Source: Arthrobacter sp. Soil763 (lineage in GTDB: Bacteria > Actinomycetota > Actinomycetes > Actinomycetales > Micrococcaceae). Taken from it: 64,000 nt of DNA. The notes under the pieces were generated by a model that was not told the DNA's origin, ran no database searches, and saw only the letters and a program-made list of their open reading frames with translations. Where the stretch lies: positions 439,685-503,684 of the forward strand of contig NZ_LMSH01000001.1 in the NCBI RefSeq assembly GCF_001428365.1, read 5' to 3'. Positions 1 through 64,000 of the stretch are shown piece after piece (position 1 is the first letter of the stretch; the number at the start of each line of letters is the position of its first letter). The position numbers and the translations under genes are program-made.

Positions 1-114
1 GACCTCAGGCGGGTCAACGAAGTCGGCGACGGCGGCGGAGAGCGTGTCGTTGCGTTCCCCGAGGTTACTGCCGAGCGCGATCACGGCGCGGGTGAAGGGC
101 GCGGAGGGGGTCAT
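1..114 (-). CDS. folK: 2-amino-4-hydroxy-6-hydroxymethyldihydropteridine pyrophosphokinase, N-terminal fragment
   Basis: The first 38 codons of FolK, cut by the window edge. The enzyme transfers pyrophosphate from ATP to 6-hydroxymethyl-dihydropterin, the step before dihydropteroate synthase in folate synthesis. The visible N-terminus carries the typical AVIALGSNLGERNDTL stretch of the family. Its ATG overlaps the stop of folB by four bases (ATGA), so translation is probably coupled. It is the last visible gene of the fol cluster. The kinase active site lies outside the window and cannot be checked. Confidence 0.88.
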   Translation of the reverse strand, partial: MTPSAPFTRAVIALGSNLGERNDTLSAAVADFVDPPEV

Positions 115-470
115 GGCCGTTCCCGGTGCACGCTGACGGACACGTCGCCGAAGTCGACGTCGATCGGGGCCTGGGGTTTGTGCACGGTGACGTCCACCGC
201 CGCGAGCGGGAAGCGCCGCAGCAGGTCCTCGGCAATCCGCACGGCCAGGGCCTCGATCAGGTTCAGCGGCGTCCCGGTGATCCAGCCGCGGATGCACTCG
301 GCGACCTCGCCGTAATGCGCGGTGTCCCGCACGTCGTCGGACGCGGCCGCCGGGCCGAAATCCAGATGCAGCACCGCGTCGACGACGAACGGCTGGCCGT
401 CCCGGCGTTCGAAGTCGAACACCCCGTGGTGTCCGACGGCAGTGACGCCGCTAAGCGTGATCCGGTCCAT
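111..470 (-). CDS. folB: dihydroneopterin aldolase
   Basis: 119 residues, normal length for FolB, which cleaves 7,8-dihydroneopterin to 6-hydroxymethyl-dihydropterin and glycolaldehyde in the cytoplasm. The family landmarks are present: GHHGVFDFE near residues 13-21 (catalytic-side Glu21), Tyr53, NLIEALA with Glu73, and VHKPQAPI with Lys98, the lysine that activates water in characterised enzymes. It lies ten bases after folP and overlaps folK by four bases, so it is part of the folE-folP-folB-folK operon. A GAGG element about eight bases upstream can serve as ribosome binding site. Confidence 0.95.
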   Translation of the reverse strand: MDRITLSGVTAVGHHGVFDFERRDGQPFVVDAVLHLDFGPAAASDDVRDTAHYGEVAECIRGWITGTPLNLIEALAVRIAEDLLRRFPLAAVDVTVHKPQAPIDVDFGDVSVSVHRERP

Positions 471-480
471 TCCCGCGGCC

Positions 481-1422
481 TCAGCTGTGGCCGGCGGCCG
501 GCGCCGCGGGGCGGGGAACCGGCGCGATACGGGCGGCGACCTTGACGGCGTCGAGGCTGGAGGAGACGTCGTGCACCCGGACCGCCCAGGCGCCGCGGAG
601 GGCGCTGATGGCGGTCACGGCCGCGGTGGCAGCGTCGCGCTCGGCGGGGGCCGCCGCCTTGCCGGCGACGGTCAGGAGGCTGCCGAGGAAGCGCTTCCGG
701 GAGGCCGCGACCAGGACGCGGTGGCCCATGGCCTGGAGCACGTCGATGTTCTGCAGGAGTTCCCAGTTCTGCGCCTCGTTCTTGGCAAAGCCCAGGCCGG
801 GGTCGAGGATGATCTGCTCCGGCGTGGCCCCGGCGGCGTACAGCTTGTCCCGGACGCCGGCGAGCTCTGCGGCGACCTCCCCCGCGACGTCGGTGTAGTC
901 GGCGAGCGAGTCCATGGTGCTGGCGTCGCCGCGGCGGTGGGTGAGGATGTACGGCGCCTTGCTGCGCGCCACCAGCTCCACCATGTCCGGTTCGATCGTG
1001 AGGCCGGAGACGTCGTTGATGATGGCGGCACCGGCGGCCAGCGCGGCCTCTGCGGTGGCGGCGTGGGTGGTGTCGATGCTCACCAGGGCGCCGGCCTTGA
1101 CCAGCGCCTCGATCACGGGCAGCACCCGCTGCTGTTCCTCCGCGACGCTGACCTCGGCGGCGCCGGGCCGGGTGGACTCCCCGCCGACGTCGATGATGTC
1201 GGCGCCGGCGTAGTACATCCGCAGGCCGGCGGCGACGGCGGAATCCGCGGTCGCGTGCCGGCCGCCGTCGCTGAACGAATCCGGGGTGACGTTGAGGATC
1301 CCCATCACCAGCGTCCGGTCCGTGGGCAGGTCCTTGAAGGCGGCCGCCGGGCGCGGCTTGCGCAGCACGGGCAGCGGCGAGGTGGCGGGTCCGGTTCCGG
1401 GTGCTGCGGCGAGGGAATCCAT
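481..1422 (-). CDS. folP: dihydropteroate synthase
   Basis: 313 residues. FolP condenses p-aminobenzoate with 6-hydroxymethyl-dihydropterin pyrophosphate and is the target of sulfonamides. Both family signatures are visible: MGILNVTPDSFSDGG near residues 40-55 and GADIIDVGGESTRPGA near 73-88. The later strands ILDPGLGFAK and the SRKRFLG loop are also intact. About 35 residues precede the TIM barrel, longer than in E. coli but common in actinobacteria. The start is 12 bases after the folE stop. No resistance-type insertion is seen after the first signature. Confidence 0.96.
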   Translation of the reverse strand: MDSLAAAPGTGPATSPLPVLRKPRPAAAFKDLPTDRTLVMGILNVTPDSFSDGGRHATADSAVAAGLRMYYAGADIIDVGGESTRPGAAEVSVAEEQQRVLPVIEALVKAGALVSIDTTHAATAEAALAAGAAIINDVSGLTIEPDMVELVARSKAPYILTHRRGDASTMDSLADYTDVAGEVAAELAGVRDKLYAAGATPEQIILDPGLGFAKNEAQNWELLQNIDVLQAMGHRVLVAASRKRFLGSLLTVAGKAAAPAERDAATAAVTAISALRGAWAVRVHDVSSSLDAVKVAARIAPVPRPAAPAAGHS

Positions 1423-1434
1423 TGTGTGTCTTTC

Positions 1435-2088
1435 TTACCTTCCGAGGATGAGGCTCATGGCTTCGGCGCGGGTGGCCGGGTCATGCAGCTGCCCGCGGAC
1501 CGCGCTGGTCACGGTCTTCGCGCCGGGCTTGCGGATGCCGCGCATCGACATGCAAAGGTGTTCGCATTCGACGACGACGATCGCGCCGCGCGGCTTCAGG
1601 TGGGTCACCAGGGCTTCGACGATCTGGGTCGTCAGCCGTTCCTGGACCTGCGGGCGACGGGCGTACATGTCCACCAGCCGGGCCAGCTTGCTCAGCCCGG
1701 TCACCTTGCCGTCATGGGAGGGGATGTAGCCGACGTGCGCCACGCCGTGGAATGGGACCAGGTGGTGTTCGCAGGTCGAGTAGAACGGGATGTCCTTGAC
1801 CAGGACGAGTTCCTCGTGGTCCAGGTCGAAGGTGGTGGCGAGGATCTCGGCGGCGTCGTGGTGCAGCCCGGCAAACATTTCCGCGTAGGCGTTGGCCACC
1901 CTTTTCGGGGTGTCCTGCAGCCCGCCCCGGTCCGGGTCTTCGCCGATGGCGAGCAGGATCTCGCGCACCGCCGCCCGGATCCGCGGGCGGTCCACCTTGC
2001 TGGAATGCTGGCCGGCCGCCCCCGCCGCCTCGGCGGAGAAGGCGCCGGCGGTGGCGGGAACGTCGTCGTCGTCGAAGAAGGAAGTCAC
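1435..2088 (-). CDS. folE: GTP cyclohydrolase I
   Basis: 217 residues. FolE converts GTP to 7,8-dihydroneopterin triphosphate, the entry step of folate synthesis. The zinc site is complete: STCEHH (Cys106, His109) and CEHLCM (Cys179). The conserved QERLTTQI and RGAIVVVE segments are also present. The chosen GTG start lies only nine bases after the ftsH stop and has no ribosome binding site. Instead a perfect TAGGCT hexamer (2095-2100 on the plus strand) lies exactly six bases upstream, so folE may also be made from its own leaderless transcript besides ftsH read-through. The first ~30 residues are Ala/Asp-rich and outside the catalytic fold. Confidence 0.96.
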
Positions 2089-2094
2089 AGCAAA

Positions 2095-2100
2095 AGCCTA
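2095..2100 (-). promoter_or_regulatory. candidate -10 box (TAGGCT) for a leaderless folE mRNA
   Basis: TAGGCT on the minus strand ends six bases before the folE GTG. Its first three bases are the ftsH TAG stop codon. No clear -35 element is visible. In actinobacteria TANNNT placed 6-7 bases before a start codon marks leaderless transcripts. That reading is inference here. Confidence 0.5.
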
Positions 2101-4161
2101 GCCGGGATGGACGTCAGGCCCGATATCCGTAACGCCCTCCTGGAAGGACTCCTGTCCGGGCACGCCCTGGGCGTGCGGCGGGCGGGCGTCCAGCGGCTCC
2201 TCGAGCCGGGCTTCCTTGGCTTCCTCCTGGGCCTCGCGTTCGGCCTTCTCGCGGCGGGATTCCACCGGGCCGACGCCGAGGATGGGGCGGCTTTCCTTCG
2301 ACAGCCAGATCTCGCGGAAATCGCGCTTGCGGATATCCGAGAAGACCTGCGCGATCTCGTTCTGGTTCAGCGTCTCGCGTTCGAGCAGTTCCACTGCGAG
2401 GCGGTCCAGGACGTCGCGGTTCTCGGTCAAGATCGCGTACGCCTCGTCGTGGGCGTTCTCGATCAGGCGGCGCACTTCCTCGTCCACGACGTAGGCGATC
2501 TGGTCCGAGTAGTTGCGCTCGTGGCCGGCGTCGCGGCCCAGGAACGGCTCGCCGCCGCCCTGGCCGAGCCGGACGGCGCCCACGCGCTCACTCATGCCGA
2601 ACTCGGTGACCATCTTGCGGGCGATGCCGGTGGCCTTCTCGATGTCGTTGGAGGCACCGGTGGACGGGTCGTGGAAGACGAGTTCCTCGGCGACCCGGCC
2701 GCCCATGGCGTAGGCCATCTGGTCCAGCAGTTCGTTGCGGGTCACGGAGTACTTGTCGTTCTCCGGGACCACCATCGTGTAGCCGAGGGCGCGGCCGCGC
2801 GGCAGGATGGTGATCTTGGTGACCGGCGCGGAGTTGCGCAGCGCCGCGGCGACCAGGGCGTGGCCGCCCTCGTGGTAGGCGGTGACCTTGCGCTCGTGTT
2901 CCTTCATGACCCGGCTGCGCTTTTGCGGGCCGGCCATGACGCGGTCGATTGCCTCGTCCAGCGCCCGGTCATCGATCAGGTTCGCGTTGGAGCGGGCGGT
3001 GAGCAGCGCGGCCTCGTTCAGGACGTTGGCCAGGTCCGCGCCGGTGTAGCCGGGGGTCTTCTTTGCCACGGCCTTGAGGTCGACGCCGGGAGCCATCGGC
3101 TTGCCCTTGGCGTGGACCTTGAGGATCTGGTCGCGGCCGATCAAATCCGGGGCTTCGACCGAGATCTGGCGGTCGAAGCGGCCGGGGCGGAGCAGTGCCG
3201 GGTCGAGCACGTCCGGGCGGTTCGTCGCCGCGATCAGGATGACGTTGGTCTTCACGTCGAAGCCGTCCATCTCGACCAGCAGCTGGTTGAGGGTCTGCTC
3301 GCGCTCGTCGTTGCCGCCGCCGATGCCGGCGCCGCGGTGGCGGCCGACGGCGTCGATCTCATCGACGAAGATGATGGCCGGCGAGTTCGCCTTGGCCTGT
3401 TCGAAGAGGTCGCGGACGCGGGAGGCGCCGACGCCGACGAACATTTCCACGAAGTCGGAGCCGGAGATGGAGAAGAACGGGACTCCGGCTTCGCCGGCGA
3501 CGGCGCGGGCCAGCAGCGTCTTGCCGGTGCCGGGAGGGCCGTAGAGCAGCACGCCCTTGGGGATCTTGGCCCCGACGGCCTGGAATTTGGCGGGTTCCTG
3601 GAGGAATTCCTTGATTTCCTGGAGTTCCTCGACGGCCTCGTCGGCGCCGGCGACGTCGCTGAAGGTCACCTGCGGCATGTCCTTGTTGACCATCTTGGCC
3701 CTGGACTTGCCGAACTGCATGACCTTGGAGCCGCCGCCCTGCATCCGGGAGAGCAGGAACCAGAAGAGGACGCCCAGCAGGAGCACGGGAACCAGCAGGG
3801 AGAACAGGCCGGAGAACCAGTTGCTCTCGACCGGCTGGTCGGTGAAGCCGCTCGGCGGCTTCGCAGCGGTGACGGCCTTGACGACGTCCTCCGCGCGGGC
3901 GTTGACGAAGTAGAACTGGACGTTTTTGCCCTTGTTCTGGCCGTCCATCTGGTAGTCGTCCTTCAGGACCAGGTCCACGCGGTTCTCGGCGTCGAAAATC
4001 TTGGCCTGTTCGACCTTGCCGGAGGACAGCTGCGCGAGGCCGGCATCAGTGTCGATCCGCACCGAGCCGCCCGGGGCGAGCGTGGCAAAGGCCAGCAGGA
4101 GCATGCCGATGACAACGACAATCCAGATGCCCGGGCCCTTGAAGAAACTCTTAGCTTTCAT
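2098..4161 (-). CDS. ftsH: ATP-dependent zinc metalloprotease FtsH
   Basis: 687 residues, normal for actinobacterial FtsH, a membrane-anchored AAA+ protease that degrades misfolded and regulatory membrane and cytoplasmic proteins. Domains in order: transmembrane helix 1 (about 11-29), extracytoplasmic domain (30-113), helix 2 (about 115-138), AAA+ ATPase with Walker A GPPGTGKT (208-215) and Walker B IIFVDEID (263-270), SRH region [19 protein letters not shown], then the zinc protease domain with HEGGH at 430-434. The C-terminal ~60 residues are charged, low-complexity and probably disordered. It sits between hpt and folE as in many actinobacteria. The start has no good Shine-Dalgarno sequence. 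Confidence 0.97.
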
Positions 4162-4239
4162 CTGATCGGGGGCTGGCCCCGTCCCTCCTGGTAGTGCTGC
4201 ACGGCGACCGTTCTGCGCGCGTGTGGTGCTGCGTCAGGT

Positions 4240-4249
4240 TATAGCTATA
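4240..4249 (-). promoter_or_regulatory. probable ftsH promoter region (TATAGCTATA)
   Basis: The palindrome TATAGCTATA is the only A/T island in the 218-base hpt-ftsH gap (4162-4379). Read on the minus strand it is followed by ACC and offers a TATAAC/TATAGC -10 hexamer about 80 bases upstream of the ftsH ATG. No convincing -35 box is seen. The remainder of the gap is GC-rich with no other recognisable element apart from the hairpin next to hpt. Confidence 0.4.
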
Positions 4250-4353
4250 CACCGTCGCACAGACTCACGCACGGTCAGGGGCAAAAGTTCCCTGAGGGCG
4301 TAGCCGGGCGCCGTGCGGCGCGGAACGGGCCGGGTTCCGACGCCGGCGGGAGG

Positions 4354-4369
4354 GGCCGCCGGGGCGGCC
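4354..4369 (-). terminator. possible hairpin after hpt
   Basis: GGCCGCC and GGCGGCC form a tight GC-only hairpin 11 bases after the hpt stop. The loop is very small and there is no T-tract. In such GC-rich sequence this may be chance. Confidence 0.25.
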
Positions 4370-4379
4370 GGGCTCCGGT

Positions 4380-4931
4380 CTACTCGTAGACGTGCGGGGC
4401 CAGGGTGCCCACGAAGTCCAGGTTGCGGTACTTCTCGGCGTAGTCCAGGCCGTAGCCGACCACGAACTCGTTCGGGATGTCGTAGCCGACGTACTTAACG
4501 TCGATCTGGACCTTGGCGGCGGTGGGCTTGCGGAAAGCGGTGCAGATTTCCACGGAGGCCGGGCCGCGGGACTCCAGGTTGGTCTTGAGCCAGGACAGCG
4601 TCAGGCCGGAGTCGATGATGTCCTCGACAATCAGGACGTGCTTGCCCAGCAGGTCGGTGTCGAGGTCCTTGAGAATCCGCACCACGCCGGAGGACTGCGT
4701 GCCGGAGCCGTAGGAGGAGACGGCCATCCAGTCCATCGAGACGTGGCTGTGCAGTGCCCGGGCCAGGTCGGCCATGACCATGACCGCGCCCTTGAGCACG
4801 CCGACGATCAGCAGCTCGCGGCCCTCGTAGTCCTTGTCGATCTGGGCAGCCAGCTCGGCGATCCTGGTCTGGATCTGTTCCTTCGAGTACAGAACGTGCT
4901 TGAGGTCTGCCTGGACGTCGTTTGAATCCAC
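4380..4931 (-). CDS. hpt: hypoxanthine phosphoribosyltransferase
   Basis: 183 residues, typical for Hpt, which salvages hypoxanthine (and guanine) with PRPP to form IMP/GMP. The PRPP-binding loop is [17 protein letters not shown] (about residues 99-115) with the acidic pair ED. The [19 protein letters not shown] strand-helix that binds pyrophosphate and the C-terminal [14 protein letters not shown] purine loop are both present. The GTG start is supported by GGAG six bases upstream. It follows tilS by 29 bases; tilS-hpt-ftsH is a conserved order. Confidence 0.95.
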
Positions 4932-4960
4932 GAATGGCTCCTGTGTAGATGCGGGTGCGG

Positions 4961-6091
4961 CTATTCTTGGGGCGGCTTTTGAGGCCGGAATACAAGCTTC
5001 CCACAGCGGGCGCCTTCACGGGGAACCCCGGCAGCGCCGGAACGCTCCTCCGCGGACAGCTGGGCGAGCGAGAGCCGGTAGACGCTCACGCCGCCGGGCA
5101 GCTCCACCGGCCCCGCCGATCCCTGCCGGCGCAGCAGCGCCTCGGCGGCCAGCAGCCGCTGGTAGCTGGGCTGTTGCCCGCCGATGGCGGCGGCGGCCTT
5201 CGCGATCACACGGAACCTGATCGCCGGCGGCAGCTCGCGCAGCCCGGCCTCGGGCAGGCTGAGCTCCGCGCCGAAGCGTTCGCGCAGGCGCAGGTACGTG
5301 GCGTTGGCCACATCCTCAAGGTAGTCGGCGTCGAGCTGCAGGATGGCTGCCGTCCTGGCAAGTGACTCCGCGACGCCGGGACCGAGCTTGTCCTCCAGCA
5401 TGGGCAGCACTTCCACCCGGGTCCGGGACCGGGCGAAGGCGGGGTCCTGGTTGCTCGGGTCGTGCCACGGGTCCAACCCCTCCGCGGCGCAGATGTCCAG
5501 GGTTTCGGCCCGGCGCAGTTCCAGGAACGGCCGCATCAGGCGGCCGCGGACCGGCCGCATGCCCGCGAGCGACCGGGTGCCCGAGCCGCGGGCCAGGCCC
5601 AGCAGGACCTGTTCGGCCTGGTCGTCCAGGGTGTGGCCGAGCAGGATGGCGTCGGCCCCGGTGTCGTCGGCGGCGGCGTCGAGCGCTGCGTGCCGGGCGT
5701 CCCGCGCGGCGGCTTCCGGCCCCATCCCGGTGGGCGCGACGTCGACCGTCCTGACCTGGACCGGGTCGAGGCCAAGGCCGCGGAGCACCTCGGCGGTAGC
5801 CGCGGCCACCTCGGCGGAACCGGGCTGCAGCCGGTGGTCCACGACGACGGCGCCGACGGAGACCGGGTGCCCGTCGACGTGGCCGCGGCGGGCGAAGTAG
5901 GCGGCGACGGCGGCGAGCGCGAGCGAGTCCGGGCCGCCGCTGCAGGCCACGAGCACCCGTCCGGGGTAGCCGGCGCCGGCGAGCGCGTCCTGCAGCAGCT
6001 TCCGCGCCTTGCCGACGACGGGCGCGAGGCGTCCGGGCCGCCGTCGTGCTCCGGACGCTGCCGGGAGGCCGGGACCGGTGGTGTCCGGCAC
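4961..6091 (-). CDS. tilS: tRNA(Ile)-lysidine synthase
   Basis: 376 residues. TilS attaches lysine to C34 of the CAU-anticodon tRNA-Ile so that it reads AUA. The N-terminal PP-loop ATPase motif is [15 protein letters not shown] (about residues 46-60). [20 protein letters not shown] and the following [14 protein letters not shown] segments are family landmarks. The C-terminal region is shorter than in E. coli TilS, as in other actinobacteria. The GTG start is three bases from the stop of the upstream protease gene, so translation is probably coupled. Confidence 0.94.
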
Positions 6092-6094
6092 GGG

Positions 6095-7234
6095 CTAGAG
6101 GCCCATCCGCTCGAGCCACAACTTCGGGTCGTGGATCTCGGGCTCGGTGGGCAGGTGGCCGGCTTCCTCCCAGACCCGGTTGAACCCGTCCATCCCGGCG
6201 GCGTCGACCACCTGCCGGACGAATTTCGAGCCGTCGCTGTACTGCCGCATCTTCGCGTCGAGGCCCAGCAGGCTGCGGATGAACTTCTCGACCGCCCCGC
6301 GGTCCTTGCCGCGGGCGTTGAAGCGCTGCCGGATGGTCTTGACCGAGGGGACGATGCTGGCGTCCACCGCATCCATGACCACATTGGCGTGGCCCTCAAG
6401 CAGGCTCATGACCGCAGTGAGGTGCGAGATCGCAGCCTTCTCCTCCGGGTCCTGCAGCAGGTCGAGGATGGCTCCCCGGCCCGGCGCGGACCCTGGCGCG
6501 GAACGGTCCTTGAGCGACTTCGCGGCCGCCGCGGCGCGTTCCATGATCGAATCGACGTTGCCGAGCAGGTGTCCGCTGAGGCCCTCGATCTGGTCCAGCA
6601 TGTGGTGGCGCAGCCACGGGGCGGCGGCGAACTGCACGCGGTGGGTCTGTTCGTGCAGGCACACCCACAGCCGGAAGTCCTCGGGCGCGACGTTGAGCTC
6701 GCGTTCCACCGAGATGATGTTGGGGGCCACCAGCAGCAGCCGGCCGGCGGCGGGGGCGGTGGAGTTCGGGGCCAGCGAGGCGAACGGGTCGTACTGGCCG
6801 AGGACCTTGCTGGAGAGGAACGCCAGGATCGCGCCGAGCTGGCTGCCGGTGATCGCACCGCTGACGCTCGCGGTGCCCGGGCCGACCGTCCCGTGCCGGC
6901 CCTCAAGCATCTTTTCAATCGCGGGCTGGAGCATCACGGCGAAGCTCTGCGTGTTCGCCTTCGCCCACGACGCCCGATCCACCACCAGGACGGAGGAGTC
7001 GCGCAGGTCGCGGGCCGCCTCGAGCCGGGTGATGTCGTGCACGTGCGGCACGGAGATGTCCGCCATAAGGCGCAGGTTGTCGACGGCGGCGCCGATCTCC
7101 CCGGCGCTGAGCACCGGGCCGGGCGGGGTGAGCCGCGCGGCCGTGGACGCGGCGAGCTCCCAGTTGATCAGGGCTTGGGCCCGGGTTTTCGACTCTGCTG
7201 ACGTCTCGCGCGAAGAGAACTCCATAACCCCCAT
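6095..7234 (-). CDS. zinc-dependent metalloprotease (DUF2342 / zincin-like family)
   Basis: 379 residues. The family is conserved in actinobacteria (DUF2342, sometimes called F420-biosynthesis-associated) and predicted to be a zincin; its substrate is unknown to me. Visible support: WVCLHEQTHRVQF, with HEQTH at 194-198 as the zinc/catalytic motif, and EGHANVVMDAVD (Glu280, His282) as a plausible third-ligand region. No signal peptide or membrane helix is evident, so it is probably cytoplasmic. The frame also allows a start three codons later at 7225. Its place between dacB and tilS is typical. The role in cell-wall or tRNA metabolism is not established. Confidence 0.82.
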   Translation of the reverse strand: MGVMEFSSRETSAESKTRAQALINWELAASTAARLTPPGPVLSAGEIGAAVDNLRLMADISVPHVHDITRLEAARDLRDSSVLVVDRASWAKANTQSFAVMLQPAIEKMLEGRHGTVGPGTASVSGAITGSQLGAILAFLSSKVLGQYDPFASLAPNSTAPAAGRLLLVAPNIISVERELNVAPEDFRLWVCLHEQTHRVQFAAAPWLRHHMLDQIEGLSGHLLGNVDSIMERAAAAAKSLKDRSAPGSAPGRGAILDLLQDPEEKAAISHLTAVMSLLEGHANVVMDAVDASIVPSVKTIRQRFNARGKDRGAVEKFIRSLLGLDAKMRQYSDGSKFVRQVVDAAGMDGFNRVWEEAGHLPTEPEIHDPKLWLERMGL

Positions 7235-7291
7235 CAGATCACAGCGGGCCGGGATTGCGCCTTAATCCCTGGGACGGTCCGTTGGGCGGTC

Positions 7292-8824
7292 CTAGCGGCA
7301 GCCGCAGCCGGCGAGGATCGAGGCCGCCCGGTCCAGGGCCACCTTGTTGCCGGCGGCGCCGGGGGTGAGGCCGTTGCCGATGAAGGAGAAGACCAGCAGG
7401 CGGCCGTCGGCGTCGACGACGTAACCACTGAGTGCGATCACGGTGTTCAGGGTGCCGGTCTTGGCCCGGACCAGGCCGGCGCCGCCGGCGGTGCTGGAGT
7501 CCGTGTACCGGCTATCCAGCGTCCCGGTCAGCCCGGCCACCGGGAACCCGGCCAGCGCGGACCGGAGGCGGGTGTCCGGGCCGCTCGTCATGGCGCGGAC
7601 GACGGCGGACAGCTGCCGCGCCGAGACCTTGTTGGCGAGCGTCAGCCCGGCCAGGTCGGCCGCCCGGAGCGTGGCCGCGGGAACTTTCAGCTCCTCCAGC
7701 TGCTGCAGCACGGCGGCGACGGCACCGTCATTGCTGGCCGGCTTCCCCTCCGCGGCCGCCACCATCCGGCCCAGCACCTCGGCGAGGTAGTTGTCCGAGG
7801 TGCGCAGCATCAGGTCCACCTGCTGGCCGACGGTGGCGGACTGGACCTCGGCCAGGACCGCGCCCGCCTGCCAGCCGCTTGCTCCGCCGGACTCAGTGTC
7901 GGGCTTTGCAGGCGCCGGGGACGGCGTCGGCAGCGCCGGTGCGCGGTTCACGCCGGCCGCCACGGTGACCCCGGCGGCGGAAAGCCGGTCCGCAAAGGCC
8001 TGCGCGGCGGTCAGGGCCGCATCCCGCGGTCGCGGGCCGGCGGTGACGTCCGGGTCATAGCGTGCCGAGTTCAGGGCCAGCGGGAACAACGGCGCGACTT
8101 CCCCGGCCGCCACGTCTTCCGGGCTCCAGGCCGGGTTGAGGGCTGGCCCGCTGAAAAGCGAATCGTCCAGCAGCACCTTGACCTTCGTGGTGGCACCGGC
8201 CTGCTGCAGCGCCCGGGCGGTGGACCGCGCCAGGGTGGCAAGGCCGGCGTGGCCCAGCACGGCGTTCGGTTCGGAGTCGCCCGCGCCCAGCAGCACGTCT
8301 CCCCCGCCGGTCAGGACGACGCTGCCCGGGGCGGGGCCGGCCACGACCCTGGTGCTGAACCGCGTCTCCGGGCCCAGCGTGCGGAGCGCGGCGGCGGCGG
8401 TGAGCAGCTTGATGTTGGAGGCGGGGGCACGCAGTTCGTCGCCGGACCGGTCGAAAAGCACCTTGCCCGTGACGGCGTCCTGCACCACGCCGCTGAAGGA
8501 GCCGGCGCCGTCGGCCTTGAGCGTTGCCGTGAGTTTGGCGGCGAGGACAGCGGCGCCGGGCATCGGGGCCGTGCCGGTGAGCGGCTGCAGGGCGGCCGGG
8601 TGTCCGGCGGCTCCGGCGGAGCTGAGGGTCTCCGGGACCTGCTGCCACGGGCCGGCGGCGACGGGTTCCGGGGGCGCCGGCGGGCCGAGGAATCCGGGGC
8701 TGAGGGCCGCGCCGGCGGGAACGGCGAGCGCGGCAATCAGGAGGGCCGGGAGCAGCATCGGGAGGATCCGCCCGAGGCTTCCGGGCTCCTGGGCCGTGCC
8801 CCCGCGGCCCTCACTGCGTTTCAT
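7292..8824 (-). CDS. dacB: D-alanyl-D-alanine carboxypeptidase/endopeptidase (PBP4, peptidase S13)
   Basis: 510 residues. This class C penicillin-binding protein removes the terminal D-Ala and/or cleaves peptide cross-links in peptidoglycan outside the membrane. A basic N-terminus precedes a hydrophobic helix at about 19-41 (signal peptide or anchor). All three active-site motifs are present: SNIK (136-139), SDN (343-345) and KTGT (455-458). The long insert between motifs 1 and 2 is normal for S13. It heads the long minus-strand run ending in folate genes and is divergent from ppa. AAGGA lies about 12 bases upstream of the ATG. Confidence 0.93.
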   Translation of the reverse strand: MKRSEGRGGTAQEPGSLGRILPMLLPALLIAALAVPAGAALSPGFLGPPAPPEPVAAGPWQQVPETLSSAGAAGHPAALQPLTGTAPMPGAAVLAAKLTATLKADGAGSFSGVVQDAVTGKVLFDRSGDELRAPASNIKLLTAAAALRTLGPETRFSTRVVAGPAPGSVVLTGGGDVLLGAGDSEPNAVLGHAGLATLARSTARALQQAGATTKVKVLLDDSLFSGPALNPAWSPEDVAAGEVAPLFPLALNSARYDPDVTAGPRPRDAALTAAQAFADRLSAAGVTVAAGVNRAPALPTPSPAPAKPDTESGGASGWQAGAVLAEVQSATVGQQVDLMLRTSDNYLAEVLGRMVAAAEGKPASNDGAVAAVLQQLEELKVPAATLRAADLAGLTLANKVSARQLSAVVRAMTSGPDTRLRSALAGFPVAGLTGTLDSRYTDSSTAGGAGLVRAKTGTLNTVIALSGYVVDADGRLLVFSFIGNGLTPGAAGNKVALDRAASILAGCGCR

Positions 8825-8883
8825 GCTGCTGCTGGTCCTTAGTTCCGAAATGTCCCCGCTAGTTCCTGAAACCAGGGCCTGTC

Positions 8884-8910
8884 GCTATATCCTCAATAAT
8901 AGTCGGCGGC
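8884..8910. promoter_or_regulatory. A/T-rich divergent promoter region dacB/ppa
   Basis: The gap 8825-8976 holds one A/T island (GCTATATCCTCAATAATAG). It offers TATTAT/TATAGC hexamers toward dacB and TATATC/TAATAG toward ppa. I cannot assign single -35/-10 pairs with confidence. Confidence 0.35.
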
Positions 8911-8976
8911 ACCGTCACCACTTTTTCCGGACGCCACGTGTGCCGCGCACCCCCTGAATCCGTCGAGGAGCATTCC

Positions 8977-9468
8977 ATGAAGCATGACGTGACCATCGAG
9001 ATCCCCAAGGGATCACGCGTCAAGTACGAAGTCGACCACGAGACCGGCCGCGTCCGCCTGGACCGCGTCCTGTTCACCTCCATGCAGTACCCCACGCACT
9101 ACGGCTTCTTCGAGAACACCCTGGGCGAGGACGGCGACCCGCTGGACGCCCTGGTGCTCCTGCAGGACTTCGACCTCTACCCCGGCGTGATCGTCGAGGC
9201 CCGCCCGATCGGCGTGTTCAACATGACCGACGACGGCGGCGGGGACGCCAAGGTCCTCTGCGTGCCGGCCGACGCCCGTTTCGACCACATCAACGAGATC
9301 AGCGACGTCAACGAGTTCCTGATCAAGGAGATCGAGCACTTCTTCACCCGCTACAAGGACCTGGAGCCCGGCAAGTGGGTCAAGGCCGAGGGCTGGGGCG
9401 ACCGCGCCGCCGCCGAAGCCGAGCTCGAAGCCTCGATCAAGCGCTTCGTCCCCGGCGCCGGACACTAG
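8977..9468 (+). CDS. ppa: inorganic pyrophosphatase (family I)
   Basis: 163 residues. It hydrolyses pyrophosphate to phosphate and pulls biosynthetic reactions forward. The family I signature is [10 protein letters not shown] (about 48-57), with the metal-binding Asp residues. The N-terminal [13 protein letters not shown] and HYGFFENT segments are also typical. The ATG at 8977 is chosen because GAGGAG lies six bases upstream and [13 protein letters not shown] is the usual N-terminus; the open frame extends 13 codons further without support. A long palindrome follows directly after the stop. Confidence 0.96.
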
Positions 9469-9475
9469 TCCCCCT

Positions 9476-9541
9476 AGCGCGAACGTACACTTGAGGCCCT
9501 GGAATCCGCTGATTTCGGGGCCTCAAGTGTACGTTCGCGCT
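9476..9541. repeat. long intergenic palindrome after ppa (24-bp arms)
   Basis: Left arm 9476-9499 and right arm 9518-9541 are perfect 24-base reverse complements around an 18-base spacer. The arm begins AGCGCGAACGTACACTTGAG. It sits seven bases after the ppa stop, so it could terminate ppa, but only three T follow the right arm. It resembles two other long palindromes in this window (22938-22998, 61448-61506) in placement but not in sequence. Confidence 0.8.
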
Positions 9542-9581
9542 TTGCCAGCCGCGGGTCAGGAAAATGTGAAATCGTTGATCC

Positions 9582-10907
9582 GTGAATCCCGAACCAAGTT
9601 TTAGCCCGCCCTGCGGCCCGGTCACCGGATGGCGGGACGGCGACGTCGTGCGGGCCACCGGGATCCCGTACGCCACCGCCGCGAGGTTTCGGCCGCCGGC
9701 CCCGGCGCCAGACCGGACCGAGACCCTCGCAGCCACGTCACTTGCCCCCGCCTGCCCGCAGGCGCCGGTGCCGTTCCTCGACGACATCCTGGGCACCCGC
9801 TACGGGGAGCTTCCGGGCAGCGAGGACTGCCAGCGGCTCTCCATCACCCTGCCGGCGGGCCTGCGCGCGGACGAACGCGTCCCGGTCATGGTGTGGCTGC
9901 ACGGCGGCTCCTACACCTCCGGTTCCGGCGACCTGGCGATCTTCGACCCCAAGGCCCTGGTGAGCGAAAACCGCGTCATCGTGGTGTCCGTGACCTACCG
10001 GCTGGGCCTGTTCGGCTACCTGTCCACGGCCTCCGGCCGCCCGGCCAACCTTGGCCTGCTGGACCAGCTCGAGGCGTTCCGCTGGGTGCAGCGCAACATC
10101 GGCGCCTTCGGCGGCGACCCGGGACGGGTCACCGCGTTCGGGCAGTCCGCAGGCGGCGACGCCGTCGCCCACCTGATGGCGACGCCGGAGGCGCCCGCCC
10201 TGTTCCAACGGGCCATCATCCAGAGCGCACCTCTCGGCATCACCCGCGGCCGGGAGAAGATGAGCCGCGCCATGGGCGCCGCGGCGGAAGCCGTCACCGA
10301 GGACACCCCGGCGATGGAAGTGGTCGACGCCGAGGAGCGGGTCTCCCAGGCGGCCCGGAAGTTCGGCCTGATCGCGGCCATGCCGTTCGGCATCCAGTAC
10401 GGGCATGCGCCCCTGCCGCCGGAGTCCGGCATTGATGACGCCTGGGACGCCACCGCCCCCGGGATCGAGGTGCTGATCGGGCACACCTCGGAGGAGGCCC
10501 GGATGTTCCTGCCCCGCAACCGCGTCCTGAGCCGTGTGGCCGCGGTCCCGGTCCTCGGACCCGCCGTCGTCAGTGCCGTCAGCCGGGCGGTGACCGAGGC
10601 AGTGTACGGCCGGGCGGCCAGGCAGTTCGCGCGGCGCCACGTGAAGGCCGGCGGCCGGGCCCACAGCTACGTGCTCTCCTGGGCTGCGCCGGGAAACAGG
10701 TACGGCGCCGCGCACACCGTGGACCTGCCCCTGCTCTTCGGAGACGAGCGGACCTGGGCCGGGGCGGGGCTGCTGGACGGGGCCAGCTGGGAGGACATCA
10801 ACGTCCCCGGCAAGGCACTGCGCGCCCTCTGGGCCCGTTTCGCGTCCGGCGAGGGCCTCGACGACGACGGCGGGATCCCCGGCGCGCTCCGCTACCGCGG
10901 GGTCTGA
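9582..10907 (+). CDS. type B carboxylesterase/lipase
   Basis: 441 residues. An alpha/beta hydrolase of the carboxylesterase/cholinesterase family, which hydrolyses carboxylic esters; the substrate is unknown. Motifs: oxyanion HGGSYTSGSG (107-116), EDCQRLSITLP before it, the nucleophile elbow AFGQSAGGDAVAHL with Ser189, and GAAHTVDLPLLFG holding the likely catalytic His. It is shorter than the usual ~500 residues because the C-terminal part is reduced. No signal peptide is seen. The GTG start lacks a strong ribosome binding site. DUF429 follows after two bases, suggesting an operon. Confidence 0.88.
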   Translation: MNPEPSFSPPCGPVTGWRDGDVVRATGIPYATAARFRPPAPAPDRTETLAATSLAPACPQAPVPFLDDILGTRYGELPGSEDCQRLSITLPAGLRADERVPVMVWLHGGSYTSGSGDLAIFDPKALVSENRVIVVSVTYRLGLFGYLSTASGRPANLGLLDQLEAFRWVQRNIGAFGGDPGRVTAFGQSAGGDAVAHLMATPEAPALFQRAIIQSAPLGITRGREKMSRAMGAAAEAVTEDTPAMEVVDAEERVSQAARKFGLIAAMPFGIQYGHAPLPPESGIDDAWDATAPGIEVLIGHTSEEARMFLPRNRVLSRVAAVPVLGPAVVSAVSRAVTEAVYGRAARQFARRHVKAGGRAHSYVLSWAAPGNRYGAAHTVDLPLLFGDERTWAGAGLLDGASWEDINVPGKALRALWARFASGEGLDDDGGIPGALRYRGV

Positions 10908-10909
10908 GC

Positions 10910-11665
10910 ATGCGGACCCTCGGGGTGGACCTGGCCGCGGCCACGAAGAAGACCGCGACCGCCGTCGTCGAATGGGACAACGGATCCGCCCGCCTGGCGC
11001 AGCTGGAGCTCGGCGTCGACGACGCCGGGATCGTGCGCCTCTTCGGCAGCTGCGAGATGACCGGGATCGACTGCGCCGTGGGCTGGCCGGACGCGTTCCT
11101 GCCCTTCATCGCCGGCCACCTCGCCGGGGACGCGCACCCTGTGCTGGAGTACGACGGCCTCGAGGGCCGAAGGCTGCTCGCCTACCGGGACACCGACCGG
11201 TTCGTCACGGCCCGGACCGGGCTGATTCCGCTGAGCGTCTCGGCCGACCGGCTGGCCCACCCGGCCATGCGGTGCGCCGTCATCCAGGCCAAGATCGCCG
11301 CGGACTTCGGACCCCAGGCCAGGGACGGCAGCGGCCGGCTGGCGGAGGTCTACCCGGCGGCGTCGCTGAAGTCCTGGGGCCTGCCGGCCCGCGGCTACAA
11401 GGGCCGCGGCGGGACGGAAGCGCAGCGGCTGGGCGACCTCGTGGGCGCACTGCAGCAGGCGGCGCCCTGGCTGGACCTGGCCGGCCACGAGGACCGGCTG
11501 GCCGGAAGCGATGACCTGTTCGACGCCCTCATCGCGTCCCTGACCGCCCGCGCGGTGGCCCTTGGCCGGACCCTGCGCCCGGACGCGGGCCACGCCCGGG
11601 CCGCCCGCTCGGAGGGCTGGATCCACCTGCCCCTCGGCGGGCTGGCCGCACTTCCCGGCCGCTGA
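10910..11665 (+). CDS. DUF429 family protein (predicted RNase H-fold nuclease)
   Basis: 251 residues. DUF429 proteins are predicted RNase H-like nucleases of unknown biological role. Family landmarks: TLGVDLAA at the N-terminus (first acidic position), CAVGWPDAF near 50, LAEVYPAASLKSWG near 140, DALIASLTARAVALG near 205 and EGWIHLP near the end. The start is two bases after the carboxylesterase stop, so the two are co-transcribed and probably coupled. It converges with phosphoketolase, leaving 24 bases between the stops. Confidence 0.8.
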   Translation: MRTLGVDLAAATKKTATAVVEWDNGSARLAQLELGVDDAGIVRLFGSCEMTGIDCAVGWPDAFLPFIAGHLAGDAHPVLEYDGLEGRRLLAYRDTDRFVTARTGLIPLSVSADRLAHPAMRCAVIQAKIAADFGPQARDGSGRLAEVYPAASLKSWGLPARGYKGRGGTEAQRLGDLVGALQQAAPWLDLAGHEDRLAGSDDLFDALIASLTARAVALGRTLRPDAGHARAARSEGWIHLPLGGLAALPGR

Positions 11666-11689
11666 CCCCGCTGCCGCGAATCAGAACAG

Positions 11690-14146
11690 CTAGCCGGCTC
11701 CGAGGGTCCAGCCGCTGATTTCCTTCGCGTCCTCGCCGTACTCCCGGGTGTGGTTGTGCGCCCGGATTCGGCGGTCCTGCAGCGACTGGCGCAGCAGGGA
11801 GTGCCGCTCAGCCAGCCCCGGCACGCGGTCGATCGCGTCGATGGCGAGCTGGAACCGGTCGATCCCGTTGAGCATCGCCATGTCGAACGGCGTCGTGGTG
11901 GTGCCCTCTTCCTTGTAGCCGCGCACGTGCAGGCCCTCCTGGTTGGTACGGCGGTAGGCCAGCCGGTGGATCAGCGACGGGTAGCCGTGGTAGGCGAAAA
12001 TGATCGGTTTGTCGGCAGTGAAGATGCCGTCGAAGTCACGGGACGACAGGCCGTGCGGGTGTTCGGCCGCGTCCTGCAGCCGCATCAGGTCCACCACGTT
12101 CACCACCCGGATCTTCAGCCCGGGCGCCCCTTCCCTGAGCAGTTCGGCCGCCGCCACGGTCTCCACCGTGGGCACGTCGCCCGCGCACGCCAGGACGACG
12201 TCGGGCTCCTCGCCGGGGACCTCGGAGCCGGCGAATTCCCAGATCCCCAGGCCCCGCCGGCAGTGGTGCGCCGCCTCCGCCGGTCCCAGCCAGGTGGGCG
12301 AGGGCTGTTTACCGCTGACGACGATGTTGACGTAGTCCCGGGAGCCCAGGCAGTGCTCCATGACCGAGAGCAGGGTGTTCGCATCCGGCGGCAGGTAGAC
12401 CCGGATGACCTCGGCCTTCTTGTTCACGGCATGGTCGATGAAGCCTGGGTCCTGGTGCGAGAAGCCGTTGTGGTCCTGCTGCCAGACGTGCGAGGAGAGC
12501 ACGTAGTTCAGCGACGCGACAGGCTGGCGCCACGGCAGTTCGCGGTGCACCTTGAGCCACTTGGCGTGCTGGTTGAACATCGAATCGACGATGTGGATGA
12601 AGGCTTCGTAGCAGCTGAAAACCCCGTGCCGGCCGGTCAGCAGGTAGCCCTCCAGCCAGCCCTGACAGAGGTGTTCGCTGAGCACTTCCATGACGCGGCC
12701 GGCGCGGGCGAGGTGCTCGTCGACCTGCTCGATCCGGTACTGCCAGACCTTGTCGGTGACCTCGTAAACGTCCTGCAGCCGGTTCGACGCCGTCTCGTCC
12801 GGGCCGAAAAGGCGGAAAGTCTCGGGGTTGAGCGCTATCACGTCCCGCAGCCAGCCGCCGAGGGTGACCATGGCGCTGACCCGTTCCCGGCCGGGTTCGG
12901 CGACGGCGACGGCGTGGTCGGCGTAGCGCGGGAGCCGCAGGTCGCGCAGCAGGACGCCGCCGTTGGCGTGCGGGGTGGCGCTCATCCGCAGGTCCCCGTC
13001 GGGGGCGTTGGCGGCGACGTCGGACCGGAGCCGGCCGCTGTCGTCGAAGAGCTCAGCCGGGCGGTAGGACTCAAGCCAGCGGCCCAGTTGCGCCAGGTGC
13101 TCGGGGTTGGTCCGCACCTCCGCGAGGGGCACCTGGTGGCTGCGCCAGGTGCCTTCGACCTGCAGGCCGTCGACGGTCTGCGGACCCGTCCAGCCCTTCG
13201 GCGAACGGAGCACGATCATCGGCCACGCCGCGGCGGGCGCGTCCCCGTCGGTCCCGTCACCGGCTGGCGTGGCGGCCCGGTGGGCCGCCTGGATGGCGCG
13301 GATGTCCGCCAGGCACTGGTCGAGGACGGCGGCGAAGTCCCGGTGGGCCGCCGCGGTGTCTTCCGGGTCGGCGACGGTCACGAAGTACGGCGTGTGCCCG
13401 TAGCCGCGCAGCAGCTGCTCCAGCTGGGCTTCGGGCATGCGCGCCAGGATGGTGGGGTTGGCGATCTTGTAGCCGTTCAGGTGCAGGATCGGCAGCACGG
13501 CGCCGTCCGCGGCGGGATCTAGGAAGTTGTGCGAGTGCCAGCTCGCCGCCAGCGGTCCGGTCTCCGCTTCGCCGTCGCCGATGACGACGGCGGTGACCAG
13601 CTGCGGGTTGTCGAACACGGTGCCGTAGGCGTGCGCCAGCGAGTAGCCGAGTTCACCGCCCTCGTTGATGGACCCCGGGGTCTCGGGGGCGGCATGGCTG
13701 GGGATGCCGCCGGGGTAGGAGAACTGGCGGAACAACGCGGAAAGGCCGTCGGCGTCAGGGCCGACGTTGCTGTAGATCTCCGAATAGGTTCCCTCGAGCC
13801 AGGCGTTGGCCACCACCGCGGGACCGCCGTGGCCGGGGCCGGCGACGAACAGCATCTCCTGCGAATCCCGGCGGATCACCCGGTTCAGGTGGGAGTAGAT
13901 GAAGTTCAGCCCCGGCGTGGTGCCCCAGTGGCCCAGCAGCCGGGACTTGGTGTCCTCGGCCCGTAGCGGTTCGCGCAGCAGCGGGTTGTCGCGGAGGTAG
14001 ATCTGGCCCACGGACAGGTAGTTCGCGGCCCGCCACCACCGGTCCACCAGGTCGAGCTCGGACGCGCCCGCAGGCTCCGCGGCACTCCGCGGTTCGGTGG
14101 CCGTGCCTGCCGTCCGGTCCGTACCCTGTTCCAACCCATCAGCCAT
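11690..14146 (-). CDS. xfp: phosphoketolase (xylulose-5-phosphate/fructose-6-phosphate)
   Basis: 818 residues. A thiamine-diphosphate enzyme that splits xylulose-5-P (and/or fructose-6-P) with phosphate into acetyl-phosphate and a shorter sugar phosphate. Recognised by [17 protein letters not shown] (ThDP/Mg region), [10 protein letters not shown] near the N-terminus, [10 protein letters not shown] and [17 protein letters not shown] toward the C-terminus. Length fits the family. The ATG at 14146 (MADGLEQ) is preferred to an in-frame start 19 codons upstream because the domain starts later and GGAGC lies upstream. No acetate kinase or phosphotransacetylase is adjacent. It is monocistronic here. 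Confidence 0.95.
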
Positions 14147-14291
14147 GAAGGTGCTCCGCCCGGTCTGTGCCGCCGTCGGCAGCGTCAACCTCCATCGCAA
14201 CATCTGCCGGGGTCCCGGGACAAGCCCGCCGCGCCTACAGGCGCCCCGGAGGCGGCCGGCGTCGGCGCGGTTTCTCGCCCGGAGCCCGCAC

Positions 14292-14319
14292 TTGCCCTGC
14301 GTTTACAAGGCGGTAGTGT
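14292..14319 (+). promoter_or_regulatory. promoter of the SatD-like gene
   Basis: TTGCCC (14292-14297), a 16-base spacer and TAGTGT (14314-14319). The start codon follows ten bases later, giving a leader of only a few bases. The nearby GTG at 14318 overlaps the -10 box, so the ATG at 14330 is the likelier start. Confidence 0.5.
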
Positions 14320-14329
14320 GGCATCCAGT

Positions 14330-14929
14330 ATGTTCACGCTGACCATCAACCAAACCGACAGCCGGCGCGACGGCGACCGTGTGCCGCAGCTCCTCAAGGA
14401 CCTGCGGCACATTCCTGCGCGCCTGGACTTCGACCGCTCGGTCGAAGACGAGGTCCAAGGCATCGTGGACTGCCCGCGCCAGGCGGTGGACGCGGCCCTG
14501 ATCGCGCTGCGGAGCGGGGCCTGGTACGTCGGGATCGGCGTCGGCCCGGTGAACGAGCCGCTGCCCAACCAGATCAAGGACGCTTCCGGCCACGGCCTGG
14601 TGTATGCCCGGCGTGCCGTGGACCGGCTGCGCAACAGCAAGGAGCGGATCCCGGTGGCGGTGGAGGGCCCGTTCTCTGACCTGGCCGCGGAGGCGGAGGC
14701 CGTCCTGCGGCTGCTGGGTCACATCGTGCACGACCGAAGCGCGGCCGAGTGGCGTGTGCTGGACCTGCTCACCCCCGGGGTCCGCGGGCAGCAGAAAGCC
14801 GTGGCCGCGGAACTCGGCATCACCACCCAGGCGGTCAGCAAGGCCGTCGCCCGGGCCCAATGGAACGAGGAGCACGCGGCGCGGCCGGCCGCGGCAAGGC
14901 TGCTGGCCCTGATCCTCGAGGTCCGCTAG
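14330..14929 (+). CDS. SatD-like protein with C-terminal helix-turn-helix
   Basis: 199 residues. The N-terminal two thirds resemble the SatD family: SVEDEVQGI, then GAWYVGIGVGPV and ASGHGLVYARRAVDRLR, a nucleotide-cyclase-like layout of GDEfQG, GiG and hAR motifs. The C-terminus holds a helix-turn-helix-like segment, AVAAELGITTQAVSKAVARA (about 160-179). Its function is unknown; a DNA-binding sensor is a guess. It converges with and overlaps the HAD gene by four bases. The family assignment is from motif memory and only moderately sure. Confidence 0.6.
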   Translation: MFTLTINQTDSRRDGDRVPQLLKDLRHIPARLDFDRSVEDEVQGIVDCPRQAVDAALIALRSGAWYVGIGVGPVNEPLPNQIKDASGHGLVYARRAVDRLRNSKERIPVAVEGPFSDLAAEAEAVLRLLGHIVHDRSAAEWRVLDLLTPGVRGQQKAVAAELGITTQAVSKAVARAQWNEEHAARPAAARLLALILEVR

Positions 14930-15774
14930 CGCAGGATGCTGCGCAGCACGTGCGCGGCGCCGTCGTCGAACACCGAGTGGGTGACCTCGTCGGCGGCGGC
15001 GATCACCTCGGCCGGCGCCTGTCCCATGGCGACGCCGCGGCGGGCCCAGGTGAGCATCTCGATGTCGTTGCGGCCGTCGCCGACCGCCACCGTGCGGTGC
15101 GCCTCGATGCTGAGCCGCCCGCGCAGCTGTTCGAGGGCGCTGGCCTTGGTGACGCCAGCGGCGGCGATGTCCAGCCAGGCTGTCCAGCCCACCGAATAGG
15201 TCACGCCGGCGAGGCCGACGTGCCGGATGGCGGCGTTGAACTCCTCCGGGGTGTTGTCCGAGCTGAAGACGACTACGCGCACGGCGGTGGCCTCCAGCAT
15301 GGTCTGGAAGTCGACGCCGATCGCCTCGACGCCGAAGCTGGCATCCTGGAAGCGTTCGGTGGACAGGAAGTTGCCGTCCTCGTCCTCCAGCGCGTACTTC
15401 GCCGCGGGCAGGCGCTTGCGCAGGGCCCGCAGCGCGGGGCCGGGATCGAAGGTGGCCTTGTGCAGCACCTGGTAGCCGTCGGCGAGGCCGGAATCAATGC
15501 GCAGGGTCACGCCGCCGTTGGAGCACACGGCGTAGCCGTTTTCGATGCCGATGTGCTCGATGATGGGCAGCGTCGCGTTGAGCGAGCGGCCGGTCGCAAT
15601 CATCACCTCGTGCCCGGCGGCCACGACCGCCTGGGCGGCCTCCCGCACGGGAACGGACATGTGCCCGTCGTGGTCGACGAGGGTACCGTCGACGTCCAGG
15701 GCGATCATCATTTTTTCGTTTGCACTTCGCTGGTCATCGTTGCCAGCGACTGAGGCTTCAGTCAATGTAGTCAT
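14926..15774 (-). CDS. HAD-superfamily phosphatase (Cof/IIB type)
   Basis: 282 residues. A haloacid-dehalogenase phosphatase acting on small phosphorylated metabolites. Motif I is MIALDVDGTLVDHDG (near residues 22-36), motif II ATGRSL, the KASALEQL lysine motif III, and motif IV VAVGDGRNDIEML. The large C2 cap between them makes it the Cof-like IIB class. The ATG at 15774 is used; a start upstream is open and a later ATG directly before the HAD core is also possible. It lies downstream of serS by 92 bases on the same strand. Confidence 0.85.
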   Translation of the reverse strand: MTTLTEASVAGNDDQRSANEKMMIALDVDGTLVDHDGHMSVPVREAAQAVVAAGHEVMIATGRSLNATLPIIEHIGIENGYAVCSNGGVTLRIDSGLADGYQVLHKATFDPGPALRALRKRLPAAKYALEDEDGNFLSTERFQDASFGVEAIGVDFQTMLEATAVRVVVFSSDNTPEEFNAAIRHVGLAGVTYSVGWTAWLDIAAAGVTKASALEQLRGRLSIEAHRTVAVGDGRNDIEMLTWARRGVAMGQAPAEVIAAADEVTHSVFDDGAAHVLRSILR

Positions 15775-15866
15775 CCCACAAGTAGAGCAGACACCGCCGA
15801 CAGCTGCTAGGACGCGCGCCACAGCGCGGTATGAAGCTCCGGTGAACAGCTGCCGGCGGCGGGTGG

Positions 15867-17147
15867 TTAGAGAACGGGCAGGACGGTCATCCCGCCGAGG
15901 TACTTCTGCAGCGCCGCCGGGACGTTGACCGAACCGTCGGCGTTCTGGTGGTGCTCCAGGAGAGCCACGATCCAGCGGGTCGTGGCCAGGGTGCCGTTGA
16001 GCGTCGCAACTGCGCGGGTGCCCTTCGGTGCGCCGTCCTCGGCCACCACGCGTTCGCGGATGTTGAGCCGGCGGGCCTGGAAGGTGGTGCAGTTGGACGT
16101 GGAGGTCAGCTCACGGTAGGCGCCCTGGGTGGGAACCCAGGCCTCGCAGTCGAACTTCCGCGCCGCCGAGGTGCCAAGGTCCCCAGCAGCGGTGTCGATG
16201 ACCCGGTAGGGAAGCTCGCACTTGGCCAGCATCTCCTCTTCCCAGGCCAGCAGGCGGGCGTGCTCGGCGGCAGCTTCCTCGACCGTGGTGTAGATGAACA
16301 TCTCGACCTTGTTGAACTGGTGCACGCGGATGATCCCGCGGGTGTCCTTGCCGTGCGAGCCGGCCTCGCGGCGGTAGCAGGAGCTCTGGCCGGCGTAGCG
16401 GACCGGTCCGGCGCTCAGGTCCAGGATTTCGTCGGCGTGATAGCCGGCAAGTGCCACCTCGGAGGTGCCCACAAGGTACAGGTCATCTTCGGCCAGGCGG
16501 TAGATCTCGGCGTCGTGCTTGACGTCGAAACCGGTGCCCTGCATGGTTTCCGGGCGGACCAGCGTCGGCGTGATCATCGGGATGAAGCCGGCGTCGATGG
16601 CCTGGTCCATGGCCATCTGCAGCAGCGCCATCTCCAGCCGGGCGCCCACGCCGCGCAGGAAGTAGAAGCGCGAGCCGGAGACCTTGGCGCCGCGTTCCAT
16701 GTCGATCGCGCCGATCAGCTCGCCGATCTCCAGGTGGTCCCTGGGCTCGAAGTCGGGGAACTCGCGGGGCGCCCCCACCGTCTTAAGCACGACGTAGTCG
16801 TCCTCGCCGCCCGCCGGCACGCCTTCTTCGACCAGGTTGGGGATGCCGCGCAGCAGTTCCTCCTGGGCCGCCTGGGCGACGTCGGCCTCGGCGGAGGCCT
16901 CCTTCACGGACGCGGCAAGGACCTTGACCTCGGCGAGCAGGGCCTGCTTTTCCTCGCCCTTGGCCTGCGCGACCTTCTTGCCGAAAGCGTTCTGCTCCGC
17001 GCGCAGGTTTTCGTAGCGGATCAGGGCCGCACGCCGGGACGCGTCCGCGGCGATGATCGCGTCCACCACGGATTCGTCGGCGCCGCGGGCGCGCTGGCTG
17101 GCACGGAACTTGTCCGGATTTTCGCTGAGGTCTTTTACGTCGATCAC
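15867..17147 (-). CDS. serS: seryl-tRNA synthetase
   Basis: 426 residues. A class II aminoacyl-tRNA synthetase that charges tRNA-Ser. The N-terminal coiled-coil arm (about 30-100, [20 protein letters not shown] onward) is followed by the catalytic core. Motif 2 is seen in [20 protein letters not shown] and motif 3 in [15 protein letters not shown]. The start is taken at GTG 17147 because [15 protein letters not shown] is the standard N-terminus; the open frame runs 67 codons further without support. No Shine-Dalgarno is present, but TACCCT lies six bases upstream, so the mRNA is probably leaderless. Confidence 0.96.
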
Positions 17148-17153
17148 CTGATA

Positions 17154-17159
17154 AGGGTA
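17154..17159 (-). promoter_or_regulatory. candidate -10 box (TACCCT) for leaderless serS mRNA
   Basis: TACCCT on the minus strand with exactly six bases to the GTG start. It shares the 78-base divergent gap with the diacylglycerol-kinase-like gene, which has its own TAGTGT nine bases before its ATG. Confidence 0.5.
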
Positions 17160-17225
17160 TCGAATCCGGGGGCCGCCCTCCGGCAGTCCTGCCGCGTCCC
17201 GCCTGCGGGATAGTGTTGGACCAAC

Positions 17226-18323
17226 ATGAGCGACTGGCTGCTGTACCTCGTCATCGCTGGAGTCCTGGTTTTTGCCCTCTCCAGCTGGTGGGGTGTGCGC
17301 CGGTTGAAGGCCCGCCACATGCGCAGCGCCGTCTGGGAAGAGACGCACAACCCCGGGCTGGCCAAGCAGCGGGTCGCGGTGGTGCTGAACCCGATCAAGT
17401 CACGGTCCGCCGAGGCGCGCGCGCTGGTCGAGAGCGCCTGCCTCGCGGCCGGCTGGGAGGCGCCGCGCTTTTTCGAGACGACGGCTGAGGACCCCGGTTT
17501 TTCCCAGGCCCGCGCGGCGGTGGAGTACGGCGCCGACGTCGTCCTGGTGGGCGGCGGCGACGGTACGGTGCGGGTGGTGGCCGACGTCCTGGCGCACACG
17601 GACACGGCCATGGGACTGCTTCCATTGGGCACGGGGAACCTGCTGGCCCGCAACGTCCACCTCGACATCGGGGACCTGCACGGCTGCGTGGAAATCGCAC
17701 TGTTCGGTCACCAGCGCTTCATCGACACCGCCCGCATGACGGTGGAGAACACCCGCACCGGCCAGAGCGCGGAGCACGCCTTCCTGGTGATCGCCGGCAT
17801 CGGCATGGACGCCGAGGTGGTCAGCGACACCAATGACGGGCTCAAGAAAGCCGTGGGCTGGCTGGCCTACACCGAAGCCGGCGTCCGGCACCTGCCCGGC
17901 CGGCGCAAACGGGTCTCCATCGCGCTGGACGACCAGCCGGAACAGACCCGGAAGATCCGCAGCGTCTTGTTCGCCAACTGCGGCCTGATCCCCGGCGGCA
18001 TCGATTTTATCCCGCAGGCCATGATCGACGACGGCATGCTGGATGTGGTGGTGATGAGCCCGCGCAGCGCGATCGGCTGGCTGGCGATGTACTGGAAGAT
18101 TGTGCTCAAACACAAGCGGAACCTGCCCGTGATGACGTATTACCGTTCCCGCAAGATCGTGATCAAGTGCGCCGAACCCATGCCGACCCAGATCGACGGT
18201 GACCCGTCGGGCGAAGCGACGACGGTCACCGTCCGGGTGGCCCCGCGGTCCCTCCTGGTCAGGGTGAAGGAAGACTCCGCACGCGTTGACGCTGCGCGGG
18301 CCGGCGGGGCCACCGGCGCCTAG
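17226..18323 (+). CDS. diacylglycerol kinase family lipid kinase
   Basis: 365 residues. It belongs to the DAGK catalytic-domain family (lipid kinases such as YegS/DgkB/sphingosine-kinase-like). An N-terminal membrane helix ([20 protein letters not shown], about 4-23) precedes the nucleotide-binding region with VVLNPIK and [17 protein letters not shown] (GGDGT, about 101-105). [12 protein letters not shown] and [20 protein letters not shown] are further family landmarks. The lipid substrate cannot be told. TAGTGT at 17211-17216 may be its -10 box, nine bases before the ATG. It converges with a small gene, overlapping by four bases. Confidence 0.88.
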
Positions 18324-18535
18324 CTGGCTTCCTTCTTGGCTTCTTCTGCCTTCTTGGCGTCCGCCGCGGCCTTGGCGGCGCGGGCTTCCGATTGCTCGCG
18401 GATCATCGCCTGCTCCTCCTCGAAGCGCAGGCGGTCCGCACGGTCGGCGTCGTCGCCGTCCCAGTCCTGGTTCTCAGCGGTCGGCTTGGGATTCACAATC
18501 ATTCCCTGGCCGTCATTCTCCGTGCTGTCTGACAT
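18320..18535 (-). CDS. small charged hypothetical protein
   Basis: 71 residues, not assigned to a known function. The first 35 residues are Asp/Asn-rich. The C-terminal half is a strongly predicted charged helix, with runs of Ala/Lys/Glu (ARAAKAAADAKKAEEAKKEA). No Cys, no membrane segment. A strong ribosome binding site (GGAGGGAGC) about six bases before the ATG supports translation. It follows pheA on the same strand, 94 bases downstream of its stop. Confidence 0.65.
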   Translation of the reverse strand: MSDSTENDGQGMIVNPKPTAENQDWDGDDADRADRLRFEEEQAMIREQSEARAAKAAADAKKAEEAKKEAS

Positions 18536-18629
18536 CGACCTGCTCCCTCCGGTAGAGGACTACCCCAATATGGATCAGGCAAGCATACGCCTGAATCCAC
18601 GGGGCGGAAGTGCAGGATGTGGCGTGTGC

Positions 18630-19610
18630 CTACGCTGTGGGCGAAGCCTCGGGCTTGTAGTCCTGGACCACGGATGCCCCCGAGAGTATGTCCTGGACCC
18701 AGGCATGCGCGGCGCGGAATGCCTGGTCGGAGGTATGCGGGGCCACGGAGGTCCGCTGACCGTCGGCCCGGCCGTAGGAGCCGAGGAACCGGGTAGCGGG
18801 GCTGATCCGGTGCAGTCCGGCGAGGGCGTCGGCAACCCGGGCGTCCCCGACGTGCCCGTCGGCGTCGATGCTGAAGAAGTAGTGGCCCAGGTACTGCCCG
18901 GTGGGCCGGGATTCGATCCGGCTCAGGTTCACGCCGCGGGTGGCGAACTGGTCCAGGATTTCCATCAGTGCGCCGGGGCGGTCCTCCGGCAGCGGCACCA
19001 CGACCGTGGTCTTGTCCGCGCCGGTCGGTTCCGGCAGTTCACCGGGTCGCCCGACGAGAACGAAGCGGGTCACGGCTCCCGGGTTGTCGCCGATGTTTTC
19101 AGCCAGCACGGCCAGGCCGTCCTGCTCGGTGGCGACGATCGGTGCGCAGATGGCGGCGTCGTAGTGCGGTTCCGGCTCCAGCAGGCCGAGTGCCGCAGCC
19201 GCGGTCGAGGAACCCGGGATATATTCCGCATTCGGAATATGCTGGTCCACCCAGAGGCGGCACTGCGCCCAGGCGTGGCCGTGGGTCGAGATCCGGCGGA
19301 TGTCCTCAATCCGGACCCCGGGCCGGGCGACCAGCACGAAGCTGATGGGCACCAGGGCCTCGCGCAGGATCCGCAGCTCCGGACCGGTAGCGATCGCGTC
19401 GAGGGTCGCCGTCACCCCGCCCTCCACCGAATTCTCGATCGGGACCATGGCGGCATCGGCCGAGCCGTCGCGGACCTTCTCCAGGGCCGTGTTGACGTTC
19501 GAAGCGGGGACGCGCGTGGCGTCCCGGGCGCCGGGCACCTGCATCAGGGCGGCCTCGGTGAAGGTGCCTTCGGGGCCGAGGAAGGTGTAGGTGACAGGTG
19601 AGGCGGGCAT
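18630..19610 (-). CDS. pheA: prephenate dehydratase
   Basis: 326 residues. It converts prephenate to phenylpyruvate in phenylalanine synthesis. The catalytic domain has YTFLGPEGTFTEAAL at the N-terminus, VPIENSVEGGVTATLDAI and TRFVLVGR. The C-terminal ACT domain, which binds phenylalanine for feedback inhibition, carries VNLSRIESRPTG (ESRP motif). A monofunctional actinobacterial type with no chorismate mutase domain. AAGGAAC precedes the ATG. The rhodanese gene lies 15 bases upstream on the same strand, so the two are likely co-transcribed. Confidence 0.96.
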   Translation of the reverse strand: MPASPVTYTFLGPEGTFTEAALMQVPGARDATRVPASNVNTALEKVRDGSADAAMVPIENSVEGGVTATLDAIATGPELRILREALVPISFVLVARPGVRIEDIRRISTHGHAWAQCRLWVDQHIPNAEYIPGSSTAAAALGLLEPEPHYDAAICAPIVATEQDGLAVLAENIGDNPGAVTRFVLVGRPGELPEPTGADKTTVVVPLPEDRPGALMEILDQFATRGVNLSRIESRPTGQYLGHYFFSIDADGHVGDARVADALAGLHRISPATRFLGSYGRADGQRTSVAPHTSDQAFRAAHAWVQDILSGASVVQDYKPEASPTA

Positions 19611-19625
19611 CGGGTGTTCCTTCGG

Positions 19626-19952
19626 TTACAGAATGACGGGCTTGAGCCCGTTGTCGGACACGAGCGGCAGGCCGTTCTCGAGCCACTGGTCCATGCCGCC
19701 GGCGACATTGAGGGCGGAATAGCCGTTGCCGACCAGCCACTGCGCGGCGCGGAAGGACCGTCCGCCGGTGCGGCAGATGATGTAGAGGTCCTCGTCCGGG
19801 TCCAGTTCCCCCAGCCGGGCCGGGAGCTGGTCGAGGGGGATGTGCACGGCGTGCTCGGCGTGCCCGGCGGCCCACTCGTAGTCCTCGCGCACGTCCAGGA
19901 GGCGTGCCCCCTCGGGAATGTCGGAAACGGTCACGGTCTCGATGTCACTCAT
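19626..19952 (-). CDS. single-domain rhodanese-like protein
   Basis: 108 residues forming one rhodanese domain: LLDVREDYEWAAGHAEHAVH, then the active-site loop LYIICRTGGRSFRAAQWL with Cys60. The CRTGGRS loop fits a thiosulfate or persulfide sulfurtransferase. It is probably cytoplasmic. The start is set at ATG 19952 (MSDIETVTVSDIPEG), where the domain begins; the frame upstream is open for a long way only because it is antisense to the amidase gene. pheA follows after 15 bases. Confidence 0.9.
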   Translation of the reverse strand: MSDIETVTVSDIPEGARLLDVREDYEWAAGHAEHAVHIPLDQLPARLGELDPDEDLYIICRTGGRSFRAAQWLVGNGYSALNVAGGMDQWLENGLPLVSDNGLKPVIL

Positions 19953-20216
19953 GGTCGTCCTCTCCGCAGAAACCAGCTCTGCCACCAGCGTATCCCCAGC
20001 CCCGCGAAGCGCAGCCCCGACGGGCGGCAGGTTACGCTTCTGCTGACCGCAAAGGAGACCCATGCCCGCTGCACGGCCAGCCCACCGAGCATGCCCGTTC
20101 CCCCGGGCCGGAGGATGGGCATAATGCTGACCTGCCCACTCCCCGCGCCGACCACTGGGCATGTCCGTCGCGGGAGGCTGCCCGGCGCGGCGCGGGACAG
20201 CGGGGGTTGCTGACCC

Positions 20217-21692
20217 GTGGCTGAAATCCACGACCTGTCCGCCGTCGCCCTGCGGGATGCCCTGCGCAGCGGCGAGCTCTCCGCCCGGCAGGCCGCCGAG
20301 CACTTCCTGGACCGCATCACCGGGCAGAATCCGCACCTTGGCGCGTTCATCACCATCACGGCCGACAAGGCCCTCAGCGACGCCGACGCCGCGGACAGCC
20401 GCTTCGCCAGCCGCCCGCGCTCCGGCCGGTGCGAGTCCCTGCCGCCGCTGCACGGCATGCCGGTCGCGTTCAAGGACCTGACCGACGTCGCCGGGGTCAT
20501 CACGACGCACGGGAGCGCCGCTATCGAACACCGCCCGGCAGCGGCCGACGGTACGCTGGCCGCCACCCTCAAGGCTGCCGGCGTCGTCTCCCTGGGCAAG
20601 ACGCAGGTTCCCGAGTTCGGGCTGACGGCCTACAGCGAGAACCGGATTGCGCCTCCGTCGCGGAATCCCTGGGCACTGAGCCGGAGTTCCGGCGGCTCCT
20701 CGGGCGGAAGCGCCGCCGCTGTGGCCGCAGGGCTGCTGCCCTTCGCTCCTGGCTCCGACGGCGGGGGCTTCATCCGTATTCCGGCCGCCGCCTGCGGGCT
20801 GGTGGGACTGAAGCCGGGCCGCGGACTCATCCCGTCCGGGGAAAGCACCGGCGATCCGGCCAGGCTGGTTGTCGCCGGGCCGCTGGCCCGCTCGGCGGCG
20901 GACGCGGCGCTGATGCTCGACGCGCTGGTCCCGCCCGGAACAGCCGCCGGACCACCCACTGGAACAGCCGCCGGGACGGCCACGCCGCGGCCGGAGAGCT
21001 ACCTCCGGCTGGCCGCGCAGGAGCCGCCGCGGCTGCGGATCGGAATCAGCCTGGACAGCCCCTGGCAGGCAGTTTTTCCGTTCACGCCGGAGCCCGAGGC
21101 CCTCGACGCTCTCCGCGCCGGCGTCGCCCTGTTGGAGGCCGCCGGGCATGAGACCGGTGAGGCGCGGATCCGTTACGACAACCGCTACGCGGCCGCCTTC
21201 ACCACCGCCTGGACCGCCGGCGTCGGCAGTGCCCGCATCCTGCCGCACCGCGAGGCGCTCCTGACCCCGCTGACCCGGACCTTCCGGCAGCGGGCGCGGC
21301 AGCGCGGACCGGCCAGGCTGGCGGAGGCCCTCGCCTTCCTCCGGCAGTTCGAACGGGACACGGTTGCCCAGTTCAGCGCGTGGGACCTGATCCTCACCCC
21401 GTCGCTGGCCCAGACCCCGCGCCCGGTGGGCTGGTTCACCGGCGGCGCGCACGGCGACGGCTACTGGCCCGCCGCTGAACGGACTACCGACGCCGACGAG
21501 GACTACCGCAAACAATGCGAGTTCGCCCCGTGGTCCTCGCCGGTCAACGTCTGCGGACTGCCGGCCATCAGCATCCCGGTCCACTGGACCGGAGGGGCGC
21601 CCGGGACCGGCCTGCCGATGGGGATCCAGCTTGTCGGGCCGTTGGGGTCGGAGGCGCTGCTGCTGCAGGTGGCCGGGCAACTTGGCTTCTAA
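20217..21692 (+). CDS. amidase-signature family protein with altered catalytic triad
   Basis: 491 residues of the amidase-signature fold (Ser-cisSer-Lys hydrolases of amides). The Lys (AFKDLTDVAG, Lys86) and the cis-Ser (SSGGSSGGSAAAVAAG, Ser161) are present. The loop GSDGGGFIRIPAAACG has Phe185 (codon 20769-20771, TTC) where the family has the nucleophilic Ser. Spacing 86-161-185 matches the 142-217-241 triad of FAAH exactly. Either the protein is catalytically dead or altered, or the base is a mutation or error (TCC to TTC). Otherwise it resembles cyclic-dimer hydrolase-type amidases. The GTG start has only weak ribosome-binding support. Confidence 0.85.
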   Translation: MAEIHDLSAVALRDALRSGELSARQAAEHFLDRITGQNPHLGAFITITADKALSDADAADSRFASRPRSGRCESLPPLHGMPVAFKDLTDVAGVITTHGSAAIEHRPAAADGTLAATLKAAGVVSLGKTQVPEFGLTAYSENRIAPPSRNPWALSRSSGGSSGGSAAAVAAGLLPFAPGSDGGGFIRIPAAACGLVGLKPGRGLIPSGESTGDPARLVVAGPLARSAADAALMLDALVPPGTAAGPPTGTAAGTATPRPESYLRLAAQEPPRLRIGISLDSPWQAVFPFTPEPEALDALRAGVALLEAAGHETGEARIRYDNRYAAAFTTAWTAGVGSARILPHREALLTPLTRTFRQRARQRGPARLAEALAFLRQFERDTVAQFSAWDLILTPSLAQTPRPVGWFTGGAHGDGYWPAAERTTDADEDYRKQCEFAPWSSPVNVCGLPAISIPVHWTGGAPGTGLPMGIQLVGPLGSEALLLQVAGQLGF

Positions 21693-21812
21693 CAGCCGGT
21701 CAGCAGCGCCCGGCTTCCCGGCCGGCCCGCCAGCAGCCGGCGTAAATTTCCGCGGCCGGGCGCGCCTGCGGTTTACTAATGCCACATGCGGTCAACGACA
21801 CGAGAGGGATCA

Positions 21813-22925
21813 ATGAAGATCACCGGCGCAGTGCTTGAGGAAATCGGCAGGCCACGGCCGTTCGCGGAATCCAAACCGATCAGCATCACGGAACTGGAGC
21901 TCTCCGGCCCCGGGCCCACCGAGCTACTGGTCCGTCTCGAGGCCGCAGGCATCTGCCACTCGGACCTGAGCGTGGTCGATGGCAACCGGGTGCGGCCGGT
22001 GCCCATGCTGCTCGGCCACGAAGCCGCCGGACGCGTCGTCGAGGTCGGGTCGGAGGTCACGGACCTTGAGCCCGGACAGCGGGTGGTCATGTCCTTCCTG
22101 CCGCGTTGCGAGCAGTGCGCCAACTGCGCCGCCGACGGCCGGCTGCCCTGCACCGCCGGCTCCAAAAGCAACGGCGAGGGCACCCTGCTGCACGGCTCCA
22201 TGCATCTGAGCCGCGGCGGCGAACAGGTCTACCACCACCTCGGCGTCTCCGGCTTCGCGAGCCACGCCGTCGTGGACCGAGCCTCGGCAGTCGCGGTCGA
22301 CGACGACATCCCGCCGGAGGTCGCCGCCGTTCTGGGCTGCGCGGTCCTGACCGGCGGGGGCGCGGTGCTGAACGCCGCCCGGCCCCGGCCCGAAGACAGC
22401 ATCATGATCGTCGGGCTCGGCGGCGTCGGCATGGCCGCGCTGATCACCGCCGTCGCGCAGGGGATCTCGCGGATCGTGGCGGTGGACACCCTCGCGGAGA
22501 AGCTGGACCACGCCCGCCGGCTCGGCGCGCACGAGGCGTACACCCCGCAGGAAGTGGCCGAGGAGGGCGTCAAGGCCCGGTTCGTGGTGGAGTGCGCCGG
22601 CAGCGCCCGGGCCTTTGAGACCGCCTTCGCCGCGACCGACGTCGGCGGCACCACCGTCACGGCCGGCCTGCCCTCACCGGACGCCCGCGCGCAGCTCTCC
22701 CCGCTGACCATCACCGCGGAGGCACGCACAATCATCGGCAGCTACCTCGGCTCGGCGGTGCCGTCCCGGGACATCCCCAAGTATGCCCAGCTCTGGCGGG
22801 AGGGCAAGCTGCCGGTGGAAGAGCTCATCTCCTCCCGGATCGCCCTGACGGACATCAACCAGGCCATGGACCAACTCGCGGACGGCAAGGCGGTCCGGCA
22901 GGTCATCATGTTCGACGGCGACTAG
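21813..22925 (+). CDS. zinc-dependent alcohol dehydrogenase (MDR superfamily)
   Basis: 370 residues. A medium-chain zinc dehydrogenase oxidising alcohols with NAD(P). Catalytic zinc ligands lie in GICHSDL and LLGHEAAGRVVEVG. The structural-zinc lobe CEQCANCAADGRLPC has the classical four-Cys spacing. The Rossmann motif is VGLGGVGMAALI. The sequence resembles the S-(hydroxymethyl)glutathione/class III-like group, but the substrate is unproven. The ATG at 21813 follows GAGAGGG; an in-frame ATG nine codons upstream lacks support. A long palindrome begins 13 bases after the stop. Confidence 0.92.
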   Translation: MKITGAVLEEIGRPRPFAESKPISITELELSGPGPTELLVRLEAAGICHSDLSVVDGNRVRPVPMLLGHEAAGRVVEVGSEVTDLEPGQRVVMSFLPRCEQCANCAADGRLPCTAGSKSNGEGTLLHGSMHLSRGGEQVYHHLGVSGFASHAVVDRASAVAVDDDIPPEVAAVLGCAVLTGGGAVLNAARPRPEDSIMIVGLGGVGMAALITAVAQGISRIVAVDTLAEKLDHARRLGAHEAYTPQEVAEEGVKARFVVECAGSARAFETAFAATDVGGTTVTAGLPSPDARAQLSPLTITAEARTIIGSYLGSAVPSRDIPKYAQLWREGKLPVEELISSRIALTDINQAMDQLADGKAVRQVIMFDGD

Positions 22926-22937
22926 CTCCACGCGCCC

Positions 22938-22998
22938 GTTGCTCTCTCACTTATGGCTGTTAAACCGGGGGTATGGCAGCCATAAGTGATAGAGCAAC
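22938..22998. repeat. long intergenic palindrome after the alcohol dehydrogenase gene
   Basis: Arms 22938-22959 and 22977-22998 (22 bases) are reverse complements with one mismatch around a 17-base spacer. The arm reads GTTGCTCTCTCACTTATGGC and is unusually A/T-rich for this genome. It may act as a terminator for the dehydrogenase gene, but no T-run follows. Confidence 0.8.
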
Positions 22999-23041
22999 TG
23001 GGGAGGAAGCGGGGCGCGAAACACCTCCGGATTGACTTGCC

Positions 23042-23077
23042 CCGGGGCGCCGCGGATGTGACAATCGCGCGCCCCGG
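23042..23077. promoter_or_regulatory. inverted repeat in the POT transporter leader
   Basis: CCGGGGCGC (23042-23050) and GCGCCCCGG (23069-23077) flank 18 bases that contain TGTGACAAT. TTGACT, a good -35-like hexamer, lies just upstream at 23032-23037. The repeat could be an operator around the -10 region or a 5' leader hairpin for the peptide transporter, which starts at 23094 without a clear ribosome binding site. Confidence 0.4.
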
Positions 23078-23093
23078 TGTCAGCATTAAGTAA

Positions 23094-24563
<1,470 letters not shown>

Positions 24564-24568
24564 GCTGA

Positions 24569-25432
24569 ATGAGCACCCGATATCGCCCGCCGGTTGAGGC
24601 GCGCGTCTACGTCCCCGCCCCCGGCGAGGCGTCCGACGTCGAACTTCTGCCGGCGGGCGATGTCACTGAAGGTGTGGTGCGGGTTGGCGGGACCGTCCGC
24701 CGCCCGCACCAGCCGCAAAGCCTTGCCGTCGCGGAGTACCTCGACTGGCTCGAGGACGCTCGCTTTGACGGCTCACCGCGGTACCTCGGACGGGACGCGC
24801 AGGGCCGGGACGTGCTGACCTTCATGGCCGGCGGATGCGCCGGGCCGGTGCCCGAGCCCTGGGTGCAGTCCGAGGACCTGCTGGCCTCCGTGGCCCGGCT
24901 GGTCCGCCGGTTGCACGCCGCCTCGGCGGGCTACGTGCCGCGCGAGCATCCGTTCCCGGAGCGGGCTCCCCTGCCGCAGGCGGGGGCGCTGCCTGGCCCC
25001 GGGAAGCTGGTCTGCCATCTGGACGTCACGCCGCAGAACGTCGTCGTGCGGGACGGCGCCGCCGTCGGGCTGATCGATTTCGACCTCGCGGGCCCTGCCA
25101 CGGCGCTCCGGGATTCCTACAACGCCGCCATGCACTGGGCGCCGCTGCGCGACCCGGCCGATGCGTGGCCCGGGTGGGAGGGCGTGGACCCCTGCCGGCG
25201 GTTGCGGATCTTCGCCGACGCCTACGGCTGGGACGACGAGGAACGACGCCGGATTCCGGGCTTCGGCATCGAGGCCGCGGGCGTGAGCTACGAACGGATG
25301 CGGCACAACGCCGAGGTCCTTGGTGGAGGCTGGGCGCGGATGTGGGCCGACGGCGTCGGCGGACTCATCCTGCGCCGGCGCGATTGGCTCGAAGCCAATG
25401 CGGGGCGGCTGGTCCGGGCTCTTACCGGCTGA
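24569..25432 (+). CDS. aminoglycoside-phosphotransferase-like kinase
   Basis: 287 residues with the APH/choline-kinase-like fold. The catalytic loop is LVCHLDVTPQNVVVRDG (HxDxxxxN). The metal-binding segment is GLIDFDLAGPATALRDSY. The ATP-binding N-lobe is poorly recognisable, as is usual. The substrate is unknown; these motifs alone do not indicate drug resistance. It starts five bases after the peptide transporter gene and converges with a DUF4190 gene, overlapping its 3' end by 11 bases. Confidence 0.8.
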   Translation: MSTRYRPPVEARVYVPAPGEASDVELLPAGDVTEGVVRVGGTVRRPHQPQSLAVAEYLDWLEDARFDGSPRYLGRDAQGRDVLTFMAGGCAGPVPEPWVQSEDLLASVARLVRRLHAASAGYVPREHPFPERAPLPQAGALPGPGKLVCHLDVTPQNVVVRDGAAVGLIDFDLAGPATALRDSYNAAMHWAPLRDPADAWPGWEGVDPCRRLRIFADAYGWDDEERRRIPGFGIEAAGVSYERMRHNAEVLGGGWARMWADGVGGLILRRRDWLEANAGRLVRALTG

Positions 25433-25955
25433 TGAACTCCGCGTTGGCGAACGCGACCCCGAGCACGACGATGACCAGCACGGTGATCGCCAACGCCGCG
25501 TAGCCCAGGACCAGCCCGGCAATGGCCAGGCCTCTCCCGCCCGGTTCCCGGGTCAGCGCGAGGTGCCCCAGGACCACGGCGGCCAACTGGGGGAGCAGGA
25601 AGAAACCGAAGCCCATGAAGGCAGCAATGCCGCAGCACAGGCTCGCGATGCTCAGCCCCTTCGGCGCCGCCGGCACTCCGTAGTAGTTCGGCTGGCCGTA
25701 GGCGTCGGCGTACGGCCCGGGGACCTGCGGCCCGGCATGGGGTCCGGCAGGCTGTCCGTAGCCGTACCCGCCGGGGGCCTGGCCGAACGGCTGCTGCCCG
25801 AGGTGCGGTGCGGAGGGCGGCAGCGGCGGCACGTGACCGTCAGCCCTGTAGCTCGGTCCGTAGCCTGATCCGTGGGTGGACCCGTACGGCGGATTCCACG
25901 ACGGCTGGCTCCTGCGGCGCGCGTCGTCGTCCCCGGTCCCGGGCTGTTCGGTCAT
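25422..25955 (-). CDS. DUF4190 domain-containing membrane protein
   Basis: 177 residues. The first ~95 residues are Gly/Pro/Tyr/Gln-rich and disordered (PGGYGYGQPAGPHAGPQVPG). Two membrane segments follow: LSIASLCCGIAAFMGFGFFLLPQLAAVV-type helix near 100-127 and GLAIAGLVLGYAALAITVLV near 145-164. This is the DUF4190 layout, common in actinobacterial membrane proteins of unknown function. The start is the ATG at 25955. Its 3' end overlaps the convergent phosphotransferase gene by 11 bases. Confidence 0.82.
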   Translation of the reverse strand: MTEQPGTGDDDARRRSQPSWNPPYGSTHGSGYGPSYRADGHVPPLPPSAPHLGQQPFGQAPGGYGYGQPAGPHAGPQVPGPYADAYGQPNYYGVPAAPKGLSIASLCCGIAAFMGFGFFLLPQLAAVVLGHLALTREPGGRGLAIAGLVLGYAALAITVLVIVVLGVAFANAEFISR

Positions 25956-26087
25956 GGCTTATCCCCTCTGGCGTATGTTCCTCCAGATTACCGCCGCACC
26001 CCGGCCCGGACGGGTCGCGTCACGTCACAGCCGCCGGATTCGACCTAAAACATGTTGCCGGGCAGTGCCGTCTGGCATGCTGGAGCC

Positions 26088-27761
<1,674 letters not shown>

Positions 27762-27768
27762 CAGCGCA

Positions 27769-27793
27769 GGCCGGGCCCGGTGCGGGCCCGGCC
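27769..27793 (+). terminator. GC hairpin after pgm
   Basis: GGCCGGGCCCG (27769-27779) and CGGGCCCGGCC (27783-27793) form a perfect 11-bp stem with a 3-base loop, eight bases after the pgm stop. There is no T-tract. It lies between convergent genes and may serve both directions. Confidence 0.55.
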
Positions 27794-27836
27794 GGCAACG
27801 CTGGCAGGATCGGGCCCGGCCCCGCCGGCCCGCGGC

Positions 27837-29003
27837 TCAGGCGGTCTGCTCTTCCTTGATACTGCCGGCAAACACGGCCCGGTCCCGGCCCTCCGTCTTC
27901 GCCCGGTAAAGGGCAGCGTCCGCCTCGGCAATAAGGGCTGTGAGGTCAGCGCGGCCGGGACCGGTCGAGGCGATGCCGTAGCTGACGGTGGGCAGCCGGG
28001 CTTCCACTGTCGGCTGGGCCGCCTGCAGCCGGCGGCTGATGGTTGCGGCCATCTCTCCGGCCCGTTCGGGACTGACGCCGGGAAGGAGCAGGATGAATTC
28101 CTCGCCGCCGTAGCGTCCGACCAGGTCGGTGGAGCGGACGGAGGTCGTGCAGGCGGCGGCGAACGCCTGGAGCGCCTCATCTCCGGCCGCGTGTCCGTAC
28201 TGGTCGTTGACGGCCTTGAAGTGGTCCAGATCCGCCAGGACCAGCGCGGCGTTGGTCCGGGAACCGCCCAGCCGCCGTAATTCGTTGGCGGCCAGGTCCA
28301 CGAAGGCCGTGCGGTTGAGGAGCCCGGTGAGTCCGTCCACCGTGGCGCGTGCCCGCAGGTCCCGGGTCAGCTGTTCGTAGCTGAGCTCGGCCATGGTGAA
28401 GGACGCGAGCACCAGGATCATCGCGGTGAGCAGCGTCGTCACCACGGAACCGAAGTAGGCCTCGAACACCGGGCCGTCGGGGCCGTCAAGGAGGAAGGCG
28501 ACCAGGCGGCCGACGTAAAACAAGGTGAGCATGCCTGAGCCGTAGGCCAGGGGCCGGTGCACCCGTGAGTAGTCGACGTCGAGCACGAAGAGTTCCCGGG
28601 ATGAGAGGCCGAGCATGAGGGCCATCATCCCCAGCAGGACCGGCCCGCCGGACCAGTTGTTGGTTGCCGGGTGGTCCAGCATCGAGACAACGCCCGTGAC
28701 TACCGGGCCGGCCAGCAGGTATTGCAGCCTGGGGCTTGGCCGGCGCAGCGAGCGCGCCCCGGCCCACATGGCACCGGCACCGCCGACCAGCAGGATGTTG
28801 CCCAGTGGATTGGCCCAGACCTGGTGCTCGGTGCCGTCCAGCAGGTAGGACGCGGAGCCGGTCAGGAAAAGCAGCAGGGCCGAGCACCACCAGCCGCTGA
28901 ACGGCGAACGGGTCCGGCGGTAGGTGATGAAGTAGAAGAGGCCCAGCAGCGTAAGCGTCACCACGGCGAGGGCAACTCGCAGGGTGGAAGTGTCAAGCAT
29001 CAT
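27837..29003 (-). CDS. membrane-anchored diguanylate cyclase (GGDEF)
   Basis: 388 residues. The N-terminal half has about six membrane helices (residues 5-200). The C-terminal GGDEF domain makes cyclic di-GMP from GTP. The active site is GRYGGEEFILLLPG, and the inhibitory site RSTD precedes it by five residues, so product feedback is expected. LADLDHFKAVNDQYGHAAGD and FAAACTTSVRSTDLVGRYGG are also canonical. No EAL domain or other c-di-GMP gene is in the window. A G-rich stretch ahead of the ATG can act as ribosome binding site; two ATG codons occur in tandem. Confidence 0.93.
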   Translation of the reverse strand: MMLDTSTLRVALAVVTLTLLGLFYFITYRRTRSPFSGWWCSALLLFLTGSASYLLDGTEHQVWANPLGNILLVGGAGAMWAGARSLRRPSPRLQYLLAGPVVTGVVSMLDHPATNNWSGGPVLLGMMALMLGLSSRELFVLDVDYSRVHRPLAYGSGMLTLFYVGRLVAFLLDGPDGPVFEAYFGSVVTTLLTAMILVLASFTMAELSYEQLTRDLRARATVDGLTGLLNRTAFVDLAANELRRLGGSRTNAALVLADLDHFKAVNDQYGHAAGDEALQAFAAACTTSVRSTDLVGRYGGEEFILLLPGVSPERAGEMAATISRRLQAAQPTVEARLPTVSYGIASTGPGRADLTALIAEADAALYRAKTEGRDRAVFAGSIKEEQTA

Positions 29004-29107
29004 TCCGTGGTTCCCCCCGCACGCACCTCATGACCCCCAGGTTTCGGCGGTGTCCGCCTCAGTTTGACCCCAGTATGGCACCTCGGCGGTTAAATGAAGA
29101 GGTTCAT

Positions 29108-29650
29108 TCACAATGTGGCGTCCCAGAGCCTGAGCACCCGGCGCGTCGCGTGCCCGCCGTCGGGCGCCATGTCCACCAAGGCGATGCGGTCCAGTGCCAG
29201 CTGCTCGCCCGCACGAAGCGCTTTGCCGGGCCGGTGGGAGACGTGGGGACGGTAGCCGGTTCCGGTGTAGCCGGGGGTGGAAATCCGGCCCGGCAGGGAC
29301 CGTGCCGCTTCGACCAGCGCCTCGTGAAGGGCCTGCAGCGCCGGGCTGGGTTCGACCAGGCTGACCGGGATGGTGCCGCGCCGGCCAAAGCCCGCCTCGG
29401 CCCCGATCGTCACGGCGCTGCCCAGCGCCGCGCCGATCGGAGCGTCCATCAGACCGGCCACCCGGGCGGCCAGCGGGTCCCCGTCGCCGGGCGGCTGCTC
29501 GACGGCGTCGCCGGGCGGGCCGCCGTCGCCGAGTGGCTGGTCGACGACGTCGAACTTCACCAACGTAATGTGCAGCGGCCAGTCCTCGCGCGGGAATTCC
29601 ATACCCGCGGTGACTGGCTCAAGGAAAGCGACCACGATCAGGTTCCGCAT
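29108..29650 (-). CDS. 2H phosphoesterase (2'-5' RNA ligase/LigT-like)
   Basis: 180 residues. 2H phosphoesterases open or hydrolyse 2',3'-cyclic or 2'-5' phosphodiester bonds. Two HxT/S motifs are present: HITLV (His27, Thr29) and RPHVSHR (near 152-158). That gives the expected two-fold active site. The RNA or nucleotide substrate is unknown. There is no ribosome binding site; CAGACT, one mismatch from TANNCT, lies six bases before the ATG, so the mRNA may be leaderless. It follows the nitroreductase gene by 48 bases on the same strand. Confidence 0.8.
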   Translation of the reverse strand: MRNLIVVAFLEPVTAGMEFPREDWPLHITLVKFDVVDQPLGDGGPPGDAVEQPPGDGDPLAARVAGLMDAPIGAALGSAVTIGAEAGFGRRGTIPVSLVEPSPALQALHEALVEAARSLPGRISTPGYTGTGYRPHVSHRPGKALRAGEQLALDRIALVDMAPDGGHATRRVLRLWDATL

Positions 29651-29698
29651 GGGCCCAGTCTGCCACTGGCCTCCGACACGGGGCCGCGTACCCGGCAG

Positions 29699-30304
29699 CT
29701 AGACGGTGCGGACCACGTCTTCGTACGCGAACTTCGGCTTCGGGTCGCCCCAGGCGTTCTCGGCGGGCTGGCCGATGTTGACCACCATGAAGCTCTTCTG
29801 GTCGCCGGCCGGGAAGAAGTCCGCGTCGATCTTCGCGAAGTCGGCACCTGTCATGGGGCCGGCGGCGAGTCCCAGCGACCGGACGGCGAGGATGAAGTAG
29901 CCGGCCTGCAGGTGGGCGTTGTTGTTGCCGGTGACGGCGGCGAGGTCCGGAGCGGCGTCGTACATGGCCTTCGGCGCGTTGTAGCCGGGCAGGAACGCGT
30001 CCCACTGCTCGTGCCAGGCGGTATCGGTGCTGAGGATGGCGACCAGCGGAGCGGAAGCTGTCTTGGCACGGTTCCCGGCGGACAGCGCGTCCACGAGCGT
30101 GGCGCGGGCCTCGTCAGAGCGGACGTAGGTGACGCGCAACGGCTGCGAGTTGAAAGCGGTGGGGCCGAACTTGGTCAGCTCGTAGATGGCGCGGGCCTGC
30201 TCCTCGGTGACTTCGCCGGTGAAGGCGTTGGCCGTGCGCGCCTGCGCAAAGATGGCGTCCACCGCGGCGGAGTCGATTACTGCTTCTTCATGGGCGATCG
30301 TCAT
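29699..30304 (-). CDS. nitroreductase family protein (RutE/malonic-semialdehyde-reductase-like)
   Basis: 201 residues. An FMN-dependent nitroreductase-fold oxidoreductase. The N-terminal segment TKFGPTAFNSQPLRVTYVRS, the AGYFILAVRSLGLAAGPMTG middle and VVNIGQPAENAWGDPKPKF near the C-terminus match the RutE/YdfG-partner subgroup that reduces malonic semialdehyde. No other rut gene is nearby, so the physiological substrate is open. ATG 30304 follows AAAGGGA; the open frame extends 36 codons further without support. Confidence 0.85.
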   Translation of the reverse strand: MTIAHEEAVIDSAAVDAIFAQARTANAFTGEVTEEQARAIYELTKFGPTAFNSQPLRVTYVRSDEARATLVDALSAGNRAKTASAPLVAILSTDTAWHEQWDAFLPGYNAPKAMYDAAPDLAAVTGNNNAHLQAGYFILAVRSLGLAAGPMTGADFAKIDADFFPAGDQKSFMVVNIGQPAENAWGDPKPKFAYEDVVRTV

Positions 30305-30418
30305 TCGCGTCCCTTTCGCTGGGCTCGCCCCCTGCCGGGGCGCTGCTGCTGTCACCGGATTTAACCGGCGGACGGCGCGGCAGCTTCCCCCGCCCGGGGT
30401 GACGTCGGCCACGTTGCC

Positions 30419-30443
30419 CTGGGAACCTGGGAACCCTGGGAAC
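30419..30443. repeat. three tandem CTGGGAAC units
   Basis: CTGGGAAC occurs at 30419, 30427 and 30436, between the ABC ATPase stop and the nitroreductase start. It could be an operator for the nitroreductase gene or simple slippage. Nothing else is recognised in this 156-base gap. Confidence 0.5.
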
Positions 30444-30460
30444 GGGGCGGCCGCCTGCGG

Positions 30461-31237
30461 CTACAGGACTTTCGCCAGGAAAGCCTTGGTCCGGTCCCGC
30501 TGCGGATTGGCCAGCACTTCCGCGGGCGTGCCCGATTCGACAATGACACCGGCGTCGAAGAAGTGGACGGTGTTCGCCACTTCGCGTGCGAAGCCCATCT
30601 CATGGGTCACGACGACCATGGTCATGCCCGCCCGGGCCAGCGCCTTCATGGCCTCCAGGACCTCGTCGACCAGCTCGGGATCCAGCGCGGACGTGGGCTC
30701 GTCGAAGAGCATGATTTCCGGGTCCATGGCGAGCGCGCGGGCGATGGCGACGCGCTGCTGCTGCCCGCCGGACAGCTGATGCGGGCGCTTGTGGGCGTGT
30801 TCGGCCAGACCCACCTTCGCCAGTTCCTCCAGGGCCCGGGCACGCGCGGCGGACTTGGAGAGCCCCTTCACCTCGGTCAGGGCGCAGGCAACGTTCTCCT
30901 CGGCGTTGAGATGGCCGAAGAGGTTGAACCGCTGGAACACCATTCCGATCCGGGATCGGAACGCGGCGAACTGGCGGGTGTTCCATTCGTAGTAGCGGCC
31001 GTCGCGGTATTCGTAGCCGACGTGCTGCCCTTCCACCAGGAGGGTTCCGTCGTCGTACGTTTCCAGCGCGTTGAGGCACCGCAGGAAGGTGGACTTGCCG
31101 GATCCGGAGGGCCCGACAATGCAGCTGACCTCGCCGGCGGCGACGGTGAAGTCCACGCCGGCGAGGACCTGGTGCGAGCCGAAGGACTTCGTGACCCCGT
31201 GCGAGGCAACGTGGAGTTGGCGGGTTTCGGTGGTCAT
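30461..31237 (-). CDS. amino acid ABC transporter ATP-binding protein
   Basis: 258 residues. The ATPase of a polar-amino-acid-type importer (GlnQ/HisP group). Motifs: Walker [12 protein letters not shown]-loop VFQRFNLF, signature [15 protein letters not shown], Walker [15 protein letters not shown], and the switch [10 protein letters not shown]. The start [10 protein letters not shown] at 31237 overlaps the permease stop by four bases (ATGA), so translation is coupled. It is the last gene of the run amidohydrolase - binding protein - permease - ATPase. An insertion after TLLVEG ([13 protein letters not shown]) is unusual but in frame. Confidence 0.95.
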
Positions 31238-32226
31238 GAGAGGTCCTTTCCAGCTGCGGCGACGTCGTCTGCGGGGCGGCGGGGGTGTGCCGCGGCGCTG
31301 GGTGTTCCGGTGACTTTCCTGAGCAGGAAGCCGGGTTTGCGCACCAGCCGCACCGCATCGGCCCCGAATCGGGCTTCCAGTTTGGTCTGGAAGTACGTGG
31401 CGACCGCGGTCATCAGCATGTACCAGAGGGAGGCGACGATCAGCAGCTCCATGATCAGGTTGTTCTGCTTGTAAATCTGGCTGGCGTTCGTCATCAGGTC
31501 GTTGCCGGCCACAACGTAGACCAGGGAGGTGGTCTTCAGCATGGAGATGAACTCGTTGCCGGTGGGCGGGATGATGATGCGCAGGGCCTGCGGCAGCACG
31601 ATTTTCCGCATCCGCTTGCCGGGAGTCATGCCGAGTGCGTAGGCGGCCTCGGTCTGTCCGGCGTCCACCGCCTGGATTCCGGCGCGCACCGTTTCGGCGA
31701 AGTAGGCGGCCAGGTTCAGCCCCAGGCCCAGCAGCGCGGCGTTGAAGCCGGTCATGACGTCGTTGGTGTTCCACATGTACCCGATGTTGGTGAAGGGGAT
31801 CTGGATCACCAGCGAAGGAAAGAGGAATGCCAGGTTGTACCAGAAGATCAGTTGCACCAGGACCGGAGTGCCGCGGAAGAACCAGATGTACAGGGTGGAC
31901 AGCCAGTTCAGGACCGGGTTGTGGGCCAGTTTCATGATGGCGAGGATGATGCCGAGGACCAGGCCCAGCAACGTGGCGAGCACGGAAATCATCAGCGTGA
32001 CCCAGAGTCCGTCGAGGATCTTGGGGAAGAAGAGATACTCCGCCACCTTGTTCCAGCGGATGTTGGGATTGGTGGCCAGACTCATTCCCAGCCAGGCGAA
32101 GGCTAGGATCGCCAGCGCCCCGACGACCCACCGTCCGCGGTGGCGCAGCGGGACCACGGGGATTGCTGTTCCGTCGGGCCCGCTCAGTTGCGTCGGCTTG
32201 TTATGTCGTCGGGGCGCTTGGTTCAT
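31234..32226 (-). CDS. amino acid ABC transporter permease
   Basis: 330 residues with about 5-6 membrane helices. The membrane subunit of a HisMQ-type importer. The N-terminal ~30 residues are cytoplasmic, then helices at about 32-50, 65-90, 105-135 and onward. The EAA loop is visible as [20 protein letters not shown], which docks on the ATPase. Only one permease is present, so it probably forms a homodimer. AAGGA lies seven bases before the ATG. It is separated from the binding protein gene by nine bases and overlaps the ATPase gene by four. Confidence 0.94.
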
Positions 32227-32235
32227 CGGGGGTCC

Positions 32236-33213
32236 TTATTTGCCGTCGTTGATGGTGGCCGTGTCGATGGCCATCTTCTCCACGTTCCATGCTTTCAGGA
32301 TTTTGGCGTAGCTGCCGTCAGTCATCAGTTCCTGGAGGGCTTTCTGCATGGCGCTGATCAGTTCCTTATTGTCCTGCTTCATCGCAATGCCCCAGGGGCT
32401 CTCGTCGCCCTCGATGGCCACGGCTTCAAGCGTGCCTTCGGACGTCTGGGCGCGGTAGGCCGCCACGGGGTAGTCATTAATGCCTGCGTCGGCGCGGTTG
32501 TTGCGGACCTGCAGGATGGCGTCCTGATCGCCGGCGAACTTGAGGATCTTCAGCCCTTCCTTGCCGGCGGCCTTGCAGTCCTTGTCGAATCCCTCGGCGA
32601 GGGCCAGGGAGGATCCGTTGTCGACGACGGCGACCGTCTTGCCGCACGCGGTCATGGGATCGCCCAGTCCCGCCGGGTTGCCCTTCTTGACCACCCAGCC
32701 GTTGCCTGCCTTGACGTAGTCGACAAAGGTCACCGTCTGGCGCCGCTGTTCGTTGTCCGTCATCGAGGACATGATCATGTCGTAACGGCCGGTGGTGACG
32801 CCCGGGATCTGGGAGTTGAAGTCCTCGTTGTTGATGCTGATCGTCACTCCGAGCTTGTTGGCAATGGCCCGTCCGAGGGAGGGGTCCACGCCGATGAGGG
32901 TCTTGCCGTCTTTGGCGAAGAGCTCCATGGGCGGGTAACCCTCGGAGGTGGTCATCTTCAGGCCCTCGCTCCGCACGGATTCGGGCAGGGCAGCGGTCAG
33001 GTCGGCGTTGGCTTTGATGCCGTCAATGACCGACTTGGCCTGGTCCTCCTCCGGAGCCGGCGTGGCGGTAAAGGATGAATCCTTGGCTGCGCCGCTGCTG
33101 TTGTTGGCCGAGGAGAGCGACTGTCCGCCGCACGCCGTGGTCGCGAGCAGGGTCAGCGCCGCGGCAGAGGCCAGCGCACCGGAGCGGAAGGTACGGAGTT
33201 TTGAGGTGTTCAT
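32236..33213 (-). CDS. amino-acid-type ABC transporter substrate-binding lipoprotein
   Basis: 325 residues, solute-binding family 3. A short signal peptide ends in LLATTACGG with Cys28 as the lipidated residue. The mature protein shows LKMTTSEGYPPMELF, VDPSLGRAIANKLGV, RYDMIMSSMTDNEQRRQTVTF and WVVKKGNPAGL, the family 3 fold. The start MNTSKL at 33213 has GGGAGA five bases upstream. The ligand is unknown; the adjacent amidohydrolase suggests an amino acid derivative with an amide or carbamoyl group, which is inference. Confidence 0.93.
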   Translation of the reverse strand: MNTSKLRTFRSGALASAAALTLLATTACGGQSLSSANNSSGAAKDSSFTATPAPEEDQAKSVIDGIKANADLTAALPESVRSEGLKMTTSEGYPPMELFAKDGKTLIGVDPSLGRAIANKLGVTISINNEDFNSQIPGVTTGRYDMIMSSMTDNEQRRQTVTFVDYVKAGNGWVVKKGNPAGLGDPMTACGKTVAVVDNGSSLALAEGFDKDCKAAGKEGLKILKFAGDQDAILQVRNNRADAGINDYPVAAYRAQTSEGTLEAVAIEGDESPWGIAMKQDNKELISAMQKALQELMTDGSYAKILKAWNVEKMAIDTATINDGK

Positions 33214-33257
33214 GCGTTCTCCCATTGTGTTTGGTGATGCGGTGATCGTTCGGAAGG

Positions 33258-34883
33258 TCAGTCGTCGCTGCGGTAGCGGATGGTGCCGCCGACCGCGGTG
33301 GCACGGACGGGTAGCCCGCGGAGTTCCTCCGGCCGGCAGGTGAAGGGGTCGGCGCCCAGGGCCGTGAAGTCGGCGAGCATGCCGGGCCGCAGCCGGCCCT
33401 TGATGCTTTCCTCGCCGGAAGCGTGCGCGGCCCCGGTGGTGAAGCCGGCAATGGCCTCGGCCACGCTGATCCGCTCCGCAGGCTGCCAGCCGCCGCCCGG
33501 TTCGTTGTCCCGGTTCTGCCGGGTGACCGCGGCGTGGATCCCATGCATCGGGTTCGGCAGTTCGACCGGGGCGTCGGAACCAAAGGCGGGGAGGGCGCCG
33601 GCGTCGAGCAGCGAACGCCACGCGTAGGACGCCAGGTCCCGGCCCGTGAGCAGGGTCGACGCCAGCGGGATGTCCGAGGTGCAGTGGGTGGGTTGCATGG
33701 AGGGCACGACGCCGAGCCGGGCCACTCGTTGCACGTCTTCCGGGCGGAGGTGCTGCGTGTGCTCGATGCGGTGCCGCAGCCGGGGCGTGACGGCGGCGCG
33801 GCCCAGGGCGGGCGCGGCATCGAGTGGATTCCGGACCAGGTCCTGATAGGCATCCAGCACGAGTTGATTGGCGCGGTCACCGATCGCGTGGGTGGCAACC
33901 GCGATGCCCGCTCCGGCGGCCCGGCGGACGAGGGCCAGGAGCTCAAGGTAAGGAATGACCTCTATTCCGTGATTCTTCGGCTCGCCGGGGAAGGGCTGGT
34001 TCATGTGGCAACTGTGGGACCCCAGGGCCCCGTCGGAGAACAGCTTGACGGGTCCGGTTCGCAACCAGGCATCGCCGTCACCGGTGGCCCGTCCTTCGTC
34101 GATAGCCATGTCCAGTGCTACGCGCGGGATCGCCTTGTGGACCCGGATCTGGAGATTGCCTTCCGAGCGCAGCGCGCGGTAGGCCTCCAGGCAGTCCTCG
34201 CCGTCGAAATCGTGGACGCCGGTCAACCCCACAGCCAGCAGCCGGCGCTGCGCTTCCGCCAACTGGGCGGTGAGGTCACCTGCCTCCGGGCTGTTCATGA
34301 TCGCGCCGAGGACGTCGTTGGCGGCTTCGCGCAGAATGCCGGTGGGATAGCCGGCCGCGTCGCGGACTATTTCGCCGCCAACCGGGTCAGGCGTCCGCTC
34401 GTCGATGCCAACCGCTGCCAGCGCTGCGGAGTTTGCCCAGACGGTGTGGCCGTCGATGCTTGGCAGCGCGGCAGGCCGTCCTCCGGTCGCGGAATCCAGT
34501 GCCTGCCGGTCCGGCTGGACGGGAACGTCCCAGGCGTTGAAGTCCCAGCGGCCGCCGAAGACCCACGCGGTCGCCGGCAGGGTGGCGGCATAGTCGCGGA
34601 TCCTGTCCAGCGCCTCCGCCAGGCTGGCCGTGCCGCGCAGGTCCAAGGCGGCGATCTCACGGGCGTAGTTGGCGGTGTGGATATGGGCGTCCGTCAGGCC
34701 GGGGATCACCGTCGCCCCGCCAAGGTCAACCGTGGCCGTGATTCCGGTGGCGTGCGCCCGCAGCTCGTCGACGGCCCCGACGGCGAGGATCCGCTCTCCC
34801 CTGGTCAGCAGCGCCGTCGCCCGCGGACGGTCAGCCCACTGGGTGTGGAACGAAGCGTTGACGTAGAGAACTTGCTCAAGCAT
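33258..34883 (-). CDS. amidohydrolase family protein (YtcJ-like)
   Basis: 541 residues. A metal-dependent amidohydrolase with N- and C-terminal beta-sandwich and a TIM barrel. The first metal motif is GLTDAHIHTAN (HxH). GVHDFDGEDCLEAY, GSHSCHMNQPFPGEP, ATHAIGDRAN, HRIEHTQHLRPED and FGSDAPVELPNPMHG follow in family order. The substrate is unknown; YtcJ-like enzymes are often N-substituted formamide deformylases. ATG 34883 has AAGGAT upstream. It is the first gene of the ABC operon and divergent from LysR, so the regulator probably controls uptake plus hydrolysis of one compound. Confidence 0.88.
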   Translation of the reverse strand: MLEQVLYVNASFHTQWADRPRATALLTRGERILAVGAVDELRAHATGITATVDLGGATVIPGLTDAHIHTANYAREIAALDLRGTASLAEALDRIRDYAATLPATAWVFGGRWDFNAWDVPVQPDRQALDSATGGRPAALPSIDGHTVWANSAALAAVGIDERTPDPVGGEIVRDAAGYPTGILREAANDVLGAIMNSPEAGDLTAQLAEAQRRLLAVGLTGVHDFDGEDCLEAYRALRSEGNLQIRVHKAIPRVALDMAIDEGRATGDGDAWLRTGPVKLFSDGALGSHSCHMNQPFPGEPKNHGIEVIPYLELLALVRRAAGAGIAVATHAIGDRANQLVLDAYQDLVRNPLDAAPALGRAAVTPRLRHRIEHTQHLRPEDVQRVARLGVVPSMQPTHCTSDIPLASTLLTGRDLASYAWRSLLDAGALPAFGSDAPVELPNPMHGIHAAVTRQNRDNEPGGGWQPAERISVAEAIAGFTTGAAHASGEESIKGRLRPGMLADFTALGADPFTCRPEELRGLPVRATAVGGTIRYRSDD

Positions 34884-35036
34884 TTCTAATCCTTTGCCCT
34901 TCGGAAGACACCGGGATTCCCGTCTGCCACCGTGGCCGCGGTGGAAAATGCCCGTGGGACTTACCCTAGAGGAAAGAATCCCGAAGGTGATCTCCGACAC
35001 CTTGATGTTTCTACGCACTCACTGCAAGGATTTCTA

Positions 35037-35939
35037 ATGCTCAACCTGACTCACCTCCACACACTCGTGGAAGTACTTCGGCTAGGTTCCTTCACCGCGG
35101 CGGGCAACAGGCTGGGCTACACGGCGTCGGCGGTGTCCCAGCAAATGTCCGCCCTGGAGAAGGACACGGGCATGCGCTTGTTTGTCCGAGGTGCCCGAAG
35201 TGCGCAGCCGACGCAGGCGGCGCACGCCATGGGCCAGCACGCGCTCAAGCTGTTGCGCGACGCCGAGGGATTGCTGGCGGCAGGGGCCGCCGCCAGTGAA
35301 GGCGCGGTACGGGAACTCCGCATCGGGGCCTTCCCCTCGGCTGCCACCTTCATCCTTGCGCCCGTCCTGGAGTCTGAAGCGTGGCAGGAACTCGGCGCAC
35401 GCCTAAAGATCTCCATCGGCGAGCCGAGTGCCGTGGTGCCGGGGCTGCGTGCCGGCGGTGAACTGGATGCGGCGCTGGTGTATCAGGTCGGCGAGACCGG
35501 TTTGGTCTTGCCCCAGGGCGTCTCCCGGCACTGGCTTGGCGAGGACCCGTTCCGCGTGGTCGTCCCGGCGTCCGCCGGATACCGGGAAAACCAAGCGATG
35601 GATGTCGAGTCCCTGGGCAGGCTGCCGTGGATCGTCCACCTGCGCGGCTCCAGCGACGCCAACGTGGCAGACGCCGTGTTGGCCAACGCCGGACTGCACC
35701 CCCGGATCGCGGCCTCCAGCGACGATTTCAATGCCACGCTCCGGCTCGTCGCAGCGGGTCACGGGGCCGCCCTGGTCCCGCAGTTGGCCCTGACCGCCCG
35801 GCCAGCCGGCATCACGGTGGTGCAGGTCTCTGAGCTGCAACTTTCCCGCAAGCTTCTGCTGTTGTCGGCTGAGGACGGGCCCGCCAACCTCACTGAGCGC
35901 CTGATTCTGGCCTGCAAGGCCCTGCTGCCCGCGGTTTAG
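35037..35939 (+). CDS. LysR-family transcriptional regulator
   Basis: 300 residues. The N-terminal winged helix-turn-helix reads LGSFTAAGNRLGYTASAVSQ (about 16-35), followed by the linker helix and the effector-binding domain from about residue 90. Such regulators usually control a divergently transcribed operon; here that is the amidohydrolase-ABC run. The ATG at 35037 is chosen because MLNLTHLHTLVEVLRLGSF is the standard N-terminus and AAGGA lies upstream; the frame is open 35 codons further. The 153-base gap to the amidohydrolase probably holds its binding site, which I could not pinpoint. Confidence 0.92.
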   Translation: MLNLTHLHTLVEVLRLGSFTAAGNRLGYTASAVSQQMSALEKDTGMRLFVRGARSAQPTQAAHAMGQHALKLLRDAEGLLAAGAAASEGAVRELRIGAFPSAATFILAPVLESEAWQELGARLKISIGEPSAVVPGLRAGGELDAALVYQVGETGLVLPQGVSRHWLGEDPFRVVVPASAGYRENQAMDVESLGRLPWIVHLRGSSDANVADAVLANAGLHPRIAASSDDFNATLRLVAAGHGAALVPQLALTARPAGITVVQVSELQLSRKLLLLSAEDGPANLTERLILACKALLPAV

Positions 35940-36015
35940 GGGCGCCTGTAGCGCTCTTTTTCATGACCGGATGTTTTCGTGGCGCCGGGCCCTGTTGCCA
36001 CCAGCCGAGGAGGAG

Positions 36016-36021
36016 TAGCTT
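36016..36021 (+). promoter_or_regulatory. candidate -10 box (TAGCTT) for leaderless NADH dehydrogenase mRNA
   Basis: TAGCTT with exactly six bases to the ATG at 36028. TTGCCA at 35995-36000 is a possible -35 with a short 15-base spacer. The AGGAGGAG just upstream of the hexamer is too far from the ATG (12 bases) to be the usual ribosome binding site, which leaves the choice open. Confidence 0.45.
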
Positions 36022-36027
36022 GCTCAG

Positions 36028-37287
36028 ATGGAGGATACCTATCAGGTCATTGTGGTCGGTGCCGGCTTCGCCGGCCTGTCGGCAGCCAGGGAACTCGGCC
36101 GAAAGGGCGTGCGGGTCCTGCTGATCGACTCGAACAACTACCACCAGTTCCAGCCGCTCCTTTACCAGGTCGCCACCTCGCAGATCGGCGTCTCGGCCGT
36201 CACCCGACCGATCCGTTCCGTCTTCCGGCGGCTCAAAAGCGTGCGGGTCATGACCGCGAAGGTGGCCGCCGTCGACGTCGCGAACCACACCGTCACCACC
36301 GCCGACGGCGACACGCTCCGGGCCCAGATTCTGGTGCTCGCCGTGGGCGCCGTGCCGAACTTTTTCAACACGCCAGGCGCGGAGGAACACGCCCTGCCCC
36401 TGTATTCGATCACCGACGCGACCATGCTCGGCACCAGCCTGACGCGTCTGCTCGACGAGGCCGACCGGGAGCCCGACGTGCCGGTGGAGGTCGTGGTCGT
36501 CGGCGGGGGCCCGACGGGCGTGGAAACCGCCGGGGCGATGGCAGAAAACATCAAGTTCGTGGTGACCAAATACTTCTCGCCCGAGCTCGCCGCGCGGTGC
36601 CGGGTGCACCTGGTGGACATGGTCCCGAGTGTGCTGAACATGTTTTCGTCGAAGTCCCAGGAGTACACCAGGCGGCGGCTGCTGGCGATCGGCGTGCAGC
36701 TCCACATGGGCGTCGGCGTCACCGATGTACGGGCCGACGGCGTGACCCTGGCGGACGGCACCGACATCCCCAGCCGCATGGTCGTCTGGGCCGGCGGCCT
36801 CAAGGGCGGGGACCTGCTGGCCGGTTCCGGCCTCACCCAGGGCAAAGGCGGGCGTATCGATGTGCGCCCCGACCTGACGGATCCGGGTGCGGACGGGGTT
36901 TACGTTCTCGGCGACGCCGCCAACATCACGGACGCGACGGGCGCCAAGCTGCCGCAGCTCGGTTCCGTCGCCCAGCAGGCCGGAAAGTGGGCCGCACGCA
37001 ACATCTACGCGGACCTCACCGGCGGTACCCGGCAGCCCTTCAAGTACGTGGACAAGGGGTACATGGCGATGATCGGCCGGGGGGCCGCCGTCGCGGAAAT
37101 CGGACGCAGGCGCCTCCAACTCCAGGGGCCGCTGGCGTTCATCTCGTGGCTCGCGGTCCACCTGGCGCTCCTGTCCGGAACCCAGCAGAAGGTCCGCGCC
37201 TTGTTTTCGTGGCTCAACGGTTACGTCCTCCACAGCCCGGCCCAGGTGGTGGTAGGCGGGACCGAGCGGCGCGCCATCGGTCAGTAG
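36028..37287 (+). CDS. ndh: type II NADH dehydrogenase (NAD(P)/FAD-dependent oxidoreductase)
   Basis: 419 residues. Single-subunit NADH:quinone oxidoreductases transfer electrons to quinone without pumping protons. The FAD-binding motif is VIVVGAGFAGLSAARELG at residues 8-25. The NADH-binding motif is VVVVGGGPTGVETAGAMAE near 153-171. GVYVLGDAANI is the second FAD-binding motif. The C-terminus has an amphipathic or hydrophobic segment (FISWLAVHLALLSG), fitting membrane attachment. Length and motifs match Ndh closely. Confidence 0.92.
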   Translation: MEDTYQVIVVGAGFAGLSAARELGRKGVRVLLIDSNNYHQFQPLLYQVATSQIGVSAVTRPIRSVFRRLKSVRVMTAKVAAVDVANHTVTTADGDTLRAQILVLAVGAVPNFFNTPGAEEHALPLYSITDATMLGTSLTRLLDEADREPDVPVEVVVVGGGPTGVETAGAMAENIKFVVTKYFSPELAARCRVHLVDMVPSVLNMFSSKSQEYTRRRLLAIGVQLHMGVGVTDVRADGVTLADGTDIPSRMVVWAGGLKGGDLLAGSGLTQGKGGRIDVRPDLTDPGADGVYVLGDAANITDATGAKLPQLGSVAQQAGKWAARNIYADLTGGTRQPFKYVDKGYMAMIGRGAAVAEIGRRRLQLQGPLAFISWLAVHLALLSGTQQKVRALFSWLNGYVLHSPAQVVVGGTERRAIGQ

Positions 37288-37304
37288 CTGCTTTGACCTG
37301 CACC

Positions 37305-37333
37305 TTGGGAAGACCCAAGCGCGGCTGTAAAAT
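37305..37333 (+). promoter_or_regulatory. promoter of the 67-residue protein gene
   Basis: TTGGGA (37305-37310), 17-base spacer, TAAAAT (37328-37333) preceded by TG. This is one of the clearest sigma70-type promoters in the window. The -35 also lies inside a small hairpin (CTTGGG/CCCAAG, 37304-37319) just after the NADH dehydrogenase stop. Confidence 0.6.
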
Positions 37334-37380
37334 TTGACCTTGAGCCGGAACTCAGTCCGGCGTGGAGGCAGGGAGGCACG

Positions 37381-37584
37381 ATGACCGACAAGCTGTATCT
37401 CACCCCGGACGAAAACTTTCCGGAAGACCTCACCGGCATGGCAGACCAGGAACTTCAGGTCCTCGACAGCCAGATCCAGCGCCAGCTCGACTACGAGGTG
37501 GCCTCCGACGGCGAATCGAACCGCGAAACCGAGTTCCGGCACTACGAAATCGACGGGGAGTTCCAGACCCGGGACGATCGCTAG
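37381..37584 (+). CDS. small acidic hypothetical protein
   Basis: 67 residues, strongly acidic, no Cys, no membrane segment. Function unknown. It begins MTDKLYLTPDENFPEDLTGM and holds a predicted helix (ADQELQVLDSQIQRQLDYEV, about 21-40), then an Arg/Glu-rich tail. Evidence that it is real: a strong ribosome binding site (AGGGAGG, five bases before ATG) and a good promoter with a ~45-base leader of its own. Codon use is like the neighbours. Confidence 0.7.
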   Translation: MTDKLYLTPDENFPEDLTGMADQELQVLDSQIQRQLDYEVASDGESNRETEFRHYEIDGEFQTRDDR

Positions 37585-37629
37585 CGGCAGCGCTGGACCG
37601 GTGCGCTGAAGAAACACCGCCCGGCGCCG

Positions 37630-37635
37630 TAGGCT
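37630..37635 (+). promoter_or_regulatory. candidate -10 box (TAGGCT), leaderless methyltransferase mRNA
   Basis: TAGGCT followed by six bases and the ATG. Identical hexamer and spacing to the folE and alpha/beta hydrolase starts in this window. Confidence 0.5.
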
Positions 37636-37641
37636 CAGGCG

Positions 37642-38310
37642 ATGACGATCCCCGGGAAGCTCTCCGACATCGGCTCCGCGTATGACACCGTTGCCGAGTC
37701 CTATGCGTCGGCCCTGCCGGACACCAGCTTCGAGGCGGCCGAGGACATGGCCATGATCGAGGAGTTCACAGCCCGGGTCCGGTCCACCCCGGGCCGGCGG
37801 GTCATCGACGCCGGCTGCGGCACCGGACGCATGAGCGCCCACCTCACCGCAGCCGGTCTGGACGTCACCGGCGTCGACCTCTCCCCCGGGATGGTCCGCG
37901 CCGCCCGGCGCATGCATCCCCGGCTGAGCTTCACGGTGGGCGAGCTGGCCAGCCTCCCGGCCTCCGACGGCAGCGCGGACGGCATCCTGGCCTGGTATTC
38001 CATCATCCACTCCTCCCCCGCAGAGCTGCCCGGCATCTCCCGGGAGTTCCGGCGCGCCCTCCATCCGGGCGGCCTGGCACTGATTGCCTTCCAGGCCGGC
38101 AGCGGCTCCCGCACCATGCAACGTCCCTACGGTCACGACGTCGAGCTCCGGGCAGAGCTGCATGCTCCCGAGGACGTGGCCCGCGGCTTCACGGACCTCG
38201 GATTCTCGCTGGAGGCGCAGCTGGTGCGTGCCGCACGGGACGGTGAGCGGTACCCGCAGGCGGCGCTGCTGCTGCGCAAACCCCCGGCCGACGGACCAAA
38301 CGGGCGCTGA
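37642..38310 (+). CDS. class I SAM-dependent methyltransferase
   Basis: 222 residues. Motif I is RRVIDAGCGTGRMSAHL (about 53-69), motif II VTGVDLSPGMVRAAR, and motif III-like ADGILAWYSIIHSSP. This is a methyltransfer domain type 11/25; the substrate is unknown. There is no ribosome binding site. TAGGCT (37630-37635) lies exactly six bases before the ATG, so the transcript is probably leaderless. It precedes arfB by 29 bases on the same strand. Confidence 0.88.
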   Translation: MTIPGKLSDIGSAYDTVAESYASALPDTSFEAAEDMAMIEEFTARVRSTPGRRVIDAGCGTGRMSAHLTAAGLDVTGVDLSPGMVRAARRMHPRLSFTVGELASLPASDGSADGILAWYSIIHSSPAELPGISREFRRALHPGGLALIAFQAGSGSRTMQRPYGHDVELRAELHAPEDVARGFTDLGFSLEAQLVRAARDGERYPQAALLLRKPPADGPNGR

Positions 38311-38339
38311 CCACCGCCAACTCGTGACACGCTAGGAGG

Positions 38340-38762
38340 ATGGACCTGGAGGTGTCACCCGCACTGACGATTCCCGCCGTCGAACTCCGCTGGAGGTTCT
38401 CCCGCTCATCGGGGCCCGGCGGCCAACATGTCAACACCTCAGACAGCCGCGCCGAACTCTCCTGGGACGTGGCCAATTCCGCCGTGCTCTCGGAAAGCCA
38501 GCGGCTCACGCTCCTCAGCCGGCTCGAACGGCAGCTGGTGGCCGGGGTCGTCACTGTCCGCGCCGCGGAGCGGCGGTCCCAGCTGCGCAACCGGGAGATC
38601 GCCCTGGCCAAACTGGCCCATCTGGTCGCGGCCGGGCTGGCCCCCGAGGCCGCCAGCCGGCGCGCCACCCGTCCTTCGCGGGGGTCAGTCCGGCGCCGGC
38701 TTGCCGCCAAGCAACAGCGTGCCGTGACGAAGCAGCAGCGGCGGCGGCCGACCGCCGACTAG
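38340..38762 (+). CDS. arfB: alternative ribosome-rescue factor (ICT1-like peptidyl-tRNA hydrolase)
   Basis: 140 residues. ArfB/YaeJ enters stalled ribosomes without stop codon and hydrolyses peptidyl-tRNA. The catalytic loop is SSGPGGQHVNTSDSRAEL with GGQ at 27-29. The C-terminal basic tail (RRRLAAKQQRAVTKQQRRR), which occupies the empty mRNA channel in characterised homologues, is present. At 140 residues it is too short for a class I release factor. AGGAGG abuts the ATG with no spacer, so initiation may depend on a leaderless or coupled mode. Confidence 0.92.
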   Translation: MDLEVSPALTIPAVELRWRFSRSSGPGGQHVNTSDSRAELSWDVANSAVLSESQRLTLLSRLERQLVAGVVTVRAAERRSQLRNREIALAKLAHLVAAGLAPEAASRRATRPSRGSVRRRLAAKQQRAVTKQQRRRPTAD

Positions 38763-38868
38763 GCCGATCGGCCGGTCCGCCAGCGGGCCGCGGCCCCCCG
38801 GGGCGGTAAAGTGGCACCCGGAAGATTCCTTCCCGGTCCCGCCACACATCTTTGAAAGGCTCACTGCA

Positions 38869-40224
38869 ATGAGCATGCTCGGCACCAAATGGAAGATCCA
38901 CGGAAACGGCAAATCCATCCGCCCCGGCGAGGTCGTCCGGCCGGATGAGCGCCTCGCGTGGCCGCTGACCATCGGCGTCGGCATGCAGCACGTCGTCGCC
39001 ATGTTCGGCGCCACCTTCCTGGTACCGATCATCACCGGCATGCCGCCGGCCACCACGCTGTTCTTCTCCGGCATCGGCACCCTGCTGTTCCTGGTCATCA
39101 CGCGGGGCCGGGTTCCCAGCTACCTCGGCTCCTCCTTCGCCTTCATCGCCCCGATCATGGCCTCGCAGCAGCAGTTCGGGATTCCCGGAGCGCTCGGCGG
39201 CGTCGTGCTGGCCGGTGCCGCCCTGGCCGTCATCGGCGCCATCGTGCAGAAGTTCGGCGCCGGCTGGATCAACCGGCTGATGCCGCCGATCGTCACCGGT
39301 GCCATCGTCGGCCTGATCGGCCTGAACCTCGCCCCTGCGGCGAAGAACAACTTCGACGCCGCCCCCATCACGGCCTTGGTCACCCTTGCGGTGATCATCG
39401 TCGTCAGCGTCTTCTTCCGCGGCATCCTGGGCCGCCTGAGCATCCTGGTCGGCGTCGTGGTCGGGTACCTCGTCGCCATGCTCCGCGGCGAGGTGAACTT
39501 CGCCAAGATGGATGCCGCCGCCTGGGTGGGACTTCCGCACTTCCAGACCCCCGAATTCCACCTCGGCGTCGTCGGCCTCTTCGTTCCGGTGGTGCTCGTG
39601 CTGGTGGCCGAGAACATCGGCCACGTGAAGTCCGTGTCCGCGATGACGGGCCAGAACCTCGACGGCGTGTCCGGCCGGGCGCTGATGGCCGACGGCGCCG
39701 CGACCGTCCTCGCCGGCCTCGGCGGCGGTTCGGGCACCACCACCTACGCCGAAAACATCGGCGTCATGGCGGCCACGAAGGTCTACTCCACCGCCGCCTA
39801 CTGGGTGGCCGGCAGCTTCGCGGTGCTGCTGAGCTTCTCCCCCAAGTTCGGTGAACTGATCGCCACCGTCCCCGCCGGCGTGCTCGGCGGCGCCGCGACC
39901 ATGCTCTACGGCATGATCGGCGTGCTGGGTGTCAAAATCTGGGTCCAGAACAAGGTCAACTTCTCCAACCCGATCAACCTCACGACCGCCGCCGTGGCCC
40001 TGATCGTCGGCATTGCCGACTACACCTGGACCATCGGGGACCTGAAGTTCACCGGCATTGCGCTGGGATCCGCCGCCGCCCTGGTGATCTACCACGGCAT
40101 GAAAGCCATCGCGCGGGTCCGCGGCACCGTGGCCGAGCCGGAAACCGAGGACGCGGCTCCGGCCGCAGCCGTTCAGGCCGCCGTCAACGCCGCCGCGAAG
40201 CGCGCCCCCAAGAAACGCCGCTGA
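38869..40224 (+). CDS. uraA: uracil-xanthine permease (NCS2 family)
   Basis: 451 residues, about 14 membrane segments. NCS2 permeases import uracil or purine bases with protons. Landmarks: WPLTIGVGMQHVVAMFGAT near 27-45, SYLGSSFAFIAPI near 84, and the substrate region LVAENIGHVKSVSAMTGQNL with GGGSGTTTYAENIGVMAATK. The last helix precedes a ~35-residue Ala/Pro-rich cytoplasmic tail, longer than in E. coli UraA. A strong hairpin terminator follows 62 bases downstream. Uracil as substrate is the likeliest but not proven. Confidence 0.93.
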   Translation: MSMLGTKWKIHGNGKSIRPGEVVRPDERLAWPLTIGVGMQHVVAMFGATFLVPIITGMPPATTLFFSGIGTLLFLVITRGRVPSYLGSSFAFIAPIMASQQQFGIPGALGGVVLAGAALAVIGAIVQKFGAGWINRLMPPIVTGAIVGLIGLNLAPAAKNNFDAAPITALVTLAVIIVVSVFFRGILGRLSILVGVVVGYLVAMLRGEVNFAKMDAAAWVGLPHFQTPEFHLGVVGLFVPVVLVLVAENIGHVKSVSAMTGQNLDGVSGRALMADGAATVLAGLGGGSGTTTYAENIGVMAATKVYSTAAYWVAGSFAVLLSFSPKFGELIATVPAGVLGGAATMLYGMIGVLGVKIWVQNKVNFSNPINLTTAAVALIVGIADYTWTIGDLKFTGIALGSAAALVIYHGMKAIARVRGTVAEPETEDAAPAAAVQAAVNAAAKRAPKKRR

Positions 40225-40285
40225 CCGTCCGCCGCGGCGCCGCAGGGGTTCACCCGGCAAGCGCCGGCTGGTCCCGGGCACAACA

Positions 40286-40330
40286 AGGGCCGGCGTCCTG
40301 CCACCGATTCGGTGGCAGGACGCCGGCCCT
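40286..40330. terminator. strong bidirectional terminator hairpin
   Basis: AGGGCCGGCGTCCTGCCACC (40286-40305) and its exact reverse complement (40311-40330) form a perfect 20-bp stem with a 5-base loop. It lies between the convergent uraA and acidic-protein genes. There is no T-run. Confidence 0.8.
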
Positions 40331-40342
40331 CGTGCGTGGCGC

Positions 40343-40876
40343 CTATCCGGCGTCGAAGGATTCCTTGTCCTCGCTGTCACGGTCCTTGGGCGACCGCTCC
40401 TCCGGCAGGTCCGTTCCGCTGCCGTCCGGGATGCCGGCGGCGTCCTGGCCCGATTCCGAGGAGAACGGCCGGCCCGGTTCCGGCTCTTCGGTGTTGGCCG
40501 CGTCCATTTCGGCCTCCGACGACGGCACGGCGCCCCCGCCCTCGGCTGCCGCTTCGTTGCCCGGCTCGAAACCGGTCTCGCTGCTCTCGTTTTCCGCGTT
40601 CATCTGCTCCTCCGTTCCTCCGAAGCGTCCCGCTCCGGGTTCTCCTGCACTGTCCTGGTCTTCGGCGCCGAACTGGCTAAGGTCGGGCGCGCCCGCGGGG
40701 TAGGTCTCGCCGTCGGGGCTGTCCTGGTTGAGTCCGGCCGCGTCGAACGCCTCCTCATCGCGGGGCTGGGCGAACGTCTTGGCGTCCCCGCCCGGAAGTT
40801 CCTGTTCGGCGGTGGGGGTTCCGTAACCGCCCGCTTCCTCCTCCACGGGAGTGCCCTGCTGGTTTTCCTGAGTCAT
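40343..40876 (-). CDS. acidic, intrinsically disordered hypothetical protein
   Basis: 177 residues. The whole protein is low-complexity, rich in Glu, Asp, Gly, Ser and Pro with almost no hydrophobic clusters, so it is likely disordered. No function can be assigned. Strong ribosome binding site GCAGGAGG before ATG 40876 (MTQENQQG). It follows the stress-type SDR gene by 70 bases on the same strand, which hints at a general-stress role similar to other hydrophilin-like proteins; this is inference. Confidence 0.72.
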   Translation of the reverse strand: MTQENQQGTPVEEEAGGYGTPTAEQELPGGDAKTFAQPRDEEAFDAAGLNQDSPDGETYPAGAPDLSQFGAEDQDSAGEPGAGRFGGTEEQMNAENESSETGFEPGNEAAAEGGGAVPSSEAEMDAANTEEPEPGRPFSSESGQDAAGIPDGSGTDLPEERSPKDRDSEDKESFDAG

Positions 40877-40946
40877 GTCGTTCCTCCTGCTTTCTGGCAT
40901 GGGGCCGGTCGAATCTGGATGGTGCGGTCTGAGGGCTGCAGCGGGA

Positions 40947-41843
40947 TCAAAGTCCCTTGCCGCCGGTCACCGGCAGCACGGCGCCGGAGATGTAGGAGCC
41001 GTGGTCCGACGCCAGCAGCACATAGGCCGGCGCCAGTTCTGCGGGCTGGCCGGCGCGCTGGAGCGGGGTGTCCTGGCCGAAGCTGGGCAGCTTGTCCGGC
41101 CATTCGGTCGCCGGGATCAACGGCGTCCAGATCGGGCCGGGCGCCACGGCGTTGACCCGGATGCCCTGGGGGCCAAGTTCCTGGGCCAGCGCCTTGGTGA
41201 AGGCGACCTGCGCCGCCTTGGTCATGGCGTAATCGATCAACTCCGGCGACGGGTTGAACGCCTGGATGGACGCCGTCGTGATGATGGACGCCCCCGGTTT
41301 CAGGTGCGGGACCGCGGCGCGCGCCGTCCAGATCAAGGAGTAGAGGTTCGTCTTGAAGACGCGATCGAACTCCTCGGTGGGCAGGGATTCGAAGCTGTCC
41401 CGGTTCTTCTGGTACGCGGCATTCAAGACCAGGACATCGAGCCGGCCGAACTCCATGAGCGCGTCAGCGACGATCTGGGCCGCAAACTCCTCGGTGCGCC
41501 CGTCACCCGGCAGCAGCAGTGCCCTGCGACCTGCCTTGCGGATCCACTCGGCAGTATCGCGGGCGTCGTCCTCTTCCTCCGGCAGGTAGGAGATCGCGAC
41601 GTCGGCCCCCTCCCGGGCGAAAGCGATGGCGACCGCCTTGCCGATGCCGGAGTCTCCGCCGGTAATCAGGGCCGCCTTGCCCTCGAGCGCGCCGCTGCCC
41701 TGGTAGCTTTCCTCGCCGTGGTCGGGCTGCGGCTCCATCGGCGCCGTCAGCCCTGGTTGCTGCTGGACCTGTTCGGGAAACGGTCCGGCGTGGTACGTGC
41801 CGCGCGGGTCCCGCGGCTGGTCCTGCTGCTTAGAATCGCTCAT
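40947..41843 (-). CDS. SDR family oxidoreductase (general-stress type)
   Basis: 298 residues. A short-chain dehydrogenase with a ~50-residue hydrophilic N-terminal extension (PRDPRGTYHAGPFPEQ and similar), typical of the YhdF/YghA group of stress SDRs. Cofactor motif ALITGGDSGIGKAVAIAFA, then LVLNAAYQ. Catalytic Ser in TTASIQAF and YAMTK (Tyr-x3-Lys). C-terminal NAVAPGPIWTPLIP. Substrate unknown. GGTGGA precedes the ATG. Confidence 0.9.
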   Translation of the reverse strand: MSDSKQQDQPRDPRGTYHAGPFPEQVQQQPGLTAPMEPQPDHGEESYQGSGALEGKAALITGGDSGIGKAVAIAFAREGADVAISYLPEEEDDARDTAEWIRKAGRRALLLPGDGRTEEFAAQIVADALMEFGRLDVLVLNAAYQKNRDSFESLPTEEFDRVFKTNLYSLIWTARAAVPHLKPGASIITTASIQAFNPSPELIDYAMTKAAQVAFTKALAQELGPQGIRVNAVAPGPIWTPLIPATEWPDKLPSFGQDTPLQRAGQPAELAPAYVLLASDHGSYISGAVLPVTGGKGL

Positions 41844-41943
41844 GAGTCCACCTACCCCGCATGTGTCGGTTCGTCTGTTTCTCCACCGTACCCGAAAATC
41901 GTCAGTAAGCTTAGTACCAAGTTTTGGATAGTGAGGAGCACCG

Positions 41944-42432
41944 ATGTCTGATGCTGTAACCCGCCGCGACGGCCGGGACGAAACCTACGACGAGAAAATG
42001 GACCGCAACTGGGCGGAGCTGCTGCAGGAGCTCCGGGTACTCCAGACGGGCGTCCAGATCCTGGCGGGCTTCCTCCTCACCCTGCCCTTCCAGTCCCGGT
42101 TCGAGACGCTGGACGACTTCCAGATCGCGCTGTACCTCGGAAACGTCGTGCTTGCAGCCCTCACCACCGCCCTCATCCTGCTTCCGGTCAGTGCGCACCG
42201 CAGGCTCTTCCGGAAAGGCCTGAAGGACACCCTGGTCGCCAGCGCCGACCGGATCGCGAAAGTCGCGCTGGCCGGCGTCGCCCTCTTGAGCGTCGGGACC
42301 TCCGCCCTGGTCTTCGACGTCACCGCCGGGCGTTCGGCCGGGGTTACCGTCGGGGCGGCCCTGCTCGCCGTACTGTTGGTTCTGCTCGTGCTGATTCCGA
42401 ACCGGCTGCGCCACAAAGCCGCCCGGGACTGA
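41944..42432 (+). CDS. DUF6328-type membrane protein
   Basis: 162 residues with four membrane helices (about 38-58, 68-90, 108-128, 133-152). The hydrophilic N-terminus DEKMDRNWAELLQELRVLQT is characteristic of this actinobacterial family, whose function is unknown to me. GAGGAGC about six bases upstream of the ATG supports the start. The next gene begins three bases after the stop, so the two membrane proteins form an operon divergent from the SDR gene. Confidence 0.78.
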   Translation: MSDAVTRRDGRDETYDEKMDRNWAELLQELRVLQTGVQILAGFLLTLPFQSRFETLDDFQIALYLGNVVLAALTTALILLPVSAHRRLFRKGLKDTLVASADRIAKVALAGVALLSVGTSALVFDVTAGRSAGVTVGAALLAVLLVLLVLIPNRLRHKAARD

Positions 42433-42435
42433 GCC

Positions 42436-43140
42436 GTGAGCGACCGTCAGACCGAGCACCCGCAGTCAGGAGCAAAGATGCGCACATGGGCCAAGGAACA
42501 CGGGCTGTTGCTGGCGAACATCGGTCTCTTCGTCGTCTTTTTCGGCGGCATGGTCGTCAGCGGCGCCGCGGACTACAGCGAGGACCAGCTCGCCCACGGC
42601 CAGTCGGCCGTCGGCATCCTGGAATACCTCGGAACCGGAGCGTTCCTGGAGGCGACCTTTGAGAACTGGGAGTCGGAGTTCCTCCAGATGGGCATGTACG
42701 TCATCCTGACGGTGTTCCTGTTCCAGAAGGGCTCCTCAGAGTCCAAGCCGATGGGCAAGAAAGCCCCGCAGGACGAGGACCCGAGGACCGCCACGATCAA
42801 GGACTCGACGCCGTGGCCGGTGCGCCGCGGCGGCTGGGTGCTCAAGCTCTATGAACACTCCCTGTCGATCCTGTTCCTGCTGCTGTTCCTGTCCTCCGTC
42901 GCACTGCACGCCGTCGGCGGCAGCGAGGAGTACAGCGAGGAGCAGCAGGCGCACGGGCAGCCGCCGGTGACCGTCCTGGGCTACCTCGCCACGAGCCGTT
43001 TCTGGTTCGAATCATTCCAGAACTGGCAGAGCGAATTCCTGGCCGTGGCCGTGCTGGTCGGAGCCTCGGTCTACCTGCGCGAGAAGGGCTCGCCGGAGTC
43101 CAAGCCGGTGGCCGAACCGCACTACGAAACCGGCGCCTAG
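42436..43140 (+). CDS. DUF6766-type membrane protein with internal duplication
   Basis: 234 residues with four membrane helices. The protein consists of two related halves (about 18-107 and 135-226). Each has a helix, then YSEDQ-AHGQ / YSEEQ-AHGQ, F-NW-SEFL, a second helix and KGS-ESKP. This marks an internal duplication of a two-helix unit. Function unknown. The GTG start is three bases after the upstream stop; an ATG at residue 15 (42478) is an alternative. It is probably co-transcribed with the DUF6328-type gene. Confidence 0.78.
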   Translation: MSDRQTEHPQSGAKMRTWAKEHGLLLANIGLFVVFFGGMVVSGAADYSEDQLAHGQSAVGILEYLGTGAFLEATFENWESEFLQMGMYVILTVFLFQKGSSESKPMGKKAPQDEDPRTATIKDSTPWPVRRGGWVLKLYEHSLSILFLLLFLSSVALHAVGGSEEYSEEQQAHGQPPVTVLGYLATSRFWFESFQNWQSEFLAVAVLVGASVYLREKGSPESKPVAEPHYETGA

Positions 43141-43152
43141 GCCCGGGCCGGG

Positions 43153-44277
43153 TCAGGCTCCCTCGAGCACCTGGCTGGTGGCCCAGGCAAGGTACTTGGC
43201 GGCCTTTGCGACCGCCTCGGCCGGGCTCGGCGCGACGTCGAGCAGCTGGGCGGCCGCGACCACGCCGTGCCGTGCAAGGTCTTCCGGGGTGACCAGGATC
43301 CGGCCGGCGACCATGATGACCGGGATGCCCAGGGCGCGCGCCGCGTCGGCGAGGGCCACCGGCGCCTTGCCGGTCAGCGACTGCGAGTCCAGCGAGCCCT
43401 CGCCGGTGATCACCAGATCGGCGCCGACGAGTTTTTCGCGCAGTCCCGTCAGGCCGGCGACGAGGTCGAAGCCGCGCTCCAGCGCCGCGCCGCTGAACGC
43501 CAGGAACGACGCCGGGAACCCGCCGGCCGCCCCTGCCCCGGGCACGTTGACGTCCCGGCCGGTCGCCTGCCGCAGCACCGAGGCCCAGTTGCGCAGCCCG
43601 GCGTCGAGGACCTCCGCCGCCTCCGCGTCCGCGCCCTTCTGCGGCCCGAAGACGTGGGCGGCGCCGTCGGGTCCGTAGAGCGGGTTCTGCACGTCGACGG
43701 CGATCCGGAACTTCACGGCCCCCAGCCGCGGATCCAGGCCGCTCACGTCCACGGCAGCCACCTCGGCGAGCGAACCGCCGCCCAGGGGCACGACGTTGCC
43801 GGCGGCGTCGAGGGGCTTGAGGCCGAGCGCGCGCAGGGCGCCGCTGCCGCCGTCGGTCATCGCCGAGCCACCCACGCCCAGCACGATCTCGGTTGCCCCG
43901 GCGTCCAGCGCGGCGGCAATCAGCTGCCCGCAGCCGTAGCTGTGGGCGCGCAGGGCATTCGCGGGGGTCGGCTCCATATGCGCCAGCCCGGATGCCTGCG
44001 CCATCTCGATCACGGCGGTCGCGCCGCCGGAGCTGTCCTTGCGGAACGCCCAGGCCGCGCCCACCGGGGCAAGCACCGGCCCGACGACGGCGTTCAGCCG
44101 CTCCTCGTAGCCTGCCGCGACGGCGGCCTCCAGCGTGCCCTCGCCGCCGTCGGCGACGGGGAACTGGACGGCCTCGGCGTCAGGGTAGACGCGCAGGGCG
44201 CCCTCGGCGATGGCGGCGGCGGCCTCCGCCGCGGTCAGGGAGCCCTTGAACTTGTCCGGGGCGATCAGGATTCGCAT
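43153..44277 (-). CDS. glxK: glycerate kinase
   Basis: 374 residues, GckA/GlxK type I glycerate 2-kinase. It phosphorylates glycerate from glyoxylate or serine catabolism. Signatures: ILIAPDKFKGSLTAAEAA at the N-terminus, VADGGEGTLEA, LGVGGSAMTDGGSGALRALG near 120-139, and VITGEGSLDSQSLTGKAP near 285. ATG 44277 with AGGAT upstream begins the canonical MRILIAPDKFK; the frame is open further upstream without support. No other glyoxylate gene lies nearby. Confidence 0.94.
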   Translation of the reverse strand: MRILIAPDKFKGSLTAAEAAAAIAEGALRVYPDAEAVQFPVADGGEGTLEAAVAAGYEERLNAVVGPVLAPVGAAWAFRKDSSGGATAVIEMAQASGLAHMEPTPANALRAHSYGCGQLIAAALDAGATEIVLGVGGSAMTDGGSGALRALGLKPLDAAGNVVPLGGGSLAEVAAVDVSGLDPRLGAVKFRIAVDVQNPLYGPDGAAHVFGPQKGADAEAAEVLDAGLRNWASVLRQATGRDVNVPGAGAAGGFPASFLAFSGAALERGFDLVAGLTGLREKLVGADLVITGEGSLDSQSLTGKAPVALADAARALGIPVIMVAGRILVTPEDLARHGVVAAAQLLDVAPSPAEAVAKAAKYLAWATSQVLEGA

Positions 44278-44480
44278 GGAACCATCCTGCCAGCCGGCAC
44301 GGACTTTTCCCGCCCCGGTTCCCGCTCCCCTCTCCCGGCCAGCAGCCCCGGCGCGGGTACCCGCCGCGACAAGGCCGGGGCGCGGGAGTAACGTAGGCCC
44401 TTTCGGGCCGCCCGGGCACGCTGCGGACGGCCGCCGCTGTTTTGGCCCGCCCTGCGGGTCCATCGTGCAGGAGGTAAAGG

Positions 44481-45245
44481 GTGAGCACTATCGGACACGG
44501 CAGCCTGCCGGGCATCACGGGACTCGTCCTGGTCCGGCACGGCGAAAGCGAAGGCAACATCGCCGCCACCCTCGCCCGCGAGGCGGGGGCGCACGTCATC
44601 AATGTCCCGGCGCGGGACGCCGACGTCGGCCTGTCGGAGACCGGCCGCGAACAGGCCCTGGCCCTGGGCCGGTTGCTGGCCGGTGTGCCGGAAGCCGGCC
44701 GGAGCGCCGTCTGGTCCTCCCCCTACGCCCGGGCCCGCCAGACCGCCGAACTCGCGGTGCAGACGGGCGGATGGCGCGGACAGATCCGGTTGGATGAGCG
44801 GCTCCGGGACCGTGAACTCGGGATCCTGGACATGCTGACGTCCGCCGGGGTGGAAGCACGGCTGCCGGAGGAGGCCAGGCGCAGAAGCTGGCTGGGGAAG
44901 TTCTACTACCGGCCGCCGGGCGGCGAGTCGTGGGCCGATGTCGTACTGCGGCTGCGGTCCCTGCTCGCCGACCTGGACCGGGAGCACCCGGGCGAGGAGG
45001 TCCTGGTGGTCTGCCACGATGCCCTGATCGTGCTGTTCCGGTACATCCTGCAGGGCCTAACGGAGGCGGAGCTGCTGGATATCGCCGCCACAACCAGCGT
45101 CCTGAACGCCTCCGTGAGCCGCTTCGTGCGGCCCGGCGGCGCGGGGCCCTGGGAGCTGGAGAGTTTCAACCTGGCCGACCATTTGGCGGAGCAGGGAGTC
45201 GCCGTCACCGAACATTCAGGGGATGCCAATGTCCACCCGCGCTAA
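44481..45245 (+). CDS. histidine phosphatase family protein
   Basis: 254 residues of the phosphoglycerate-mutase-like histidine phosphatase superfamily. The phospho-acceptor motif is LVLVRHGESEGN (RHGE, near 16-19), with AVWSSPYARARQTAELA and DERLRDRELG further on. VLVVCHDALIVLFRYIL holds the second catalytic His. Substrate unknown. The GTG start follows a textbook AGGAGGT six bases upstream. It overlaps nnrD by 17 bases. Confidence 0.9.
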   Translation: MSTIGHGSLPGITGLVLVRHGESEGNIAATLAREAGAHVINVPARDADVGLSETGREQALALGRLLAGVPEAGRSAVWSSPYARARQTAELAVQTGGWRGQIRLDERLRDRELGILDMLTSAGVEARLPEEARRRSWLGKFYYRPPGGESWADVVLRLRSLLADLDREHPGEEVLVVCHDALIVLFRYILQGLTEAELLDIAATTSVLNASVSRFVRPGGAGPWELESFNLADHLAEQGVAVTEHSGDANVHPR

Positions 45246-46122
45246 GCACACGGCTCCCGTCCCGGTGACGCCCACCCTGCTGCGCGACTGGCCCCTGCCC
45301 GGCGGAGGATCCGGCAAGGACGACCGGGGCTCGGTGCTGGTGGTGGGCGGCGCCCGCAAAACGCCGGGAGCGGCCCTGCTGGCCGGCGTCGCCGCCCTGC
45401 GCGCCGGCGCGGGACGGCTCACCCTGGCGGTGGCGGAGTCGACGGCGGTGCAGGTCGCGGTGGCGTTCCCGGAATCCGGCGTGGTGGGGCTGCCGGAGAC
45501 GTCCCGGGGCTCGGTCAAGGGCTCTGCGGCTGCGCTGCTGGCGGACGAGGCGGACGGCATGGATGCCATCCTGGTCGGCCCCGGGCTGGACGATGCGGAG
45601 GAAACCCTGGCGCTGCTGCGCGGGCTGCTGCTGCCGGGGCGGTCGAACCCGAAGGCCGGCCCTGCGATCATCCTCGACGCGTACGCCCTGGGCTGCCTCC
45701 CGGAACTGGCCGGCGAGCTGGAACCCTGGGCGGACCGGCTGGTCCTGACGCCGAACGTCGCCGAGGGCGGGATTCTGCTGGGCCGCGACCTCGAGGACCT
45801 GGCACGGGACGTGCCGAAGATCGCCGACAAGTACCGGGCCGTGGTGAGCTGCCAGGGCGTAGTCGCGGAGCCCGGCGGAAGGGCCTGGCAGATCACCACC
45901 GGACACAGCGGGCTGGGCACCTCAGGGAGCGGCGATGTCCTGGCCGGTGCGATCGCCGGACTGCGGGCGCGCGGCACCACGGATACGCAGGCAGCCTGCT
46001 GGGGCTCGCACCTGCACGCCGCCGCCGGGGACCGGCTCGCCAGCAGACTGGGCGGCCTCGGCTACCTCGCCCGTGAACTGTGCGACGAGCTGCCGGCCCT
46101 GATGGTCGAACTGTCCAACTAA
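45229..46122 (+). CDS. nnrD: ADP-dependent (S)-NAD(P)H-hydrate dehydratase
   Basis: 297 residues, the YjeF C-terminal (carbohydrate-kinase-like) domain. It repairs hydrated NAD(P)H using ADP. Landmarks: VLVVGGARKTPGAALLAG, AILVGPGLDDAEE, LVLTPNVAEGGILLGR and the nucleotide loop TSGSGDVLAGAIAGLRARG. The epimerase half (NnrE) is absent, so it is a single-domain version. ATG 45229 is preferred over 45223 because AGGGG then lies six bases upstream. The gene starts inside the end of the phosphatase gene. Confidence 0.9.
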   Translation: MSTRAKHTAPVPVTPTLLRDWPLPGGGSGKDDRGSVLVVGGARKTPGAALLAGVAALRAGAGRLTLAVAESTAVQVAVAFPESGVVGLPETSRGSVKGSAAALLADEADGMDAILVGPGLDDAEETLALLRGLLLPGRSNPKAGPAIILDAYALGCLPELAGELEPWADRLVLTPNVAEGGILLGRDLEDLARDVPKIADKYRAVVSCQGVVAEPGGRAWQITTGHSGLGTSGSGDVLAGAIAGLRARGTTDTQAACWGSHLHAAAGDRLASRLGGLGYLARELCDELPALMVELSN

Positions 46123-46233
46123 GAGGTCCGGCCGCAGGCCACGGCTCTGGACTAATCCTAAGCATGCTGATAATTCTGGAGTGGCAGGGCCGGTCGGTCC
46201 GGCCGCAGCAGTTGCAGGAGTGAGGAGTAAGCG

Positions 46234-46701
46234 ATGGGCATCTCAGACAGCATCAAGAAGGGCGCTGAGGACGCGCTGGAGGACCTCGCCGGAATGGCTG
46301 ACAAGTCCGACGACGGGCACACGCCCGATCCCGGCAATCCCAACGACGAAATCCAGGTTCATTCCTCGATCAGCGAGGGCTCGAACGCCTTGGAGGCCGA
46401 GAAGGACGAACAGCGCACCGGGCAAAGTGCCGGATCGGCCGCGGCCGATCCGACAGACACCCCGCCGGGCGGCCCCGCGGACCCCACCCAGCCTCCGGGC
46501 GGCCCGCTCGGCAACCCGGCCGAGGACCCGGACAACGCACCCCCCCTGGGCGATCCCGGCCCCGGCCCGGACGGCTCCCCCGACCCGTCTCCGGGCAGCG
46601 TGCCGGGACCCGGCGGCCTGCCGGCGACCGAGCCGGGCCGTTTCCGGGCCGACCCGTCTGAGGGCGACGGCGACCCGACCGTGAGCATGGGCCGCGGCTA
46701 G
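46234..46701 (+). CDS. Pro/Gly-rich acidic hypothetical protein
   Basis: 155 residues. A short amphipathic helix at the N-terminus (MGISDSIKKGAEDALEDLAG) is followed by a disordered region dominated by Pro, Gly, Asp and Ser. Function unknown. It is probably translated: GGAGTGAGGAG lies just upstream of the ATG. The N-terminal helix resembles that of other stress-type small proteins such as CsbD-like or YtxH-like ones, but the match is too weak to name. Confidence 0.6.
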   Translation: MGISDSIKKGAEDALEDLAGMADKSDDGHTPDPGNPNDEIQVHSSISEGSNALEAEKDEQRTGQSAGSAAADPTDTPPGGPADPTQPPGGPLGNPAEDPDNAPPLGDPGPGPDGSPDPSPGSVPGPGGLPATEPGRFRADPSEGDGDPTVSMGRG

Positions 46702-46751
46702 GACCAGCGCAGCGCCCCTGGGCCGGGGGCCTTCCCAGGTCCTTGGCATGC

Positions 46752-47552
46752 CTAGGCAGGCCACTGGCCGCGCTCCTGCAGGACGGCTTTGAGCAGATCG
46801 GCCCGGTCGGTCACGATCCCGTCGACGCCGAGGTCCAGCAGCCGGTGCATCTCGGCAGCCTCGTTGATCGTCCAGACGTGGACGTGCAGGCCGTGGCGGT
46901 GGGCGCGGCGGACGAACCCGGCCGTCACGACCGGGACGGCGCCGTAGCGGACGGGGACCTGCAGGGCGTGGATGTCGCGGAGCGCCCGGCCGGTCACGCG
47001 GCGCAGCAGTGCCGCCGGCAGCAGCGGTCCCAGCAGGACGAACAGTGCGTTGGAGGCCATGCCCGCCGAACTCGCGGCCGGCCGGCTCAGGCGCCGCAGC
47101 ACCGCTCGCCGCCGCCGGTCGGAGAAGCTGGCGACCAGGACGCGGTCGTGCAGGCCGTGCTCCTCGATTGCCGCGGCCAGGGTCTCAACCGAATTCCAGT
47201 CCTTGACGTCCAGGTTGAGCCGGATGTCCGGGAACTCCGCAACCAGCTCGGCCAGCAGCGGAATCGGCTCGGTGCCGGCGATCCGGGCCCGCGCCACCGT
47301 CTCGGCCGGCAGCTCCGCGATGCGGCCGCTGCCGTCCGTGACCCGGTCCAGCGTCTCGTCATGGAAGACCAGCAGGACGCCGTCGGCAGTCGTGTGTACG
47401 TCGGCTTCCAGGTAGCGGTAGCCCAGGTCGACGGCGGCGCGGAACGCCGCCATGGAGTTCTCGGCGCCCTCCGTCGAGAAGCCGCGGTGGGCCATCGCCA
47501 CCGGCACGCCCGGGGTTGCGCCGTGCGCCAAGAAGGGGTGCGGGACCGTCAC
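46752..47552 (-). CDS. glycerophosphodiester phosphodiesterase
   Basis: 266 residues, GDPD family. It hydrolyses glycerophosphodiesters to glycerol-3-phosphate and an alcohol. Catalytic residues: AHRGFSTEGAENS (His22, Arg23), LEADVHTTADG (Glu49, Asp51) and LLVFHDETLDRVTDG (His64). Mg2+ dependence is expected. No signal peptide, so cytoplasmic or with a substrate importer elsewhere. The GTG at 47552 is chosen: TACGCT lies six bases upstream, suggesting a leaderless mRNA, and the frame beyond is unsupported. Confidence 0.92.
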   Translation of the reverse strand: MTVPHPFLAHGATPGVPVAMAHRGFSTEGAENSMAAFRAAVDLGYRYLEADVHTTADGVLLVFHDETLDRVTDGSGRIAELPAETVARARIAGTEPIPLLAELVAEFPDIRLNLDVKDWNSVETLAAAIEEHGLHDRVLVASFSDRRRRAVLRRLSRPAASSAGMASNALFVLLGPLLPAALLRRVTGRALRDIHALQVPVRYGAVPVVTAGFVRRAHRHGLHVHVWTINEAAEMHRLLDLGVDGIVTDRADLLKAVLQERGQWPA

Positions 47553-47558
47553 CCCTGA

Positions 47559-47564
47559 AGCGTA
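47559..47564 (-). promoter_or_regulatory. candidate -10 box (TACGCT) for leaderless GDPD mRNA
   Basis: TACGCT on the minus strand, six bases from the GTG start. The box falls in the 17-base gap to the next gene upstream, so GDPD may have its own promoter. Confidence 0.45.
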
Positions 47565-47569
47565 CCGGC

Positions 47570-47815
47570 TCAGGGGTGCTGCGGCAGGATCTCCACCCCG
47601 TCGCTGCAGTGCAGCAGGGTCCGGCCGCCGCCGTCGAGGTCCACCCACACCGTGGTGCGGTCCGTCGTGAGATCGTCCACGAGGCCGCCGGTTTCGTAGC
47701 CGGGTGCGAGCCGGACCCGTACCCGGTCGCCCTGGCGCAGGCTCATCCAGTGCGCGTCCGGGTCCACCCGCCGCACCGGCTGGTCGTCAATGTGTCGGTT
47801 GCCGTACCTGGCCAT
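47570..47815 (-). CDS. hypothetical small protein, SH3-like barrel likely
   Basis: 81 residues. Alternating hydrophobic and charged residues (GDRVRVRLAPG, GLVDDLTTDRTTVWVDLDGG, RTLLHCSDGVEILP) suggest a small beta barrel. One Cys. No function can be assigned. GGTGGGG upstream of the ATG supports translation. It lies 17 bases upstream of GDPD on the same strand. Confidence 0.62.
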   Translation of the reverse strand: MARYGNRHIDDQPVRRVDPDAHWMSLRQGDRVRVRLAPGYETGGLVDDLTTDRTTVWVDLDGGGRTLLHCSDGVEILPQHP

Positions 47816-47944
47816 GAGTGCCCCACCATCAGTCAGAAGATCCGTTCGGTTTTGCCAGCGTAGGCGGCGAAAGTGAACGCAAGTTGGCCGTCGGCTGGGA
47901 ATCCCGTGATCGCGCCGTGTCCCGGGCGCGCGGAGGACGGACCC

Positions 47945-48763
47945 TTACGGAAGCCGGACGCCGAGTTCGGCGAGCTTGGCCTCCAGGACCTGGGCCACGC
48001 CGTCGTCGTCGAAGTGCGGTGCCTGCCGGCCGGCGGCGCGGATGGCCTCCGGGTGGCCGCTGGCCATGGCGTAGCCGTGGCCGGCCCAGCGCAGCATCTC
48101 GATGTCGTTGGGCATATCGCCGAAGGCCACCACGTCCTCCGCCGCCACCCCCAGCGACGCCGCATAGTCGGCCAGGGTCACGGCCTTGTTGACCCCGGGC
48201 AGGGACAGTTCCAGCAGGGCCAGGTTCGGGGCGGAGTGCGTCGCCGCGGCGAGGTGGGCGACGGCGGGCGAAACTTCGGCGAGGAACTCATCCGCGGTTC
48301 CCTCCCTGACCACCGCAAGGAACTTCACCACGGCGTCGTCCGGGCGCAGGGTGTCCTGCAACGGGGCCGGGGTGAACTCGGCAAGCAGGCCGCTGGAGCC
48401 GGTTCCGAGGAAGCCGGGCTCCAGGTGGAAGCCGGTCAGGGTTTCCGCGGCGAACAGCGCGGACGGGCGCAGCCGCTGGATGATCCGGCGGGCTTCGAAG
48501 ACGGCGTCGAGCTCCAGGGCGCGCGCAGAGACCATCCGGTCGGCCTCGAGGTCCCAGACCACCGCGCCGTTGGAGCAGATGACGGTTCCGGTGTGGCCCA
48601 GCCGGTCCTGCAGCGGGTGCAGCCAGCGCGGCGGCCGGCCGGTGACGAAGACCAACTCCACCCCGGCCTCCCGGCAGGCGTGGAAGGCGCGCACGGTCCG
48701 GTCGCTGATCTGGCCGTCGTGGCCCAGGATCGTTCCGTCAATATCACTCGCTACCAGCCGCAT
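47945..48763 (-). CDS. HAD-superfamily phosphatase (Cof/IIB type)
   Basis: 272 residues. A second HAD IIB phosphatase, about the same size as the one at 14926. Motif I VASDIDGTILGHDG (residues 4-17), motif II FVTGRPP, motif III lysine in NKAVTLADYAASLGV, motif IV VAFGDMPNDIEML. Substrate unknown. There is no ribosome binding site. TAGACT lies exactly six bases before the ATG, consistent with a leaderless mRNA. Confidence 0.88.
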   Translation of the reverse strand: MRLVASDIDGTILGHDGQISDRTVRAFHACREAGVELVFVTGRPPRWLHPLQDRLGHTGTVICSNGAVVWDLEADRMVSARALELDAVFEARRIIQRLRPSALFAAETLTGFHLEPGFLGTGSSGLLAEFTPAPLQDTLRPDDAVVKFLAVVREGTADEFLAEVSPAVAHLAAATHSAPNLALLELSLPGVNKAVTLADYAASLGVAAEDVVAFGDMPNDIEMLRWAGHGYAMASGHPEAIRAAGRQAPHFDDDGVAQVLEAKLAELGVRLP

Positions 48764-48769
48764 ACTGCC

Positions 48770-48775
48770 AGTCTA
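48770..48775 (-). promoter_or_regulatory. candidate -10 box (TAGACT) for leaderless HAD mRNA
   Basis: TAGACT on the minus strand with six bases to the ATG at 48763. No -35 is recognisable. Confidence 0.5.
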
Positions 48776-48828
48776 CGTGGGGCCGCGCGGGCCGGTGCGA
48801 CGCCGGAACGGGCGCCGTTCGGGCCGGG

Positions 48829-49323
48829 TCAGTGCCGTTCGTAGATCCCGGTCAGGCTGGCCCGGGCCAGGATGTGCGGGCCGAGCTTAGCCTCCAGCTT
48901 GGCCGGTGAGGCGCCGGCGTCGAGGCCGCACGTCTCCACGTTCAGGGCATAGACGGTGAACACGTAGCGGTGCGGTCCGTGGCCCTTCGGCGGCGCGGCG
49001 CCCAGGTAGCCGGCGGAGCCGCCGTCGTTCCGCAGCTGGAACGCTCCCAGCGGCAGACCGCCGCCGTGCCTGGCTCCGGCCCCGGCCGGGAGGGAGGTGG
49101 CGCTTGCGGGCAGGTCCAGCACCGCCCAGTGCCAGAAGCCGTGGCCGGGGGCGTCCGGGTCGAAGGCCGTGACGGCGTAGCTGCGGGTGCCCGCCGGCGC
49201 CCCGCTCCAGGCCAGCGGTGGGGACTCGTCCTTGCCGCCCGGCCCGGTGGCGGCGCCCCGCTGGGCTGCCGGCAGGATCTGGCCGTCTTCGAAGGTGTCG
49301 CTGCGTACGCTGAAGCTTGCCAT
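48829..49323 (-). CDS. YbhB/YbcL-type PEBP family protein
   Basis: 164 residues of the phosphatidylethanolamine-binding/Raf-kinase-inhibitor-like family, role in bacteria unclear. Landmarks: DESPPLAWSGAPAGTRSYAV, the ligand-pocket DPDAPGHGFWHWAVLDLP, and GPHRYVFTVYALN. ATG 49323 (MASFSVRSDTF) follows AAGGGAAG; the frame is open 41 codons further without support. It starts ten bases after the sugar kinase gene, so the two are probably one operon. Confidence 0.9.
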   Translation of the reverse strand: MASFSVRSDTFEDGQILPAAQRGAATGPGGKDESPPLAWSGAPAGTRSYAVTAFDPDAPGHGFWHWAVLDLPASATSLPAGAGARHGGGLPLGAFQLRNDGGSAGYLGAAPPKGHGPHRYVFTVYALNVETCGLDAGASPAKLEAKLGPHILARASLTGIYERH

Positions 49324-49333
49324 GGCTTCCCTT

Positions 49334-50329
49334 TCAGTTGCTGGCCGGGCCCGCACTTTCACGGTCCCGGTCCGCGGACGCCCGGTCCGCGGAGTCGCGT
49401 TCCATCCGGGTGAGTTCAGCCCGGGTGGGTGGGTTGGCGCCTGCACGGGAGACCGTGACCGCGGCGGCCGCGGCCGCGTGGGCGAGGAGCCCGCGGAGGC
49501 TTTCGGCCGAGAGTTCCCGGAGCGCCTTGCGGTTCTGCGCCCCGACGAGCCCCCGGTCCGCGATTCCGGACAGCAGCGCGGCCATGAAGGAATCCCCTGC
49601 CCCTACGGTGTCCGCGACCTTCACCGAAGGCGCCGGGACCTGCGCTTCGCCGTCGGCATTGACGGCCCACGGCCCGTCCGCGCCGCGGGTGACCACCACC
49701 ATGGCCGGCCCCTCCGGCCCGCCGAGGGAGAGCCAGCGCCGGGCCGAGTCCAGCGGGTCCACGCCGGGGTAGAGCCACTGCAGATCCTCGTCGGAGGCCT
49801 TGACCACGTCCGCGAGGAGGACAAATTTTTCGGCCTGGTGGCGGGCGTAGTCCGCGTCCGTGATGATGCTGGGGCGGCAGTTCGGATCGAAGCTGACCGT
49901 GCTGGACGGGTGGGCATGCTCGACGGCGGCGAGCACGGCCGCGGCGCCGGGGGCGAGCATCGTGGCGATTGATCCGGTGTGCAGCAGGGTGCTCCCCTGC
50001 AGCATGAACGGCAGCCGGTCGGTCAGGCCGGGCAGTTCCCAGGCCAGGTCGAAGGTGTAGCTCGCGGCGCCGCCGTCGTCGATCAGGGCGGTGGCCACCG
50101 AGGTGGGCAGCTCGTCCGGGCCCATGGGCAGCAGCACGGAACTCGATTTCAGGTGCGCGGCGACCGACTCCCCGTAGGCGTCCTTGCCGTAGCGGCCGAC
50201 GAACTGCACCGGGTGGTCAAGCCGGGCCAGGCCGACCGCAACGTTCAGGGGGCTGCCGCCGACGTGGGCCTGGATGCCGGTGGAGCGTTGGACCACATCA
50301 ACCAGGGCCTCGCCAATGACTGTGAGCAT
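49334..50329 (-). CDS. PfkB-family carbohydrate kinase (fructokinase-like)
   Basis: 331 residues. A ribokinase-fold kinase phosphorylating a sugar. N-terminal VIGEALVDVV and HVGGSPLNVAVGLARLDHPV (sugar-binding GG) match fructokinases. The ATP/catalytic signature is VADTVGAGDSFMAALLSG, with the catalytic Asp in GAGDS. The C-terminal ~25 residues are a charged, repetitive tail (ADRASADRDRESAG). Start taken at 50329 (MLTVIGEA); CAGAGT lies six bases upstream, one mismatch from the TANNNT consensus. Confidence 0.9.
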   Translation of the reverse strand: MLTVIGEALVDVVQRSTGIQAHVGGSPLNVAVGLARLDHPVQFVGRYGKDAYGESVAAHLKSSSVLLPMGPDELPTSVATALIDDGGAASYTFDLAWELPGLTDRLPFMLQGSTLLHTGSIATMLAPGAAAVLAAVEHAHPSSTVSFDPNCRPSIITDADYARHQAEKFVLLADVVKASDEDLQWLYPGVDPLDSARRWLSLGGPEGPAMVVVTRGADGPWAVNADGEAQVPAPSVKVADTVGAGDSFMAALLSGIADRGLVGAQNRKALRELSAESLRGLLAHAAAAAAVTVSRAGANPPTRAELTRMERDSADRASADRDRESAGPASN

Positions 50330-50425
50330 GGTCATACTCTGCCAGAGAACCGGCCCGGCCGCGCCTGTGTTGCGCCGGGCGGCGCTGGCCGCCGGGTGGA
50401 GAACCACCGGGCGGGCAGCGGCACC

Positions 50426-51793
50426 CTAGGCGCGGGAGGCGTCCGGGTCCGTCGGCACGGCGGCGCCTTCGGCGTCGTCGAAGGCTGCGTCGATCTGGAC
50501 GACGTCCCGGCCGGCGCGCTGCAGGAGGCTGGAGGCCACGCCCGCGCGGTAACCGGAAGCGCAGTGGACCCACAGCTTCCCGGCGGGGACCTCGTCCATC
50601 CGCTTCAGCAGTTCGTGCAGCGGTATGTTCACCGCCCCGGCCACCCGTGACTGCGCGAATTCGTCCGTCCGGCGCACGTCGAGCACGGTATCGCCGTCGG
50701 CCCGGCCGGAAACCAGGCCGTCCCAGCCCACCCTCGGGTAGGAGGCGAGCTCGGCGTCGGGCGCGAGCGCGTGCGGCTCGGTCCCGACGGCGGCGTCCGG
50801 CGAGTCGATGCCGATCCGGGACAGGTCGCGGATGGCGTTTTCGACGTCCTCCCGGGAACCGACCAGGGTGAGCTTCTCGTCCCATGGCAGGACCCAGCCG
50901 AGGAAGGTCGTGAAGCTGGAGCCGTCGCCGTACTCGAAGCTGACGCTGCCCTTAAGGTGGCTGGACGCGAACGCCACCCGGTTGCGCACGTCCACGACCC
51001 ATTCGCCGACGTGAAGGCGCCTATTCAGCTCGACGGGATCCAGCGACTCCGGGACGGACAGGTCGGGGGCTCCGGGTCCCTGGGTATTGGCCGGGCCCAT
51101 GTGCGCGTAGTAGGAGGGATAGGCGGTGAGGTTGGCGATCAGCTCCTGGACGAAGTGGTCCTCGTCGGGATCCGTAAGGGCATGGTTGTCGGTGAGCTGC
51201 TCGCCGATGGTGGATTCGTCCGCTCCGGTCGCGGGCCCGGACGAGCAGAAGGAGCCGAAGCCGTGGGTCGGGAACAGCGCGGCATCCTTCTGGGCTTCCT
51301 CGACCAGGCGCCGCACCGACGCGTACTGGTCCCGGGTCAGGCCCTCCGTGTCCGAGGCAGCGACCAGGTCGGTGCGCCCGACGGACCCGTAGAGCAGGCT
51401 TCCGCCGGAGAACACGGCCTGCTTGTCGCCGTCGTCCGCGATGAACGACAGGTGGGTGTGGGTGTGGCCGGGGGTCGCCACCGCCCGGAGGGAGAACCCG
51501 CCGATCCGGACCGTTTCGCCGTCGGAAATCGGCGTCCGATCAAACTTCACCGGGTCTGCGGCGTTGACGAGGTAGGTGGCCCCGTGCGCCCTGGCCAGTT
51601 CCAGGCCGCCGGTCACGTAGTCGTTGTGGATATGGGTTTCGGCCACGTGCGTGATGGTGACGCCGGCCTCCCGCGCGGCCTGCTCCACCCGGTCCGTGTC
51701 GCGTTGCGGGTCGATCACCAGTGCGACGGCGCCGTCGTGGACCAGGTAGCTGCGGTCCCCCAGCTGCGGGGTATCAATGACGATGACATCCAT
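50426..51793 (-). CDS. persulfide dioxygenase-rhodanese fusion (CstB-like)
   Basis: 455 residues. Domains: metallo-beta-lactamase fold (1-240), a rhodanese domain without Cys (about 245-330) and a C-terminal rhodanese with Cys411 (WVHCASGYRAG). This is the CstB layout, which in Staphylococcus aureus oxidises low-molecular-weight persulfides to thiosulfate. Metal ligands THIHND (His54, His56) and PGHTHTH (His110) are present, but the Asp of the usual FTGD motif is Gly131 (FSGGSLLYGSVGRTDL), so iron-site chemistry is in doubt. ATG 51793 has AAGGAGC upstream; an in-frame ATG pair at about 51874 next to the operator-like site is an alternative start. Confidence 0.86.
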   Translation of the reverse strand: MDVIVIDTPQLGDRSYLVHDGAVALVIDPQRDTDRVEQAAREAGVTITHVAETHIHNDYVTGGLELARAHGATYLVNAADPVKFDRTPISDGETVRIGGFSLRAVATPGHTHTHLSFIADDGDKQAVFSGGSLLYGSVGRTDLVAASDTEGLTRDQYASVRRLVEEAQKDAALFPTHGFGSFCSSGPATGADESTIGEQLTDNHALTDPDEDHFVQELIANLTAYPSYYAHMGPANTQGPGAPDLSVPESLDPVELNRRLHVGEWVVDVRNRVAFASSHLKGSVSFEYGDGSSFTTFLGWVLPWDEKLTLVGSREDVENAIRDLSRIGIDSPDAAVGTEPHALAPDAELASYPRVGWDGLVSGRADGDTVLDVRRTDEFAQSRVAGAVNIPLHELLKRMDEVPAGKLWVHCASGYRAGVASSLLQRAGRDVVQIDAAFDDAEGAAVPTDPDASRA

Positions 51794-51878
51794 GGTTGCT
51801 CCTTCCAGGTCCGGCGGCGAAGGCCGCCGGGTACGGGTCAGTCCGGCCGTGATGAACAGGGTCACCGTGTCCATCATG

Positions 51879-51894
51879 AAACCCCCCAGGGTAT
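51879..51894. promoter_or_regulatory. degenerate CsoR/CstR-type operator at the CstB-like gene promoter
   Basis: AAACCCCCCAGGGTAT matches 13 of 16 positions of the perfect palindrome 64 bases away. On the minus strand it contains TACCCT, a possible -10 box for the CstB-like gene. Repression by overlap is the expected mode. Confidence 0.5.
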
Positions 51895-51942
51895 GACCGC
51901 AAGGAAACCGCGGCAGCGGGCCTCCCGCGCCACCTTGCGGCA

Positions 51943-51958
51943 ATACCCCCGGGGGTAT
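51943..51958. promoter_or_regulatory. CsoR/CstR-type operator on the thioredoxin promoter
   Basis: ATACCCCCGGGGGTAT, a perfect 16-bp palindrome. The half-site ATACCC with a G/C centre is characteristic of CsoR-family repressors (copper-sensing CsoR, persulfide-sensing CstR). Its right edge is fused to TATATT (51956-51961), a good -10 box lying eight bases before the thioredoxin ATG. No CsoR-family gene is present in the window. Confidence 0.75.
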
Positions 51959-51969
51959 ATTATTGAGGC

Positions 51970-52335
51970 ATGGCAACCATCGACATTTCGGAAAAGACCT
52001 TCGAAGAAACCATCACCGGAAACGACATTGTGCTCGTTGATTTCTGGGCGGCGTGGTGCGGCCCGTGCCGCCAGTTCGCCCCCACCTTCAGCAAAGCCTC
52101 GGAGTCGCACCCCGACGTCGTCTTCGCGAAGGTGGACACTGAAGCCGAACCCGGCCTCTCGGCGGCCGCGCGGATCACCTCCATCCCCACCCTGATGGCC
52201 TTCCGCGAAGGCATCCTGGTCTTCTCCCAGCCCGGCGCCATGAACGCCTCCGGCCTGGACCAGCTGTTGACCGCGGTCAAGGGCCTGGACATGGAAGAAG
52301 TCCGCGCCAAGATCGCCGCAGCCCCGGCCTCGTGA
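51970..52335 (+). CDS. trxA: thioredoxin
   Basis: 121 residues, one thioredoxin domain with WAAWCGPCRQFAP (WCGPC at 29-33) and the cis-Pro loop TSIPTLMAF. It reduces disulfides or persulfides in the cytoplasm; the ~15-residue C-terminal tail is Ala-rich. The ATG lies eight bases after a TATATT -10 box, so the leader is at most one or two bases. The promoter carries a CsoR/CstR-type operator, and the MFS gene overlaps its stop (GTGA), so trx and MFS form one operon. Divergent from the CstB-like gene. Confidence 0.94.
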   Translation: MATIDISEKTFEETITGNDIVLVDFWAAWCGPCRQFAPTFSKASESHPDVVFAKVDTEAEPGLSAAARITSIPTLMAFREGILVFSQPGAMNASGLDQLLTAVKGLDMEEVRAKIAAAPAS

Positions 52336-53627
52336 TTCCGGAGCGCCCCGTCGACCACGACCTCCGCTCCGTCCGCCGTTCCGGCGGGCGGAGCGCTGCC
52401 GTGTTGGGGCTGCGGCAGAATTTTCCGCAGTTCCTGCTCCTGGTGGCGGTGAACGCCCTGGTCGGCGGCACCCTCGGCCAGGAACGCACCGTCCTGCCGT
52501 TGCTCGCCGGCGAGGTGTTCCACCTTGACCAGTACACGAGCGCCCTGACCTACATCCTGGCGTTCGGCGTGGCGAAGGCGGCCACCAACTACTTCGCCGG
52601 GACCCTCTCGGACCGGTACGGCCGGAAGCCGGTGCTGGTGGCCGGCTGGCTGGTCGCCCTGCCGGTGCCGGCCATGCTGATCCTCGGGCCGACCTGGTCC
52701 TGGATTGTCGCCGCCAACGTGATCCTTGGCGTGAGCCAGGGCCTGACCTGGTCCACCACGGTGGTCATGAAGATGGACCTGGTCGGGCCCGAGCGGCGCG
52801 GGCTGGCGATGGGGTTCAACGAGGCCGCGGGCTACCTCGGCGTCGCCGGCACGGCCCTGTTTACCGGTTACCTCGCCGCTTCCTACGGGCTGCGCCCGAC
52901 GCCGTTCCTGCTCGGCGCGGCGTATATCGCCCTCGGCCTGGGCCTGTCCGTGTTCGCCGTGAAGGAGACCCACCGGCACGCCAAGACGGAGGCCGCGAAC
53001 CACGTCGACGCGCACGCGGGCGCCGGTGCGGAGCTGAGCACCCGCGAGGTCTTCACCCTCACCAGCTTCCGGGACCGGTCACTCTCCTCGGTGAGCCAGG
53101 CCGGGCTGGTGAACAACCTCAACGACGGGCTGGCCTGGGGCCTGTTTCCCGTGCTGTTCGCCGCTGCCGGCCTGTCCATTGCGCAGATCGGCATCCTCGC
53201 CGCGGTGTACCCGGCGGTCTGGGGTGCGGTGCAGCTGGTCACCGGCGCCGCGTCGGACCGGCTGGGTCGCAAGTGGCTGATCGCGGGCGGCATGTTCGTC
53301 CAGGCTGTCGGGCTGGCTGCCGTGGCCGCGGGCAACGGTTTCGGCATCTGGCTGACTGCGGCCGTCCTGCTCGGGATCGGCACCGCCATGGTGTATCCCA
53401 CGCTGCTGGCGGCCATCGGCGACGTGGCCCACCCGCAGTGGCGCGCCCGGTCGGTCGGGATTTACCGACTCTGGCGCGACGGCGGTTTCGCTGTGGGCGC
53501 GCTGCTGTCCGGGCTGCTGGCGGATGCCTACGGCATTCCGACGGCGATCGCCGTCGTCGCCGCCCTGACCGCGGCGTCCGGGCTGGTCGTCGCGGTGCGG
53601 ATGCGCGGCGGTGACCACCTCCGGTAG
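52332..53627 (+). CDS. MFS transporter
   Basis: 431 residues, 12 predicted membrane helices. The MFS loop 2-3 motif GTLSDRYGRKPVLV and the matching loop 8-9 motif GAASDRLGRKWLI identify it. A central cytoplasmic loop (about 200-230) is His/Ala-rich (HRHAKTEAANHVDAHAGA). Its substrate is unknown. Context with thioredoxin and the persulfide dioxygenase fusion under a CsoR/CstR-type site suggests export of a sulfur compound or metal; this is inference. The GTG start overlaps the thioredoxin stop by four bases, indicating coupled translation. Confidence 0.9.
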   Translation: MIPERPVDHDLRSVRRSGGRSAAVLGLRQNFPQFLLLVAVNALVGGTLGQERTVLPLLAGEVFHLDQYTSALTYILAFGVAKAATNYFAGTLSDRYGRKPVLVAGWLVALPVPAMLILGPTWSWIVAANVILGVSQGLTWSTTVVMKMDLVGPERRGLAMGFNEAAGYLGVAGTALFTGYLAASYGLRPTPFLLGAAYIALGLGLSVFAVKETHRHAKTEAANHVDAHAGAGAELSTREVFTLTSFRDRSLSSVSQAGLVNNLNDGLAWGLFPVLFAAAGLSIAQIGILAAVYPAVWGAVQLVTGAASDRLGRKWLIAGGMFVQAVGLAAVAAGNGFGIWLTAAVLLGIGTAMVYPTLLAAIGDVAHPQWRARSVGIYRLWRDGGFAVGALLSGLLADAYGIPTAIAVVAALTAASGLVVAVRMRGGDHLR

Positions 53628-53636
53628 CCGCGGCTA

Positions 53637-53673
53637 GCGGTGCCACGGCCCCCACCAGCGGCCGTGGCGCCGC
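53637..53673. terminator. bidirectional hairpin between MFS and nhaA
   Basis: Arms 53637-53650 and 53660-53673 (14 bases, one G-T pair) around a 9-base loop. The hairpin fills the 46-base gap between the convergent MFS and nhaA genes. Confidence 0.6.
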
Positions 53674-55035
53674 TTAGCGCTCCGCGCGGCCGTCCTGGTA
53701 GACGTCCGGGATCCCGTCGTGGTCCGAGTCGCGTTTCTCCTCCTCCTCGGCAAGGCGGTACTGCCGGTTGCGGGTCTTGAGCACCCCCGTCGCCAGCAGC
53801 GCCGCCAGCAGCGAGGCCGTGAGGATGCCGACCTTGGCGTGGTCGTCCTGGATGGTGCCGTGGCCAAAACTGAGTTCGGCCACGAGCAGCGAGACGGTGA
53901 ATCCGATGCCGGCCAGGATGGAGACACCGAAGACGTCGATCCACTTGAACGACGCGTCGAGCCGGGCCTTCGTCAGCCTGGTGAGCAGCCAGGTGGTGCC
54001 CAGGATGCCGGCGGGTTTCCCCACCACGAGCGCCAGGATAATGCCGACGGCGACCGGGTCCGTTAGGGCCGAACCGAGCCCGTCCCAGCCGCCCACGGCC
54101 ACGCCGGCGGAGAAGAAGGCGAAGACGGGAACGGCCACCCCGGCGGAGATCGGCCGGAACCGGTGTTCGAAGATTTCCGAGAGGCCGGGGCCGGCCTCGG
54201 GGCCGCCGCTGGCCTTCGAGCGCAGCACCGGGATGGCAAGGCCCAGAAGCACTCCGGCCACCGTCGCGTGGATGCCGGACGCATGGACCAGGGCCCAGGT
54301 GGCCAGGCCAAGCGGCAGCAGGATAAACCAGGCCGCGGGGGCCTTCAGCCCGAAAAAGCGCCGGTATCGGTGCGCCAGGTAGGTGTACAGCGCCAGGGGC
54401 ACCAGGGCCAGCAGCAGGGGCGCGGGCTGGATATCGCTGGAGTAGAACAGCGCGATGATGGTGATCGCGATAAGGTCATCCACCACGGCGAGGGTGAGCA
54501 GGAAGATCCGCAGCGCGCTCGGCAGGTGCGAACCGATGATCGCCAGCACCGCCACGGCGAACGCGATGTCGGTGGCGGTGGGGATCGCCCAGCCCCGCAG
54601 GGTCTCCGGGCTGCCGAGATTGACGACGACGTAGATCACCGCCGGGACGAGCACGCCGCCGGCGGCCGCGGCAACGGGCACGACCGACTTGCTCAGCTCG
54701 CGCAGGTCCCCGGCGATGAACTCGCGTTTGAGCTCAAGGCCCACCAGGAAGAAGAAGATCGCCAGCAGGCCGTCGGCCGCCCAGGCGCCCAGGCTCAGCT
54801 TCAGGTGCCAGGGCTCGTAGCCGATCGTGAAGTCACGCAGCGCGAAGTAGCTCTCGGACGCCGGCGAGTTGGCCCAGAGGATTGCGGCCGCGGCCGCGGC
54901 CACGAGCAGGGCGCCGCCGACTGTTTCCTTGCGGAGGATCTCGCCGATGCGGAGGGATTCGGCGTAGCTGCCCCGGCCGAAGATGGTCAGGCGCGGTGTC
55001 CCGGGACGTGGTGCGGAAGGAGGGGTGTGGCTCAT
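53674..55035 (-). CDS. nhaA: Na+/H+ antiporter NhaA
   Basis: 453 residues, about 12 membrane helices. NhaA extrudes Na+ (Li+) in exchange for protons. Key residues: GLELKREF near 99-106, [13 protein letters not shown] (Asp156), and [15 protein letters not shown] with the ion-binding pair Asp186-Asp187. The C-terminal ~40 residues form a charged cytoplasmic tail ([20 protein letters not shown]) containing an EF-hand-like DxDxDG string. GAGGAC precedes the ATG. Confidence 0.95.
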
Positions 55036-55124
55036 GCGGAAGTCCTCAAAATGGGGTCGACTGAATCATGCCGACCAGACTTCCCGGCGCACCTGTCCCC
55101 CAGTCTACCGGCCTGCGGCCGGGC

Positions 55125-56015
55125 TCAGCCCAGCAGTTGCTGGACTAGCTCCCGGCATTTGCGGTAGGCGGGCGCCTTCGGATCGATCAGGGCGAAGTGG
55201 TCCCCCGGAACCTTCAGGAGCTGGACCGGCGCGCCGCCTGCCTTGGCTGCGGCCGCGTACGCCTCCGACAGGCTCAGTGGCACGGTGTCGTCGTCACAGG
55301 CGTGCACGGCGTACACCGGGACCCGGAGCGGGGCCGCAGTGATGGGATCGGCGTACTTATGCCGTTTCGGGTATCTTTCCGAGGAGCCGCCCATGAGGTT
55401 GCTGACCGCCCCGTTGCTCAGGTTCAGCCGCTCCGCCGCGGCAAGGTCCAGGACCCCGGACTGGCTGACGACCCCGGTGAGCTGCACCGCGCCGTCGCCG
55501 TCGTTGCGCTGCAACTGGCGGTCCGCGTCGGCGGCGCCGATCTTATCCAGCCGGCTGCGCCCGGCGGCCCAGACGGCGAGGTGCCCGCCGGCCGAGTGGC
55601 CGAGGGCGACGACGCGGTCCAGACCGAAGCCGTGTTCCTCGGAAAGTTCCTGCAGCTTGTCGATCCCCGCGAGCACGTCCGCAAAGGTGTGCGGCCAGCC
55701 GCCGCCGTTGCCGGCCCGCCGGTACTCCAGGTTCCAGGCGGCCATCCCGTGTGCGGCGAGGTCCTTGGCCAGGGGCTCGCCGAGTTCGGCACCGTACTGC
55801 GACCGCCAGTAGCCGCCGTGGATTACCACCACCACACCCCTGGGCGTGGCCGTGTCCGGGAGGAACAGTTCCCCCCACTGGCTGGGATCGTCGCCATACT
55901 GGTACTTCTGCCGCTTCACTGCGTCCTCCTTGGGGCCAGGTGAGCACGCGGCGACCGCCCCCGGAGTCGCCGCCGCTGCGGTCGCAGGCAAAGCCCGACG
56001 CCGCACATCAGCCAT
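55125..56015 (-). CDS. alpha/beta hydrolase (esterase/formamidase-like), two possible starts
   Basis: Up to 296 residues. Alpha/beta hydrolase with HGGYWRSQYG (the HGGxW motif seen in kynurenine-formamidase-like enzymes), nucleophile ALGHSAGGHLAVWAAG and the His motif VPGDHFALIDP. Substrate unknown. From ATG 56015 the N-terminus is MADVRRRALPATAAAATPG then AVAAC, a weak lipobox, and TAGGCT lies six bases upstream (leaderless). From GTG 55919 (264 residues) AAGGAGG lies six bases upstream. Both could be used, giving a lipoprotein-like and a cytoplasmic form. Confidence 0.82.
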   Translation of the reverse strand: MADVRRRALPATAAAATPGAVAACSPGPKEDAVKRQKYQYGDDPSQWGELFLPDTATPRGVVVVIHGGYWRSQYGAELGEPLAKDLAAHGMAAWNLEYRRAGNGGGWPHTFADVLAGIDKLQELSEEHGFGLDRVVALGHSAGGHLAVWAAGRSRLDKIGAADADRQLQRNDGDGAVQLTGVVSQSGVLDLAAAERLNLSNGAVSNLMGGSSERYPKRHKYADPITAAPLRVPVYAVHACDDDTVPLSLSEAYAAAAKAGGAPVQLLKVPGDHFALIDPKAPAYRKCRELVQQLLG

Positions 56016-56021
56016 GTGCAG

Positions 56022-56027
56022 AGCCTA
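56022..56027 (-). promoter_or_regulatory. candidate -10 box (TAGGCT) upstream of the alpha/beta hydrolase
   Basis: TAGGCT on the minus strand, six bases before ATG 56015. It lies in the 133-base gap divergent from the (p)ppGpp-synthetase-like gene. Confidence 0.5.
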
Positions 56028-56135
56028 CCGTGGGCCCCGCGCGGCGCCGGGAAGGTTGCGGGGCAGCCCGTTTCGGCCCTTCACCGCGGGCGGCGCACGG
56101 CGTCGGCCTGCGGCCATCCTGTCGGGGCTTCGCCG

Positions 56136-56141
56136 TAAGCT
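56136..56141 (+). promoter_or_regulatory. candidate -10 box (TAAGCT) for the RelA/SpoT-domain gene
   Basis: TAAGCT followed by seven bases and the ATG. No ribosome binding site, so a leaderless transcript is likely. Confidence 0.5.
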
Positions 56142-56148
56142 AGGGCGC

Positions 56149-57255
56149 ATGGCTAGCAACTGGGACCGCCTGGACCCCGCACTGCGCACCTCCGTTCAGG
56201 AGAATGTGGAACTCTACGAGCGGGTTCGTCCTGCCCTGAAGCTGGTGACCCGCGAGGTGCTGCTGACGCTGCGGGCCATGCTCAAGGGCACCGAGGTGAC
56301 GCCGTTGTTCGTCACCGGCCGGACCAAGACGGTGGAGTCGTTCCGCGAGAAGATCTCCCGCACGGAAGAGCCGCTGGAACCGGGCGGGCCGCCGGTCCTG
56401 AAGTTCCCCGACCCCTTCCGCACGCTCAATGACATGGTCGGCATCCGCGTGATCACCAAGCTTCCGGCCGAAAATGCCGTCGTCGCCAACCTGATCAAGC
56501 GCCAGCGCCAGCTGTTCGACTGCCGTGGCGACCGGGAGAAGGACATCGGCTCGATCGAGTCCGGAACCTACGGCTATTCCAGCCGCCACCTGATCCTGCG
56601 GACCATCCAAAATGAGGCGGTCAAGGAGTACCAGCAGGTCTTCAACCCGGAAATCCAGCCCAACGGCAGCTACTTCTTCGAGTGCCAGATCCGCACGGTC
56701 TTTGCGCATGCCTGGAGCGAGATCGAACACGACATCCGCTTCAAAGCCGAGGACCCGCGCGCCTGGACCCCGCAGTTCGACCGGCAGTTCACCGCGACGG
56801 CGGCCATGCTGGAAACCGTGGAGAGCGCCTTCGCCGACCTGCACGAACGCTACGAGGAGGTCCGCGGCTACTGGGACATGGACGGCGAGGGCGCGGCGCA
56901 GCTGACGCCGAACCGGATCCGGGACGTCTGGCGGACCCTGCTGCCGCACGTGGACCGCAAAGTCGACGACGACTGGGGCTGGGCCGCGGAGCTGATGGCG
57001 GCCCACGGACTGAACCAGACCGTGCAGCTCGCGGGTCTGCTCAGCGCCAACCGGATCACCGAGGTCCGCAAGGCCCTCGACCACCGGTACTCCCCCGGGC
57101 CGGACCGGTTGCTCGACGACCTGCTGCTCTGGGAGTACGGCACCGCCCACATCGACCTCACCGCGGAGCCGGCCGACGCCGTGCCGCATCCGCGGCGGGA
57201 CAGCCTGCTGCGCCGGCTCAAGCAGATCGAGCGCTACCGGCTGACCCAGGCCTAG
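56149..57255 (+). CDS. RelA/SpoT synthetase-domain protein (long small-alarmone-synthetase type)
   Basis: 368 residues. A (p)ppGpp synthetase domain without hydrolase, TGS or ACT domains. Catalytic residues are intact and correctly spaced against RelSeq: Arg58-Lys60-Ser64-Lys68 (RTKTVESFREK), Asp95 (LNDMVGIRVI), Tyr143 (GTYGYSSRHL) and Glu178 (FECQIRTVFAHAWSEIEH). A C-terminal ~150-residue helical extension of unknown role follows, longer than in RelP/RelQ (~220 residues). The ATG is leaderless-type. No antitoxin-like neighbour, so a toxSAS module is not supported. Confidence 0.85.
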   Translation: MASNWDRLDPALRTSVQENVELYERVRPALKLVTREVLLTLRAMLKGTEVTPLFVTGRTKTVESFREKISRTEEPLEPGGPPVLKFPDPFRTLNDMVGIRVITKLPAENAVVANLIKRQRQLFDCRGDREKDIGSIESGTYGYSSRHLILRTIQNEAVKEYQQVFNPEIQPNGSYFFECQIRTVFAHAWSEIEHDIRFKAEDPRAWTPQFDRQFTATAAMLETVESAFADLHERYEEVRGYWDMDGEGAAQLTPNRIRDVWRTLLPHVDRKVDDDWGWAAELMAAHGLNQTVQLAGLLSANRITEVRKALDHRYSPGPDRLLDDLLLWEYGTAHIDLTAEPADAVPHPRRDSLLRRLKQIERYRLTQA

Positions 57256-57262
57256 GGACGCC

Positions 57263-57703
57263 TCAGGACTCCGGTCCGCGGAAGCGCGTGACATAGCGCC
57301 GCTGCCACGGGGTTTCGACGGCGCTGCGGCGGTAGTTGCGCCGGACGAAGGCGACGGCGCCGGCGGGCGGGACGCCGTCGAGCACGGCGATGCAGGCCAA
57401 AGCGGTGCCGGTCCTGCCCCGGCCGGCCCAGCAGGCGACCTCCACCCGTTCGTTTTCCGCCCGGCGCCAGGCCTCGCGGAAGGCGTCCAGGGCATCGGCG
57501 TCGTCGGCGGGCAGGTGCAGGTCCCGCCAGTGCACCCAGCGGGACTCCCACTCCGTCTTCCGCGGCGGGCTGCCCAGCAAATACAGCCCGAAGTCCGGCT
57601 TCGGCCCGACCGGGAAGGGCGCCAGCAGGCCCCGGCCGCGGATGAGGCGTCCGGATGGAAGGCTGAGCACCCCGGGGGCCCCCGGCTGCCACGTCTGCGC
57701 CAT
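57263..57703 (-). CDS. protein-tyrosine/dual-specificity phosphatase-like protein
   Basis: 146 residues. The P-loop VACWAGRGRTGTALACIAVL has Cys91-x5-Arg97, the CX5R phosphatase signature, though the usual His before Cys is Ala. A conserved Asp-containing loop (LHLPADDADALDAF) may supply the general acid. Substrate unknown. TAGGCT lies seven bases before the ATG and there is no ribosome binding site (leaderless type). It converges with the synthetase-like gene, seven bases apart. Confidence 0.8.
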   Translation of the reverse strand: MAQTWQPGAPGVLSLPSGRLIRGRGLLAPFPVGPKPDFGLYLLGSPPRKTEWESRWVHWRDLHLPADDADALDAFREAWRRAENERVEVACWAGRGRTGTALACIAVLDGVPPAGAVAFVRRNYRRSAVETPWQRRYVTRFRGPES

Positions 57704-57710
57704 GGGATCG

Positions 57711-57716
57711 AGCCTA
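57711..57716 (-). promoter_or_regulatory. candidate -10 box (TAGGCT) for the phosphatase-like gene
   Basis: TAGGCT on the minus strand with seven bases to ATG 57703. TAGAGT further right on the plus strand may be the divergent -10 box of the DUF4287 gene. Confidence 0.45.
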
Positions 57717-57822
57717 GTCCGCTTTTTAGGGGCCGGAAGGGTCTGGCCGGAACCGGGCCGGCGTGCCTAGAGTGGCCGGAAATCCAGCACCGTTGAACTC
57801 CTGCCCTCGAAAGGACACACGG

Positions 57823-58116
57823 ATGTCGTTCCAGGCATACCTCGACACGATCGAGGACAAGACAGGCCTCACACCGCGCCAGCTACTCGACCTCGCCCGG
57901 GAGAAGGGGTTCGACGGCGAGTCCGCGAAGGCCGGGGAGGTCCTGGACTGGCTGAAGGCCGACTACGGGCTGGGCCGCGGCCACGGCATGGCCCTGGTCC
58001 ACGTGATCCGGCACGGGCCGGCGATCAGCAGCAAGCACGTCGGGGCGACCGGCGCGCACGCTGACGCGTCGGACCGGCTGTGGCTGGACGGCAAGGCAAC
58101 GAACCCCGCCTCGTAG
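57823..58116 (+). CDS. DUF4287 domain-containing protein
   Basis: 97 residues. DUF4287 is a small helical domain; family members are often next to DUF5655 or methyltransferase genes, and the function is unknown. The N-terminal MSFQAYLDTIEDKTGLTPRQ and LLDLAREKGF are typical, followed by DWLKADYGLGRGHGMALVHV. ATG 57823 follows AAAGGA; a frame extension of 20 codons upstream is unsupported. It converges with the SulP gene. Confidence 0.82.
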   Translation: MSFQAYLDTIEDKTGLTPRQLLDLAREKGFDGESAKAGEVLDWLKADYGLGRGHGMALVHVIRHGPAISSKHVGATGAHADASDRLWLDGKATNPAS

Positions 58117-58149
58117 GCTGCGGAGTTTTCGGATCCCCGGCGCCGGCCG

Positions 58150-59673
58150 TTAGTGGCCGGCGCCGAGCTTCCCGCCCAGGCGTTCGCGCATCAGGACACT
58201 GGCGTCGTTCAGGCCGACAACCTTCACGTCCTTGCCGTGGTGCCGGTACTTCTCCGTGATGGCGTCCAGGGCGGCGATCGTGGACGCGTCCCACAGGTGG
58301 CTGGCGTGCATGTCAATGACCACGTGCTCGGGGTCCAGGGCGTAGTCGAACTGGGTGTAAAGGTCGTTGGAGGAGGCGAAGAACAGCTCCCCGTCGACGG
58401 CGTACGTGGCCGTTTCACGGCCGTCGACGGTGGTGACGGTGCGTTTGACGGTGACGAAGTGGGCGACGCGGCGGGCGAACAGCACCATGGCGACCATGAC
58501 GCCGACCCCGACGCCGACGGCCAGGTTGTGAGTGGTCACGGTGCCGATGACGGTGGCCACCATGACGGCGGTCTCGCTCTTGGGCATCATCTTCAGCGTC
58601 CGCGGCCGGATGCTGTGCCAGTCGAAGGTGGCGACCGAGACGAAGATCATCACGGCGACCAGCGCGGCCATCGGAATCAGAGCGACGACGTCGCCCAGGA
58701 CCACGACGAGAAGGAGCAGGAAGACACCGGCCAGGAAGGTGGAGATCCGGGTCCGGGCGCCTGAGGCCTTGACGTTAATCATGGTCTGGCCGATCATCGC
58801 ACAGCCGCCCATCCCGCCGAAGAAGCCGGTGACGATGTTCGCCGCGCCCTGGCCCCACGCTTCGCGGCTCTTGGGTGAGCGGGTGTCCGTGATGTCGTCG
58901 ACCAGCTTGGCCGTCATCAGCGATTCGAGCAGCCCCACGAACGCCATGGCGAGGGCGTAGGGGAAGATGACCTGCAGGGTCTCGAGGGTCAGCGGCACGT
59001 TGGGGATGAAGAACGTCGGCAGCGAGTCGGGGAGGTCACCCTTGCCGCCCACGGTGGGAACGGCGACGGCGGCGAAGACGGTGATCAGCGTGAGGACAGC
59101 GATGGCCACCAGCGGGGCGGGGACGGCCCTGGTCAATTTTGGCAGCCCGAAGACAATGGCCAGCCCCAGTGCCGTGAGCGGGTAGACCAGCCACGGGACG
59201 CCGAGCAGTTCGGGGACCTGGGATATGAAGATCAGGATGGCCAGGGCGTTGACGAAGCCCACCATCACCGAGCGCGGGATGAACCGCATCAGCTTCGCCA
59301 CACCGGACAGGCCCAGGATGACCTGGAAGACGCCGGCAAGGATCACGGCGGCGACCAGGTAGTCGAGCCCGTGCGACTTCACCAGCGGGGCGATGACCAG
59401 CGCGACGGCGCCGGTGGCGGCGGAGATCATCGCGGGCCGGCCGCCGACGATGGAGATGGTGACGGCCATGGTGAAGGAGGCGAAGAGGCCGATCCGGGGA
59501 TCCACGCCGGCGATGATGGAGAACGCGATCGCTTCCGGAATGAGGGCCAGGGCGACGACAAGCCCACCGAGGACCTCGGTCTTCAGCCGCCGCGGCGACC
59601 GGAGGGTCCCCGGCACGGACTGTAGCTGTTCGGGGGTGAGGGCCGGGGCATTTCCGGCGGTTCTGGCGGCCAT
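58150..59673 (-). CDS. SulP family anion transporter with STAS domain
   Basis: 507 residues. SulP proteins import sulfate or bicarbonate (BicA-like) with sodium or protons. About 11-14 membrane helices (residues 30-400) start with LGGLVVALALIPEAIAFSII; the FFGGMGGCAMIGQTMINVKA segment is diagnostic. A C-terminal STAS domain ends with VVIDMHASHLWDASTIAALD, whose Ser is the usual regulatory phosphosite. ATG 59673 has GGAG seven bases upstream; earlier in-frame ATGs lack this. The divergent MerR gene and its dyad suggest control by that regulator. Confidence 0.92.
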   Translation of the reverse strand: MAARTAGNAPALTPEQLQSVPGTLRSPRRLKTEVLGGLVVALALIPEAIAFSIIAGVDPRIGLFASFTMAVTISIVGGRPAMISAATGAVALVIAPLVKSHGLDYLVAAVILAGVFQVILGLSGVAKLMRFIPRSVMVGFVNALAILIFISQVPELLGVPWLVYPLTALGLAIVFGLPKLTRAVPAPLVAIAVLTLITVFAAVAVPTVGGKGDLPDSLPTFFIPNVPLTLETLQVIFPYALAMAFVGLLESLMTAKLVDDITDTRSPKSREAWGQGAANIVTGFFGGMGGCAMIGQTMINVKASGARTRISTFLAGVFLLLLVVVLGDVVALIPMAALVAVMIFVSVATFDWHSIRPRTLKMMPKSETAVMVATVIGTVTTHNLAVGVGVGVMVAMVLFARRVAHFVTVKRTVTTVDGRETATYAVDGELFFASSNDLYTQFDYALDPEHVVIDMHASHLWDASTIAALDAITEKYRHHGKDVKVVGLNDASVLMRERLGGKLGAGH

Positions 59674-59817
59674 TGCTGGCTCCGTTCGTGGGTCATGAAG
59701 GCGCACGGAAGCACCCTCGGTGGTCATGGACGTGGCCCAAAGACCTCGATGAAAGATGTGGGGGCGCAGCACCGCGCCGGGAGGCGGGGGAAATGGCTCT
59801 GAAGCTCTACCCGCACC

Positions 59818-59849
59818 TCAACTCTACCCTAACGTGATGGTAGAGTTGA
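59818..59849. promoter_or_regulatory. MerR-type operator dyad between sulP and merR
   Basis: TCAACTCTACC (59818-59828) and its exact reverse complement (59839-59849) around a 10-base spacer. A further CTCTACCC copy at 59805-59812 makes a direct repeat. The dyad lies 24 bases before the merR ATG and 145 bases from the sulP ATG, where MerR-family regulators bind. Confidence 0.65.
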
Positions 59850-59872
59850 ACTTCAAGCGGACGGAGATCTTC

Positions 59873-60262
59873 ATGACGGCGAAAGCCACCAGCACCATGC
59901 ACATCGGCGAGCTGGCCGAGCGCACCGGCCTGTCACTGCGCACCATCCGGCATTACGACGACGTCGGACTGCTGCCCGCGACGGCCCGCACCGATGGCGG
60001 CTTCCGGGTCTACTCCGAAGCCGACGCCGAGCGCCTGATGGTGATCAAGCAGATGAAGCCGCTGGGTTTTTCGCTCGAGGAGATGGCTGAGATCCTCGGC
60101 CTGATCGGCGCGGGCAGCCCGGACGGCGCCGGTCCGGCGGTGCGGGGCGATGCCCGGCTAACCGAGTTCCGGGAGCGTGCCGAGCAGCAGCGGGCCAAAA
60201 TGGCCCGCAACCTGGCCCAGGCCGACGACTTCATCGCGATGCTGGGCAGCCGGACCGGCTGA
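59873..60262 (+). CDS. MerR-family transcriptional regulator
   Basis: 129 residues. The N-terminal winged helix-turn-helix IGELAERTGLSLRTIRHYDDVGLLPATARTD (about 9-39, shown in part by IRHYDDVGLLP) is followed by a dimerisation helix (RAEQQRAKMARNLAQADDFI). No Cys ligands, so it is not a metal-binding MerR of the classical kind. GGAG six bases before ATG 59873 supports the start; upstream in-frame starts overlap the dyad. It probably controls the divergent SulP gene and itself. Confidence 0.88.
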   Translation: MTAKATSTMHIGELAERTGLSLRTIRHYDDVGLLPATARTDGGFRVYSEADAERLMVIKQMKPLGFSLEEMAEILGLIGAGSPDGAGPAVRGDARLTEFRERAEQQRAKMARNLAQADDFIAMLGSRTG

Positions 60263-60290
60263 ACGCTGCCCGCCGGCGCTTCGGCGTGCG

Positions 60291-60317
60291 CCTGCACCTG
60301 CACCTGCACCTGCACCC
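60291..60317 (+). repeat. CCTGCA tandem repeat
   Basis: About four and a half copies of CCTGCA, directly followed by GTCAG-AATAAAT-CTGAC (60321-60337), a small inverted repeat. It sits in the 138-base gap between merR and the BASS gene. No promoter boxes can be assigned with confidence. Confidence 0.6.
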
Positions 60318-60400
60318 GCCGTCAGAATAAATCTGACATAGTCGGGCTCCGCCCGGTCACAAAGTGGCCGCCGCGCCGGCCCCGGTGGCACCATGCTTGG

Positions 60401-61411
60401 ATGCTTGAGGCAACCAAATCACCCGAGTCCGCCCCGGAGTCCCGCGCCGACGCGGATGCCCCGGTCAATCCGGCTCTCGCCGCCGAGGCCAGGATCGCCC
60501 GCATCGCGGTCACCGTCTTCCCGCTCCTGGTCGTCGTAGCCGGCGTCGCCGGATTCCTGCTGCCGGGCGCTTTCAAACCGCTCGCACCGAGCGTCCCCTA
60601 CCTGCTCGGCATCATCATGTTCTGCATGGGCCTGACGCTGACCCCGCCGGACTTCGCCTCCGTGGCCAAGCGCCCGTGGGCCGTGGTGCTGGGCATCGTG
60701 GCGCACTACGTCATCATGCCCGGCGCCGGGTGGCTGATCGCGCAGGCGCTGCACCTTGAGCCGGAACTCGCCGTCGGCCTGATCCTCGTCGGCTGCGCCC
60801 CGTCGGGCACCGCCTCGAACGTGATGGCGTTCCTGGCCAAGGGCGACGTGGCCCTGTCCGTGGCCGTCGCCTCTGTCTCCACCCTGATCGCCCCGGTCGT
60901 GACCCCGCTGCTGGTGCTGTTCCTGGCCGGGTCCTACCTGCAGATCGACGCCGCGGGCATGGTGCTGGACATCGTCAAGACCGTGCTGCTGCCGGTGGTC
61001 GCCGGCCTGCTGGCGCGATTGTTCCTGAAGAAGCTCGTCGCGAAGGTGCTTCCGGGCCTGCCCTGGGCCTCGGCCGTAGTGATCTCGCTGATTGTGGCGA
61101 TCGTGGTGGCCGGCAGCGCGAACAAGATCGTGGCCGCGGGCGGCATCGTCTTCCTCGCCGTCGTGCTGCACAACGGCTTCGGCCTGGGCCTCGGGTACCT
61201 GGCCGGCAAGCTCGGCCGACTGGACGACAAGGCCCGCCGGGCCCTGGCCTTCGAGGTGGGCATGCAGAACTCCGGCCTCGCCGCGACGCTGGCCACGGCG
61301 CACTTCAGCCCGCTGGCGGCCCTGCCGTCGGCCGTCTTCTCGCTCTGGCACAACATCTCCGGCGCGATCGTGGCCGCCTGGCTGGCCCGCCGCCCGCTGA
61401 GCGACGCCTAA
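60401..61411 (+). CDS. bile acid:sodium symporter family (BASS) transporter
   Basis: 336 residues, ~10 membrane helices after a ~45-residue Ala/Glu-rich N-terminus. BASS members import organic anions with sodium (bile acids, pantothenate, pyruvate). Diagnostic segments: LLGIIMFCMGLTLTPPDF, ILVGCAPSGTASNVMAFLAK and FEVGMQNSGLAATLA, which build the sodium sites. Substrate unknown. Start ATG 60401 has no clear ribosome binding site. A palindrome follows 36 bases after the stop. Confidence 0.92.
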   Translation: MLEATKSPESAPESRADADAPVNPALAAEARIARIAVTVFPLLVVVAGVAGFLLPGAFKPLAPSVPYLLGIIMFCMGLTLTPPDFASVAKRPWAVVLGIVAHYVIMPGAGWLIAQALHLEPELAVGLILVGCAPSGTASNVMAFLAKGDVALSVAVASVSTLIAPVVTPLLVLFLAGSYLQIDAAGMVLDIVKTVLLPVVAGLLARLFLKKLVAKVLPGLPWASAVVISLIVAIVVAGSANKIVAAGGIVFLAVVLHNGFGLGLGYLAGKLGRLDDKARRALAFEVGMQNSGLAATLATAHFSPLAALPSAVFSLWHNISGAIVAAWLARRPLSDA

Positions 61412-61447
61412 ACCGCCCGCCGCGGGGACGGATTCCCGCCCGGATGC

Positions 61448-61506
61448 AGCGATTGCTCCGTATCAGCCGTTGTGAGCTTCTCAGCGGCAGGTACGGAGCA
61501 ATCGCT
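61448..61506. repeat. intergenic palindrome after the BASS gene (15-bp arms)
   Basis: AGCGATTGCTCCGTA (61448-61462) and its exact reverse complement (61492-61506) around a 29-base spacer that can form a small inner stem (GCCG/CGGC). CTTT follows the right arm. A third member of the class of long palindromes placed after genes in this window. Confidence 0.7.
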
Positions 61507-61561
61507 TTCAGGACCAGATTTCCCGACATCGGTCTGGGCACCGGCGCCGGGGTTGCCTAGG

Positions 61562-61681
61562 CTAGTCGTTGCAGGTGCAGCGCTGCTCCTGGGGGACATC
61601 GGCCAGAACCGAGTCGACATGCTCGCCGCAGCCGGCCCAGGTGATTTTTCCGCAACGATTACAACGAACTGCAGCGCACAT
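61562..61681 (-). CDS. 39-residue Cys-rich zinc-ribbon-like protein
   Basis: 39 residues with six Cys and one His: MCAAVRCNRCGKITWAGCGE then HVD...RCTC. Two Cys pairs (CNRC at 7-10, CTC at 35-37) plus Cys18 and His21 suggest a small zinc-binding fold. Very similar short proteins are common in actinobacteria, to my memory, and are uncharacterised. ATG 61681 has GGAG five bases upstream. It is divergent from the MFS gene; the gap between them contains a CsoR/CstR-type palindrome, so it may be co-regulated. Confidence 0.75.
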   Translation of the reverse strand: MCAAVRCNRCGKITWAGCGEHVDSVLADVPQEQRCTCND

Positions 61682-61732
61682 AGGAACTCCATTCTTGATG
61701 GCACTGCGGTCGCAGCACCCTGATACCCAATA

Positions 61733-61748
61733 ATACCCCATGGGGTAT
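61733..61748. promoter_or_regulatory. CsoR/CstR-type operator on the MFS operon promoter
   Basis: ATACCCCATGGGGTAT, a perfect 16-bp palindrome, fused to TATATT (61746-61751), exactly as at the thioredoxin promoter. An extra half site ATACCC lies at 61723-61728. Confidence 0.72.
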
Positions 61749-61801
61749 ATTGAAGTCATCCCCGGGAGGGGACCCGCCCCCGGACGCACCGAAGGACGCC
61801 C

Positions 61802-63103
61802 ATGCAGATCGAGGAACCACCGGCCGGTACTTCGCCGTTAACCCCGGCGGCGCCCGGCACGGTACTGGCGCCGCGGGACACCGCCGGGATGCAACGGCGC
61901 GTGATCTCCATACTCGTCGGCGGCCAGATCCTCGGCGGAATCGGCATGGGAGCGACGCTTTCCCTGGGCTCCCTTCTGGCTGCCCAGCTTTCCGGGTCCA
62001 ACGCCTGGTCCGGGATGGCAGCCACCATGAGCACCCTCGGCGCCGCCCTGGCCGCGGTGCCCCTGGCCCGCCTCGCCCAGGCCCGTGGACGCCGGATCTC
62101 ACTCTCCACCGGGGCCCTGGTAGCCGGCACCGGGGCCGTCATTGCCATCACTTCGGCAGCCGTCGGGGTGTTTGCCATGTTGCTGCTGGGGCTCATGCTC
62201 CTGGGCGCCGGATCCGCCGTGAACCTGCAGTCCCGGTTTGCAGCGACCGACCTGTCCCGCCCCGACTCCCGTGGCCGGGACCTGTCGATTGTCGTGTGGT
62301 CCACCACCGTGGGCGCGGTCCTCGGCCCCAACCTTTTCGACCCCGGCGAGGCCCTGGGCGCGGTCCTGGGACTTCCTCCGCTGACGGGCGCGTTCGCTTT
62401 CTCCGTCACCGCGCAGCTGGCAGCCGCGGCGGTGTACGCCACGGGCCTCCGTCCGGATCCGCTGCTGACTGCCATGGCATCCCGCACGCCCGATCCCGCA
62501 GCGCCCCGGCCGCAGGGCGGCCTGCTGGTGCTGCGGGGCAATGCCCGCGCGCGGTACGCCGTCGCCGTCGTCGCCCTGAGCCACGCCACCATGGTGGCGC
62601 TCATGTCCATGACCCCGGTGCACCTGCGCGAGCATGGGGCCAGCCTGACCGTGGTAGGCCTGACGATCAGCCTGCACATCGCAGGTATGTACGCCATGTC
62701 GCCCGTGTTCGGCTGGATGGCCGACCGGCTCGGACGCCTGCGCACCATCCTGCTGGGCCAGGGCATGCTGGTGGTGGCCCTGATCCTGGCCGGGGTGGCC
62801 GCGGACTCCCGCAGCGGCGTCACCATCAGCCTGATCCTGCTGGGGCTGGGATGGTCCGCCTCCGTGGTCGCCGGATCCGCCCTGGTCGCCGAGTCGGCAC
62901 AGCTCCAGGACCGGCCGGCCCTGCAGGGCGTTTCCGACCTGGGCATGAACGCCGCCGGCGCCAGCGCAGGCGCCCTGGCCGGCCCGGTGCTGGCTGCCGC
63001 AGGCTACTCGGGCCTCGGGTTCATCTCGCTGGCCCTGGTCGCCGTCGTCGTGGTCTGGACCGTCCTGCAGCCGCGTCGCCCCGCCAACGCCGGGAGGCTG
63101 TGA
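61802..63103 (+). CDS. MFS transporter
   Basis: 433 residues, 12 membrane helices. Loop motifs LARLAQARGRRISLSTG (loop 2-3) and GWMADRLGRLRTIL (loop 8-9) mark the major facilitator superfamily. The N-terminal ~30 residues are Pro/Ala-rich. Substrate unknown. GAAGGA five bases before the ATG supports the start. A CsoR/CstR-type operator lies on the promoter ~55 bases upstream, pointing to copper- or sulfide/persulfide-linked expression. The next gene overlaps its stop by one base (TGATG). Confidence 0.9.
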   Translation: MQIEEPPAGTSPLTPAAPGTVLAPRDTAGMQRRVISILVGGQILGGIGMGATLSLGSLLAAQLSGSNAWSGMAATMSTLGAALAAVPLARLAQARGRRISLSTGALVAGTGAVIAITSAAVGVFAMLLLGLMLLGAGSAVNLQSRFAATDLSRPDSRGRDLSIVVWSTTVGAVLGPNLFDPGEALGAVLGLPPLTGAFAFSVTAQLAAAAVYATGLRPDPLLTAMASRTPDPAAPRPQGGLLVLRGNARARYAVAVVALSHATMVALMSMTPVHLREHGASLTVVGLTISLHIAGMYAMSPVFGWMADRLGRLRTILLGQGMLVVALILAGVAADSRSGVTISLILLGLGWSASVVAGSALVAESAQLQDRPALQGVSDLGMNAAGASAGALAGPVLAAAGYSGLGFISLALVAVVVVWTVLQPRRPANAGRL

Positions 63104-63636
63104 TGAGTCTGGACAACGCGCCCGGTTCCAGCCGCACCGGAGCTTCGTCGCAACAGCACGCCGGCGGGCGGCTGCGCCAGGTGCTACTGGTTCCGGCCCG
63201 CTGGACCCGCCGGCGGGTAGCCGTCGCCATCCTTACCGCCTTCGGGACCGCCGGCTTCCTACTGGCAGCCACCGGCCTGGCGGCCGAAGGCACCGACGGG
63301 GTCGGCTGGGCGGTGGTTGCTGCGGCGTCCGCCCTGGCAGGCGCCCTGGCCGGCAGCTACGTGGGGGCTCCGATCGGCGCGGCAGCCACGCTGTGCGATC
63401 TCCGTTGGCCGATCCTGGGCCTGTTTGGCGTGATCTGGGCGGTGTCGCCACGGGAAGCGCCTCCGCTGACACAGGCCGCCGTCGACCTGCTCGCCCTCGC
63501 CGTCATGGGATGGACCCTGTCCGCCCGGCTGGAGTCGGAACGCAAGGCGACGCTGGCCGGGACTGCCCCGGACGACGCCGAGGCGTGCACGGACTGCCGC
63601 CCGCTCTTCCCCGCCAGGCCGCGACGGCAGGACTGA
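63103..63636 (+). CDS. small membrane protein with C-terminal Cys pair
   Basis: 177 residues. Three or four membrane helices (about 38-58, 65-90, 103-115, 125-142). The C-terminus has EACTDCRPLF, a Cys-x2-Cys pair that could bind metal or be redox-active. Not recognised as a named family. The ATG overlaps the MFS stop by one base, so it is translationally coupled and under the same promoter. GGAGG lies eight bases upstream of the ATG. Confidence 0.75.
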   Translation: MSLDNAPGSSRTGASSQQHAGGRLRQVLLVPARWTRRRVAVAILTAFGTAGFLLAATGLAAEGTDGVGWAVVAAASALAGALAGSYVGAPIGAAATLCDLRWPILGLFGVIWAVSPREAPPLTQAAVDLLALAVMGWTLSARLESERKATLAGTAPDDAEACTDCRPLFPARPRRQD

Positions 63637-63739
63637 CACCCCCCCGGGCCAGCCAGAGCGGGCTGCCCGACCCCCGGTGTGGCCGGCGGCAACGGGTTCT
63701 TCGACAGCCGGTAGAATACGAGAGGAATCTGGAGGAGAA

Positions 63740-64000
63740 ATGACGGCACCTGCACTGCGCTTGGCACGTGGCTGGAGCGGCGCCCTCGCCGCTACCGCCG
63801 TCGCCGCCACGTCGCATGTCCTGGCCGGCGGGACCCTTCCGGAAGTTCCCCTGCTCGTGCTCACCCTGGCGCTGTCCGGCCTGGCGTTCACTGCCCTCAG
63901 CGGCCGCGGCCTGTCGCTGTGGCGGCTGTCGGCGGGGGTAATCCTCAGCCAGGGTGTTTTCCACTGGCTGTTCAGCGGTGCCGGCGCCCCGCACGCCGCC
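63740..64000 (+). CDS. membrane protein, 5' part only
   Basis: 87 codons, cut by the window edge. A basic N-terminus is followed by hydrophobic segments (WSGALAATAVAATSHVLAG and PLLVLTLALSGLAFTALSG), then a third near 65-80. Function unknown; similar small membrane proteins accompany copper-handling genes in related genomes, which is inference. A strong ribosome binding site (GGAGGAGA) lies just before the ATG, and TAGAAT at 63712-63717 may be its own -10 box. The 103 bases before it hold nothing else recognisable. Confidence 0.7.
   Translation, partial: MTAPALRLARGWSGALAATAVAATSHVLAGGTLPEVPLLVLTLALSGLAFTALSGRGLSLWRLSAGVILSQGVFHWLFSGAGAPHAA

Follow-up and report, generated by a model that had tools for sequence, protein, structure and literature searches.

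The window, which is the whole stretch of 64,000 nucleotides of Arthrobacter sp. Soil763 DNA analyzed here, carries a gene for an amidase-signature protein in which phenylalanine stands at the position of the catalytic nucleophile. According to a QM/MM study (PMC11708778), the nucleophile Ser of this family gives up a proton by way of cis-Ser and Lys and attacks the carbonyl. A protein with Phe in place of that Ser raises the question of whether the enzyme has recently lost its activity, has been kept for a role other than catalysis, works by another nucleophile, or owes its Phe to an error or to a mutation in the sequenced isolate. The gene and the codons of its triad are as follows.

20217..21692, + strand: gene for the amidase-signature protein, 491 aa, GTG start, frame unbroken until the stop codon; single copy, orthologues in 195 of 198 genomes of the genus
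20472..20474, + strand: codon 86, Lys, the triad's general base (role from family knowledge and PMC11708778); Lys in 149 of 149 other orthologues
20697..20699, + strand: codon 161, cis-Ser of the triad (role from the same two sources); Ser in 149 of 149 other orthologues
20769..20771, + strand: codon 185, nucleophile position, TTC, Phe; Ser in 153 of the 154 other-genome orthologues read

The amidase and its nucleophile position

The Pfam Amidase profile (PF01425) spans the whole domain of the 491-residue protein, matching at profile positions 3-445 of 445 (E 1.1e-86; 292 bits against a cut-off of 27). Among the NCBIfam equivalogs, none scored above its cut-off, the top one reaching 282.5 bits against 498. 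By phmmer, the closest solved relative in sequence was 6-aminohexanoate-cyclic-dimer hydrolase (PDB 3a2p, E 5.7e-45 over residues 9-489), and UMG-SP proteins were also among the PDB matches. The motif SSGGSSGGS, of the Gly/Ser-rich GGSSGGS type with the cis-Ser, is present, and the glycines of the oxyanion loop are kept; in the amidase-signature family it is the backbone of this loop that binds the oxyanion (PMC11708778, PMC8393822). The AlphaFold model has a mean pLDDT of 58.1, with residues 128-223 below 50, and the active site is not judgeable from it. A literature search returned no account of this amidase and none of a natural Phe at the nucleophile position.

On the opposite strand, an open frame of 719 aa (19626-21785, - strand) spans the entire amidase gene. 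The bulk of this frame looks like a high-GC shadow frame, since its family match is confined to the C-terminal end (rhodanese, residues 627-703).

Lys86 and Ser161 are 75 residues apart and Ser161 and Phe185 are 24 apart, with 99 from Lys86 to Phe185. The initial annotation, made from the letters alone, had described residue 185 as Phe encoded by TTC, one base from serine, in an undisturbed frame and with the triad spacing of FAAH. These points were borne out: the codon at 20769-20771 reads TTC and differs from a Ser codon by a single base, the frame at 20217-21692 is open over 491 aa, and the spacings of 75 and 24 equal those of UMG-SP2 and those of FAAH as quoted there. The nucleophile Ser of an active Ser-cisSer-Lys hydrolase, 24 residues past the cis-Ser, is absent, and Phe185 is found there instead. 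The phmmer alignment sets Phe185 itself at the nucleophile position, with no gap nearby, opposite the Ser of 3a2p and the Ala of 3a2q.

Residual or altered catalysis might proceed through cis-Ser161, Ser162, Ser180 or an activated water in place of residue 185. All three serines are present in the window amidase, and an accessory Cys-cisSer-Lys centre is reported for other members of the family (PMC8393822). However, the three serines are normal residues of the family rather than new ones, and the CX3C motif that carries the accessory Cys nucleophile is absent from the window amidase, whose cysteines are only at residues 72, 193, 434 and 446. Moreover, PMC11741061 reports a control enzyme made inactive by a Ser-to-Ala change at the residue with the cis-Ser spacing, which argues that the whole triad is needed. 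We regard catalysis by another nucleophile as very improbable, and Phe185 gives no sign of a new catalytic mechanism.

Distribution of Phe185 and of the gene in the genus

Orthologues were collected at a threshold of E <= 1e-60 from 198 genus genomes, the window's own included. Residue 185 was read in one orthologue per genome from 149 other genomes and then in five more genomes with split or weaker matches, which makes 154 orthologues read, against 194 other genomes of the genus that gave a match. Ser was found in 148 of the 149 and in all five of the later ones, or 153 of 154; the look at close homologues proposed in the initial annotation thus showed no conserved Phe. The lone orthologue without Ser (L149, G102:C1:3714785-3716302) has the peptide DVYKRQ inserted in the motif. 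This peptide, which we take to be the translated Nextera mosaic end, makes the exception look like an assembly artefact, with adapter left inside the assembly. The aligned residue was also Ser in all 80 named loci, whose genomes overlap partly with the per-genome survey.

The motif was further scanned with the pattern DxGGF[I/V]RxP, which covers Phe only and these flanking residues only, in 206 genus genomes and in a sample of 396 genomes of the order, members of the genus among them. The pattern matched in 2 of the 206 and in 5 of the 396, the window included in both counts. On inspection the remaining one and four matches were frames that do not encode amidases, so that neither set contained a further Phe amidase with this pattern. 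Phe185 is private to the window genome, and the change stands out from the background variation of its column. A novel subgroup of Phe-type amidases, which the initial annotation had entertained, would need Phe in more than one species; within that one pattern the window genome was the only one found, and the proposal was rejected.

The gene is also the only one of its kind in its genome. The genome (3.54 Mb, 9 contigs, 99.86% complete, 0.09% contamination) has three amidase genes: the window gene, one on contig 4 whose motif we take to be GatA-like, and a third on contig 3 that was listed in two pieces belonging to a single frame. Both of the others have Ser in the motif, and the genome contains no second copy of the window orthologue. 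The neighbourhood was compared in the 80 named loci, which come from Arthrobacter, Pseudarthrobacter, Paenarthrobacter and unclassified Micrococcaceae, 69 of them with both 6-kb flanks. Upstream of the amidase, serS, the lipid kinase gene and the rhodanese gene were present in 78 of the 80 loci and pheA in 76. The downstream genes were less conserved (alcohol dehydrogenase in 20, POT in 35 and pgm in 50 of the 80). The description of the gene as a dead paralogue, another proposal of the initial annotation, is wrong as worded, since the gene is the sole copy and sits where its orthologues do, at a conserved locus with serS and the rhodanese gene upstream in 78 of the 80 cases.

Three of the 198 genomes (G018, G134 and G194) had no match. 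G134 is just 68% complete. G018 and G194 are about 99% complete, with one contig each, and their best amidase matches are paralogues at 41% and 39% identity. In both genomes (L270 and L269, respectively) the amidase is missing between the rhodanese and alcohol dehydrogenase genes of the pheA-to-POT interval with both flanks kept, and the only trace there was a 15-residue match at E 0.25. Two other genomes have a damaged gene: in G135 (99% complete, 1% contamination) the frame shifts near residues 301-309 and Ser185 is kept, and in G025 a single in-frame TGA falls on a conserved Trp (residue 417 of the window protein).

In G029, G052 and G131 (L249-L251, L254, L256 and L258), several breaks interrupt the amidase frame, and contamination is 6-7%. 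The contamination and the number of breaks indicate that these are probably noisy assemblies rather than real losses.

The two near-complete genomes without the gene, together with the two that carry a frameshift or a stop, show that the amidase is dispensable in at least some lineages. Its presence in 195 of the 198 genomes, on the other hand, shows that it is usually worth keeping. In an alcohol dehydrogenase tree of 25 sequences, the window and G018 fell within one clade of seven species (support 0.999), with G194 outside it. Within this clade the amidase has Ser in five species (L006, L007, L008, L033 and L127), the gene is gone in one, and the window has Phe.

Constraint on the window branch

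Branch omega was calculated from Nei-Gojobori distances with a bootstrap over codons. The amidase gave 0.217 on the window branch (95% interval 0.158-0.300) and 0.146 in its sisters (0.107-0.190), a ratio of 1.48 (1.03-2.19). The gene is thus still constrained on the window branch. For eight neighbouring genes, the window-to-sister ratios were 0.86, 2.01, 2.10, 1.45, 1.30, 1.77, 2.02 and 1.09. Omega has risen generally in the window lineage, and the rise in the amidase does not go beyond it, because 1.48 lies within the 0.86-2.10 of the neighbours. Since the interval of the ratio excludes 1, a small relaxation specific to the amidase is possible. If S185F had made the gene neutral, this neutral phase would take up about 8% of the branch, with an upper bound of 18% (sister omega as the base).

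Among the flanking genes (14926-24563), omega on the window branch was higher than in the sisters by a factor of 1.3 or more in six of the eight, with several single-gene intervals including 1. The pattern is as if selection were weaker across the whole small-genome lineage of the window.

The amidase is 81-82% identical to its counterparts in G043, G189 and G077, compared with 91-97% for HAD, serS, lipid kinase, pheA, rhodanese, alcohol dehydrogenase and POT. We did not take this lower identity as a sign of relaxation: the gene is fast in the sisters too (omega 0.146), and the open reading frame at 24569-25432 is as diverged as the amidase (78-81%). That frame (+ strand) is itself fast-evolving, with omega about 0.25 in all pairs, and part of it weakly matches the APH phosphotransferase family.

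The window protein departs from its orthologues at sites other than residue 185, three of which are listed here.

21288..21290, + strand: codon 358, Gln, private; Arg in 148 of 149 others, Lys in one; near-invariant column
21297..21299, + strand: codon 361, Arg, three residues from R358Q; Gln in 147 of 149 others, His in two
21480..21482, + strand: codon 422, Arg; Trp in 148 of 149 others, one other Arg

A further departure from a near-invariant column is P325A, and W422R and P325A are each shared with one or two of the 149 other orthologues. R358Q and Q361R, three residues apart, look like an exchange. The initial annotation had called all other features of the family intact, which is right for the rest of the catalytic motif but not for the near-invariant columns changed by R358Q, W422R, Q361R and P325A.

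The window amidase has 29 private changes, of which 4 fall in columns at least 98% conserved, against 15.6 expected under neutrality. In the other 40 tips, 34 of 428 private changes fall in such columns; the share in the window (4 of 29) is higher, though not significantly (Fisher p 0.29), and would otherwise hint at relaxation having begun earlier. Decay specific to the amidase was thus shown neither by branch omega, nor by private changes in conserved columns, nor by the frame.

The same constraint bears on two other explanations. One is that the species has Ser185 and that the T read at 20770 stems from an error in base calling or assembly, or from a mutation that arose in culture in the sequenced isolate. 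A codon one base from serine, private to one genome and lying within a G-rich stretch, would fit such an origin, as would the constrained look of the rest of the gene, and the adapter peptide of L149 indicates that assemblies in the genus do err in this motif. Against it, the assembly is not a noisy one: it has 9 contigs, a completeness of 99.86%, a contamination of 0.09% and an intact amidase frame. We consider an error or an isolate mutation unlikely.

The other explanation is that catalysis was lost earlier and that the protein is maintained for a binding or structural role, with its fold under selection. The low omega of 0.217 on the window branch and the intact frame and most motifs are in line with this, and the exchange of R358Q and Q361R could be compensatory. 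However, a recent change would leave omega just as low. Phe occurs in none of the relatives read, other lineages have lost the whole gene, and the genome holds no second active copy that the protein could regulate. Maintenance as a pseudoenzyme is in our view rather improbable. Its detailed form, in which Phe185 would close the active site, Lys86 and cis-Ser161 would bind, and R358Q and Q361R would re-fit a fold held by selection at an omega of about 0.22, is more doubtful still.

Probable loss of activity and comparison with known systems

The explanation that we prefer, as judged from comparison of the sequences, is that Phe185 probably reflects a recent and unremarkable loss of activity, the gene being one that the genus can spare, and that the window gene is a natural null or near-null allele. 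Recent loss was one of three readings offered in the initial annotation and is the best supported of them: the Phe is private, the gene is otherwise constrained, and it has been lost outright elsewhere. The low omega, without an excess over the neighbouring genes, fits a recent null substitution.

The ancestor was presumably an active amide hydrolase. In it, cis-Ser161 would have given a proton to Lys86 and taken one from Ser185, and Ser185 would have attacked the carbonyl to form the acyl-enzyme. With Phe185 there would be no nucleophile to activate, and the bulky side chain would be expected to fill space beside the oxyanion loop. Because Phe185 lacks the nucleophile and would occupy that place, no acyl-enzyme should form and hydrolysis would stop. 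Since at least some lineages can dispense with the enzyme, its loss may have been tolerated, and it may have occurred late on the window lineage, or in the sequenced strain alone, before more decay accrued.

Read as a recent loss, the window gene would be a clean natural active-site null in a gene that nearly all species of the genus keep but several have lost. Annotation pipelines will label the window protein an active amidase, a label that, to judge from the motif, is probably mistaken for this genome. Should Phe turn up in other strains as well, the gene would offer a small test case for an enzyme that survives without its nucleophile.

Among known systems, the UMG-SP2 urethanase has the triad Lys91, Ser166cis and Ser190nuc (PMC11708778); its spacing of 75 and 24 is the same as in the window protein, and its nucleophile Ser190 stands where the window has Phe. 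The 6-aminohexanoate-cyclic-dimer hydrolase, the nearest solved relative in sequence, has Ser in 3a2p and Ala in 3a2q at the position of the window Phe. The Arthrobacter and Pseudarthrobacter orthologues (L035-L114) lie at the same locus with 66-81% identity in the best segment, and Ser is the aligned residue in all 80 of them, whereas the window has Phe. The plant import receptor Toc64 has an amidase-signature domain that is not known to be active and has reportedly lost the Ser, and it is a precedent for non-catalytic use of the domain. Toc64, however, has TPR repeats and a long conserved role, neither of which is seen in the window protein. Natural active-site losses in enzyme genes are already known, and the window gene is a new instance.
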